From the NCBI GenBank assembly GCA_902537895.1, contig CACBCU010000008.1:1-45130 (forward strand): DNA of 45,130 nt. Direction: 5' to 3'. A program made the translations under genes and the position numbers. The stretch's first letter is position 1. The number at the start of each line of letters is the position of its first letter. The notes below the pieces were generated by a model. That model was given only the letters and a program-made list of their open reading frames with translations, made no database searches and was not told where the DNA came from. Source of the stretch: an uncultured Pelagibacteraceae bacterium (GTDB lineage Bacteria > Pseudomonadota > Alphaproteobacteria > Pelagibacterales > Pelagibacteraceae). Shown in pieces: positions 1 through 45,130 of the stretch.

Positions 1-1536
1 GAAACTAGTGGCAGCATAACTTTCAGTTTAGATGATAAATATATATTTTATTCAAAACTTGATGAGTTTCATAGACCTAGAAAAATTTATAGACATAAAA
101 TTGGGACATCTGTAAAAAGCGATGAATTAATTTTTGAGGAAAAAAGTGAAGCATTCACAGTTGGCATAAGTTTGAGTTCGGATGAAAAATATTTTTTTAT
201 TACAACCTCAGATCACAATACTTCAGAACAATATTACTTTTTAGCTAATGAAAATAAACCAAAACCAAAGTTAATTAAAAAAAGAAAAAGGGGTATAATT
301 TATTCGATTTCATCTTGGGATAATTATTTTTATTGTCATACAAACGAGGATGCTGAAGACTTTAAAATAGATAGATGCAATGATTTATTTAAACAAAATT
401 GGGAGACCTATATAGCTGCTAAAGATGAAGTGCTTTTAGGAGGCTTAGTATTTTTAAATGATTGGATAATAAGAAGTGAAAAGTCAAATGCTCTTGGGAA
501 ATTATACTTAAGAAATATAAAAACAAGTTTAGAAGAGGAGTTAATATTTTCTGATGAAAAAGTAATTGTACCTGGTATCTCATTGACACAAAGAGATAAA
601 AATACTGATCTAATTTATTTATCATATTCATCCCCGAAGACACCTGGAAAAACCTATCTTTATAATTTAAAGACAAAAGAAAAAAAATTGGTAAAAGAAC
701 AGGAAATTCCATCAGGACATAATCCTGATGATTATATTGTTGAAAGAATAGAATGTGCTTCGCACGATGGAAGATTGATACCTATTACAATAACGAGGCA
801 CAAAAAAACTAAAATTAATGGCTCAGCAAATCTACTACTATATGGTTATGGATCTTATGGTAATTCAATGTCTCCTGATTTTTCATCAACTAGACTCAGT
901 CTAATTAACAGAGATATCATTTGGGTTACAGCTCATATCAGAGGTGGGATGGAAAGAGGAATGAAGTGGTGGAAAGAAGGTAAACTTCTTAATAAAAAAA
1001 ATACTTTTAAAGACTTCATTGCTGTTGCAAAAAATTTAATTGAAAAAAATTATACATCAAAAGGTAAAATAATTGGCATGGGTGGTTCGGCAGGAGGTTT
1101 ACTAATGGGTGCTGTGGTAAACGAAGCACCTGAATTGTTTTTAGGAATTGTAATGGCAGTACCTTTCGTAGATTCACTTACCACTAATTTAGATCATTCG
1201 CTTCCATTAACAGTTGGAGAGTTTGATGAGTTTGGAAATGCAAAAGATAATAAGGATCATTTTGAATACATATATTCTTATGCTCCGTACAATAATATAA
1301 AAAAAATGGATTATCCTCATATTTTAATTACAACAAGCCTAAGTGATAACAGAGTTTTATTTGATGAACCTACAAAATTTACCGCAAAACTTAGAGATTA
1401 CAAAACTGATAACAATCTTCTTTTGCTGAAAACAGAAATGAATGCAGGTCACGGTGGTAAATCTGGTCGAGATGGTGCAATAGAAGAAATTGCTTTTGAT
1501 TATGGATTTATTTTAAAAATTTCAAATAAAATTTAA
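1..1536 (+). CDS. ptrB: Oligopeptidase B (protease II), S9A family, 5'-truncated by window edge
   Basis: The reading frame is open from base 1, so the gene enters the window already in progress. 511 residues remain of a family usually near 690, so roughly the first 175, part of the N-terminal beta-propeller region, lie outside. The C-terminal alpha/beta-hydrolase domain is complete. The nucleophile Ser is in GGSAGG (codon at 1087-1089), the Asp in SLSDNR (1345-1347) and the His in AGHGG (1450-1452), forming the S9 catalytic triad. The family cleaves short peptides after Arg/Lys in cytoplasm or periplasm. No export signal can be judged because the N-terminus is missing. It ends 98 bp before the Hsp20 gene and is transcribed in the same direction. 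Confidence 0.9.
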   Translation, partial: ETSGSITFSLDDKYIFYSKLDEFHRPRKIYRHKIGTSVKSDELIFEEKSEAFTVGISLSSDEKYFFITTSDHNTSEQYYFLANENKPKPKLIKKRKRGIIYSISSWDNYFYCHTNEDAEDFKIDRCNDLFKQNWETYIAAKDEVLLGGLVFLNDWIIRSEKSNALGKLYLRNIKTSLEEELIFSDEKVIVPGISLTQRDKNTDLIYLSYSSPKTPGKTYLYNLKTKEKKLVKEQEIPSGHNPDDYIVERIECASHDGRLIPITITRHKKTKINGSANLLLYGYGSYGNSMSPDFSSTRLSLINRDIIWVTAHIRGGMERGMKWWKEGKLLNKKNTFKDFIAVAKNLIEKNYTSKGKIIGMGGSAGGLLMGAVVNEAPELFLGIVMAVPFVDSLTTNLDHSLPLTVGEFDEFGNAKDNKDHFEYIYSYAPYNNIKKMDYPHILITTSLSDNRVLFDEPTKFTAKLRDYKTDNNLLLLKTEMNAGHGGKSGRDGAIEEIAFDYGFILKISNKI

Positions 1537-1545
1537 AAAAAACTA

Positions 1546-1573
1546 CTTGAAAAAAAAAATTTAGTTCCCACAT
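1546..1573 (+). promoter_or_regulatory. Candidate RpoH (sigma-32) heat-shock promoter
   Basis: CTTGAAA at 1546-1552 is followed by CCCACAT at 1567-1573. The spacing from CTTG to the second box is 17 nt, matching the alphaproteobacterial RpoH pattern CTTG-N17-CYTATNT with two mismatches in the second box (C for T at its third and fifth positions). A start near 1580 would give a leader of about 55 nt before the Hsp20 ATG. The downstream small heat-shock gene fits this regulation. Assignment is by eye, not by matrix scoring. Confidence 0.65.
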
Positions 1574-1580
1574 ATATTTG

Positions 1581-1634
1581 GTAAGTCGCCTTATGGGGCT
1601 TGCATAAATAAACTTGCTTAAAAAAGGAGGATAT
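1581..1634 (+). promoter_or_regulatory. Candidate ROSE-like RNA thermometer in the hsp20 leader
   Basis: The leader can form two hairpins. The first pairs 1581-1590 with 1595-1603 around a TTAT loop, with G1588 bulged. The second pairs CTTGCT (1613-1618) with AGGAG (1625-1629), closing a 6-nt loop and leaving G1616 bulged. TTGCT opposite AGGA is the hallmark U(U/C)GCU motif of ROSE thermometers, which hide the Shine-Dalgarno sequence at low temperature. The masked AGGAGG lies 4 nt before the ATG at 1635. ROSE elements are known upstream of ibpA/hsp20 genes in alpha- and gammaproteobacteria. This leader is shorter than typical ones and the short stem needs experimental support. Confidence 0.5.
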
Positions 1635-2081
1635 ATGACAAGTAAGGATCTATCTATATTCAACTCATTAAGACCTTTCTCAATTGGTTTTGACGACATG
1701 TTTGACCAATTTGAAAGCATGTTGGTTAATGGAAATTTGACTATGCAGTCGAATTATCCACCGTACAACATAAGAAAAACTGGGAAAGACAACTACTCGA
1801 TAGAAGTTGCTCTTGCGGGTTTTAGTAAGAAAGATGTTGAGGTTGAGTTTGAAGATAATTTGTTAACAGTAAGGACAAAACAAGTTAACAAATCTGATGA
1901 AAAAAATGAAGATGGTGAAATAATTCATAAAGGTATTTCGCAAAGACAATTTGCTAGATCATTCACTATAGCGGATGATGTCAAAGTAAATGGTGCCGAG
2001 TTAAAAGATGGTCTTTTAACAGTAGCTTGTGAAAGAATTTTACCAGATCATAAGAAAAAAAGACTTATCGAAATTAGATAA
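1635..2081 (+). CDS. ibpA: Small heat-shock protein, Hsp20/IbpA family
   Basis: Predicted 148-residue ATP-independent holdase chaperone that binds unfolding proteins and hands them to DnaK/ClpB. The N-terminal stretch contains SLRPFSIGFDDMFDQFE, as in IbpA-type proteins. The alpha-crystallin domain follows at about residues 35-130, with NYPPYNIRKT at its start and LKDGLLTV near its end. The C-terminal tail is basic and lacks a clear I-x-I motif beyond RLIEIR. I chose ATG 1635 over the upstream in-frame TTG at 1614 because AGGAGG sits 4 nt before the ATG and the TTG falls inside the candidate thermometer hairpin. It is a single-gene unit with its own heat-shock-type promoter and a strong 3' hairpin. 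Confidence 0.93.
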   Translation: MTSKDLSIFNSLRPFSIGFDDMFDQFESMLVNGNLTMQSNYPPYNIRKTGKDNYSIEVALAGFSKKDVEVEFEDNLLTVRTKQVNKSDEKNEDGEIIHKGISQRQFARSFTIADDVKVNGAELKDGLLTVACERILPDHKKKRLIEIR

Positions 2082-2090
2082 GTGGAGACC

Positions 2091-2120
2091 TTACTTGCGA
2101 GGAGAGATCCTCGCAAGTAA
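2091..2120. terminator. Perfect 13-bp inverted repeat between convergent genes
   Basis: TTACTTGCGAGGA (2091-2103) and TCCTCGCAAGTAA (2108-2120) are exact reverse complements around a GAGA loop. It lies 10 bp after the Hsp20 stop and 3 bp past the stop of the facing lipoprotein gene. No long T-run follows on either strand, so it may act as a bidirectional 3'-end or mRNA-protecting hairpin rather than a textbook intrinsic terminator. Confidence 0.65.
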
Positions 2121-2123
2121 ACT

Positions 2124-2432
2124 TTAAAAACATCCATTAGATACAAAGCCTATTACAATATTATCTGAATTTATTTCAAACCTTCTTTCACAGGGGATTA
2201 AGTATTTTTTTGTATTGTAAATTACCTCTAAATTACCTTTTGCATTTTTGAAATCTTCATCAGGTTTACCTAATTCCATCTTAAGTTCGCTTAAAGATTT
2301 TCCTATAAATTCACTTAATTTTTCATTTTCTTTTTGGACTATGTTGTCTGTTTTTTCTTTAACAGTTTGACACCCTGTTAGTAAATTAACAAATATGATT
2401 GCTATTAAGATAGTTATAAATTTATTCATCAT
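2124..2432 (-). CDS. Small predicted lipoprotein of unknown function
   Basis: The 102-residue product starts with a hydrophobic signal segment ending in the lipobox LTGC (Cys21, counting both initial Met residues), so it should be lipidated and anchored in the inner or outer membrane. The mature part has a polar, coiled-looking stretch and then a small domain (GKSLSELKMELGKPDE...) reminiscent of BamE/OmlA-like folds, where a GKP turn is common. I cannot assign a family by eye. Two Cys residues near the C-terminus (in IPCERR and SNGCF) could form a disulphide. Either of the two consecutive ATGs could start the protein. It is divergent from the purine permease and faces the Hsp20 gene. Confidence 0.7.
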   Translation of the reverse strand: MMNKFITILIAIIFVNLLTGCQTVKEKTDNIVQKENEKLSEFIGKSLSELKMELGKPDEDFKNAKGNLEVIYNTKKYLIPCERRFEINSDNIVIGFVSNGCF

Positions 2433-2472
2433 TATAAGTTAACAACACAATTATGGCATAAATATAAACTTC

Positions 2473-2501
2473 TTAGTTGAATTTTGTGAATAAAGTATAC
2501 T
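2473..2501 (+). promoter_or_regulatory. Candidate sigma-70 promoter of the purine permease gene
   Basis: TTAGTT at 2473-2478 and TATACT at 2496-2501 are separated by 17 nt, followed by a start region about 45 nt before the ATG at 2556. A strong Shine-Dalgarno (GAGGAGG, 2545-2551) precedes that ATG. The leader shows no purine-riboswitch signature that I can recognise. Confidence 0.45.
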
Positions 2502-2555
2502 TATAAAGAGTATTTTTAGTCAGAATCAAATAATCATCATTCATGAGGAGGATTT

Positions 2556-3866
2556 ATGCTTGATAAGTATTTCAATTATAAAAAACACAAAACTGATTTT
2601 AAAACAGAGGTAATCGCTGGTACTACAACGTTTTTAACCATGGCTTACATCATGTTTTTAAATCCATTTATTTTGTCGGGAGAGTTTGCCGGACCCGAAA
2701 AAGGTTTCTTTGATTTCGGCGCAGTTTATACAGCAACTATTTTAGCGACTGCATTAGCATGCTTTATTATGGCGTTCTATGGAAAAACATGGCCAATAGG
2801 ATTGGCACCAGGAATGGGAATCAATGCTTTCGTTGCCTTTGGAGTTTGTGCTGGAATGGGATATACGCCACAGGAAGCTCTAGGTGCTGTATTAGTAGCA
2901 GGTGTATTGTTTTTAGTAATATCATTAACCCCTTTAAGAGCTTGGTTAATAAATTCAATTCCTAGAAGTTTAAAGTTAGGTATTGGTGCTGGAATTGGTT
3001 TGTTCCTAGCAATCATCGGCCTTCAAATAATGGAAGTGGTTGTCGACAATCCAGTAACCTTAGTGCAACTAGGTAACTTAAGTGATCCTCTTGTATTATT
3101 AGGATGTGCAACTTTTATTGCAATCATAGTTTTGGATAAGATGAATATTAAAGGTAATATCATTATTGGGATCTTAGTTTTTAGTATTATTGCTTGGGTG
3201 ACAGGCCTTGCAAAATTTAACGGTATTGCAAGTTCTCCACCGCCAATGACTTATCTTTTTGAGTTTGATCTATCTGCCGCTATGACTGCAGGAATGTCTA
3301 CGGTAATATTTACATTATTATTTATAGACTTCTTTGACACTGCAGGAACATTGACCTCAGTGGCGAATGTTGCTGGAAAGGTTAGCAAAGATGGAAAAGT
3401 TCAAGACATAAATAAAGCAATGTTATCTGACAGTGTAGGTACTGTTGCAGGAGCTATGATGGGAACTACTACAGTTACTAGTTACGTGGAGTCTGGTGCA
3501 GGAGTTAAAGCTGGTGGAAAAACTGGAATGACATCACTAGTAATTGGTATACTCTTTTTGGCATGTATATTTTTCGCTCCATTAGCAACTAGTTTACCTA
3601 AACAAATAGATGGTGCTGCTTTACTTTTTGTTTCAGTTTTATTTATTAGAAATATAACTGATATTGAATGGAACGATGTTTCAGAGTCTGCCCCAGCTAT
3701 TCTTGCGATGATTACTATGCCTTTAACTTATAGTATAAGCAATGGTATTGCCTTAGCATTTGTGTCCTACGCTCTAATCAAAATATTCACTGGTAAGTTT
3801 TCAACTACTTCACCAGCTATATGGTTAGTAGCGGTTTTAAGTGTTATAAGTTTTGTGGTTGCCTAA
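2556..3866 (+). CDS. AzgA/NCS2-type purine (adenine/guanine/hypoxanthine) permease
   Basis: Predicted 436-residue inner-membrane proton symporter with about 12-14 membrane segments. Family hallmarks are visible: TTFLTMAYIMFLNP near the N-terminus, GLAPGMGINAF in the third segment, and DFFDTAGTLTSVA mid-protein. These are typical of the AzgA branch of nucleobase transporters (COG2252). GAGGAGG four nt before the ATG supports the start. A purine phosphoribosyltransferase gene lies directly downstream in convergent orientation, suggesting uptake followed by conversion to nucleotides. Exact substrate range cannot be read from the sequence. Confidence 0.9.
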   Translation: MLDKYFNYKKHKTDFKTEVIAGTTTFLTMAYIMFLNPFILSGEFAGPEKGFFDFGAVYTATILATALACFIMAFYGKTWPIGLAPGMGINAFVAFGVCAGMGYTPQEALGAVLVAGVLFLVISLTPLRAWLINSIPRSLKLGIGAGIGLFLAIIGLQIMEVVVDNPVTLVQLGNLSDPLVLLGCATFIAIIVLDKMNIKGNIIIGILVFSIIAWVTGLAKFNGIASSPPPMTYLFEFDLSAAMTAGMSTVIFTLLFIDFFDTAGTLTSVANVAGKVSKDGKVQDINKAMLSDSVGTVAGAMMGTTTVTSYVESGAGVKAGGKTGMTSLVIGILFLACIFFAPLATSLPKQIDGAALLFVSVLFIRNITDIEWNDVSESAPAILAMITMPLTYSISNGIALAFVSYALIKIFTGKFSTTSPAIWLVAVLSVISFVVA

Positions 3867-3875
3867 ATATTAATA

Positions 3876-3910
3876 AAATAGGGCTAGTTTTTACTAGCCC
3901 TATTTATTTT
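3876..3910. terminator. Bidirectional intrinsic terminator between azgA-type gene and gpt-like gene
   Basis: A perfect 13-bp stem joins 3876-3888 to 3893-3905 around a TTTT loop (core GGGCTAGT/ACTAGCCC). On the plus strand it runs into TATTTATTTTGTTTT, a good U-tract for the permease transcript. The stop codon of the minus-strand gene (3900-3902) lies inside the stem, so the same hairpin can end both transcripts. Confidence 0.85.
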
Positions 3911-4436
3911 GTTTTAATATTTCCTCAATTGATAATTCTTCATAATGTTCAGTAGGTTGGACAATCCATGGATCTGAATTTAGTCTTATAGGACAAAAAT
4001 CGGGTTCAAAAGTTGAGGATTTTTTTTTCCATAAACAAGCAGTTTTTACCTCTTTTATATAATCTTTTGTAGGGCCGTAATTTTTTAGCCATTCGATGCT
4101 TTTGTTTAATGTCAATCCAGTATCAGAGAGATCATCTATTAAAAGCACTTTGTTAAAATCTTCATTACTTGCTAAAGAGCTTATTTCTCTTGCAAACATC
4201 AATTGGCCTTGTTGATCCTCCATACCTTCACCTGAATAACTTTGAATGACAATGTATGCGATAGGTAATTTTAAAATTCTAGACAAAATATCAATAATTG
4301 GAGCTGCTCCTCTCATAATGCCAACTAATACTGTAGGTTTATATTTTTGATGAATTTGTATTGCTAGTTTTTCAACTATTTTAGTATACTCATTAAAGCT
4401 GATAATCAATTTCTCTGCCATGAAATTTATTATCAT
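3900..4436 (-). CDS. Purine phosphoribosyltransferase (Gpt/HPRT-like)
   Basis: The 178-residue product is a type I phosphoribosyltransferase. The PRPP-binding loop is LLIDDLSDTGLT at about residues 115-126, and the pyrophosphate-loop region is VGIMRGAAPI. The tail WIVQPTEHYEE resembles the W-I-(V/E)-x-P purine-binding end of xanthine/guanine and hypoxanthine enzymes. Such enzymes convert free purine bases plus PRPP to nucleotides in the cytoplasm. Pairing with the facing permease supports purine salvage. Base specificity is not decidable here. The first ATG is used, but a second in-frame ATG five codons later (4419-4421, giving MAEKLIISF) is equally plausible since neither has a clear ribosome site. 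Confidence 0.82.
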   Translation of the reverse strand: MIINFMAEKLIISFNEYTKIVEKLAIQIHQKYKPTVLVGIMRGAAPIIDILSRILKLPIAYIVIQSYSGEGMEDQQGQLMFAREISSLASNEDFNKVLLIDDLSDTGLTLNKSIEWLKNYGPTKDYIKEVKTACLWKKKSSTFEPDFCPIRLNSDPWIVQPTEHYEELSIEEILKQNK

Positions 4437-4464
4437 AATTGAAATTATTTAAAAAGGAGAAATC

Positions 4465-4761
4465 ATGAAAGCATATTGGATAAGTTTGTACTTAAAAGTG
4501 GATAATCAAGAAAATTTAAAAAAATATGCAGAGACTGTTACACCAATAATAAAAAGTTATGGCGGTTTGCCTCTTGTTAGAGGAGGAAAACATACAACTT
4601 TTGATGGTGATGATTTTTTAAGAACAGTGGTTTGGGAATTTCCTAGTTTCGAACAAGCATTAAAGTGTCATGAATCAAAAGAATATAAAGCTGGTTGGGA
4701 ATTAGCAAGAAAAACAACTATTAGACATATGCAAATAGTAGAGGGTTTTAATACTGAATAG
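4465..4761 (+). CDS. DUF1330 family protein
   Basis: The 98-residue product matches the DUF1330 pattern: MKAYWISLYLKV at the start, GGLPLVRGG in the middle and RTVVWEFPSFEQALKCHESKEY later. This is a small dimeric alpha/beta-barrel (ferredoxin-like) domain related to antibiotic monooxygenase-type folds. Its biochemical role is not established. AAGGAGA precedes the ATG at good spacing. It is divergent from the phosphoribosyltransferase gene, separated by 28 bp, and its 3' end overlaps the facing glycosylase gene by 14 bp. Confidence 0.85.
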   Translation: MKAYWISLYLKVDNQENLKKYAETVTPIIKSYGGLPLVRGGKHTTFDGDDFLRTVVWEFPSFEQALKCHESKEYKAGWELARKTTIRHMQIVEGFNTE

Positions 4762-5383
4762 GTTCTGGATCAATACTTCTCCATAAATACCATGTTGCTA
4801 CAGAACAATAAGGTGAAAATTTTTTTTTTAAAAGTATTACAAATTTTTCTGGCGGTAAATATTTTTTTTTATAATTTTTTGAAATTGCTCTTAAAAGGCC
4901 AATATCTTGGATAGGCCAAATATTAGATCTATTATATGTAAAGAGTAAAATCATTTCAGCTGACCATCTTCCGATTTGTTTTAATTGAGAAAGATAAAGT
5001 ATTGCCTCTTCATCACTCATATTCTTTATTAATTTTGGATTAAAAGATTTATTTAAAGTCTTTTTTGCTAAATTCTTAATGCCAGACACCTTTTGGCGAC
5101 TCAGACCACAACTTTTTAATTGAAGTGTAGTTAATTTAGATACTATTTTTGGATTTATTTTATTATTACACTTCTTTTTAAATTTTAAAAAAACAGCGTT
5201 TGCAGCAGCAACACTAATTTGTTGACCAATAATACTTTTACACAAGGAAAAGAATATATTTCTTCTAGAAGTAAGAATTATTTCTGATGGACTTTGATAG
5301 CTTTTAATTAACTTAGCTAATACTTTATCTTTCTTTGATAGGTAATTTTTTGCTTTTTTCCAATATTTTGGAACTTTAGTCAT
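4748..5383 (-). CDS. alkA: DNA-3-methyladenine glycosylase II-like protein (AlkA type, HhH-GPD)
   Basis: The 211-residue base-excision-repair glycosylase removes alkylated purines from DNA. The HhH-GPD core is recognisable: IIGQQISVAAANAV at about residues 51-64, a helix-hairpin-helix around LKQIGRWSAEMILLF (134-148), and the catalytic Asp at about residue 160 in WPIQDIGL. It lacks the N-terminal domain of E. coli AlkA, as do many short bacterial AlkA-like enzymes, and has no iron-sulfur cysteine cluster, which argues against MutY/Nth. It overlaps the upstream DMT gene by 8 bp, so the two are probably co-transcribed, and it overlaps the facing DUF1330 gene at the 3' end. Confidence 0.85.
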   Translation of the reverse strand: MTKVPKYWKKAKNYLSKKDKVLAKLIKSYQSPSEIILTSRRNIFFSLCKSIIGQQISVAAANAVFLKFKKKCNNKINPKIVSKLTTLQLKSCGLSRQKVSGIKNLAKKTLNKSFNPKLIKNMSDEEAILYLSQLKQIGRWSAEMILLFTYNRSNIWPIQDIGLLRAISKNYKKKYLPPEKFVILLKKKFSPYCSVATWYLWRSIDPEPIQY

Positions 5384-6260
5384 TTACTGTTTTAGAAGTG
5401 ATTATTTTTTTATTATAAATTTCTCTTCTAAAGATAATCAATGTAGATACAATTACTAATGATGCTCCAAAAAGCGTTTTATATGTGGGCACCTCTCCCC
5501 AAATGAAGTAACCAAAGACTATAGCAAATAATAAAGCTAAATATTTTAACGGGGTGACAAGAGAAACTTCAGAATATTTATATGACTGACCCAGCCATAG
5601 ATTAGCTACTCCACCAAAAATACCAACCAAAGATAAAAATATAAAATCTTTCAAACTTGGCATGACCCATCCTTGTGGAATACTTAAAAAACTTAATAAA
5701 GTAATTGATAAAGAAAAATAAAAAGAAATTAACCATACAGGTTCTGTTGTTGATAATTGTCTTAAAGTAATTGCTACATAGGATAAACCAAGACAAAATA
5801 TTACTGGGAAAACATAATAAATGTTTAATTGGCTTATACCTGGCTCAGTAATAATTAATATACCTATAAAACCAATTATTACTGCGAGCCATCTGTAAAT
5901 CCCAACTTTTTCACTTAATAAGAATATTGATAGGATTGTTGTAAATATTGGTGCAGCAAATGAAATACTAACAACGGTTGCCAAAGGTAGTTTTCTTAAA
6001 GCTATAAAAATTGCAACTAAAGCAACAAGGCCCGACATACAACGTAAAAAATGTAAACCAGCCCTTTTTGTATAATAAAAATTATGAAGTCTCTCTTTAG
6101 GTATTATGAAGAAATAAAATAGGATACCAAAAAATCCTCTAAAAAATAAAACTTGTCCTATTGGATAATCAACCGACCACTTAACAATTATGTCCATTAA
6201 TGAAAATGCACAAACAGACATAAACATGTACAAAAAACCTAATTGATTTTTACTTAGCAT
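5376..6260 (-). CDS. DMT superfamily (EamA) permease
   Basis: The 294-residue inner-membrane protein has about ten hydrophobic segments arranged as two EamA repeats. The N-terminal half contains VLFFRGFFGILFYF and KLPLATVVSISFAAPIFTTILS, and the second half ends in LFGASLVIVSTLIIFRRE. The pattern P-L-A-x-V-x-x-I-x-F-x-x-P is typical of the drug/metabolite transporter superfamily (RhaT/SAM-transporter-like). Its substrate cannot be inferred. It is the promoter-proximal gene of a two-gene unit with the AlkA-like gene and is divergent from msrA, with only 35 bp between start codons. Confidence 0.85.
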   Translation of the reverse strand: MLSKNQLGFLYMFMSVCAFSLMDIIVKWSVDYPIGQVLFFRGFFGILFYFFIIPKERLHNFYYTKRAGLHFLRCMSGLVALVAIFIALRKLPLATVVSISFAAPIFTTILSIFLLSEKVGIYRWLAVIIGFIGILIITEPGISQLNIYYVFPVIFCLGLSYVAITLRQLSTTEPVWLISFYFSLSITLLSFLSIPQGWVMPSLKDFIFLSLVGIFGGVANLWLGQSYKYSEVSLVTPLKYLALLFAIVFGYFIWGEVPTYKTLFGASLVIVSTLIIFRREIYNKKIITSKTVND

Positions 6261-6295
6261 ACGAATAATTTGTAAATTAATTTAAATCTTTATCA

Positions 6296-6739
6296 ATGGA
6301 AATAGCAGTTTTAGCTCTTGGATGTTTTTGGGGACCTGAAATAAAATTCAGTAAAATTGATGGGATAATTAAAACAGAGGTTGGCTATTGCGGAGGCGAT
6401 AGCAAACAAACTACCTATAAAGAAGTTTGCACAGGAAAAACTAATCATGCAGAGGTTGTTAAGCTTGATTTTGATGAAAAAATGATCTCGTACGAGAAAA
6501 TTTTAAATATATTTTTTGATATTCATGACCCAACCACATTAAATTCTCAAGGGCCTGATTTTGGGACTCAATATAGGAGTGAAATATTTTATTTAAATGA
6601 TAATCAAAAAGAAATAGCTGAAAAGGTTTTAAATGAAGTTAATCAAAAATTGTCGGGCAGAGTCGTAACAAAAATATCATTACTTAAAAATTATTGTGTT
6701 GCTGAGGAATATCATCAAAGATATTTAGAAAAAAATTAA
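6296..6739 (+). CDS. msrA: Peptide methionine sulfoxide reductase MsrA
   Basis: This 147-residue enzyme reduces methionine-S-sulfoxide in proteins. The catalytic Cys10 is in GCFWG at the very N-terminus. GYCGG, EVCTGKTNHAEVV and FFDIHDPTTLNSQGPDFGTQYRS are all family signatures. It is a compact form of a family often near 170-210 residues, lacking N-terminal extension. Candidate resolving cysteines are Cys32, Cys45 and Cys134. No Shine-Dalgarno is obvious before the ATG, and the 35-bp divergent gap leaves little leader. Its stop shares one base with the start of the sulfurtransferase gene (TAATG), so the pair is translationally coupled. Confidence 0.95.
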   Translation: MEIAVLALGCFWGPEIKFSKIDGIIKTEVGYCGGDSKQTTYKEVCTGKTNHAEVVKLDFDEKMISYEKILNIFFDIHDPTTLNSQGPDFGTQYRSEIFYLNDNQKEIAEKVLNEVNQKLSGRVVTKISLLKNYCVAEEYHQRYLEKN

Positions 6740-7554
6740 TGTCTTTAGTAGAGACTGAATGGTTGGACAAGAATCTAGATAATGTAAAAATTATTGATTG
6801 TTCATGGCATATGCCTTTAACAAAAAGAAATGGTTTTGAAGAATACAAAACCAAGCATATACCCAACTCCATATTTTTTGATTTAGATTCTAATTCAAAC
6901 AAAGAAACAAATCTTCCCCATATGCTGGTTGATAAACATGATTGGGAAAAAATTGTTTCAGCCATGGGAATTAAAAATAATGATGAAATAGTAATTTATG
7001 ACAACTCTGATGTAATAAGTTCGTGTCGATGTTGGTATAATTTTATTTATTTTGGACATGATCCAAAATTAGTTCATATATTAAATGGTGGTTTAAAAAA
7101 ATGGATCAAAGAAATGAGAATAACTACCTCTGATTTACCTCAGATAAATACGTCCAAATATAAGAGCCTAGAAAAAAAAGAATTAGTTAAAGATATGAAA
7201 ATGATAAATCAAAATATAATCAAACCTGGTTTTAAAGTTATAGATGCTAGAAGCAGAGAAAGATTTGAGGGTAGAGTTGCGGAACCTAGAAAAGGATTAA
7301 AAAGTGGAAATATTAAGAATTCTTTTTGTATACCATTCAGTTCCTGTTTAAATGAAGACAAAACATTTAAAGATGTAGATGAACTTAAAAAAATTTTTCA
7401 TTCGTGTTTAAATGATATTGTTGACAAGAATATAGTTTTTTCTTGTGGATCTGGAGTTACTGCGTGTGTTTTGGCACTAGCTTATTCCCTAATAAATGAT
7501 AAATATCTACCTTGCATTTACGATGGTTCTTGGGCTGAATACGGATTAATTTAG
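6739..7554 (+). CDS. sseA: Thiosulfate/3-mercaptopyruvate sulfurtransferase
   Basis: The 271-residue protein contains two rhodanese domains, an inactive N-terminal one (about 1-130) and a catalytic C-terminal one (about 150-271). The active-site loop is CGSGVTA with Cys236; this CG(S/T)GVTA form is that of 3-mercaptopyruvate sulfurtransferases rather than classical CRKGVTA rhodaneses. The usual RFEGRVAEPR signature precedes it. The enzyme moves sulfane sulfur from mercaptopyruvate to acceptors. Overlap with msrA suggests a shared sulfur/oxidative-stress transcript, and the RND genes follow 4 bp later. Confidence 0.92.
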   Translation: MSLVETEWLDKNLDNVKIIDCSWHMPLTKRNGFEEYKTKHIPNSIFFDLDSNSNKETNLPHMLVDKHDWEKIVSAMGIKNNDEIVIYDNSDVISSCRCWYNFIYFGHDPKLVHILNGGLKKWIKEMRITTSDLPQINTSKYKSLEKKELVKDMKMINQNIIKPGFKVIDARSRERFEGRVAEPRKGLKSGNIKNSFCIPFSSCLNEDKTFKDVDELKKIFHSCLNDIVDKNIVFSCGSGVTACVLALAYSLINDKYLPCIYDGSWAEYGLI

Positions 7555-7558
7555 GAGT

Positions 7559-8428
7559 ATGAAAAGATCTACAAAAACAATATCAATAATTTTAATATTT
7601 TTTCTTGTTATTGCAGCCGTAATTATTTCAAGAACTTTAATAGCCAATCATTTTAAAAAAAAATTTAGTAAGATACCTCCTCCTGGAATAATAGTTACAG
7701 AGGTGATAAACAAAGAATTTTCAGAAAGAATTGAAACTTTTGGCACCGCAATTTCCAAAAAATCACAAACTTTCAAAATTAAAAAAGACGACCTCCTAGG
7801 TGATTTAGAGCTTAAAGATTTTGTAAAAAAAGGAGATAAATTAATAAGTTTAAAGAGTGGAGATATTATTGCACCGTTTAGTGGTGTGCTCGGTTATACA
7901 GGGCTTACAGAGGATATTTTGGTCTCGAATAACATATTCATTATTACGCTAGATGATAATTCTGAAATTTACTCAGATATAAAGATTCCTGAAAGTTATT
8001 CTGCATCAATAAAAAAAGGACTTCCAGTAGAAGTAAAATTATCAAGCTACAAAGATAAAGTTTTTTCTGGAGAAGTTGATTTTGTTTCAAGTAGAATAAA
8101 TGCAGACACACGAAGTTTATTATCTAGAATTAAAGTGAATAATTCAAACCAAGAATTAATTTCAGGCTCATTGTTGGAGGTTAGTATAAAATTTAACTTA
8201 AGAAATTCATTAAGCGTGCCCGATACCAGCGTGATGATTGAAGGTGATAAATCATATGTTTATAAAATTAATGGTTCAAATATTGCTAATAAAACTGAGG
8301 TAAAGACAGGATTAAGAAGTAATAGAAATATTGAGATAATCTCTGGACTTGATGAAGGAGAAACTGTTGTAGCTGAGGGCCTTAAAAAAGTTAGACCCAA
8401 CGGTAAAATCAAACCTATTACAAAATAA
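7559..8428 (+). CDS. RND efflux periplasmic adaptor (membrane fusion protein), compact form
   Basis: The 289-residue product has an N-terminal membrane anchor (residues ~8-28) followed by periplasmic adaptor domains: a lipoyl/barrel-sandwich part (~55-125), a beta-barrel (~135-205) and a membrane-proximal domain (~205-285, ending GLDEGETVVAEGLKKVRPNGKIKP). The two lipoyl half-motifs (FVKKGDKLISL and IIAPFSGVLG) are only a few residues apart, so the long alpha-helical hairpin that normally docks onto a TolC-type channel is essentially missing. It lies immediately before the pump gene with no gap, so the two form one unit. I cannot infer the substrate. Confidence 0.88.
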   Translation: MKRSTKTISIILIFFLVIAAVIISRTLIANHFKKKFSKIPPPGIIVTEVINKEFSERIETFGTAISKKSQTFKIKKDDLLGDLELKDFVKKGDKLISLKSGDIIAPFSGVLGYTGLTEDILVSNNIFIITLDDNSEIYSDIKIPESYSASIKKGLPVEVKLSSYKDKVFSGEVDFVSSRINADTRSLLSRIKVNNSNQELISGSLLEVSIKFNLRNSLSVPDTSVMIEGDKSYVYKINGSNIANKTEVKTGLRSNRNIEIISGLDEGETVVAEGLKKVRPNGKIKPITK

Positions 8429-11400
8429 ATGTTTATCACTGAATTAAGTATAAAAAGACCTGCGGTATCATGGGTAATGTCCCTAATACTAATTATTTTT
8501 GGATTATTTGTATTTTGGAAATTACCAGTTAGAGAACTTCCTGATGGTATTCAACCACCTGTAGTTCAAGTACAAGTAAATTATAACTCAGCATCAGCGT
8601 CAATAATAGATCAAGAAGTTACTCAAGTTATTGAAGATGTAATAGGGGGTGCTGAAGGAATAAAGAACATAGATTCTAAATCTGAAAATGGCAGGAGCAC
8701 AATAAATGTTGAGTTTGATACAAGTATAAATTTGGATAACGCTGCAAATGATATTAGAGAAAGAGTTGCAAGAGTTGTTGATAATTTACCTACAGAGTCA
8801 GAACCTCCACAGATATTAAAAAGAGCTGCGGGTTTTACAACAACAATGTGGTTATCCTTGTCCTCGTCTACTTGGAGTGATCTTGAATTAGGAGATTATG
8901 CGAAAAGATATTTGATAGATCAATTTTCAAGTGTAAAAAATGTTGGAAGAATATTAGTTGGTGGTCTAAGAGAATTAAGTATTAGAGTTTGGATTGATCC
9001 GATTAAACTGGCGGCAAATGATCTAACAATAAATGAAGTTGAAGTTGCAATGCGGGGAGAAAATATTAGTCTTCCAGCTGGAACTCTTGAGGCAGATAAC
9101 ATTGATCTAACGCTTAATTTAGACAAATCCTATAATGATATAGATTCTATTAAACAATTACCGATAAAAAAAACTAATAATAAAGTTATTTTATTATCTG
9201 ATATTGCAAATATTGAATTTGGACCTGTTTCAGAAAAAACTCTTTTCAAAGCTCAAACTAAAGATCAAATAAATTTGAAAACTGTTGGAATTGGTATTTA
9301 TGCAAGAAGTGGTGCATCAACAGTTGAGCTTTCAAAGGATATTAAAAAAAAGATAATTGAAGTAAGAAAATCTTTGCCTGAAGAACTAGATTTAAGAGTC
9401 TCATTTAATAGAGCTAATTATGTGGAGGCTGCAATTGAGGAAGTATACAAAACCTTGGTTATAGCGTTTGTTTTGGTTGTTTTAATAATCTATTTATTCT
9501 TGGGAAATCTCAAAGCTGTAGTTGTGCCAGCTATTGCACTTCCGGTAAGCTTAATAGCCTCTTTTTTAGGTCTTTATATTTTTGGTCTATCAATAAATAT
9601 TTTTGTGCTTTTAAGTTTTATATTGGCCATAGGCATAATTACAGATGACTCTGTAATCATGACAGACGCGATATATAGAAGAATAGAAAATGGAGAAACA
9701 CCGCTTGTTGCAGCCTACAAAGGATCTAAACAAATATCATTTGCAATAATCGCAACAACACTAATTTTGGTTGCTGTGTTCCTTCCGCTAATATTTATTG
9801 AGGGAATTTCTGGGACATTATTTAGAGAAACTGCAATTGCATTGTCATTTTCAATAGTAATTTCATCTTTTGTAGCATTAACACTGTCACCAATGCTTGC
9901 TAGTAAATTCTTAAATAAAAAAAGCTCAAAGAAAATTTTTATACAAAAATTTGAGAAAGTTTTTTTAAATTTCGCCAAATTTTATAGAGAAACCTTAGAT
10001 GTTATTGTTCACAAAACTAAATTAGTGGGTATTTTTATTATCTTTATAATTATTTCTTCTATCTTATTATTTAGTTTTTCAAAAAAGGAATTGTTGCCTA
10101 TGGAAGATCGTGGTGCTTATTTAATTATAGGAGCTACTGATGAGGGAAGCTCTTTTGAATATACACAAGAACAAGCGCAAAAAGTTGAGGCTAGGTTAAT
10201 ACCACTTTTACAATCTGAAGATAGTCCTTACTCAAGATTTATTATGCGGGTACCTGGATTTGGAAACTCAGCAAACTCATTTAATAGTTTTATTATAATT
10301 GCTCTTTTAGATGATTGGAAAAAAAGAAAAAAAGGACAACAAATAATCTTAAGAGAGGCAATTGGAAAAATTGTTACTCTCCCCCAAGCCCTGGCTTTTC
10401 CTATATCACCCCAATCAATAAGAGTTTCTAATTACAATAAGCCAGTGCAAATGGTTATTTATGGTAACAGCTACGAAGAACTCGAGGAAATTCAAACACA
10501 AATAATTCGAAAAATTAGATCTAACAAAAATCTCTCAAGAATTGAATCTGATTACAATAGAAATAAACCTGAGGTAAAATTAATAATAAATAAAAATAAA
10601 GCTAAAGATCTAGGGGTCTCCACAAAAGCTATTGGAGAAACTCTAGAAACTCTTTATGGTGGCAAGAGAATTACTACTTTTAATAAATTAGGTAGAGAAT
10701 ATCCAATTATTGTCCAACAATATTTATCAGATAGGAGAAATAAAGAGGGAGTTTCAAAGATATTTGTTCGTTCCGATACTACTGGAAAACTAATCTCACT
10801 TGCAAATTTAGTAAGCTTTAAAGAGGAAGGCTCTGCAAAAGAATTATCAAGGTACAACAGACAAAGAGCAGTAACAATATCTGCAAATATTAATGAAGGC
10901 TATACATTAATTGAAGCAATAAGATTTTTTGAAGACATAATGAAAAATTTAGCCCCAAAAAATCAAATTACTTGGAAAGGAAAATCTGAGGAAATTAAAG
11001 AGACAAGTAATGAATTGTTTATAATATTTATTTTATCTTTACTAACTGCTTATTTGGTAATGGCTGCAACCTTTAATTCTTTTATTCATCCATTTATAAT
11101 TGTTTTAACTGTTCCATTAGCAATATTTGGTGGATTAGTTTTCATATTATTTTTAAACAGTTCTGTGAATATTTTTTCTCAGATTGCTCTCATCATTCTC
11201 ATAGGTATCTCTACAAAAAATAGTATTTTAATAGTCGATTATGCCAATCGAATAAGAACTACAGGCAAAAATATTGAGTCAGCAGTAAAAGAGGCATGCT
11301 CAGTAAGGTTTAGACCAATCATCATGACATCTTTAAGTACTATGATTGCAATGGTGCCACTTGTTATAGGCAATATTGGACCGGGTGCTGGCGAGGGTTC

Positions 11401-11557
11401 AAGATTGGCTGTGGGTTCAACTATTCTAGGTGGAATGATTATTTCAACATTTTTTACGTTATATATTACTCCATCAATGTACTTAGCTTTAGCTAAAAAT
11501 ACGAAGAGAATAGATGAAGTTGATTTAGAATTAAAAAAAGAGTTATCTAAAAAATAA
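8429..11557 (+). CDS. RND family efflux pump permease (AcrB/MexF-like)
   Basis: The 1042-residue inner-membrane proton antiporter has the duplicated RND architecture: membrane segment 1, a large periplasmic loop, a six-helix bundle, then the same again. The proton-relay Asp pair is D406-D407 in IITDDSVIM, and the partner Lys is in GISTKNSILIVDY of the second half. SIKRPAVSWVMSLILIIFG at the start is the usual family N-terminus. The ATG follows the adaptor stop directly (TAAATG). No outer-membrane channel gene is in this window, so the pump must use a channel encoded elsewhere or work without one. Its 3' end overlaps a minus-strand gene by 11 bp. Confidence 0.95.
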   Translation: MFITELSIKRPAVSWVMSLILIIFGLFVFWKLPVRELPDGIQPPVVQVQVNYNSASASIIDQEVTQVIEDVIGGAEGIKNIDSKSENGRSTINVEFDTSINLDNAANDIRERVARVVDNLPTESEPPQILKRAAGFTTTMWLSLSSSTWSDLELGDYAKRYLIDQFSSVKNVGRILVGGLRELSIRVWIDPIKLAANDLTINEVEVAMRGENISLPAGTLEADNIDLTLNLDKSYNDIDSIKQLPIKKTNNKVILLSDIANIEFGPVSEKTLFKAQTKDQINLKTVGIGIYARSGASTVELSKDIKKKIIEVRKSLPEELDLRVSFNRANYVEAAIEEVYKTLVIAFVLVVLIIYLFLGNLKAVVVPAIALPVSLIASFLGLYIFGLSINIFVLLSFILAIGIITDDSVIMTDAIYRRIENGETPLVAAYKGSKQISFAIIATTLILVAVFLPLIFIEGISGTLFRETAIALSFSIVISSFVALTLSPMLASKFLNKKSSKKIFIQKFEKVFLNFAKFYRETLDVIVHKTKLVGIFIIFIIISSILLFSFSKKELLPMEDRGAYLIIGATDEGSSFEYTQEQAQKVEARLIPLLQSEDSPYSRFIMRVPGFGNSANSFNSFIIIALLDDWKKRKKGQQIILREAIGKIVTLPQALAFPISPQSIRVSNYNKPVQMVIYGNSYEELEEIQTQIIRKIRSNKNLSRIESDYNRNKPEVKLIINKNKAKDLGVSTKAIGETLETLYGGKRITTFNKLGREYPIIVQQYLSDRRNKEGVSKIFVRSDTTGKLISLANLVSFKEEGSAKELSRYNRQRAVTISANINEGYTLIEAIRFFEDIMKNLAPKNQITWKGKSEEIKETSNELFIIFILSLLTAYLVMAATFNSFIHPFIIVLTVPLAIFGGLVFILFLNSSVNIFSQIALIILIGISTKNSILIVDYANRIRTTGKNIESAVKEACSVRFRPIIMTSLSTMIAMVPLVIGNIGPGAGEGSRLAVGSTILGGMIISTFFTLYITPSMYLALAKNTKRIDEVDLELKKELSKK

Positions 11558-12146
11558 TATATTTATTTTTATTAAGAGATTTACTACACTCTGATAATTG
11601 TCTCCTATAAAGGCCAGCTTGTTTTTCCACTTTTTTGGCTAATCCAATTACCTTCTTATTCTTTTTGTAATGTTTGAAATTCCCCCAACCCTCATGGTAA
11701 GCAAGATACTGTTTGAAAGCATCTTTTTTTGAAATTTTTAAAATTGTTTCAGATTTATTTGTATACCAACCAATAAAGTCTACACTATCTTTAAATCTTG
11801 CTCTTGTAGCTAATTTGTTTCCAGTCTCTTTTTTATATTGCTCCCATGTTCCTTTAACGGCTTGTGAGTAACCGAATGAACTTGATGGTCTTTTATAAGG
11901 AATAACTTTAAAAATTTTTTGTCTTGCAGGTTTTGCTAACCAATCGAAGTCTGACTCCATTTTTATAATTGCTAGTTGAATATAAATCGGGGTGCCCCAT
12001 TTTTTTTCAACTTTTTTTGTGTGCTTATACCAAAGATATCTCTCGTTAAATATTGAGCAACTATTTGAAGTATTTGATGGAATTGATGAACAACTTGTTA
12101 ACAAAAAAAAAAATAAAATAATTAGTTTATTTTTTAAATGAGCCAT
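11547..12146 (-). CDS. Lytic-transglycosylase-like (SLT domain) lipoprotein
   Basis: The 199-residue product has a lipoprotein signal peptide with lipobox LTSC (Cys19). The SLT/lysozyme-like region shows the likely catalytic Glu64 in IKMESDF, then SSFGYSQAVKGTWEQY and YLAYHEGWGNF, which correspond to the E-S, G-x-x-Q and A-Y motifs of lytic transglycosylases. Such enzymes cleave the glycan strand of peptidoglycan to give 1,6-anhydro-muropeptides, the substrates of AmpG and AmgK, whose genes are elsewhere in this window. The start overlaps the upstream VanZ-like gene by 20 bp. A purely structural role is possible because the family match is by motif only. Confidence 0.75.
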   Translation of the reverse strand: MAHLKNKLIILFFFLLTSCSSIPSNTSNSCSIFNERYLWYKHTKKVEKKWGTPIYIQLAIIKMESDFDWLAKPARQKIFKVIPYKRPSSSFGYSQAVKGTWEQYKKETGNKLATRARFKDSVDFIGWYTNKSETILKISKKDAFKQYLAYHEGWGNFKHYKKNKKVIGLAKKVEKQAGLYRRQLSECSKSLNKNKYIIF

Positions 12147-12522
12147 ATTTATTTATAATTTTCTTAATGAAAATTACAACTATCACTCCAAATATATTTC
12201 CAAAAAGGTCTTGCCATTGAAAACTTCTTTCAGGTATCAATAAGTGAAAAACTTCTAGAATTATCGATAATACAAGCAAGTAGATTATTAATATTTTAGT
12301 TTCATTAAATTTATAAAAGGTAAGAAAACCTACCATTGATAACAGAATGAAGACGTAAAAATGATTCGATGATATTATAAAGTCTGGAGTTATTTGAGGT
12401 TGCATTTTAATATCACCATGTAGAAAAAAGCCAATTAAACTACCTGGAAATATATATAAAAAAATCAGACAAAAGTTCAGAAAGTAAAAAATTATTTTAT
12501 ATTTAGAAAAAAATTTTATCAT
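12127..12522 (-). CDS. VanZ-like membrane protein
   Basis: The 131-residue protein has about four membrane segments. The central signature IILEVFHLLIPERSFQWQDLFGNIFG matches VanZ-like proteins, in which an E-x-x-Q/H, an Arg and D-x-x-x-N-x-x-G are conserved. The domain is widespread in envelope-related membrane proteins, but its function in non-resistant bacteria is unknown. It overlaps the following lipoprotein gene by 20 bp, implying co-expression, and is divergent from gpmA. Confidence 0.72.
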   Translation of the reverse strand: MIKFFSKYKIIFYFLNFCLIFLYIFPGSLIGFFLHGDIKMQPQITPDFIISSNHFYVFILLSMVGFLTFYKFNETKILIIYLLVLSIILEVFHLLIPERSFQWQDLFGNIFGVIVVIFIKKIINKYGSFKK

Positions 12523-12565
12523 TAATTATATAGTTTTATTTATAAATATATTTTAAAAATATAAT

Positions 12566-13279
12566 ATGAGTTTTTTAATACTTGTAAGACACGGACAAAG
12601 TACTTGGAATCTTGAGAAAAAATTTACAGGATGGGTTGACGTAGATATTACAGAAACAGGCAAATCTGAAGCTAAAAAAGCAGGTCAACTTATTAAGGAA
12701 CAAAACCTTAAAATAAATTATTATTATTCATCTGTTCAGTTAAGAGCAAAACATACCCTAAAAATTATAAAAGAAATTTTAAATGATGAAAAAGAGTTCA
12801 AATCTGCTTGGCAGCTTAACGAGAGACACTATGGAGCTCTTACTGGGTTAAATAAGATTGAAATGGCAAAAAAAATTGGGGAAAAAAAAGTGCACGAGTT
12901 TCGTAGATCTTGGGATATGAAACCAGATGCCCTAAGTAAAGAAAGTCCACACCACCCTAGTAACATAAGTATTTATAAAGATATTCCAGAGGAGCTTATT
13001 CCAAGCACAGAGTCTTTAAAAGATACTTACAACAGAGTCGTTAAATTTTTTGAGGAAGAAATCCAAGAAAAATTAAGAGATACTAATATTTTAATTTCTG
13101 CCCATGGCAATTCTATTAGAGCTTTATGCAAAAAACTTTTTGAATTAGATGACAATCTGATTTCAAATCTTGAAATACCTACGGGAAATCCTTTGTTGAT
13201 AAAGTTAGACAACAGTTTGAAAATCACAAAATGTGAGTATCTTGATAAAGAGAGGGCTAAAGATCTTTTAGTTTTTTGA
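12566..13279 (+). CDS. gpmA: 2,3-bisphosphoglycerate-dependent phosphoglycerate mutase
   Basis: The 237-residue glycolytic/gluconeogenic enzyme interconverts 3- and 2-phosphoglycerate in the cytoplasm. The phosphohistidine motif is LVRHGQSTWN with His9, FTGWVDVDIT follows, and the second catalytic His is in SAHGNSIRALCK. ERHYGALTG is also conserved. The gene starts straight after an AT-rich stretch with no evident Shine-Dalgarno, and a TATAAT abuts the ATG. Its 3' end overlaps the facing murU gene by 23 bp, the longest convergent overlap in the window. Confidence 0.95.
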   Translation: MSFLILVRHGQSTWNLEKKFTGWVDVDITETGKSEAKKAGQLIKEQNLKINYYYSSVQLRAKHTLKIIKEILNDEKEFKSAWQLNERHYGALTGLNKIEMAKKIGEKKVHEFRRSWDMKPDALSKESPHHPSNISIYKDIPEELIPSTESLKDTYNRVVKFFEEEIQEKLRDTNILISAHGNSIRALCKKLFELDDNLISNLEIPTGNPLLIKLDNSLKITKCEYLDKERAKDLLVF

Positions 13280-13946
13280 AAGTTTCTAAATTAGTTAAAT
13301 GATAGAATTTATTTAAGCTTTCATATCCATTAAGTTGATTTTTTTTTCGTAATTCTTTCCATACTTCTATAATTGAAAAGTTTTTTAAATTGTAATTTTC
13401 AAACAAACTTTTATTGAAAATTTTACAACCAATATAAATAAAATTATTATTTACACTTTTTTGTAATAAATTATCTTTTAATTCAAAATCTCCATTAAAG
13501 TTCTTATCAAAACTTAATTTCTTATCTGCAACTAAAAGAATGCAATTCAATTTATTAGAAAAATAAAAATCTTGCATTTCATTTATTTCATTAATGTATT
13601 TATAGTTCCACAAGGTATCAGGATTAAAAACTAAAAAATCTTGATCTGTAGTATCTTTCACTAAATTCATTATACCACCGCCTGTATCCAAAATATTCTT
13701 TCCATCTTCTTTAATCTTAATATCTGCTTCAAAATTTTTTATTTTAATAAATTCATTTATCTGATCTCCAAGGTGAAATGTATTTATGAGAATTTTTTTT
13801 ATACCAAGTTTGGAAATTAAATTAATACAGTTTTCTAAAATTGTAGTATTTTTAATTTTTAGCAGAGGTTTTGGAGTTTCAAGAGTTAGGGGATTCAGTC
13901 TTTTACCAAAACCTGCACATAATATTAATGCAGTTCTAATTCTCAT
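13257..13946 (-). CDS. murU: N-acetylmuramate 1-phosphate uridylyltransferase-like nucleotidyltransferase
   Basis: The 229-residue sugar-nucleotidyltransferase has the signature CAGFGKRLNPLTLETPKPLLKI at residues ~10-30, the UTP-binding G-x-G-x-R and P-K-P-L. The metal-binding Asp is in FLVFNPDTLWN. Linkage to the AmgK-like kinase (4-bp overlap, ATGA type) identifies it as MurU rather than a glucose-1-phosphate enzyme: AmgK and MurU together convert recycled MurNAc to UDP-MurNAc, bypassing de novo synthesis. It is the last gene of the ahcY-tsaE-amgK-murU run. Confidence 0.85.
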   Translation of the reverse strand: MRIRTALILCAGFGKRLNPLTLETPKPLLKIKNTTILENCINLISKLGIKKILINTFHLGDQINEFIKIKNFEADIKIKEDGKNILDTGGGIMNLVKDTTDQDFLVFNPDTLWNYKYINEINEMQDFYFSNKLNCILLVADKKLSFDKNFNGDFELKDNLLQKSVNNNFIYIGCKIFNKSLFENYNLKNFSIIEVWKELRKKNQLNGYESLNKFYHLTNLETFKKLKDL

Positions 13947-14887
13947 TTAATTTTTTTTTCAAAATTTTGACTTAATAAACTTTTTAAATCAAAGAATACT
14001 TCGTTTTCTTTAATACGCATATTTATTAATTCCCATGTATATGGAATTAATTTAATATACTTTTTTTTTCCATCTCTCAAAGATAAACGTGTAAAAATTC
14101 CAATTATCTTAAGATTTCTTAAAACTGATAATATTTCAAAATCATTTTTAAATTTATTCTTTATCAAACTTTTTTGTTTTCTAAGGTAGTAATCATAAAC
14201 TTTTTTTTTAAATGATTTTGATGTCTTAAATCTTACATCATCAATTAGAGATGCTAAATCATATGCTCTATTTCCAATTAAAGCATCTTGACTATCTATA
14301 ACTCCTATTTCATCGCGAACTAACATAAGATTTGATACATGAAAATCTCTATGAACAAACACATCATTTTTTAATTGTAATTTTGATACTAATTTCCTAA
14401 TTATCTTCTCAAATTTTTTTGTAAAAATTTTTTTTTTAGAATTTTTTAGATTTTCCTCTGCATACCATTTGCTAAATAAATTAGCCTCATCGATTAAAAT
14501 TTTTTCATTATATTTAGGAATATAGTAAATTTTGTTTTTAAGATTTTTTATATTTTTATTCTTTACTAATTGTAACCTAATCAATAAATCTATTATTTTT
14601 TTAAAATATGAAAATTTATTAACTTTTTTTCTTCTCAGAATATTAAATATTGTGTTGTCACCAAAATCCTGAATTTCAATACAGTTTTTTTTATAATTTT
14701 CTTTAAATAATTTTGGAGCTAAAATTTTATTTTTATTTAATATTCTATTTATTGCCTCATATATAATTAAATTTTTAAATTTTTCTTTTTTTGCGAGGAC
14801 TATTATAGAATTAGTATTTTTACCTTTTTTTCTGTAAAATTCTCTAAAAGATGCATCACCCTTTATTTTTTTCAAACTTTCCATCAA
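13943..14887 (-). CDS. amgK: N-acetylmuramate/N-acetylglucosamine kinase (AmgK-like phosphotransferase)
   Basis: The 314-residue protein belongs to the aminoglycoside phosphotransferase (APH) fold. The N-lobe begins GDASFREFYR, the catalytic loop is VHRDFHVSNLM at about residues 180-190, and the metal-binding motif is GVIDSQDALIGNRAYDLASL. In alphaproteobacteria the tsaE-adjacent APH-fold kinase paired with MurU is the anomeric MurNAc kinase of cell-wall recycling. The protein is unusually Lys/Asn-rich even for this genome. It lies 3 bp after tsaE and overlaps murU by 4 bp. Confidence 0.85.
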   Translation of the reverse strand: MMESLKKIKGDASFREFYRKKGKNTNSIIVLAKKEKFKNLIIYEAINRILNKNKILAPKLFKENYKKNCIEIQDFGDNTIFNILRRKKVNKFSYFKKIIDLLIRLQLVKNKNIKNLKNKIYYIPKYNEKILIDEANLFSKWYAEENLKNSKKKIFTKKFEKIIRKLVSKLQLKNDVFVHRDFHVSNLMLVRDEIGVIDSQDALIGNRAYDLASLIDDVRFKTSKSFKKKVYDYYLRKQKSLIKNKFKNDFEILSVLRNLKIIGIFTRLSLRDGKKKYIKLIPYTWELINMRIKENEVFFDLKSLLSQNFEKKIK

Positions 14888-14890
14888 AAA

Positions 14891-15364
14891 TTATAGTTTT
14901 AGACCTTTAATTTGTACTGATCTTTTTTGATAACCATCCTCATATTTAAAAAATAATTCTATCAATTTTTCAGGTTTTTTTTGAATAATCTCGGGCCATT
15001 CTATTAATGTAATTGTATTTAGATTATCTTCAAATAAACCCAGGCTCTTTAATTCACCATCATTTTTTAACCTAAATAAATCGTAGTGATTTATGACAAA
15101 TTTATTCACATCGTATTGGTTTAAGAGATTAAATGTAGGGCTTGTCACCTCTGTAATTTTTACTTTATTTTTTTGTTGAAAAGCATTTACGAGATATTTT
15201 ATAAAAGTAGTTTTGCCTACTCCCATTTCACCGTATACAAAAACTACATAATTTGGTTTAACTTTATTTAAAAAATTTTTAGCGAATTCTTTGGTATCTT
15301 TTTCAGAGTTAAAAATTATTTTATCACTGTTAGTAGCGATAGGCATTTGGTTTGAATGGACCAT
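14891..15364 (-). CDS. tsaE: tRNA N6-adenosine threonylcarbamoylation protein TsaE
   Basis: This small ATPase is required, with TsaB and TsaD, for t6A37 modification of ANN-decoding tRNAs. Visible motifs are the Walker [30 protein letters not shown] and the Walker-B-like TLIEWPE. The start is uncertain. The reported ATG (15362-15364) has GGAG only 3 nt upstream and overlaps ahcY by 35 bp. ATG 15344-15346 (MPIATNSDK) gives a 17-bp overlap and is equally reasonable; a GTG at 15374-15376 is also in frame. It sits between ahcY and amgK in one minus-strand run. Confidence 0.9.
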
Positions 15365-16616
15365 TAACTCCAACACTTATATAGTCTGCTTGATCTTTAG
15401 ACAGTTTAGTTAACTTTGCCCCAACTTTCTTTAAATGTAGAGTAGCAACTTTTTCATCTAAATGTTTTGGCAAGACATATACTTTATTTTCATAATTTTT
15501 GTGATTATTCCAAAGTTCTATTTGTGCAATTACTTGATTGGTAAATGATGCACTCATCACGAAGCTTGGGTGACCAGTTGCACATCCTAGATTGACTAGT
15601 CTACCTTCCGCTAAAAGAATTATCCTTTTTTTACTTGGTAATTCGATTTCATGGACTTGAGGTTTGATCTCTGTCCATTTATAATTTTTTAAAGCATCAA
15701 CCTGAATTTCATTATCAAAATGACCAATATTACATAGTATTGCTCTATCTTTCATTTCTCTCATATGATCAGCAGTGACAATATCTTTGTTACCAGTAGC
15801 TGTAACAATAATATCTGCTTGGCCAATAGCATCCTCCATTAAAACAACCTCATAACCTTCCATAGCCGCTTGTAGTGCACAAATTGGATCTGCTTCGGTG
15901 ACCAAAACTCTAGCGCCACTTTGTCTGAGTGAGGCGGCACTACCTTTTCCCACATCACCAAAACCTGCCACAATAGCGACTTTTCCAGACATCATTACAT
16001 CTGTTGCCCTTCGTATTCCATCTACTAAACTTTCTCTACAACCATAAAGATTATCAAATTTTGATTTTGTAACAGAGTCATTAACATTTATGGCTGGAAC
16101 TAACAGTGATTTGTCTTTTTCCATTTTATTAAGCGCTTTAATTCCAGTTGTAGTTTCTTCAGAAACGCCTTTAACGGCTTTTAATAAATCTTTGTATTCT
16201 TTATGCATTATTGCAGTAAGATCACCACCATCATCTAAAAGCATGTTTGGTTTCCAATCTTTATTTCCTATGATTGTTTGTTTAATGCACCATAAATATT
16301 CCTCTTCTGTCTCACCTTTCCAAGCATAAACGGGTATTCCTGCTTTAGCTATAGCAGCAGCTGCATGGTCTTGAGTAGAAAAAATATTGCACGATGACCA
16401 CCTTACCTCTGCACCTAAATTGGCTAATGTCTCAATCAAGACTGCTGTTTGGATAGTCATGTGCAAACAACCAATAATCTTTGCTCCTTTAAGGGGAGAT
16501 TTCCCTTTATATTCTTCTCTTAATGCCATCAATCCAGGCATCTCACTTTCAGCTATTGAGATTTCCTTACGTCCAAATTCTGCTTGAGATATATCTTTAA
16601 CTTTGAAATCTGCCAT
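15330..16616 (-). CDS. ahcY: Adenosylhomocysteinase
   Basis: The 428-residue NAD-dependent enzyme hydrolyses S-adenosylhomocysteine to homocysteine and adenosine, clearing the product of SAM-dependent methylation. Diagnostic features are [15 protein letters not shown], the NAD-binding [21 protein letters not shown] and the C-terminal KPNAYRY, where KPxxYRY is invariant. The length is typical of the alphaproteobacterial form. Only 45 bp separate it from the upstream chvG gene, and I see no recognisable SAH riboswitch in that gap. It leads into tsaE with an overlap, so ahcY, tsaE, amgK and murU likely form one transcript. Confidence 0.97.
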
Positions 16617-16661
16617 GTTCTGGATCTTCTAACAACAAAGTTTTAATTAATCAATAGAACT

Positions 16662-18203
16662 TTATAACATTGGAAAAATGACTTCCATTCTTGCACCCTT
16701 TTTGTCAGTTCGATTTGATGCTTTAATAGAACCATTATGTAGATCAACTAAATTTTTAACAATATTCAATCCTAATCCAGAATGTTGGCCGAATTTATCT
16801 GGTCTATTACTATAAAATCTCTTGAAAATTTTATTAGTATCTTTCTCCTTAAATCCATTTCCTTCATCCAAAATATCAATGTTAATTTTTTTGTCCTCTG
16901 ATTGAGACACTTTAACAATTATATTTTTATTATCCTCACTAAAAGATATTGCATTATCTAAAAGATTTGCAATTATTTGTTCTATTCTATTTTCAATACC
17001 ATTAATGTAGTAATTTTTCTTACCATCATTTTCAAAAGAAATTTCTATTCCTCTTTTCACTTTGTAAATATTATTAAAATCATCAACAACAGATTTTATA
17101 ATAGGTTCAATATCTAATTTTTTTATTTTTTCTTTACTTAAGGCTACTTCGTCTTTTAGCATTTGAGAATAATCTGTGATTAATCTCTCTATTCTCTGAA
17201 CATCATGACTTAAAATATTTAACAATTTTACTCTTTGATCTATATCATTTGTATCTTGTAGAATTTCTGATGCACTTTTAAGAGAGGCTAATGGATTTCT
17301 AATCTCGTGCACAAGATCAGTTGAAAAATTCTCAGCTTGTGAAATTCTTTTCTGTAATTCTAAAGTCATATCGTCTAGAGAACTTGAGAGTAATCCAAGT
17401 TCATCATTTCTAAGTTTTAAATTCTCAATGTTCGTTATCTTTGAATTTTTTTCTTTAATTGTTTTTGTATAAGTGACTAAATTTTTAATTGGTTTCAAAA
17501 AATATCTATTTAAAACAAATGAAAAAATTAAGATTACTATTCCAACAGCTATAGCTGTTCTGATAATAAATGTTTTTCTTTCTTCAATGGCAGCTTTAAT
17601 ATCATTTGCGTTTTCGCTAATTGCTAGATATCCGATATTTTTATCGTTTTTCATTACATTTTTAATGGTTGTTAGTTTAAATTTATTAAATTCATCTTCG
17701 GTAAACGTAAAAGGTATCCCATAATTTTTAGACTCAGCATAATTAAATAAGATGTCTTTTAGTGATATATTGTTTTCACTACCCATATTAATATTCTTAT
17801 CCTCTGTAATTTCTTTTGTTTTATCTTCGCTTAATATATCTAATTCTATTATATCTAATCTTGTAGAAAATGATCTTGGGTCAAGATCTAACGTATCTGT
17901 ATCCCCAATTAATTTTAATTCATTATCAAAAAAAATAACTCTATCTAAATTTTGAAAAAGAAATCTTGTGGAAAACAAAAATTTTCTTATATCTTCCTCG
18001 ATAAACTTAACATTAAGTCTATTAAGATTATCAATAGTGTTATTTATAATTTCGATATGATTGGATGATTTTTTCTTTATTAAATTTGGCTGAACATTTT
18101 CCAAGTATATAAATGTAAATAATCCAATTATTGTAAAAAAAATTAAGTTTATGAATAAAAATTTTTTTAATATGGACAAATTTTTAAGAAGGTTGCTTAT
18201 CAT
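16662..18203 (-). CDS. chvG: Sensor histidine kinase, ChvG-like
   Basis: The 513-residue inner-membrane kinase has a transmembrane segment at ~13-30, a periplasmic sensor region of about 180 residues, a second transmembrane segment at ~210-228 and a HAMP region (to ~285). HisKA follows with phospho-acceptor His299 in DLVHEIRNPLASL, then the HATPase domain with N box ANLLDNA, G1 DEGNGF and G2 GLGLNIVK. Its pairing with a ChvI-like regulator (stop and start share one base, at 18203) and its location next to ahcY match the alphaproteobacterial ChvG/ExoS envelope and acid-stress sensor. The ligand in this organism is unknown. Confidence 0.88.
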   Translation of the reverse strand: MISNLLKNLSILKKFLFINLIFFTIIGLFTFIYLENVQPNLIKKKSSNHIEIINNTIDNLNRLNVKFIEEDIRKFLFSTRFLFQNLDRVIFFDNELKLIGDTDTLDLDPRSFSTRLDIIELDILSEDKTKEITEDKNINMGSENNISLKDILFNYAESKNYGIPFTFTEDEFNKFKLTTIKNVMKNDKNIGYLAISENANDIKAAIEERKTFIIRTAIAVGIVILIFSFVLNRYFLKPIKNLVTYTKTIKEKNSKITNIENLKLRNDELGLLSSSLDDMTLELQKRISQAENFSTDLVHEIRNPLASLKSASEILQDTNDIDQRVKLLNILSHDVQRIERLITDYSQMLKDEVALSKEKIKKLDIEPIIKSVVDDFNNIYKVKRGIEISFENDGKKNYYINGIENRIEQIIANLLDNAISFSEDNKNIIVKVSQSEDKKINIDILDEGNGFKEKDTNKIFKRFYSNRPDKFGQHSGLGLNIVKNLVDLHNGSIKASNRTDKKGARMEVIFPML

Positions 18204-18910
18204 TAGCTAACATTCCATCTGTACCCACTTCCATATCTAGTTTCAATAGCTGAAAAATCTGGATCAACTTTTTTAAATTTTTTTCTTATTCTCTTTACAT
18301 GACTATCAATAGTACGGTCTTCAATATCTGTATCCTCTCTATAAGCAATATCCATCAATTGTGCTCTTTCTTTTATAATTCCAGGCCTTTTTGCCAATTC
18401 TTTAACAAGTAAGAATTCTGTAGTAGTTAATTTATCAGGTAATTGTTTGCCATTCCATTCACATTCCAATTGTGAGGGATCTAGTTTTAATTTTCCATGA
18501 GAGATAATACTTTTATTTTCCTCAATAGTATCTTTTGTATCTTTTTTTCTCAGTTGAACTCTAATTCTCTCAATTAATACTTTTATTGAAAAACCTCCAG
18601 ATTTTTTAACAAAATCATCTGCCCCTAATTTAAGCCCAAGCAATTCATCTATCTCGTCATCTTTGGAAGTTAAAAATATTACTGGCAATGAAGTTTTTTT
18701 TCTTAATTTTTTTAATAACTCTTCTCCATCCATTTTTGGCATTTTTATATCGATAATCGCTAAATCTGGAGGAGTTCTTGTTAATCCAATTAACGCGCTC
18801 TCACCATCTATATATGTTTGAACCTTAAAACCTTCTTTTTCTAGAGCTATACTGAGGCTTGTAAGGATGTTTCTATCATCATCAATCAAAGCAATTGTTT
18901 GTTTATGCAT
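18203..18910 (-). CDS. chvI: OmpR-family response regulator, ChvI-like, with altered K-P loop
   Basis: The 235-residue protein is a receiver (1-120) plus winged-helix DNA-binding domain (135-235). The N-terminus IALIDDDRNILTSLSIALE is almost diagnostic for ChvI. The acidic pocket is D10-D12, the phospho-acceptor is Asp54 in IDIKMPKMDG, and the conserved Thr81 is in FLTSKDDE. In place of the usual K-P-F after GADDF it reads VKKSGGFS (residues 101-108), so the canonical Pro is missing and the loop is two residues longer. The effector domain ends RTIDSHVKRIRKKF...RYGSGYRW, as expected. It is the promoter-proximal gene of chvI-chvG. Confidence 0.9.
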   Translation of the reverse strand: MHKQTIALIDDDRNILTSLSIALEKEGFKVQTYIDGESALIGLTRTPPDLAIIDIKMPKMDGEELLKKLRKKTSLPVIFLTSKDDEIDELLGLKLGADDFVKKSGGFSIKVLIERIRVQLRKKDTKDTIEENKSIISHGKLKLDPSQLECEWNGKQLPDKLTTTEFLLVKELAKRPGIIKERAQLMDIAYREDTDIEDRTIDSHVKRIRKKFKKVDPDFSAIETRYGSGYRWNVS

Positions 18911-18960
18911 ACTACAATATAAAAATACTAAATTGTTCTAATTTGGGCAATCAAATTAAA

Positions 18961-21735
18961 TTAATGAAGTGAACCCCAATTATCGCCAGTATTTAAATCT
19001 ACTGTTAAAGGTATCGAAAATGAATGGTGATCGCTATCAACAACACCAGTCATTTCATCAATAATTATTTTGCTTATTCTTTTTACATCTGTATTTGGAG
19101 TTTCAAAAATTAACTCATCATGAATTTGTAAAAGTATTTTTGTTTTTTTATTCTTTTCCTCTAATAGTTTTTTTTGCAATCTTATCATTGCTAATCTCAT
19201 AATTTCAGACGCGGATCCCTGTATTGGAGCATTTATGGCCGCTCTTTCTTGAAAATTTCTTACATTATAATTTTTATCATTAATGCTAACGAAATGTGAT
19301 TTCCTTCCAAAAATATTATTTACGAAACCACTTTTTCTGCAAAATTTAATAGTATTCTCCATGTAAACTTTAATTTCAGGAAATTTTGCAAAATATGAAT
19401 TTAAAAATTCTTCTGCTTCATGGTTGGAAACGTTAATTTGTTTTGCTAATCCATATTGTGAAATTCCATAAATTATACCGAAATTAATTGCCTTTGCTTT
19501 TCTTCTCTGATCATCATTAACTTTTCTGATATCAATATTAAAAATCTGACTTGCCGTTAAAGAGTGTATATCCTCATTATTTTTAAAAGCCTTTTTAAGT
19601 TCTTTTACGTCAGCAATATCTGCTAAAATTCTCATTTCAATTTGATTATAATCTGCAGAGATCAAAGAATGTTCTTTCTCTGCAATAAAAGCTTTTCTGA
19701 TATCTTTTCCATCCTCAGACTTTATTGGAATATTTTGTAGGTTTGGTTCACTAGAAGCTAATCTTCCTGTGGTAGTTGCAGCGAGTAAAAAGGAGGTGTG
19801 AACTCTTTTTGTTTTAGGATTAATGTGCTCTGGTAAAGTATCTGAATAAGTATTCTTTAATTTTGATATTTGTCTCCAATCTAAAACTAATTGTGGAAAT
19901 TTATGACCTTTAAAGGCCAAATCCTCCAATACCGCCGCACTAGTAGCGAAACTACCTTTTTTAGTTTTTTTTAGATCAGCGATTTTGAGCTCATTATACA
20001 AAATTTCACCAAGTTGTTTTGGCGATGCAATATTAAATTCCTTTTTTGATATTTTAAAAACTTCTTTTTGAATCTTTAAAATTTTTTTTTCAAAATTTGA
20101 GGATAAAATTTTAAGGAACTTATTATCTATTTTAATTCCTTCAATCTCCATATTTGCAAGAATTGTTATCATTGGTTTTTCAAAAAGTTCGTAAACATTA
20201 ATCATTTTTTCATCTTTAAGACTTTTATAAAATTTCTTATAAAGTCTATAAGTAACATCAGCATCTTCAGCAGCGTAATTTTTTGCTTTTTCAAGATCAA
20301 CTTCACTGAAATTTATTTCTTTTTTTCCAGTTCCCACTAAATCTTTAAAAGCTATTGTTTTGTGACCTAAATGGATTTCAGATAGTGTATCCATATTGTG
20401 CCTATTTTTTCCCGCATCGAGGACATATGACATGAGCATTGTATCCTCCATTGAGGTAAGTTTTATACCTTGCTTAAGTAGAACTATAAAATCAAACTTT
20501 ATATTTTGACCAATTTTTTTAATACTAGGATCTTCAAGTAAAGGTTTTAATTTTTTTAGAACAAGGTCCTTATTAATATTTTTTTCAGTATTATGTTTAA
20601 TAGGTATATAACAAGCTTTACCAATTTTTGAACTTAATGAAATTCCTATCAAGTCTGCTTGATGAGGGTCTAACGAACTTGTTTCAGTATCAACAGCAAG
20701 CTCTCCAACCTCCTCGGCTTCTTTAATCCAATCGTCTATTTCTTTTATGTCACTAATTAAAAAATAATTCTTATTTGAAATTTTTTCTTGAGTTTCAATA
20801 ATTTTGGTATCTTTTTTTTTATCCTCAAAATTTGGCTCACCATAAGTTGAAATAGCTGAGCTAAGTAATCTATTGAATTCCATTTCCCGTAAAAATTTAT
20901 AAAGCTTTTCTTTATTTATTTGTTTTAATTGAAATTCCTCTGGATTTTTTTTGATTGGTGCATCATTTTTCAATGTTACTAATTTTTTGCTGATTCTGGC
21001 TTTGTCTTGATTTTCGAGTAAAGTTTCTCTTCTTTTGTTTTGTTTAATCTCACTTGCAGATTTTAGGAGGGTTTCCAAATCTCCATATTTATTTATCAAC
21101 TCAGCTGCAGTTTTTATACCAATTCCTGGGACACCGGGTACATTATCACTACTGTCTCCGGCTAAAGCCTGTACATCTACTACCTTATTAGCTGTAACAC
21201 CAAATTTTTTTTGAATATCTTCATCGTCAATAAATTTATTTTTCATTGGATCATAAATTCGAACTCCTTTTTTATATAATTGCATTAAATCTTTGTCTGA
21301 AGAAACTATTGTCACCTTGGCCCCAACTTTTAAAATCATATCTGTATAGGTTGCTATTAAATCATCTGCTTCATAGTTAATAAGCTCAACAGATGGTAAA
21401 TTAAATGCTAATACAGACTTTCTAATATAATCGAATTGAGGTGCTAAATCGTCAGGTGCTTCTGCCCTATTAGCTTTATAATCTTTATAAATTTCATTCC
21501 GAAATGTCTTTCTGGCTGAGTCAAAAATTACTGCAAAGTGAGATGGTTTTTGTAAATTTTCTTTTGACTTAGAGTCTTCAAGAAGTTTAAAGAGCATGCT
21601 ACAAAAGCCACTTACAGCTCCGGTTGGCAAACCATCGCTTTTTCTTGTCAAAGGCGGAAGTGCATAGTAAGCTCTAAATATGTAGCCGGATCCATCAATC
21701 AAGTAAAAGTGATCTGTTTTTTGAATCTTACTCAT
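18961..21735 (-). CDS. polA: DNA polymerase I
   Basis: The 924-residue enzyme for gap filling and Okazaki-fragment processing is full length. The 5'-3' exonuclease spans ~1-300 (YLIDGSGYIFRAYYA, DDLIATYTD, SSDKDLMQL). The 3'-5' proofreading domain spans ~330-520 with the DTE motif intact (ELAVDTETSS), unlike many bacteria where it is degenerate. The polymerase domain spans ~540-924, with motif A SADYNQIEMR, O-helix RRKAKAINFGIIYG and motif C QIHDELIFE. It lies 50 bp upstream of chvI on the same strand and is divergent from bioY with a 46-bp gap. Confidence 0.97.
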   Translation of the reverse strand: MSKIQKTDHFYLIDGSGYIFRAYYALPPLTRKSDGLPTGAVSGFCSMLFKLLEDSKSKENLQKPSHFAVIFDSARKTFRNEIYKDYKANRAEAPDDLAPQFDYIRKSVLAFNLPSVELINYEADDLIATYTDMILKVGAKVTIVSSDKDLMQLYKKGVRIYDPMKNKFIDDEDIQKKFGVTANKVVDVQALAGDSSDNVPGVPGIGIKTAAELINKYGDLETLLKSASEIKQNKRRETLLENQDKARISKKLVTLKNDAPIKKNPEEFQLKQINKEKLYKFLREMEFNRLLSSAISTYGEPNFEDKKKDTKIIETQEKISNKNYFLISDIKEIDDWIKEAEEVGELAVDTETSSLDPHQADLIGISLSSKIGKACYIPIKHNTEKNINKDLVLKKLKPLLEDPSIKKIGQNIKFDFIVLLKQGIKLTSMEDTMLMSYVLDAGKNRHNMDTLSEIHLGHKTIAFKDLVGTGKKEINFSEVDLEKAKNYAAEDADVTYRLYKKFYKSLKDEKMINVYELFEKPMITILANMEIEGIKIDNKFLKILSSNFEKKILKIQKEVFKISKKEFNIASPKQLGEILYNELKIADLKKTKKGSFATSAAVLEDLAFKGHKFPQLVLDWRQISKLKNTYSDTLPEHINPKTKRVHTSFLLAATTTGRLASSEPNLQNIPIKSEDGKDIRKAFIAEKEHSLISADYNQIEMRILADIADVKELKKAFKNNEDIHSLTASQIFNIDIRKVNDDQRRKAKAINFGIIYGISQYGLAKQINVSNHEAEEFLNSYFAKFPEIKVYMENTIKFCRKSGFVNNIFGRKSHFVSINDKNYNVRNFQERAAINAPIQGSASEIMRLAMIRLQKKLLEEKNKKTKILLQIHDELIFETPNTDVKRISKIIIDEMTGVVDSDHHSFSIPLTVDLNTGDNWGSLH

Positions 21736-21781
21736 TATAAATTAATATAGATTATTAAAAAAATAAGAGTATTATTATTTT

Positions 21782-22333
21782 ATGGAACTTACTAAAAACA
21801 TTATCAACAGTTCGAAAATAATCAAATCAGTTATTTTGGTGATAATTGGGACAGCTTTACTGGCTATATCCTCTAAGATTCAAACTCCATTTACTTTAGT
21901 ACCCGCAACTATGCAAACTTTTGTAGTTATGTTTCTTGGGATTATATTGGGATATAAATTAGCAACACTAACTGTTATTTTATATTTGATTGAGGGATCT
22001 TTTGGACTACCAGTTTTTGCTAAAGGTGGTGGTATTGGATATCTTTTAGGTCCAACCGGAGGTTACTTAGTTGGTTTTATTTTTACTGCTTTTTTTGCAG
22101 GTCGTATAAATGAAAATAAAGACCCAATAATTGTGTTTTTATATTTATTATTTTCGGTAAGTTTAATTTATATTCTTGGATTAGGAGGTCTGTGGAATTA
22201 TATGGGTTTCGATAAGACTTTTAATGATGTTTTCTCAGTTGGAGCAAAACCATTTTTATTAATAGAAATCTACAAAATCTTGATTCTCACGGTGCTATCA
22301 AAACAATTACTAAAACTTAGGAAATTTACTTAG
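21782..22333 (+). CDS. bioY: Biotin transporter substrate-binding subunit BioY
   Basis: The 183-residue membrane protein has about six hydrophobic segments. BioY signatures are IQTPFTLVPATMQTFVV, LYLIEGSFGLPVFAKG and GPTGGYLVGF. BioY is the S-component of an ECF transporter that binds biotin; it works with BioM/BioN or alone at low capacity. No ATPase or T-component gene is adjacent. Its presence suggests biotin uptake from seawater. The 3' end overlaps the minus-strand regulator gene by 8 bp. Confidence 0.93.
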   Translation: MELTKNIINSSKIIKSVILVIIGTALLAISSKIQTPFTLVPATMQTFVVMFLGIILGYKLATLTVILYLIEGSFGLPVFAKGGGIGYLLGPTGGYLVGFIFTAFFAGRINENKDPIIVFLYLLFSVSLIYILGLGGLWNYMGFDKTFNDVFSVGAKPFLLIEIYKILILTVLSKQLLKLRKFT

Positions 22334-22916
22334 GAGATCTTTTAGATAAAATTCGTTGTAAAGTTCTTCTATGCATTTTTAGTCTTCTTGCTGTTTCAGA
22401 AACGTTCCTATTGCATAACTCAAAAACTCTATGAATGTGTTCCCATTTTACTCTGTCTGCTGACATTGGATTTTCTGGTGGAACTGCTTTTTTATTTGGA
22501 TCAGCTAAAAGAGCTTTTTCTACATCATCTGCATCTGCAGGCTTAGCCAAATAGTCTATCGCACCTTCTTTAATTGCTGCTACAGCAGTAGGAATATTTC
22601 CATAACCAGTTAACATTATTATTCTGCTTGATGAGTTATTTGATTGTATTTCTTTTACTACTTCTAATCCATTGCCATCATTCAACCTTAGATCAACTAC
22701 AGCAAAACCGGGTTTTTTGGATTTCACTGATTCTATTCCTTTTTGCACACTCTCAGCTTGAAATACCTCAAATCCTTTTTTTTCCATTGCCCTAGCTAAT
22801 CTTTCTCTAAAAGGATTATCATCATCAACAATTAATAGTGATTTGTTCTCAAAATCACTCAAATTTTGCAATGTAGCGTCTACTTTCATGGGTTTAATAT
22901 GGTGTTTTTTTTCCAC
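22326..22916 (-). CDS. regA: RegA/PrrA/ActR-type redox response regulator
   Basis: The 196-residue protein has a receiver domain (~27-140) with phospho-acceptor Asp75 in VVDLRLNDGNGLEVV. After a proline-rich linker (AVPPENPMSADRVKWEHI) comes a Fis-type helix-turn-helix (NVSETARRLKMHRRTLQRIL). This is the exact layout of the RegA/PrrA family, which controls respiratory, photosynthetic and carbon genes in response to redox state in alphaproteobacteria. The cognate kinase RegB/PrrB is usually adjacent but is not in this window. It is divergent from the polyamine operon, with an inverted repeat in the shared gap. Confidence 0.9.
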   Translation of the reverse strand: MEKKHHIKPMKVDATLQNLSDFENKSLLIVDDDNPFRERLARAMEKKGFEVFQAESVQKGIESVKSKKPGFAVVDLRLNDGNGLEVVKEIQSNNSSSRIIMLTGYGNIPTAVAAIKEGAIDYLAKPADADDVEKALLADPNKKAVPPENPMSADRVKWEHIHRVFELCNRNVSETARRLKMHRRTLQRILSKRSPK

Positions 22917-22962
22917 AATTCAATAGGATATTATTTTCTTTACATTGCGCTACTATTGAATT
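22917..22962. repeat. 10-bp inverted repeat in the regA / odc divergent gap
   Basis: AATTCAATAG (22917-22926) and CTATTGAATT (22953-22962) are perfect reverse complements 26 bp apart, centred between the divergent regulator and decarboxylase genes. It begins immediately upstream of the regA start. Arms this long are unlikely to be coding remnants, and the spacing suits a pair of protein-binding half-sites or a cruciform. In such AT-rich DNA chance cannot be dismissed. Confidence 0.5.
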
Positions 22963-23036
22963 AATTGCTCGAAATATTAAAGTTTTTTTAAATAAAAAGC
23001 TTTTTTTTTGTTAAATTTTTTTTAGGGGGCATATTA

Positions 23037-24221
23037 ATGCAAAAATTTACATCAGTTGAAAATTTAGTAAATCAGCTGAAACCAGACAAACCGGTCTATT
23101 GTATAAGAAAGAAATCAATTCTTTCTTCTTCTAAGTTTTTTCAAAAAAAATTTCCTGGAAAGGTTTTATATGCTGTTAAAACTAACCCTCATCCAGAGGT
23201 GATTAAAACTCTGGTAAAAAGCGGTATCAGTGAATTTGATGTCGCATCAATATCAGAAATTAAATCTGTTAGAAAATTTAGCCAGAGTGCTAAATGTTCC
23301 TTTATGCACACTGTCAAAAGTCGTGAGGACGTGCAAGAAGCTTATTTTAAATATGGTATTAAAACATTTGCATTAGATACTAAAGAGGAATTAATAAAAA
23401 TAATTGAGAGTACTAAAAATGCTAAAGATCTTGAAATTTTTGTAAGAGTTGCAGTATCAAATGAACACGCAGAGATAGACTTGTCAAAAAAATTTGGAGC
23501 CATGAACAATGAAGCTAGTGGATTATTAAGACTTGCAAAACATTATGCGAATAAAATTGGTTTGAGCTTCCATGTTGGATCACAATGTATGCATCCAATT
23601 TCTTATACAAAAGGAATAGCTGAGATAGGTAATATAATTAAGAAAACAAAAATTGTACCAGATTACATAAATGTTGGCGGAGGATTTCCAACTATATACC
23701 CAGATTTAGTTCCACAATCATTAGATAATTATTTTCAAGAAATAAAAATGAGTTTAGATAACTTAAAATTAAATAATTTACCTGAAATCATATGTGAACC
23801 AGGAAGAGCATTAGTCGCTGAAAGTGGATCGACAATTGTTAGAGTAAACTTAAGAAAAAAACAAAAACTTTATATTAATGATGGTACTTATGGTACTCTT
23901 TTTGATGCTGGGACACCAAATATAGTTTTCCCATCAAAACTAATTAAAGAAAGTTCTAATAAAATAATTTCTAAAAAGTTAACAGCTTTTGATTTTTATG
24001 GTCCAACTTGTGACAGTATGGATTACATGAAAGGTCCTTTTATTTTACCCAATAATATTAAAGAAAATGATTATATTGAGCTTGGTCAGCTTGGTGCATA
24101 TGGTCTTACATTTAGGACGGAATTTAATGGTTTCTTCTCAAATGAAATTTATGAAGTTGAAGATAATCCAATAATGAGTCTATATGGGAAAGACGCTAAT
24201 AAAGCCATATTAGTTGCTTAA
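23037..24221 (+). CDS. Ornithine decarboxylase, PLP fold III (eukaryotic/LysA-like type)
   Basis: The 394-residue enzyme makes putrescine from ornithine. The PLP-binding Lys48 is in VLYAVKTNPHP. FHVGSQC, the Gly-rich phosphate site VGGGFP, CEPGRALVAESG, and the substrate-site GPTCDSMD with catalytic Cys325 are all typical of group IV ODC. The Cys and the missing diaminopimelate-binding signature favour ODC or ornithine/lysine decarboxylase over LysA. AGGGGG lies 7 nt before the ATG. It is the first gene of a three-gene operon; its stop shares one base with the next start (TAATG). Confidence 0.9.
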   Translation: MQKFTSVENLVNQLKPDKPVYCIRKKSILSSSKFFQKKFPGKVLYAVKTNPHPEVIKTLVKSGISEFDVASISEIKSVRKFSQSAKCSFMHTVKSREDVQEAYFKYGIKTFALDTKEELIKIIESTKNAKDLEIFVRVAVSNEHAEIDLSKKFGAMNNEASGLLRLAKHYANKIGLSFHVGSQCMHPISYTKGIAEIGNIIKKTKIVPDYINVGGGFPTIYPDLVPQSLDNYFQEIKMSLDNLKLNNLPEIICEPGRALVAESGSTIVRVNLRKKQKLYINDGTYGTLFDAGTPNIVFPSKLIKESSNKIISKKLTAFDFYGPTCDSMDYMKGPFILPNNIKENDYIELGQLGAYGLTFRTEFNGFFSNEIYEVEDNPIMSLYGKDANKAILVA

Positions 24222-25264
24222 TGTCTGAAAAAAAAAATCTCGGCCATAATAGCAAAAAAGATTTTCTTAAAAACCCAGTTGAACATATAGATATTACCTC
24301 GTTTGACTCTAGGAAAATTATTTCTTCTATGAGAAAAATGTCTTTTGTTTCAAGAGAAACAGCAAATGCATCTGAGATATATAATGAGATGTTAAAAGAT
24401 AAGGATTGTACAATATTTCTAACCTTAGCTGGATCTACTTCTGCAGCTGGATGTATGCATATTTATCGAGATATGGTGAAGTATAATATGGTCGATGCAA
24501 TTGTAGCAACTGGTGCATCAATAATTGATATGGATTTTTTTGAGGCACTTGGATTTAAACATTATCAGGGTTCTCAGTACCAGAATGATAATGAATTAAG
24601 AAATAACTACATAGATAGAATTTACGATACTTACATTGATGAAGAGGAACTTCAGATGTGTGATAAAATAATAGGTGAAATAGCTGACAAGTTACAACCT
24701 AAAGCTTATACATCAAGAGAGTTTATAAAAGAAATTGGAAAATATTTAAAATCAAATGCAAAGAAGAAGGATTCTTTAATAGAAACAGCATATGATAATA
24801 ATGTTCCAATATTCTGTCCAGCATTTACAGACTCCAGTGCAGGTTTTGGTCTAGTAATGCATCAAGAAAGAAATCCAAATAATCACATCACAATAGACAC
24901 TATTAAAGAATTTAGAGAATTAACTGAAATAAAGATTAAATCTAAAGGTTCTGGATTGTTTATGATTGGTGGTGGAGTTCCAAAAAATTTTATTCAGGAT
25001 ACTGTTATATGTGCTGAACTTTTAGGTAAGAATGTAGATATGCATAAATATGCTGTGCAAATTACAGTTGCGGATTCAAGAGATGGCGCTTGTAGCAGCT
25101 CAACACTTAAAGAAGCAAGTTCATGGGGTAAAGTCGATACAACTAAAGAACAAATGGTTTTTGCTGAAGCAACATCTGTTTTACCTTTGATTGCAAGCGA
25201 TGCTTATCACACAGGTGATTGGAAAAATAGAGATAGAAAAAATTTCTCTAAAATATTCGGATAG
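24221..25264 (+). CDS. Deoxyhypusine synthase-like protein (probable polyamine aminobutyl transferase)
   Basis: The 347-residue protein is clearly of the DHS family: LAGSTSAAGCMHIYRDMV near residue 70, VATGASIIDMD, MIGGGVPKNFIQDT, the AVQITVADSRDGACSS region, and WGKVD containing the catalytic Lys304 (the enzyme-aminobutyl-imine Lys of DHS). Eukaryotic and archaeal DHS modifies eIF5A/aIF5A using spermidine and NAD. Bacteria lack that protein, so a small acceptor such as putrescine (giving homospermidine) is more likely; plant homospermidine synthases evolved from DHS in this way. It sits between ornithine decarboxylase and a ureohydrolase, which supports a polyamine role. The exact product is inferred. 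Confidence 0.85.
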   Translation: MSEKKNLGHNSKKDFLKNPVEHIDITSFDSRKIISSMRKMSFVSRETANASEIYNEMLKDKDCTIFLTLAGSTSAAGCMHIYRDMVKYNMVDAIVATGASIIDMDFFEALGFKHYQGSQYQNDNELRNNYIDRIYDTYIDEEELQMCDKIIGEIADKLQPKAYTSREFIKEIGKYLKSNAKKKDSLIETAYDNNVPIFCPAFTDSSAGFGLVMHQERNPNNHITIDTIKEFRELTEIKIKSKGSGLFMIGGGVPKNFIQDTVICAELLGKNVDMHKYAVQITVADSRDGACSSSTLKEASSWGKVDTTKEQMVFAEATSVLPLIASDAYHTGDWKNRDRKNFSKIFG

Positions 25265-25267
25265 AAA

Positions 25268-26143
25268 TTGAATTATTTGTCTAATAAAAAAGGTTTTTTA
25301 GGAATTGATAACAAATTTAGTATAAATGAAAAAGCTATAGTCATCCCGTTTGGGCTTGAAAAAACTGTTAGTTATGGGGGTGGCACAAAGGATGGGCCTA
25401 AAGAAATTATAAAAGCGTCTCATCAGGTGGAATTATATGATGAGGAATTTAATTGTGAACCATATAAGAAAATAGGAATCAAAACAATTAAACCGTTTAA
25501 AATTAATAAAAACATTAAAATTGCTTTAAATCAAATCTCTAAATTAAATGAGAGGATTTTAAGTAAAAAAAAATTTCCTTTAACACTTGGTGGTGAACAT
25601 TCGATAACTCCTGGTTGTATTAAACCTTTTGTGAAAAAATTTAACAAAATTTTAATACTTCATTTTGATGCACATGCAGATTTAAGAAACAGTTATAATA
25701 ATCAGAAGTTTTCTCATGCGTCTGCAATTAGAAGGTGTTTAGATTATAAAAACGTATCTTTAGTATCATTTGGTATAAGAAATATATCAAAAGAAGAAGT
25801 CCCATATCTAAAAAAAAATTCAAAGAGGATAAAAATTTTTTGGGCTAAAGATAAAAAAAAATGGAATTTAAAAAAATTCAAAAAAATAATTTCTAATAAA
25901 ATTGTCTATTTAACATTTGATGTTGATGGATTTGACTCAAGCCTAATGCCGGCAACTGGAACTCCTGAGCCAGGTGGTCTATTCTGGGATGAAACTTTAG
26001 AAATTATAAAAATTGCTGCAAAAAATTCAAATATTGTTGGAGCAGATATTAATGAGCTTGCACCAATTAAAGGGTTTAACTCTTACAATTTTTTAGTCGC
26101 AAAGTTAGCTTACAAAATTTTATCTTATAAATTCCTTACTTAA
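25268..26143 (+). CDS. speB: Agmatinase/arginase-family ureohydrolase
   Basis: The 291-residue binuclear-manganese hydrolase has all metal ligands: GGEHS, HFDAHADLR and TFDVDGFD, with ATGTPEPGGL following. In a polyamine operon the likely reaction is agmatine to putrescine plus urea, though guanidinobutyrase, arginase or formiminoglutamase activity cannot be excluded by eye. The start appears to be TTG at 25268, 3 bp after the DHS-like stop; there is no in-frame ATG until deep in the protein, and the conserved region begins too early for that. The 3' end abuts the facing yhhQ gene with no gap. Confidence 0.85.
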   Translation: MNYLSNKKGFLGIDNKFSINEKAIVIPFGLEKTVSYGGGTKDGPKEIIKASHQVELYDEEFNCEPYKKIGIKTIKPFKINKNIKIALNQISKLNERILSKKKFPLTLGGEHSITPGCIKPFVKKFNKILILHFDAHADLRNSYNNQKFSHASAIRRCLDYKNVSLVSFGIRNISKEEVPYLKKNSKRIKIFWAKDKKKWNLKKFKKIISNKIVYLTFDVDGFDSSLMPATGTPEPGGLFWDETLEIIKIAAKNSNIVGADINELAPIKGFNSYNFLVAKLAYKILSYKFLT

Positions 26144-26692
26144 TTAAGCAGCTTTAAGAGTACCGAGTAACATTCTAAAAGGTATTAACATTATTAAAGC
26201 GACAAAAATTTTTACAGCTAAATCTCCTAATGAAAGTGTAGTCCAAGGTATTCCTGTTCCATAAAATGATATCGAGAAGAACAAAAATGTATCTACTGTT
26301 GAGCCAATTAAAGACGATGTTAAAGGAGCTATGTACCATTTTCTTTTTCTCAACTGATCAAAAATTTGAACGTCTAAAAGTTGAGCGATTATAAATGCCG
26401 TCCCTGATCCTATTGCAATTCTTATTGAAATAAGATCGGTAAAATTTGTCGAGAAAACCAATGTAAATAAAATTCCTATCGTAAAACCAACATATACAAT
26501 CTTTCTAGCCACAATTTTTCCAAAAGATCTATTAGCCAAGTCTGTGATTAAAAAGGCAACGGGATAACTAAAAGCACCATAAGTTAATAACTCTTCTAAA
26601 CCATAATAGTTAATTGGGAACTGAACTAAGTAGTTTGAAACTAAAACTACACTCCCCATAATAAATGAGAGTAACAAAAATAATTTATTCAT
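26144..26692 (-). CDS. yhhQ: Queuosine-precursor transporter, VUT/YhhQ family
   Basis: The 182-residue membrane protein has about six segments. GAFSYPVAFLITDLANRSFG and the GSGTAFIIAQLLDVQIFDQLR stretch are the signature of the VUT family (DUF165), whose member YhhQ imports 7-cyano/7-aminomethyl-7-deazaguanine for tRNA queuosine. A Q-precursor salvage role fits a reduced genome, though no tgt or queA gene lies nearby to support it. It shares one base with the rpmB stop (TGATG), so it is translationally coupled to L28. Confidence 0.88.
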   Translation of the reverse strand: MNKLFLLLSFIMGSVVLVSNYLVQFPINYYGLEELLTYGAFSYPVAFLITDLANRSFGKIVARKIVYVGFTIGILFTLVFSTNFTDLISIRIAIGSGTAFIIAQLLDVQIFDQLRKRKWYIAPLTSSLIGSTVDTFLFFSISFYGTGIPWTTLSLGDLAVKIFVALIMLIPFRMLLGTLKAA

Positions 26693-27006
26693 CAGGCGTT
26701 TTTAGATTGGATTATTTTTTTTTGAAATGGTGATTTAATCAAAAGGTTTTTTTTTAATTTTTTTAATCTTGGTGATAAATTTTTATTTTTCACAGTTTTT
26801 AAAAATTCATCAAAGCTACCTTTCTTATCAACTGATCTTACTCCAGCGTTGCTGACCGTTAATTTTAAACTTCTTTTTAAAAGTTCACTGGTAAACTTAA
26901 CTTTTTTCAAATTTGGCAAAAATCTTCTTTTTGTTTTATTGTTAGCGTGACTAACGTTATGACCTTTCATTGGAATTTTTCCAGTAAGTTCACATTTTTT
27001 AGACAT
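26692..27006 (-). CDS. rpmB: 50S ribosomal protein L28
   Basis: The 104-residue basic protein begins with the L28 hallmark KKCELTGK, followed by [19 protein letters not shown] and [12 protein letters not shown]. It has the extended C-terminus (about 25 Lys-rich residues) common in alphaproteobacteria. No zinc-binding CxxC pair is present. A strong promoter-like sequence lies so close upstream that the message may have almost no leader. It is co-transcribed with yhhQ. Confidence 0.96.
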
Positions 27007-27017
27007 AATAGATCGAC

Positions 27018-27046
27018 TATATAAGATTAGAAAATGCTTGCGTCAA
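27018..27046 (-). promoter_or_regulatory. Candidate sigma-70 promoter of rpmB
   Basis: On the minus strand TTGACG (27046-27041) and TATATA (27023-27018) are 17 nt apart, a near-consensus arrangement. The predicted start near 27011 leaves only about five bases before the ATG at 27006, and no Shine-Dalgarno is visible, so a leaderless or nearly leaderless transcript is possible. Confidence 0.6.
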
Positions 27047-27064
27047 GTTTATAAAATTTGAATC

Positions 27065-28111
27065 TTATTTTTTTCCTATAATTTCTGAGAAATTCTTAAC
27101 ACCGTCTCTTATCAGTAATTCTTTAAGCTCTTTTTTAATTAAACTCACAATATTAGGCCCTCTATAAACCATTCCTGTGTAAAGTTGAACATAATTGGCA
27201 CCCGCTAAAAATTTTTCATAAGCGCTTTTTCCTGAATCAACTCCACCAACACCTATAATTTTAATTCTTCCATTAAGAACTTTGTAAAATTTATTAATTA
27301 AATTAGTAGATTTTTCCTCAATTGGTTTTCCAGATAGACCACCTTTTTGATGCTTTTGTATATTATTTAAACTATCCCTAGTTAAATCTGAAGTATTTGA
27401 AATAATAACAACCTCAATGTTATTATTTAATAATACATCTGAAATGTTATTAATTTCTTTATCTTCTATATCAGGAGAAACTTTTACTGCTAATGGAACT
27501 GTTGAATTTAATTCTTTTTTTTCATTCTCTATTTCTTTTAACAATTCATTTAATTTTGATTGATCATGAAAATTTCGTAGATCTTCAGTATTTGGTGAAG
27601 AAATATTTATTGTAATATAATCAGCAACATTATGGAATGTTTTAAGACACTTTAAATAGTCCTCAAGTCTATTTTCAGAATCTTTATTTGGTCCAATATT
27701 TATACCCAGTAAACCAATTTGTTTATTAGATTTAATTCTATGGACTATATTTTCTGCACCAGAGTTATTAAAGCCAAGTCTATTTATTAATGCCTCATCC
27801 TCTTCTAATCTAAATACTCTTGGTTTAGGATTTCCGTATTGCTTTAAAGGAGTTATAGTGCCTACCTCTACAAATCCGAACCCCAATTTAAATAATGAAT
27901 TATATACTTCAGCATTTTTATCAAAACCTGCTGCCATACCAATAGGATTTTCTAATTTTTTATTAAATAGTTTTGTTTCAAACAAGGGATTATTTTTTTC
28001 ACTATCTAAAATATTTGGAATAAAATTAAATTTTAGTGATTTTATAGCCAAATTATGGGCTGTCTCTGGATCTAATTTAAAAATCAAAGATCTTAAATTT
28101 GAAAACATCAT
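27065..28111 (-). CDS. pyrD: Dihydroorotate dehydrogenase (quinone), class 2
   Basis: The 348-residue FMN enzyme oxidises dihydroorotate to orotate in pyrimidine synthesis, passing electrons to the quinone pool at the inner membrane. The N-terminal membrane-associating helix region is LRSLIFKLDPETAHNLAIKSLK. GMAAGFDKNAEV, EVGTITPLKQYGNPKPRVFRL and the base-containing NISSPNTEDLRN, with Ser in the catalytic position, mark class 2. IGVGGVDSGKSAYEKFLAGA is the phosphate-binding end. It overlaps the lysK stop by 4 bp (ATGA), giving a two-gene unit. Confidence 0.96.
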   Translation of the reverse strand: MMFSNLRSLIFKLDPETAHNLAIKSLKFNFIPNILDSEKNNPLFETKLFNKKLENPIGMAAGFDKNAEVYNSLFKLGFGFVEVGTITPLKQYGNPKPRVFRLEEDEALINRLGFNNSGAENIVHRIKSNKQIGLLGINIGPNKDSENRLEDYLKCLKTFHNVADYITINISSPNTEDLRNFHDQSKLNELLKEIENEKKELNSTVPLAVKVSPDIEDKEINNISDVLLNNNIEVVIISNTSDLTRDSLNNIQKHQKGGLSGKPIEEKSTNLINKFYKVLNGRIKIIGVGGVDSGKSAYEKFLAGANYVQLYTGMVYRGPNIVSLIKKELKELLIRDGVKNFSEIIGKK

Positions 28112-29670
28112 TTTACTCTTTTTTGTATAAGATCTTTTGTTTCTTGGACACCAAAAAAACTTATAAAAAATCCCATTCGTGGTCCATTTTGGTCACCGAA
28201 AACAACCTCATAAATTAATTTAAACCAGTCTCTTAAATTTTTTGAGTATCCATTTTCTTTACCAGTTGAATAAATTAATGTTTGGATATCCTCTGGTGAC
28301 ATTTCATCATTACAATTATCTAATGTACTAACTAAAGCCTTAAGTGCAATTTTTTCATCATTATTGGGTATCTTATATTTTTTTTGTTTTTTTATGACAT
28401 CGTTAAAATATTTAATTGCATATCCTACTAAATTATTAAAAATTGGATAATCTTTTTCCTCAATATCTTTTTTATATTTCTTTACAAATTTCCATAGAAG
28501 CTCTTTATTATCAGCATTACTTGTTTCAACAAGATTTAAAAGCATTGAAAAAGACATTATCATTTTTTCTTCAGGAACTTTACTATCATGTACATGCCAT
28601 ACAGGATTCATTAACAACTTGAAATCATCTTGATTTTTTGCCTTATCCAATAATTCTAAATATTCATCAACAGTTTTTGAAACAATTTCTTTATAAAGTT
28701 TTTTAGCTCTTCTGGGATTTTGATACATATATAAAGAAAGACTTTCTGGTGAAGCATATTTTAGCCATTGATCAATCGTAATTCCATTTCCCTTTGATTT
28801 AGAAATTTTCTCCCCTTTTTCATCCAAAAATAATTCATAAGCGAATCCAGATGGGTTTGTTTTTCCCATTAGTTTTATTATTTTTGAGGATAAAATTGCG
28901 CTCTCAATAAGATCTTTTCCATACATCTCAAAATCTACATCTAAAGCATACCATCTCATCGCCCAATCTACTTTCCATTGAAGCTTGCAATTTCCATCTA
29001 GAATACTCATCTCTAAATCTTTCCCATTATTATCAAATATTATTATCGATTTTTCTTTATTTATTTCTTTCACCGGAATTTCTAAAACATGACCTGAATC
29101 AGGGCAAATAGGTAAAAAAGGACAATATGTTTTCTGACGCTCCTTTCCCAAGGTTGGTAATATAATATTCATAATTCCATCATAATTTTTTAAAATTTCT
29201 TGAAGTGATGAATTAAAAAAACCTGATTTGTAGAGTTTTGTTGAACTTTTAAAACTATATTTAAAGTTAAAATTATCTAAAAAATTTTTAAGCATTTGAT
29301 TATTATGCTCTCCAAAGCTATCAAACTTTTTAAACGGGTCTGGAACTTTAGTTAGCGGTTTATGTAAGTTTTCTTCAAGCAAGTCTTTATTAGGTACATT
29401 GTCTGGAATTTTTCTAAGTCCATCCATATCATCAGAAAATGTAATAATTTCAGTAGGTTGATCAGTAAGATGTTTCAAGGCATTTACAATCATTGAGGTT
29501 CTAGCAACTTCACCAAAAGTTCCTATGTGGGGAAGTCCACTAGGGCCATAACCTGTTTGTAGAGTAATTTTACCTTTTTTTTCAATTATGGACTTTCTTT
29601 CTCGAAGCATTTTTTTTGCCTCAACAAAAGGCCATGCACTTGTTTTGTCTAAATTTTCTTTTTTTATCAT
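28108..29670 (-). CDS. lysK: Class I lysyl-tRNA synthetase
   Basis: The 520-residue enzyme charges tRNA-Lys. It is the class I (LysK/LysRS1) type rather than the common class II LysS: the HIGH-equivalent is GPSGLPHIGTFGE near residue 45 and the KMSKS-equivalent is KISKSKGN. The Rossmann core is followed by an alpha-helical anticodon-binding part. LysRS1 is found in archaea and a minority of bacteria including many alphaproteobacteria, consistent with the clade. It is divergent from trkH (88 bp gap) and overlaps pyrD. Confidence 0.95.
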   Translation of the reverse strand: MIKKENLDKTSAWPFVEAKKMLRERKSIIEKKGKITLQTGYGPSGLPHIGTFGEVARTSMIVNALKHLTDQPTEIITFSDDMDGLRKIPDNVPNKDLLEENLHKPLTKVPDPFKKFDSFGEHNNQMLKNFLDNFNFKYSFKSSTKLYKSGFFNSSLQEILKNYDGIMNIILPTLGKERQKTYCPFLPICPDSGHVLEIPVKEINKEKSIIIFDNNGKDLEMSILDGNCKLQWKVDWAMRWYALDVDFEMYGKDLIESAILSSKIIKLMGKTNPSGFAYELFLDEKGEKISKSKGNGITIDQWLKYASPESLSLYMYQNPRRAKKLYKEIVSKTVDEYLELLDKAKNQDDFKLLMNPVWHVHDSKVPEEKMIMSFSMLLNLVETSNADNKELLWKFVKKYKKDIEEKDYPIFNNLVGYAIKYFNDVIKKQKKYKIPNNDEKIALKALVSTLDNCNDEMSPEDIQTLIYSTGKENGYSKNLRDWFKLIYEVVFGDQNGPRMGFFISFFGVQETKDLIQKRVK

Positions 29671-29758
29671 TAATAAACTTAATAAATTCTCAAAATTACG
29701 AACAACTTAATTCTTATAGAGTTGAAATTTATTTACCATAAAATAATGTTCTTTCAAA

Positions 29759-31198
29759 ATGTCTAATTATAAAACTATTTTTTTCACACTTGGAATTCTT
29801 CAAATAATACTTGGAATTTTTATGCTCATTCCTGTTGGTGTACAATTTTTATATAATGAAATTGATTCCTCCTTTTTTGGTGCTTCTATAGTAACAATTA
29901 TTTTTGGAACTTTATTTTTTTTATCAAACCTGGATCACGATAAAAAATTAAATCTTCAACAGGCCTTTTTATTAACTGCTTTGTCCTGGTTAAGTATTGC
30001 TATATTTGGTTCACTTCCATTTTTGTTTTCAAGTGTTAATTTTTCATTTACAAACGCATTTTTTGAAAGCATGTCTGGTATTACTACTACAGGCTCTACT
30101 ATTATCTCTAATCTTGAGAATATGCCAAGAAGCATTTTATTGTGGAGAGCGCTACTCCAATGGTTGGGTGGTATTGGTATCATAGTAATGGCAATTACAT
30201 TAATGCCAATTATGAATGTTGGTGGTATGCAACTTTTTAAAATTTCAAATAATGACTCATCTGAAAAAATTCTACCTAAATCAAAAGAAGTTGCATTGAG
30301 ATTAATAGTTATTTACACAACACTAACAATATTTTGTGCAACGTCTTACAAAATCTTTGGAATGAATTTCTTTGATAGTATAACACACTCTATGACTACA
30401 ATAGCTACTGGGGGATTTTCAAACTATAATGAGTCGCTTGGTTTCTTTAATAGTAGATTTATTGAAAGTTCGGCAATAATTTTCATATTATTGGGGAGTA
30501 TTCCTTTTATTTCCTACATAAAATTTTTAAATGGAGATAAAGAAATTTTTTTTAAAGACATACAAATCCAAACATTTTTAAAAATAATATTTTTTTCAAT
30601 AATAATTTTGTCAATTTATCTTAATTTTAATGAGTCGATTAAATTTGATTTTATTGCAGTGTTATTTAACGTGATTTCAATATTAACTGGTACAGGTTAT
30701 GTTAATGCTCAATTTGATAGTTGGGGAAGTTTTTCACTCGTATTATTCTTAATATTAATGTTTATAGGTGGTTGCGCAGGTTCGACAACATGTGGTGTTA
30801 AAATATTTAGAATCCAAATTTTATACTCTTTTGTGATTAATAATTTAAAGAAAATTATTTATCCAAAAGGAGTTTTTATTCTTAAGTATGATCAAAACCC
30901 AATCGATAATAAATTTATATCGTCAATAATTTCTTTTATTTATTTATATCTAATTATATTTTTTCTTTTGGCTGTTATGCTATCTTTAACTGGACTAGAT
31001 TTTGTGACTTCAATTTCTGGAGCAGCTACATCAATATCCAATGTTGGACCGGGTTTAGGTTCAACTATAGGTCCCAATGGGGATTTTTCTTCAATACCAA
31101 ACATATCAAAATGGATATTGTGTTTAGGAATGATTTTAGGAAGACTAGAATTATTTGCAATATTGGTTTTATTTTTACCCTCATTCTGGAGAAATTAA
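29759..31198 (+). CDS. trkH: Trk-type potassium uptake protein TrkH
   Basis: The 479-residue inner-membrane K+ channel subunit has about ten or more membrane segments in four pore repeats. Selectivity-filter loops are MSGITTTGSTI, TTIATGGFSNYN, LTGTGYVNAQFDSWG and SNVGPGLGSTIG, and GGCAGSTTCGVK is the conserved intramembrane loop region. TrkH needs the cytoplasmic regulator TrkA, which is not encoded in this window. The ATG comes after an AT-rich leader with no clear Shine-Dalgarno. The ampG-like gene follows 3 bp later. Confidence 0.94.
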   Translation: MSNYKTIFFTLGILQIILGIFMLIPVGVQFLYNEIDSSFFGASIVTIIFGTLFFLSNLDHDKKLNLQQAFLLTALSWLSIAIFGSLPFLFSSVNFSFTNAFFESMSGITTTGSTIISNLENMPRSILLWRALLQWLGGIGIIVMAITLMPIMNVGGMQLFKISNNDSSEKILPKSKEVALRLIVIYTTLTIFCATSYKIFGMNFFDSITHSMTTIATGGFSNYNESLGFFNSRFIESSAIIFILLGSIPFISYIKFLNGDKEIFFKDIQIQTFLKIIFFSIIILSIYLNFNESIKFDFIAVLFNVISILTGTGYVNAQFDSWGSFSLVLFLILMFIGGCAGSTTCGVKIFRIQILYSFVINNLKKIIYPKGVFILKYDQNPIDNKFISSIISFIYLYLIIFFLLAVMLSLTGLDFVTSISGAATSISNVGPGLGSTIGPNGDFSSIPNISKWILCLGMILGRLELFAILVLFLPSFWRN

Positions 31199-31201
31199 AT
31201 T

Positions 31202-32662
31202 ATGAAAAATATTAATATTTTTTTTGAAAAAAAACCTTTAAAAATGATTTGTTTAGGATTTTCATCTGGGCTTCCAATATTACTGGTTTTTTCAACTCTT
31301 TCGGTTTGGCTCGTTAAAGCAGGAATAAGTAGAAGCACTGTAACATTATTCAGCTGGGCAGGATTCGCGTATGCATTTAAATATCTATGGTCACCACTTG
31401 TAGATAATTACAAATTACCAATCTTTAAAAAATTTGGTCATAGAAGAAGCTGGCTCTTGTGTTCTCAATTTTTAATTATTACTGCATTAATATTAACTGC
31501 ATTTACAGATCCCAAAGAAAGTCTGTTTTTTACTGCTTTATTCATAACAATTCTAGCCTTTTTTAGTGCAACTCAAGATATTCTCATTGATGCTTTTAGA
31601 ATTGAGTCCGCTCCACAATCTTTGCAAGGTCCGTTATCATCTATGTATATCGCTGGTTATAGAATTGCGATGCTTATTGCGGGTGCTGGAAGTTTATGGT
31701 TAGCATCGTTTTTTGGAACAGAGATCTATGACCAAAATGTATGGAAAAAAGTTTATCTAATTATGTCTTTGTTCATGTTTATTGGAGTTTTCGCAACTTT
31801 CATCTCAGATGAGCCAAAATTAAAAAGAAATTTAAATTCTGACAATCATGTAAAATTTCTAATAACTATCTTTATTGCTGTTATAGGTTTTATTTATTTG
31901 TACTCAGTTATAGATAGTCCTTTTGAAAAAAAGGATGTTTTAATAAATTTTTTATTTTCATTATCAAGATTAATAATCTGTTTTGTTTTTTCGTATTTGA
32001 TAATTTCTTTACTAATATTGATTCAATTTGCTCCCAAAAATAAAATTTCAAAGAGTTATATGGGTCCAATTTTAAATTTTATTCAAAGATATGGAAAATT
32101 TGCATTTTTAATACTTATTTTAATTTCGCTATATAGAATTGCTGATATCGTAATGGGGGTTATGGCAAATATATTCTATTTAGAAAAAGGTTATAAAATT
32201 TCAGACATTGCAACTTATTCAAAATTTTTTGGGGTTTTTGCTACAATATTTGGTGGATTTGTTGGAGGTTATTGCTCATATAAATTTGGTACAATGAAAT
32301 GCTTATTCTTTGGTGCCTTGATTGCTGCTTTAAGTAATTTGTTGTTTGCATGGTTAGCAGTATCTCCAATCAGCATTAACTTTTTAATTGCGGTGATAAC
32401 AGCTGATAACATATCTAGTGGATTTGCTGGAGCTGCCTTTGTTATTTATTTATCGGGCTTAACTTCAATAAAGTTTACTGCAACACAATATGCATTGTTC
32501 AGCTCTATCATGTTGTTTTTACCTAAGTTAATTGCGGGATATGCTGGTAGCTGGGTTGATATTATGGGATATCCATATTTTTTTTCTTTAACTGCTCTTT
32601 TAGGATTACCTGTTCTCATTTTAATTATTTGGATCAGTAAAGTAGCACCAGTAAAAAATTGA
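31202..32662 (+). CDS. ampG: AmpG-like muropeptide permease (MFS)
   Basis: The 486-residue inner-membrane protein has about 12-14 segments. The N-terminus KMICLGFSSGLPILLVFSTLSVWLVKAG and WSPLVDNYKLP, RRSWL and FSATQDILIDAFRIE are AmpG family signatures. AmpG imports GlcNAc-anhydroMurNAc-peptides released by lytic transglycosylases. The gene is directly followed, with no gap, by an NlpC/P60 peptidase gene, and the window also encodes AmgK and MurU, which supports the recycling role. Confidence 0.9.
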   Translation: MKNINIFFEKKPLKMICLGFSSGLPILLVFSTLSVWLVKAGISRSTVTLFSWAGFAYAFKYLWSPLVDNYKLPIFKKFGHRRSWLLCSQFLIITALILTAFTDPKESLFFTALFITILAFFSATQDILIDAFRIESAPQSLQGPLSSMYIAGYRIAMLIAGAGSLWLASFFGTEIYDQNVWKKVYLIMSLFMFIGVFATFISDEPKLKRNLNSDNHVKFLITIFIAVIGFIYLYSVIDSPFEKKDVLINFLFSLSRLIICFVFSYLIISLLILIQFAPKNKISKSYMGPILNFIQRYGKFAFLILILISLYRIADIVMGVMANIFYLEKGYKISDIATYSKFFGVFATIFGGFVGGYCSYKFGTMKCLFFGALIAALSNLLFAWLAVSPISINFLIAVITADNISSGFAGAAFVIYLSGLTSIKFTATQYALFSSIMLFLPKLIAGYAGSWVDIMGYPYFFSLTALLGLPVLILIIWISKVAPVKN

Positions 32663-33415
32663 ATGAGATACAATTTTTTAAATACATCCATATCTAACTT
32701 GTATACTAAACCATCTAGTAAGGCCGAGGTTAGTTCTCAATTAATATACGGAGAAAAATTTAAAATATTATCAAAGAAAAAAAGTTGGGTAAAAATTAAA
32801 ACTAGTTATGACAACTATGTGGGCTTTATAAAAAATGATAATTTTAAGAAAAAATTTAAACCAACAAAAAAAGTTTATAAGTTGAAAGCAAAAATTTACA
32901 AAAAAGTGAAAAAAAAATTTTTACCAACTAATCAATTCTTATATTTTGCTTCAGGAATATCTGTAATTAGTAAAAATAAAGCTTTTATCCAATTTGAAGA
33001 TAATAAATGGTTAAAAAATAAGGATTTAAGAGAAATTACACATTTTGAAAAAAATTATAAAAAAATTTTAAGATTATTTCTAAATTCTAAATATAAATGG
33101 GGTGGTAAGTCAGCTGATGGTATTGATTGTTCCGCATTAATACAAATATACTATTATTACAATAGAACTTTTTTTCCTAGAGATACAAAAGATCAAGTGA
33201 AATATTGTAAAAAAAAAATAAGTAAAAATTTGTCAGAGGGAGATATCGTCTTTTGGAAAGGACATGTTGGAATGTGTCTTGATAAACATCAATTTATTCA
33301 TGCTTATGGTCCCAGAAAAAAAGTTGTAATAATGCCAACAAAATTTACTATTATGTTGATTGATAAAACAGCTAATTTACATATTATAAAAATTAGTAAT
33401 ATTAAAAAATATTAA
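32663..33415 (+). CDS. NlpC/P60 (C40) cell-wall peptidase with N-terminal SH3-like domain
   Basis: The 250-residue protein has an SH3b-like region (~8-65, NLYTKPSSKAEVSSQLIYGEKF), a second basic segment (~70-120) and the C40 domain (~135-250). Catalytic residues are Cys156 in GIDCSALI, His201 in KGHVGM and His213. There is no signal peptide, so it should be cytoplasmic. Enzymes of this layout hydrolyse L-Ala-gamma-D-Glu-mDAP linkages of imported muropeptides, consistent with the ampG gene ending exactly where this one begins. The 3' end overlaps tyrC by 4 bp. Confidence 0.88.
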   Translation: MRYNFLNTSISNLYTKPSSKAEVSSQLIYGEKFKILSKKKSWVKIKTSYDNYVGFIKNDNFKKKFKPTKKVYKLKAKIYKKVKKKFLPTNQFLYFASGISVISKNKAFIQFEDNKWLKNKDLREITHFEKNYKKILRLFLNSKYKWGGKSADGIDCSALIQIYYYYNRTFFPRDTKDQVKYCKKKISKNLSEGDIVFWKGHVGMCLDKHQFIHAYGPRKKVVIMPTKFTIMLIDKTANLHIIKISNIKKY

Positions 33416-34308
33416 TTTCTTCCAAAATCAGGTTTGCTAGTATCTTGTTTCAATTTAATGATTTTAGATCTTACTTTCTTAGTTTGAGTTAATTTTTTAA
33501 TAACTGATTTACTATTACCTGAGATAATGTCTCTCTTAAAAGAATGTAGATTTTTCACAAAAATATCAATTGCTTTTGATACATTTGTTTTATTGTTAAA
33601 AAAAATATCTCTCCACATTATTTCATTTGATGCGGCTATTCTTGAAAAATCTCGCAAACCACCTGCGCTATATTTAATTAAATTGTATCTCTGTTTTTTT
33701 TCAAAATCTTGTGCAGATTTTACAAGATTATAAGCAATTAAATGCGGCAAATGACTTGTCATTGAAAAAATCTTATCGTGTTTTTCAGAATTCATTACAA
33801 CAGTTTTAGAGCCTACTCTTTTCCAGAAAGATCTTAAAAAATTTAAATGTTTAATATTAGTTTTTTTATCTTTTATTAAAACACACCATTTATTTTCGAA
33901 TAAATCTTCTTTACCATTTTCAGGCCCACTAACCTCCGACCCGGCAATAGGATGACTTGAAGTCCAGAATATTTTTTTTTTTAAATTTTTTCTAATTATT
34001 TCATTAGATTTTAATTTTGCTGAACCAATGTCCGTAATTATATGATCAGACGAAAGATTATCATTTATTTTTAAAATTATTTTTTTATATTCACTCATTG
34101 GTGTACAAAAAATAATAAAACCTGTATGCGGTACTACATCCTTTAATTTTTTTACAATGGTACCTTTTAATTTAAGTTTTTTTATTTTTTCAATATTTTT
34201 TCTGGATTTTTCGTAAATGAAAATTTTTTTTGAAATTTTTTTTTTGGAAATTTGTCTAACCAAAGATGAACCTAGTAGACCACAGCCAATAATCAATATA
34301 TTTTTCAT
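33412..34308 (-). CDS. tyrC: Prephenate/arogenate dehydrogenase
   Basis: The 298-residue NAD-dependent enzyme of tyrosine synthesis has a Rossmann fold at the N-terminus (IIGCGLLGSSLVRQI). GFIIFCTPMSEYK and ITDIGSAKLKSNEII follow. SSHPIAGSEVSGPENGKEDLFENKWC is the prephenate-binding signature. The C-terminal helical dimerisation part carries SMTSHLPHLIAYNLV and YSAGGLRDFSRIAAS. It overlaps hisC by 4 bp, the same pairing seen in many alphaproteobacteria, where the aminotransferase also serves aromatic amino acids. Confidence 0.93.
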   Translation of the reverse strand: MKNILIIGCGLLGSSLVRQISKKKISKKIFIYEKSRKNIEKIKKLKLKGTIVKKLKDVVPHTGFIIFCTPMSEYKKIILKINDNLSSDHIITDIGSAKLKSNEIIRKNLKKKIFWTSSHPIAGSEVSGPENGKEDLFENKWCVLIKDKKTNIKHLNFLRSFWKRVGSKTVVMNSEKHDKIFSMTSHLPHLIAYNLVKSAQDFEKKQRYNLIKYSAGGLRDFSRIAASNEIMWRDIFFNNKTNVSKAIDIFVKNLHSFKRDIISGNSKSVIKKLTQTKKVRSKIIKLKQDTSKPDFGRN

Positions 34309-35381
34309 CTTTTAAATATACTTTGAGCTGCTTTCATAAATTTTATATTATCAGTTTTTGAACCCACTGTTAATCTCAACATATTTTTTATTTTATACCC
34401 ATCCTCTGTAGATCTTAGAATTATTCCTTTATTCTTTAGTTTTTCATAAAAATATTTAGCTTTAATTCTACATTTTGAAAAATCCAAAAGTAAAAAATTA
34501 GCTGAAATTTTATTAGAATTAATTTCATAGTTTTTCAAAAAATTTTTTATTTTTTTTGCATAAAAAATATTATGGCTAATTGAACGAGATATAAATTTAT
34601 TATCTTTAAGAGACTCTACTGCTGCTTTTTGAGCTACCTCGTTAACATTAAATGGAGGTTTGATAATGTTGAGGGACTTTATAATTTTTTTTGACCCATA
34701 TCCCCATCCTATTCTTAATGAAGATAATCCATAAATTTTTGAGAATGTCCTTAAAATAAAAACATTCTCTTTTTTCTTAAATAAATCTAAACCTGATTTG
34801 TAATCGTGATTTTTCATATATTCTGCATAAGCATCATCTACTACAAGTAAAATATCTTTTCTAAGTTTTTTTCTTAATTCAATAAGTTCAATTTCAGTTA
34901 AATAAGTTCCTGTCGGGTTATTTGGATTTGCCAAGAAAACAATTTTAGTTTTTTTTGTAACTTTTTTAATTATTTCTGAAATTGAGATTTTATAATTTTT
35001 TTCTTTAGCAAATATAACTTTTGCACCTACTATTTTTGAATAAATTCTGTACATTAAAAAACTAAATTGGGGAACAATTACTTCATCTTTTGGTCTTAAA
35101 AATAATTGACATAACATCTGAATAACCTCATCAGATCCAGCCCCACAAATAACTTTTTCTTTATCGCATTTAAATTTCTTTGAGATTTGAGACCTGAGCA
35201 CCTTAGATTTTCCATCCGGATATCTAAAAAAATTAAGGTTTTTATTTGATATTATTTTCTTTACTTTAGAGCTCATGCCAAGAGCAGATTCATTAGCTGA
35301 TAATTTAATAACCTTTTTCAAATTATTAACGCTAGATTTACCTGGCTCATAGGCATCAATATTGAATTTTTTAAATCTCAT
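34305..35381 (-). CDS. hisC: Histidinol-phosphate/aromatic aminotransferase
   Basis: The 358-residue PLP-dependent class I/II aminotransferase shows KLSANESALGMSSKV at the N-terminus, GAGSDEVIQ at the cofactor phosphate site, FLANPNNPTGTYL, VVDDAYAEYM and the PLP Lys in RTFSKIYGLSSLRIGWGYG. It can act on histidinol phosphate and on aromatic keto acids. Coupling to tyrC suggests that the aromatic role matters here. It is divergent from metX across the 202-bp region holding the SAM riboswitch. The ATG has only a weak AGAAAA upstream. Confidence 0.92.
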   Translation of the reverse strand: MRFKKFNIDAYEPGKSSVNNLKKVIKLSANESALGMSSKVKKIISNKNLNFFRYPDGKSKVLRSQISKKFKCDKEKVICGAGSDEVIQMLCQLFLRPKDEVIVPQFSFLMYRIYSKIVGAKVIFAKEKNYKISISEIIKKVTKKTKIVFLANPNNPTGTYLTEIELIELRKKLRKDILLVVDDAYAEYMKNHDYKSGLDLFKKKENVFILRTFSKIYGLSSLRIGWGYGSKKIIKSLNIIKPPFNVNEVAQKAAVESLKDNKFISRSISHNIFYAKKIKNFLKNYEINSNKISANFLLLDFSKCRIKAKYFYEKLKNKGIILRSTEDGYKIKNMLRLTVGSKTDNIKFMKAAQSIFKR

Positions 35382-35465
35382 AATATTTTCTTTTTTTTTA
35401 ATTTTTATGCTCTTTATAGATAAATTAAGATTTTTTTATATAGTTTAAGTTAAAATATATTAAAA

Positions 35466-35494
35466 TTGACATAGCTCAAAACTTCTTGTACAAA
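35466..35494 (+). promoter_or_regulatory. Sigma-70 promoter of metX
   Basis: TTGACA (35466-35471), an exact -35 consensus, is 17 nt from TACAAA (35489-35494). The expected transcription start near 35501 coincides with the first base of the riboswitch P1 stem, so the aptamer forms at the extreme 5' end of the message. This is the best-matching promoter in the window. Confidence 0.75.
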
Positions 35495-35498
35495 ATTC

Positions 35499-35550
35499 CT
35501 GCGCTGATTTATCTGAATTGCGAGCGCTATAAAAAAACCGCTAAAAAAGT
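35499..35550 (+). ncRNA. SAM-II riboswitch aptamer upstream of metX
   Basis: GCGCTGATTTA (35501-35511), TTGC (35518-35521), AGCGC (35523-35527) and GCTAAAAAA (35540-35548) occur in the order and spacing of the SAM-II (metA motif) aptamer known upstream of metX/metA in alphaproteobacteria and marine metagenomes. P1 pairs 35501-35505 with 35523-35527 (GCGCT/AGCGC), and the GCTAAAA segment is the conserved pseudoknot/ligand strand. A tract of Ts follows. The related SAM-V class shares this core, so class assignment should be confirmed with a covariance model. Position before metX is exactly as expected. Confidence 0.85.
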
Positions 35551-35566
35551 TTTTTTCTCACAATTC
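35515..35566 (+). promoter_or_regulatory. Candidate anti-aptamer hairpin overlapping the SAM-II element
   Basis: GAATTGCGAG (35515-35524), inside the aptamer, is complementary to CTCACAATTC (35557-35566) with one C-A mismatch. Within that stem A7 (35531-35537) can pair with T7 (35550-35556). Forming it would break P1 and the ligand site, so the two folds look mutually exclusive. The pairing is seen directly; the switching role is inference. Confidence 0.5.
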
Positions 35567-35583
35567 AATTTTCAGCAATAATT

Positions 35584-36714
35584 ATGAATACAAGAGAAAA
35601 TATAAAAAAATTGATAATTGAAAAACCACTTAGGTTAGACTGTGGTAAAACTATTAGTAAATTTCCTCTGGCATACGAGACCTATGGCAAATTAAATGAA
35701 AATAAGGATAATGCAATTTTAGTCTTTCACGCATTAACAGGTGATCAGTTTGTAACAGGTGTAAATCCAATAACTAAAAAAGATGGATGGTGGTCTTATG
35801 CGGTAGGCCCAAAAAAATCAATCGATACAGATAAATATTTTATAATTTGTGCTAATGTGATTGGTGGTTGCATGGGGTCTTTTGGTCCAAGTCACGAAAA
35901 TCCTGAAACAAAAAAAATATATGGAACAGATTTTCCAGTTATTACGATCAATGATATGGTAAACGCCCAAGTAAATTTATTAGATTTTTTTAATATCAAA
36001 AAGCTTTTTTCTGTGGTTGGTGGATCAATGGGAGGGATGCAGGTCTTACAATTTGTGAGTAATTTTCCAGACAAAGCTAAAACAGCTGTCCCTATTGCTT
36101 GCACATCTAGCCATTCAGCCCAAAATATTGCATTCAATGAACTTGGTAGACAAGCAATAACTGCTGATCATAATTGGATGGATGGAAAATATAATTCTAA
36201 AAGCACTTTGCCAGATAAAGGGTTAGCTGTAGCAAGAATGGCTGCTCATATTACCTATTTATCTAAAAAGGGACTTCAAGAAAAATTTGGTAGGAATCTC
36301 CAAGAAAGAGATGATCTTAAATTTGGATTTGATGCTGATTTTCAAATAGAAAGCTATTTACGTTATCAAGGTTCAGTATTTGTAGATAGATTTGATGCTA
36401 ACAGTTACCTTTATATAACTAGAGCAATGGATTATTTTGATTTGGTTAAACAGTTTGACGGCAATCTATCAAACGCCTTCAAAAAAACCAAAACTAAATT
36501 TTTTATTATGTCTTTTACGTCAGATTGGCTTTATCCAACTCAAGAGAATAAAGATATAGTTATTGCGTTAAACGCAATTGGTGCGAATGTAGGTTTTGTT
36601 GAAATAGAGTCTGATAAAGGGCATGACTCCTTTTTGCTAGAAGTTCCAGATTTTTTAAATGCACTCAAAAATTTTTTAGATAAATCTTATATTGAAGGTA
36701 ATAATGAAAGCTGA
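35584..36714 (+). CDS. metX: Homoserine O-acetyltransferase (or succinyltransferase)
   Basis: The 376-residue alpha/beta-hydrolase-fold enzyme acylates homoserine as the first committed step to methionine. [25 protein letters not shown] is the N-terminal signature, the nucleophile Ser is in VGGSMGGMQ, and the Asp and His are in TSDWLYPT and KGHDSFLLE. MetX proteins can use acetyl- or succinyl-CoA, so the donor is not settled by eye. It has an 84-nt leader containing the SAM-II riboswitch, so expression should fall when SAM is abundant. It overlaps metW. Confidence 0.95.
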
Positions 36715-37303
36715 ATATAATTTTATTGCAAATATAATCGAAAAAAACTCAACTGTATTAGATGTTGGTTGTGATGATGGAACTTTGATGGAATTTTTGA
36801 GAAAAAACAAAAATGTAAATATAAGAGGAATTGAAATTTCTAAAGAAAAAGTTCAAATATGTATAGCTAAAGGATTGACAGTTATTGAAGGTAATGCAGA
36901 GCTTGATTTAAAGCAATTTCCGAAAAATTCTTTTGACTACGTTGTTTTGGGTCAGACACTGCAAGCTTTTATAAATCCAGAAATTGTCATTAAGGAACTT
37001 TTAAGAGTTGGCAAAAAAGCCATTGTGACTATTCCGAACTTTGGAAATTGGAAGGTAAGGTTAGACTTACTTTTTAAAGGAACTATGCCAATTACAAGTT
37101 CACTTCCTCATGAATGGTATAACACACCAAATATTCATATGTGTACTATTAAAGATTTTGTGAGATTTTCAGAAATTATTAATTTTAAAATTGTTAAATC
37201 TTTAGCTCTAATAAATAAAAATATCTCGAATATAAGTAAATCAAATATTTTTTTGAAAAATTTATTCGGAGAGCTTGGAATATTTTTGATTGAAAATAAA
37301 TGA
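36704..37303 (+). CDS. metW: Methionine biosynthesis protein MetW
   Basis: This protein of about 199 residues has the class I methyltransferase fold ([14 protein letters not shown] for SAM binding, [18 protein letters not shown], and the MetW-specific [20 protein letters not shown]). MetW partners MetX and is required for efficient homoserine acylation in several proteobacteria. I use ATG 36704, which overlaps metX by 11 bp and has GAAGG upstream, rather than the in-frame TTG at 36692. It ends in an ATGA overlap with gloB. Confidence 0.93.
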
Positions 37304-38019
37304 AAATAAAAATTATTAAATGTCTTCAAGATAATTACAGTTATGTAATAATTGATGAAAATAATCAATCTGCTTGTGTAGTTGACCCAAGCGAATCTAA
37401 GCCAATAATTGATTTTATAGATAACAATAAGATTGATCTAAAATACATTCTAAATACCCATCACCATCATGATCATATTGGTGGCAATCTTGAACTGAAA
37501 AAAAAATATAATTGTGATGTTATTGGATTTAAAGATGATAAGGAGCGAATTCCAGGAATTGATGTTCTTGTAGAAAGTAATCAAATTTGGCAAAAAGATA
37601 ACTTTGAAGCAAAAATTTACCATACACCGGGTCATACATCAGGTCATATTGCATTCCATTTTTTTAAAGAAAAAATAATTTTTACAGGTGATACTTTGTT
37701 TTCTTTAGGTTGTGGCAGGATCTTCGAGGGAACTTATGAGCAGATGTTTAACTCTTTAAAAATATTTAAAAAATTGCCTAAGGATACCCTGATTTATTGT
37801 GGTCATGAATATACACTAAAAAATTCTGAATTTTGTGTATTCAATGATCCAGACAATTTAAAGCTAAAAGAAAAAGTTTTAAAAATTAAGAATAATCTAA
37901 AAATTAATTCACCAACTATACCTTCTGTTTTAGATGAGGAATTAGAGTGTAATATATTTTTAAAAGCTGAGGATATTGAGACTTTTTCAAAACTGAGAGA
38001 TTTAAAGGATAATTTTTGA
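37300..38019 (+). CDS. gloB: Hydroxyacylglutathione hydrolase (glyoxalase II)
   Basis: The 239-residue metallo-beta-lactamase-fold enzyme hydrolyses S-lactoylglutathione to lactate and glutathione, completing methylglyoxal detoxification. The metal-binding signature THHHHDHIGG lies at about residues 52-61, followed by HTPGHTSGHIAFHF, FTGDTLFSLGCGRIFEG and YCGHEYTLKN, all diagnostic for GloB. It overlaps metW by 4 bp and is probably read from the metX promoter. Confidence 0.95.
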   Translation: MKIKIIKCLQDNYSYVIIDENNQSACVVDPSESKPIIDFIDNNKIDLKYILNTHHHHDHIGGNLELKKKYNCDVIGFKDDKERIPGIDVLVESNQIWQKDNFEAKIYHTPGHTSGHIAFHFFKEKIIFTGDTLFSLGCGRIFEGTYEQMFNSLKIFKKLPKDTLIYCGHEYTLKNSEFCVFNDPDNLKLKEKVLKIKNNLKINSPTIPSVLDEELECNIFLKAEDIETFSKLRDLKDNF

Positions 38020-38029
38020 TTTATTGAGC

Positions 38030-38057
38030 TTGACTAAAGTTTCGCTCAGATTATATT
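38030..38057 (+). promoter_or_regulatory. Candidate promoter of the rplU-rpmA-obgE operon
   Basis: TTGACT (38030-38035) and TATATT (38052-38057) are 16 nt apart. A start near 38064 would leave about 19 nt before the rplU ATG at 38083, with GAGA as a weak ribosome site. No L21 autoregulatory leader is apparent in so short a region. Confidence 0.6.
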
Positions 38058-38082
38058 GCGATTATTAAAAATTGAGATCCTT

Positions 38083-38484
38083 ATGTCTTATGCAGTAATA
38101 CAAACTGGTGGAAAACAATACAAAGTAGTGTCAGGTGAAATCCTAAAAATTGAGAAACTACCAAATTCAAAACCGGATACTAAAATAGAATTTAAAGAAA
38201 TTTTAGCTTACGGAAATGAAAAAGAGATCGAAATTGGATCTCCCATGGTGCAAGGTGCGAAAGTTGAAGCAAACTTGATAAAAAATAGCAAAAATAGAAC
38301 TATTTTAATTTTTAAAAAAAGACGAAGACAAAATTCAAGAAGAAAGAATGGCCATAGACAACAATATTCTATGATCAGAATAAATAAGATTTTTTCAAAA
38401 GATGGTAAGGTTTTATCTGAAGCTAAAGAGGTTTCTAAAGTGACAAAAAAATTAGCAAAGGATACAAAAGAAAATAAAAAGTAA
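38083..38484 (+). CDS. rplU: 50S ribosomal protein L21
   Basis: The 133-residue protein starts SYAVIQTGGKQYKV, the invariant L21 N-terminus. KKRRRQNSRRKNGHRQQYSMIRI forms the conserved rRNA-binding region near residue 75-97. It carries a Lys-rich C-terminal tail of about 30 residues beyond the ~103-residue core, as in other alphaproteobacteria. ATG 38083 is preferred over an in-frame TTG at 38056, which lies inside the promoter -10 box and adds non-conserved residues. rpmA follows 9 bp later. Confidence 0.96.
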   Translation: MSYAVIQTGGKQYKVVSGEILKIEKLPNSKPDTKIEFKEILAYGNEKEIEIGSPMVQGAKVEANLIKNSKNRTILIFKKRRRQNSRRKNGHRQQYSMIRINKIFSKDGKVLSEAKEVSKVTKKLAKDTKENKK

Positions 38485-38493
38485 GGTAGAGTT

Positions 38494-38748
38494 ATGGCAA
38501 CAAAAAAAGCAGGTGGATCATCAAGAAATGGACGTGACAGTGCTGGTAGAAGACTTGGTGTGAAAAAATATGGTGGAGAAACTGTGGTGCCAGGAAACAT
38601 AATCGTAAGACAAAGAGGAACAAAAATTTTTCCCGGTGAAAATGTTGGTATGGGTAAAGACCATTCAATTTTTTCTGTTATTAAGGGCAAAGTTGTTTTT
38701 AAAAAAACTAAATCAGATAGAACTTTTGTTTCTGTAAAACCCAATTAA
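38494..38748 (+). CDS. rpmA: 50S ribosomal protein L27
   Basis: The 84-residue protein has the usual N-terminal tail [21 protein letters not shown], which reaches the peptidyl-transferase centre, then [28 protein letters not shown]. No Firmicute-type cleavable pre-sequence is present. GGTAGAG precedes the ATG. It sits between rplU and obgE, the near-universal bacterial order. Confidence 0.97.
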
Positions 38749-38766
38749 TAGTACAACTTAAAATAG

Positions 38767-40851
<2,085 letters not shown>

Positions 40852-40855
<4 letters not shown>

Positions 40856-42105
40856 TAAAAAAAATTTTAACCAGTATTGGAAAAAAATCAAAAAGTGCCT
40901 TGGCACATCAGGTGGATACTAAAAAGAAAAATAAAGTATTAATAGACTACTGTTCACTTATTAGAAAAAATCAAAAATTAATCATTAGTGCTAATAAGAG
41001 AGATGTTAATAAATCAATAAATAAGGGGCTTAAAAAAAACTTGATTGAACGTCTTATTTTAAATGAAAAAAAAATAGATAATATTATTAGTTCAATAAAA
41101 TCTGTAATAAAACTTAAAGACCCAACAAATAGAGTTTTGGAGAAATGGAAGAGACCAAATGGGTTGCGTATTTCTAAGATCTCAATTCCTATAGGAATAA
41201 TTGCAGTCATTTATGAAAGTAGGCCAAATGTTACCTCGGACGTCGCATCATTATGCTTTAAATCCGGAAACCCAGTTATTTTGAGAGGTGGATCAGAGGC
41301 TTTTTTTTCAAATAAAATTTTGTCAAAGCTTTTTAGAGACTCATTAAAAAAAAATAATATTAATGAAAATTTTGTTCAATTTATTGACTCCACTAATAGA
41401 AATATTGTCGATTATCTATTAAGTAAAATGGATAAATATGTTGATGTAATTATTCCAAGAGGAGGAAAAAATTTAGTAAAAAAAGTTCAGAAGTTATCTA
41501 ACTTACCAGTGATTGGTCACTTGGAAGGAGTATGTCATACTTATGTTGATAAGAACGCAAACTTAAATACAGCAAAAAAGATTATTTTTAATGCAAAATT
41601 AAGGAATACAGCAATTTGCGGGGCTACAGAAACGATTTTAGTTCATCAAAAAATCTTGAGAAAATCATGTAACATAATTTTAAAACACTTAGAAGATCAT
41701 GGATGCAAAATTATCGGAGACAACAAAATCAAAAAAAATTATAAAGGGAAAATTATTAGGGCTACTAATAAAGATTGGTCAAAAGAATATTTGTCAGCAA
41801 CAGTTTCTGTAAAATGTGTCAGAGATATAAATGATGCAATCAATCATATTAATAAATATGGGACAATGCACACTGACTCGATTATCACCATGAACAAGAA
41901 ATCAGCAAAAAAATTTTTAAATAAAGTTAAAAGCTCAATCGCCATGCATAATACATCAACTCAATTTGCAGATGGTGGAGAATTTGGTTTTGGTGGCGAA
42001 GTTGGTATTTCAACTAACAAGCTTCCTCCGAGAGGCCCTGTTGGACTTAATCAACTAGTGTCTTATAAGTATCAAATATCAAGTAATGGGAGAATAAGGA
42101 AATAA
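40852..42105 (+). CDS. proA: Glutamate-5-semialdehyde dehydrogenase (gamma-glutamyl phosphate reductase)
   Basis: This 417-residue NADPH enzyme reduces glutamyl phosphate to the semialdehyde in proline synthesis. Aldehyde-dehydrogenase-fold signatures are IPIGIIAVIYESRPNVT, ILRGGSEAFFSN, IPRGGKNLV and the catalytic Cys in NTAICGATET. FADGGEFGFGGEVGISTNKLPPRGPVG is the conserved C-terminal block. It is tightly coupled to proB and leads into nadD with only a 1-bp gap. Confidence 0.96.
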
Positions 42106-42106
42106 T

Positions 42107-42625
42107 TTGAGATTCAAAAATAAAATTGGGGTTCTTGGTGGGTCGTTTGATCCTGCTCATATTGGTCATTTAGCAATATCAAAAGAAGCTGTAAAAGAAT
42201 ACAAGTTAAAAAAAATAATTTGGGCAATTACTTTAAAAAATCCTTTAAAGAAAAAAAATAATACAAGCATTTCTGAAAGAATCCAAAGTTGTAAAAAGAT
42301 CATAAAGTTAAATAAATTTATAAAAATAAAATTTTATGAAAAGATAATAAGATCTAATAAAACTATTGACTTAATAAACTTTCTAAAAAGAACTACCAAA
42401 GCTGAAATTTATTTTCTAATGGGGGCAGATAATCTCATTAATTTTCACAAGTGGTATAAGTGGGAAGCTATTTCAAAAAAATGTAAAATTATTGTTTTTG
42501 ATCGTCATGGCTATAAAAAAAAATCTTTAAATTCAGTCTCATATAAAAGATTAAATGGAAAAAGTTTAAAGTTTATTGAATTTAATAAAGTCAATATTTC
42601 ATCTTCTCAATTAAGGAAAATTTGA
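42107..42625 (+). CDS. nadD: Nicotinate-nucleotide adenylyltransferase, short form
   Basis: This 172-residue enzyme makes deamido-NAD from NaMN and ATP. The nucleotidyltransferase signature GGSFDPAHIGHLAI is near residues 11-24, and FLMGADNLINFHKW and ISSSQLRKI follow. The usual family length is ~190-220, and most members continue 20-30 residues past the ISSTxIR motif; this one stops two residues after it. The start is TTG at 42107 (AAGGA 6 nt upstream), since no ATG precedes the core motif. Next gene begins 17 bp later. Confidence 0.9.
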   Translation: MRFKNKIGVLGGSFDPAHIGHLAISKEAVKEYKLKKIIWAITLKNPLKKKNNTSISERIQSCKKIIKLNKFIKIKFYEKIIRSNKTIDLINFLKRTTKAEIYFLMGADNLINFHKWYKWEAISKKCKIIVFDRHGYKKKSLNSVSYKRLNGKSLKFIEFNKVNISSSQLRKI

Positions 42626-42642
42626 TAAGGTAAATATAATTA

Positions 42643-42981
42643 ATGGATAAAATCTTAAGCTTAAAAAAAATTATCATTGAAACTCTCGACATAAATAAAG
42701 CTCAAGACATTGTAAGTATAGACTTAAAGGATAAAAGTTCTATAGCTGATTATATGATTATAGCTAGTGGTACTTCTTCTAGGCATATACAGCCTTTCTT
42801 TGTTGCTGAGGTATTTACAGGATCTCCTGGAAAACTCGTAGATCTTGAGTCCACAATAAAAGGTTTTGATGCAATCTGTAAAGGTGAGTACGATCATCTT
42901 CCAGAGGCTGCGTTTTATATGGTTGGTACTATTGAAGAAGCCATGGAAAAAGCTGAAAAAATGAAAAAAGATGCCGCTTAA
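42643..42981 (+). CDS. Chimeric ORF: RsfS N-terminal half joined in frame to the AtpD C-terminus
   Basis: The 112-residue ORF is two unrelated parts. Residues 1-50 are the start of ribosomal silencing factor RsfS ([41 protein letters not shown]), in its normal place after nadD. Residues 51-112 are the C-terminus of the F1 ATP synthase beta subunit ([31 protein letters not shown], then a coiled helix), followed correctly by atpC. RsfS lacks its second half (the IVHIF...ELEKMW region), and beta lacks its whole catalytic body. The missing RsfS tail is found on the other strand at 44986-45130. This is a rearrangement product, not a natural fusion family. Confidence 0.9.
42788..42793. other. Rearrangement junction between rsfS and atpD
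   Basis: The codon CAG (42790-42792, Gln50) is the likely crossover. RsfS homologues often have Gln after SSRHI, and beta subunits have Gln before PFFVAEVF, so a short shared CAG could have joined the two sequences. The exact breakpoint within a few bases is not resolvable without the intact parental genes. Confidence 0.7.
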
Positions 42982-43373
42982 TGACCGAAAATTTTAAACT
43001 TGAAGTAGTAAATCCAGAAAAATCTTTTCTTTCAAAAGAAGATGTCACTGAAGTGGTGGTACCAGCATTTGAGGGAGAGATGGGAATACTTAAGGATCAT
43101 GTATCGATAATTTCATTTTTGAAACCTGGTATAATCAAAATTTATTCAAAATTAGGTGAAGAAAAATATTATGTTGAGGATGGAATAATCGAATTTAAGA
43201 ATAATAATCTATCAATTCTTACTAGCTCTATTTTTAACATTAAAGATATAGAAAAAAGCAAAATAGATGAAATGTTGAGAGTTGCTGAAGAAGAGACAGC
43301 TAAGGACAACATTAGTGATCAAGCAAAATACTTAATTGATCAGAAAATTGAAGTTTTAAGAACTATTAATTAA
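42981..43373 (+). CDS. atpC: F1F0 ATP synthase epsilon subunit
   Basis: The 130-residue protein has the N-terminal beta-sandwich (FKLEVVNPEKSFLS, VVVPAFEGEMGILKDHVSII, LKPGIIKI) and a short helical C-terminus. Epsilon links the catalytic hexamer to the rotor and can inhibit ATP hydrolysis. The start shares one base with the stop of the atpD tail (TAATG), the normal atpD-atpC coupling. Its promoter and the rest of the atp operon are not in the window because of the rearrangement. Its 3' end overlaps rppH by 8 bp. Confidence 0.93.
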   Translation: MTENFKLEVVNPEKSFLSKEDVTEVVVPAFEGEMGILKDHVSIISFLKPGIIKIYSKLGEEKYYVEDGIIEFKNNNLSILTSSIFNIKDIEKSKIDEMLRVAEEETAKDNISDQAKYLIDQKIEVLRTIN

Positions 43374-43851
43374 TAATCTTTTCTAATTTTTTTTGAAGAA
43401 TCTTGTAAACATTAAGCTTGAAGTTAACAACTATCTCCGTAATAGAATTTAGTTCTATCCACTTCCATTCGAAAAATTCTGGTTTGCTTGTATTAATATT
43501 AATTTCATCATCACTACCAAGATGTCTCATCAAAAACCATTTTTGTTTTTGTCCTTTAAATTTACCTTTCCAAATTTTACCTAGAAGATGGTTTGGTAGT
43601 TCATAAGTGGTTATTTCATCTATTTCAGTTATTAACTCTACATTTTTAATACTGGTTTCTTCCTCTAGTTCTCTGTAGGCAGCAGATAAATAATCTTCAC
43701 CTTCATCAACACCTCCTTGTGGCATTTGCCAAAAACCTTTTGGGTTATCAATTCTTTTTGCTACAAAAATTTTATTTTCTTTATTTAAGACAATTATACC
43801 AACACCTACTCTGTAAGGTAGATTTCTATATTTTTCCTGAATTTCAACCAT
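43366..43851 (-). CDS. rppH: RNA pyrophosphohydrolase (Nudix)
   Basis: The 161-residue Nudix hydrolase begins YRVGVGIIVLNKENKIFVAKR and has a complete Nudix box, GGVDEGEDYLSAAYRELEEETSI, at about residues 42-64; QMPQGG just before it is the RppH/IalA signature. The enzyme removes pyrophosphate from 5' ends of mRNA to trigger decay, or hydrolyses diadenosine polyphosphates. It overlaps the ctpA stop by 8 bp, so both are co-transcribed on the minus strand. Confidence 0.93.
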   Translation of the reverse strand: MVEIQEKYRNLPYRVGVGIIVLNKENKIFVAKRIDNPKGFWQMPQGGVDEGEDYLSAAYRELEEETSIKNVELITEIDEITTYELPNHLLGKIWKGKFKGQKQKWFLMRHLGSDDEININTSKPEFFEWKWIELNSITEIVVNFKLNVYKILQKKLEKIIN

Positions 43852-44989
43852 TAAGTAATTTAATTGCGTAATTCAATTGATTATCGGTTTCAGTTTTAAT
43901 TTTAAAATCATCACTTTCCTCATCTATTTCAATGTCAGGTGACACACCTACTTCGGAAATAGATTTGCCTGAAGGTAAATAATACTTAGCTACAGTTAAT
44001 CTTATAGCTCCTTTATTTTTTAGAGGAATAATAGATTGAACAGATCCTTTTCCATAACTATTTTCACCAATTAAAATTGCTCTTTTATGATCTTTTAGAG
44101 CTCCAGCTACAATTTCAGAAGCAGAGGCAGAACCGTAATTTATTAAAACAAGAATAGTTTTTCCTTTTGTCAGATCTCCTTTTTTTGCAAACCATTTTCG
44201 ATTTTCTGATTGTTGCCTACTTTTTGTAGAGACAATCTCACCATTATCCAAAAAAAAATCAGAAATTTTTATAGCTTGTGATAATAGTCCACCTGGATTA
44301 TTTCTTAGGTCTAAAATGTAAGACTTTAAATCTTTATTTTTTTCAAATTTATTGATTTCTTTTTTTATTTGCCCGGCACTATTTTCATTAAAGGAAGTTA
44401 ATCGTATATACCCAATGTTTTTTTCAAGTAATTCTGCTTTGACCGATTTGATTTGAATTATTTCTCTTGTGACATTAAAAGTTAAAGCTTTTTTCTCTCC
44501 TCGTCTTCTTATTGTTAATTCAATAGAGGAACCTACGGGCCCTCTCATTAACTCGACTGCCTCACTCAAAGATTTACCTTGTACTTGGGTGTCATTAATT
44601 TTAACTATATAATCTCCAGCTTTTATTCCTGCTTTGGATGCGGGTGTATCATCTATTGGAGAAATAACTTTTACAACTCCTGATTCCATTGTAACTTCAA
44701 TACCAAGCCCCCCAAATTCACCACTTGTCTCAGTTTGCATTTCGTTAAAAATTTCTGGAGACATGTAGCCTGAATATGGATCTAAAGATTGAAGCAAACC
44801 GTTAATAGCTGAATCCATACTGTCAGATTGATTAATTTCATCAACATATTCCTTATTAATTTTTTCTAAAACCTCGCCGAAAACATCTATTTTTTCGTAT
44901 ATTTCGTTTTCAGAAGAAATTACTTTTTGATTAAATAAAAATAAAATTAAAATAAAAGTTAAAAAGTTTAGTATAGCTTTTTTTTTCAT
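43844..44989 (-). CDS. ctpA: C-terminal processing protease, S41 family
   Basis: The 381-residue periplasmic serine protease has a signal peptide (residues ~1-25), an N-terminal helical region, a PDZ domain (~90-170, GGLGIEVTMESGVVKVISPIDDTPASKAGI) and the S41 catalytic core. The Ser/Lys dyad lies in NYGSASASEIVAGAL and GENSYGKGSVQ. YILDLRNNPGGLL is also conserved. CtpA proteases trim the C-termini of envelope proteins and help control peptidoglycan hydrolases. Its ATG overlaps the stop of the rsfS fragment (ATGA), preserving the ancestral rsfS-ctpA-rppH coupling. Confidence 0.95.
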   Translation of the reverse strand: MKKKAILNFLTFILILFLFNQKVISSENEIYEKIDVFGEVLEKINKEYVDEINQSDSMDSAINGLLQSLDPYSGYMSPEIFNEMQTETSGEFGGLGIEVTMESGVVKVISPIDDTPASKAGIKAGDYIVKINDTQVQGKSLSEAVELMRGPVGSSIELTIRRRGEKKALTFNVTREIIQIKSVKAELLEKNIGYIRLTSFNENSAGQIKKEINKFEKNKDLKSYILDLRNNPGGLLSQAIKISDFFLDNGEIVSTKSRQQSENRKWFAKKGDLTKGKTILVLINYGSASASEIVAGALKDHKRAILIGENSYGKGSVQSIIPLKNKGAIRLTVAKYYLPSGKSISEVGVSPDIEIDEESDDFKIKTETDNQLNYAIKLLNG

Positions 44990-45130
44990 ATAATTAATTT
45001 TTCTTTGGGTATCAGCTCAGACCACATCTTTTCAAGTTCATAAAAACTTCTTTTTTCTGGGTGAAAAATATGTACTATAAGATCAATACCATCTACCAGT
45101 TTCCATTCATTGCTATCTTTACCTTCAATT
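44986..45130 (-). CDS. rsfS: C-terminal fragment of ribosomal silencing factor RsfS (5' part beyond window)
   Basis: Reading the minus strand from 45129 gives 47 codons to a TGA at 44986-44988. The product contains IEGKDSNEWKLVDGIDLIV and HIFHPEKRSFYELEKMW, matching the RsfS C-terminus (E. coli: VEGENSADW...VIVHV...LYELEKLW). It has no start in the window. About 20 residues between this and the N-terminal half at 42643-42792 are unaccounted for. Its opposite orientation to that half shows that the intervening block is inverted. RsfS binds L14 and blocks subunit joining in starvation. Confidence 0.88.
   Translation of the reverse strand, partial: IEGKDSNEWKLVDGIDLIVHIFHPEKRSFYELEKMWSELIPKEKLII

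Follow-up and report, generated by a model that had tools for sequence, protein, structure and literature searches.

A Hybrid RsfS–AtpD Reading Frame in a Pelagibacteraceae Draft Genome Is Very Probably an Inverted Amplification Chimera

Introduction

An open reading frame that begins as RsfS and ends as the ATP synthase beta subunit AtpD raises the question of whether two genes have been fused in a living cell or whether the join arose between the cell and the assembly. The frame lies in the window analyzed here, which is the entire contig C8 (45,130 nt) of a Pelagibacteraceae draft genome (G000; 1,001,108 nt in 40 contigs, rated 84% complete). The original prediction, made from the letters alone, read the frame as an artefactual chimera. 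This reading is supported by the present analysis, in which the two halves match their families separately, the two genes are separate in relatives, and no whole-frame match is found elsewhere. The hybrid frame joins RsfS and AtpD pieces but is not a gene fusion, and in all likelihood it does not represent a genuine biological feature.

The Hybrid Frame and Its Two Halves

The frame spans positions 42643–42981 of the plus strand and encodes 112 amino acids, as the original prediction described. The prediction assigned residues 1–50 to RsfS and residues 51–112 to AtpD, and separate profile searches of the two halves matched both. The N-terminal 50 codons of rsfS occupy 42643–42792 (plus strand), with a nadD homologue directly to the left. 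ORF residues 10–50 match positions 2–43 of 98 of the Pfam RsfS profile PF02410 (E = 2.1e-10), and residues 8–50 match positions 2–44 of TIGR00090. The C-terminal 62 codons of atpD, together with the stop codon, follow at 42793–42981 (plus strand). When scanned alone, the last 62 residues match positions 406–462 of 462 of TIGR01039 (E = 1.3e-23), and a Pfam search with this piece returned no family at E ≤ 0.001; AtpD positions 406–462 fall outside the nucleotide-binding domain. The AtpD end is 93.5–98.4% identical to its counterpart in 80/80 named loci of relatives (the best 80 of 542 candidates).

Neither half amounts to a full-length protein. The ORF lacks a full-length RsfS domain, scoring 44.1 bits against a TIGR00090 cut-off of 56.9, and it lacks both the full length and the nucleotide-binding domain of AtpD, scoring 89.5 bits against a TIGR01039 cut-off of 462.85. 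The expectation that a gene caller would label the frame simply as RsfS or AtpD therefore stands in part: Pfam would call it RsfS (41.1 bits against a threshold of 21.6), whereas the NCBIfam models for both atpD and rsfS stay below their cut-offs.

The Normal Locus in Relatives

Regarding the usual arrangement, a search for rsfS and atpD in 60 relatives and G000 gave matches in 51 of the 60 relatives, 48 of which matched with both genes. Intact genes in close relatives had been proposed as a check on the prediction, and rsfS and atpD are indeed separate there. In 47 of these 48 relatives, the two genes lie on one contig and on opposite strands, with a gap of 2.2–2.7 kb between the matched stretches; in the sole exception (G056), they lie on two contigs. 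Among the named loci (best 80 of 542 candidates), the order atpD on the plus strand followed by rsfS on the minus strand is seen in 74 of 80, and in the remaining six (L051, L054, L060, L085, L089 and L116), the contigs end before rsfS.

Alignment with G036, a close relative, divides the contig into two blocks. Window positions 35685–42797 align in reverse orientation at 95.9% identity and positions 42789–45130 in forward orientation at 94.8%, and both are neighboring parts of one continuous G036 locus. The same two-block, opposite-orientation pattern is found in L118–L121 at 74–79% identity. Over the block, L044 scores slightly higher than G036. The genes between atpD and rsfS were aligned in G036, L118–L121 and the six best loci. 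Back to base 1, the remaining contig is collinear with G036 except for one gene replacement, so that the contig contains a single orientation break relative to G036, at 42789–42793.

As a side observation on the collinear part, window positions 25268–26143 hold a gene that scores above the TIGR01230 cut-off for agmatinase, and the G036 counterpart (L125, 9643–11572) holds agmatine deiminase-like and N-carbamoylputrescine amidase-like genes, which score below the NCBIfam cut-offs. The flanks of the two regions are 95–96% identical, and the difference is an apparent swap of two agmatine-to-putrescine routes. The swapped genes adjoin a deoxyhypusine-synthase-like gene (24221–25264), which scores above the NF002699 threshold for 1,9-bis(guanidino)-5-aza-nonane synthase.

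The Flipped Block and the Contig End

A search of G000 for RsfS found two places, both on the same contig. The first is the plus-strand stretch 42670–42792 (profile positions 2–43), and the second is the minus-strand stretch 45022–45129 (profile positions 63–98), at the contig end. The scanned part of this C-terminal piece covers 45019–45129 of the minus strand (PF02410, E = 1.8e-12); the contig end truncates this piece, whose last codons are located below 45019. The bulk of the remaining RsfS is thus not lost, as its second piece is present 2.3 kb away in the opposite orientation. In all 74 named loci that reach rsfS, the two RsfS pieces are 57 nt apart.

Between the two pieces, atpC for the F1 epsilon subunit (42981–43373, plus strand; PF02823, and TIGR01216 over its cut-off) directly follows the AtpD end, which is its usual place. 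It is followed on the minus strand by a NUDIX hydrolase gene (43366–43851; PF00293), which we take to be rppH-like, and by a gene for an S41 peptidase with a PDZ domain (43844–44989; PF03572 and PDZ families), presumably ctpA-like. The atpD end, atpC, the NUDIX gene, the ctpA-like gene and the C-terminal rsfS piece together form a block of about 2.3 kb (42793–45130) that is flipped as a whole relative to the rest of the contig, judging from the opposite-orientation alignments with G036 and L118–L121. To the left of the ORF lie homologues of nadD, proA, proB and obgE according to their profile families, with the gene names in part our assumption. The contig stops 56 nt before it reaches the second breakpoint, at which the N-terminal rsfS piece would be rejoined by the flipped block. 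The remainder of RsfS on the minus strand at the contig end and the atpC gene after the AtpD end had both escaped the original prediction; with the former on the opposite strand and the latter in place, the event is an inversion at the level of a segment, not a local gene fusion.

The Junction

The chimeric junction (42789–42793) was placed by the alignments and by base tallies over 75 loci of relatives, namely 74 named loci and G036. It falls at the CAG codon 42790–42792, in agreement with the predicted position of the join. The window reads ATA CAG and then CCT, which corresponds to rsfS through CAG and to atpD from the next base. In the relatives, the base after this codon in rsfS is T in 45/75 loci and G in 30/75, and the base after it in atpD is C in 75/75, as it is in the window. 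Judged from the relatives, the run shared by the two genes and ending at this codon is 0 nt in 28/75 loci, 3 nt in 39/75 and 4 nt in 8/75; the CAG, which the original prediction placed probably in both parents, may thus have been present in both. Any microhomology at the join is therefore short and its length is not fixable, since the relatives give 0, 3 or 4 nt and the assembly does not contain rsfS and atpD of the strain itself in uninterrupted form. In G036, 2,395 nt separate the two breakpoints.

Genes Missing from the Assembly

Profile and sequence searches of G000 found no further, complete copy of rsfS or atpD, and neither the N-terminal part of G036 atpD nor the missing rsfS stretch had a match in the assembly. 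The single ATP-synt_ab match lies on contig C19 inside a 422-aa ORF; this ORF reads as Rho from its sequence, and the match was rejected as a second atpD. Upstream of atpD, G036 carries priA, an OSCP-type delta gene, and genes with PF00006 and PF00231, which are taken as atpA and atpG. Missing from the G000 assembly are most of atpD, atpA and atpG. When this 7.1-kb upstream G036 stretch was compared with G000, one strong match was obtained, to bases 1–288 of contig C23 (L127), along with three weak ones of 34–71 nt. The C23 match takes in the start of priA plus the 43 preceding bases, with the end of C23 located inside priA; beyond 288 nt, C23 departs from G036. C23 runs away from the atp genes, and its orientation fits the G036 order over the 288 nt matched. 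A hole of 6,023 nt (G036 coordinates) therefore lies between C23 and the flipped block. Given the 84% completeness of the genome, this is in line with a dropout of amplification next to a chimera.

Origin of the Join

The reading that we consider very probable is an inverted chimera formed in vitro during whole-genome amplification (multiple displacement amplification (MDA), probably of a single cell) and carried into the assembly. It is supported by the presence of two RsfS pieces in opposite orientation on one contig, the second of which is cut by the contig end. During MDA, a growing 3′ end inside rsfS would leave its template and re-prime about 2.4 kb away, on a strand of opposite sense within atpD. 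Copying would then run through the atpD end, atpC, the NUDIX gene, the ctpA-like gene and rsfS toward its own start, and the assembler would follow the chimeric molecule and stop near the fold-back onto sequence already used. The order of genes found in the window is the one given by the model of Lasken and Stockwell 2007 (PMC1855051), as set out in the available part of that paper, in which branch migration displaces a 3′ end, and this end then primes anew on a displaced strand close by. Amplification as the maker of the join, the single-cell source and the stopping of the assembler are what we infer; the two pieces, the inversion, the contig end beside the fold-back point and the separate genes of relatives are directly observed. 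Among the named loci (best 80 of 542), 78/80 carry AG-, AH- or SAG- isolate names, which we take to be single-cell style, and many titles say MAG; by analogy with these names, G000 may also be of single-cell origin.

An attempt to predict the contig end from an assembly k-mer size and contig-end trimming was not successful. One single-cell pipeline trims 100 nt off each contig end, according to the portion of PMC5519541 available, and the untrimmed end would then lie 44 nt past the breakpoint, which corresponds to no expected k-mer size. As this estimate borrows a pipeline that may not be the one used for G000, it counts neither way; the accessible pipeline descriptions in PMC10224968 and PMC6122165 contain no mention of contig-end trimming.

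A functional RsfS–AtpD fusion protein can practically be dismissed. The frame is open through 112 codons, yet the RsfS part breaks off at profile position 43 of 98, the AtpD part covers only 406–462 of 462, and the flipped block accounts for both ends at once. The original prediction held that the same fusion in independently sequenced relatives would make it real. In a search with the whole ORF against 399 genomes of the genus (G000 included), 341 had some match; among the matches listed, ordered by E-value, none of the 398 other genomes showed the whole ORF, and the best score from another genome was 137.8 bits against 231.3. The join was likewise found in none of the 60 relatives, a set that overlaps the 398. 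A literature search for such a fusion in Pelagibacter listed a single paper, a review on synthetic cells. The absence of a second genome with the join agrees with the artefact reading, and a real domain fusion was rejected on this ground. Most likely, the frame stays open at the join by accident, and no fusion protein is made.

Misassembly by scaffolding or k-mer overlap, with no physical chimeric molecule behind it, is highly improbable. It would suit a contig end that adjoins the fold-back point, but the 0–4 nt shared at the join, as estimated from relatives, are far below usual assembly k-mers, which are 21 or more, and the window contains no N, so that reads probably spanned the join. The little shared sequence and the lack of N make a physical chimeric molecule likely. 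The same shared run, too short for a k-mer overlap error alone, is compatible with a 2.3-kb inversion that truly took place in the sequenced cell and broke rsfS and atpD through microhomology-mediated repair or a replication error, as the joined molecule probably existed. This explanation is very unlikely, and an inversion of this kind in a living SAR11-like lineage or a dying cell, with both rsfS and the gene for F1 beta disrupted by a microhomology inversion of 2.3 kb, is a shade less probable again. A real inversion would destroy the only rsfS and atpD seen in an 84%-complete assembly, and F1 ATP synthase cannot do without atpD. The contig end 56 nt before the second junction would also have to be chance, and the chance of a contig end in a given 100-nt stretch is estimated at ~0.8% (40 contigs in 1.0 Mb). 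The lack of a whole-ORF match in the other genomes of the genus, among the matches listed, speaks against it as well. Inverted repeats at 42400–45130 numbered 26, and none of the 25 listed has arms at both the junction and the contig end, so that recombination between repeats is not suggested; as a cause, they were rejected for 25 of 26 pairs, a partial test since the upstream atpD side lies outside the window.

Returning to the amplification chimera, its relevance is one of quality control only: a species-representative draft genome carries a false hybrid gene, which could mislead surveys of gene fusion or gene loss. That G000 has no whole rsfS or atpD probably reflects chimerism and dropout, not loss. 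The signature can be screened for, as one gene in two opposite-orientation pieces on one contig, with one piece cut by the contig end.

Comparison with Known Systems

Within each of its two blocks, the window has the gene order of the Pelagibacteraceae atpD–atpC–NUDIX–ctpA–rsfS–nadD locus, as in G036, at about 95–96% DNA identity. It differs from this locus in that one block is flipped and in that the contig lacks 56 nt of rsfS and the remainder of atpD. The other system for comparison is the MDA chimera. According to the available part of PMC1855051, 406 of 475 chimeras from single-cell MDA were inversions, 337 of these 406 joined segments less than 10 kb apart, and complementary bases were present at the join in 93.5% of the inversions under 10 kb. 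In the window, the second segment is likewise inverted and less than 10 kb away (2,395 nt in G036). Compared with the complementarity of 2–21 nt in MDA chimeras, the join shares 0, 3 or 4 nt, as read from relatives standing in for the strain itself. A true shared run of 0 nt would place the join among the rarer ones in the accessible data of PMC1855051. The window thus resembles the inverted chimeras described in that part of the paper in joining segments of the same neighborhood, inverted and about 2.4 kb apart, with a shared sequence that, as judged from relatives, is short or absent, and it differs from them in that its chimera survives in an assembled contig and leaves an open frame, with amplification the presumed maker here.
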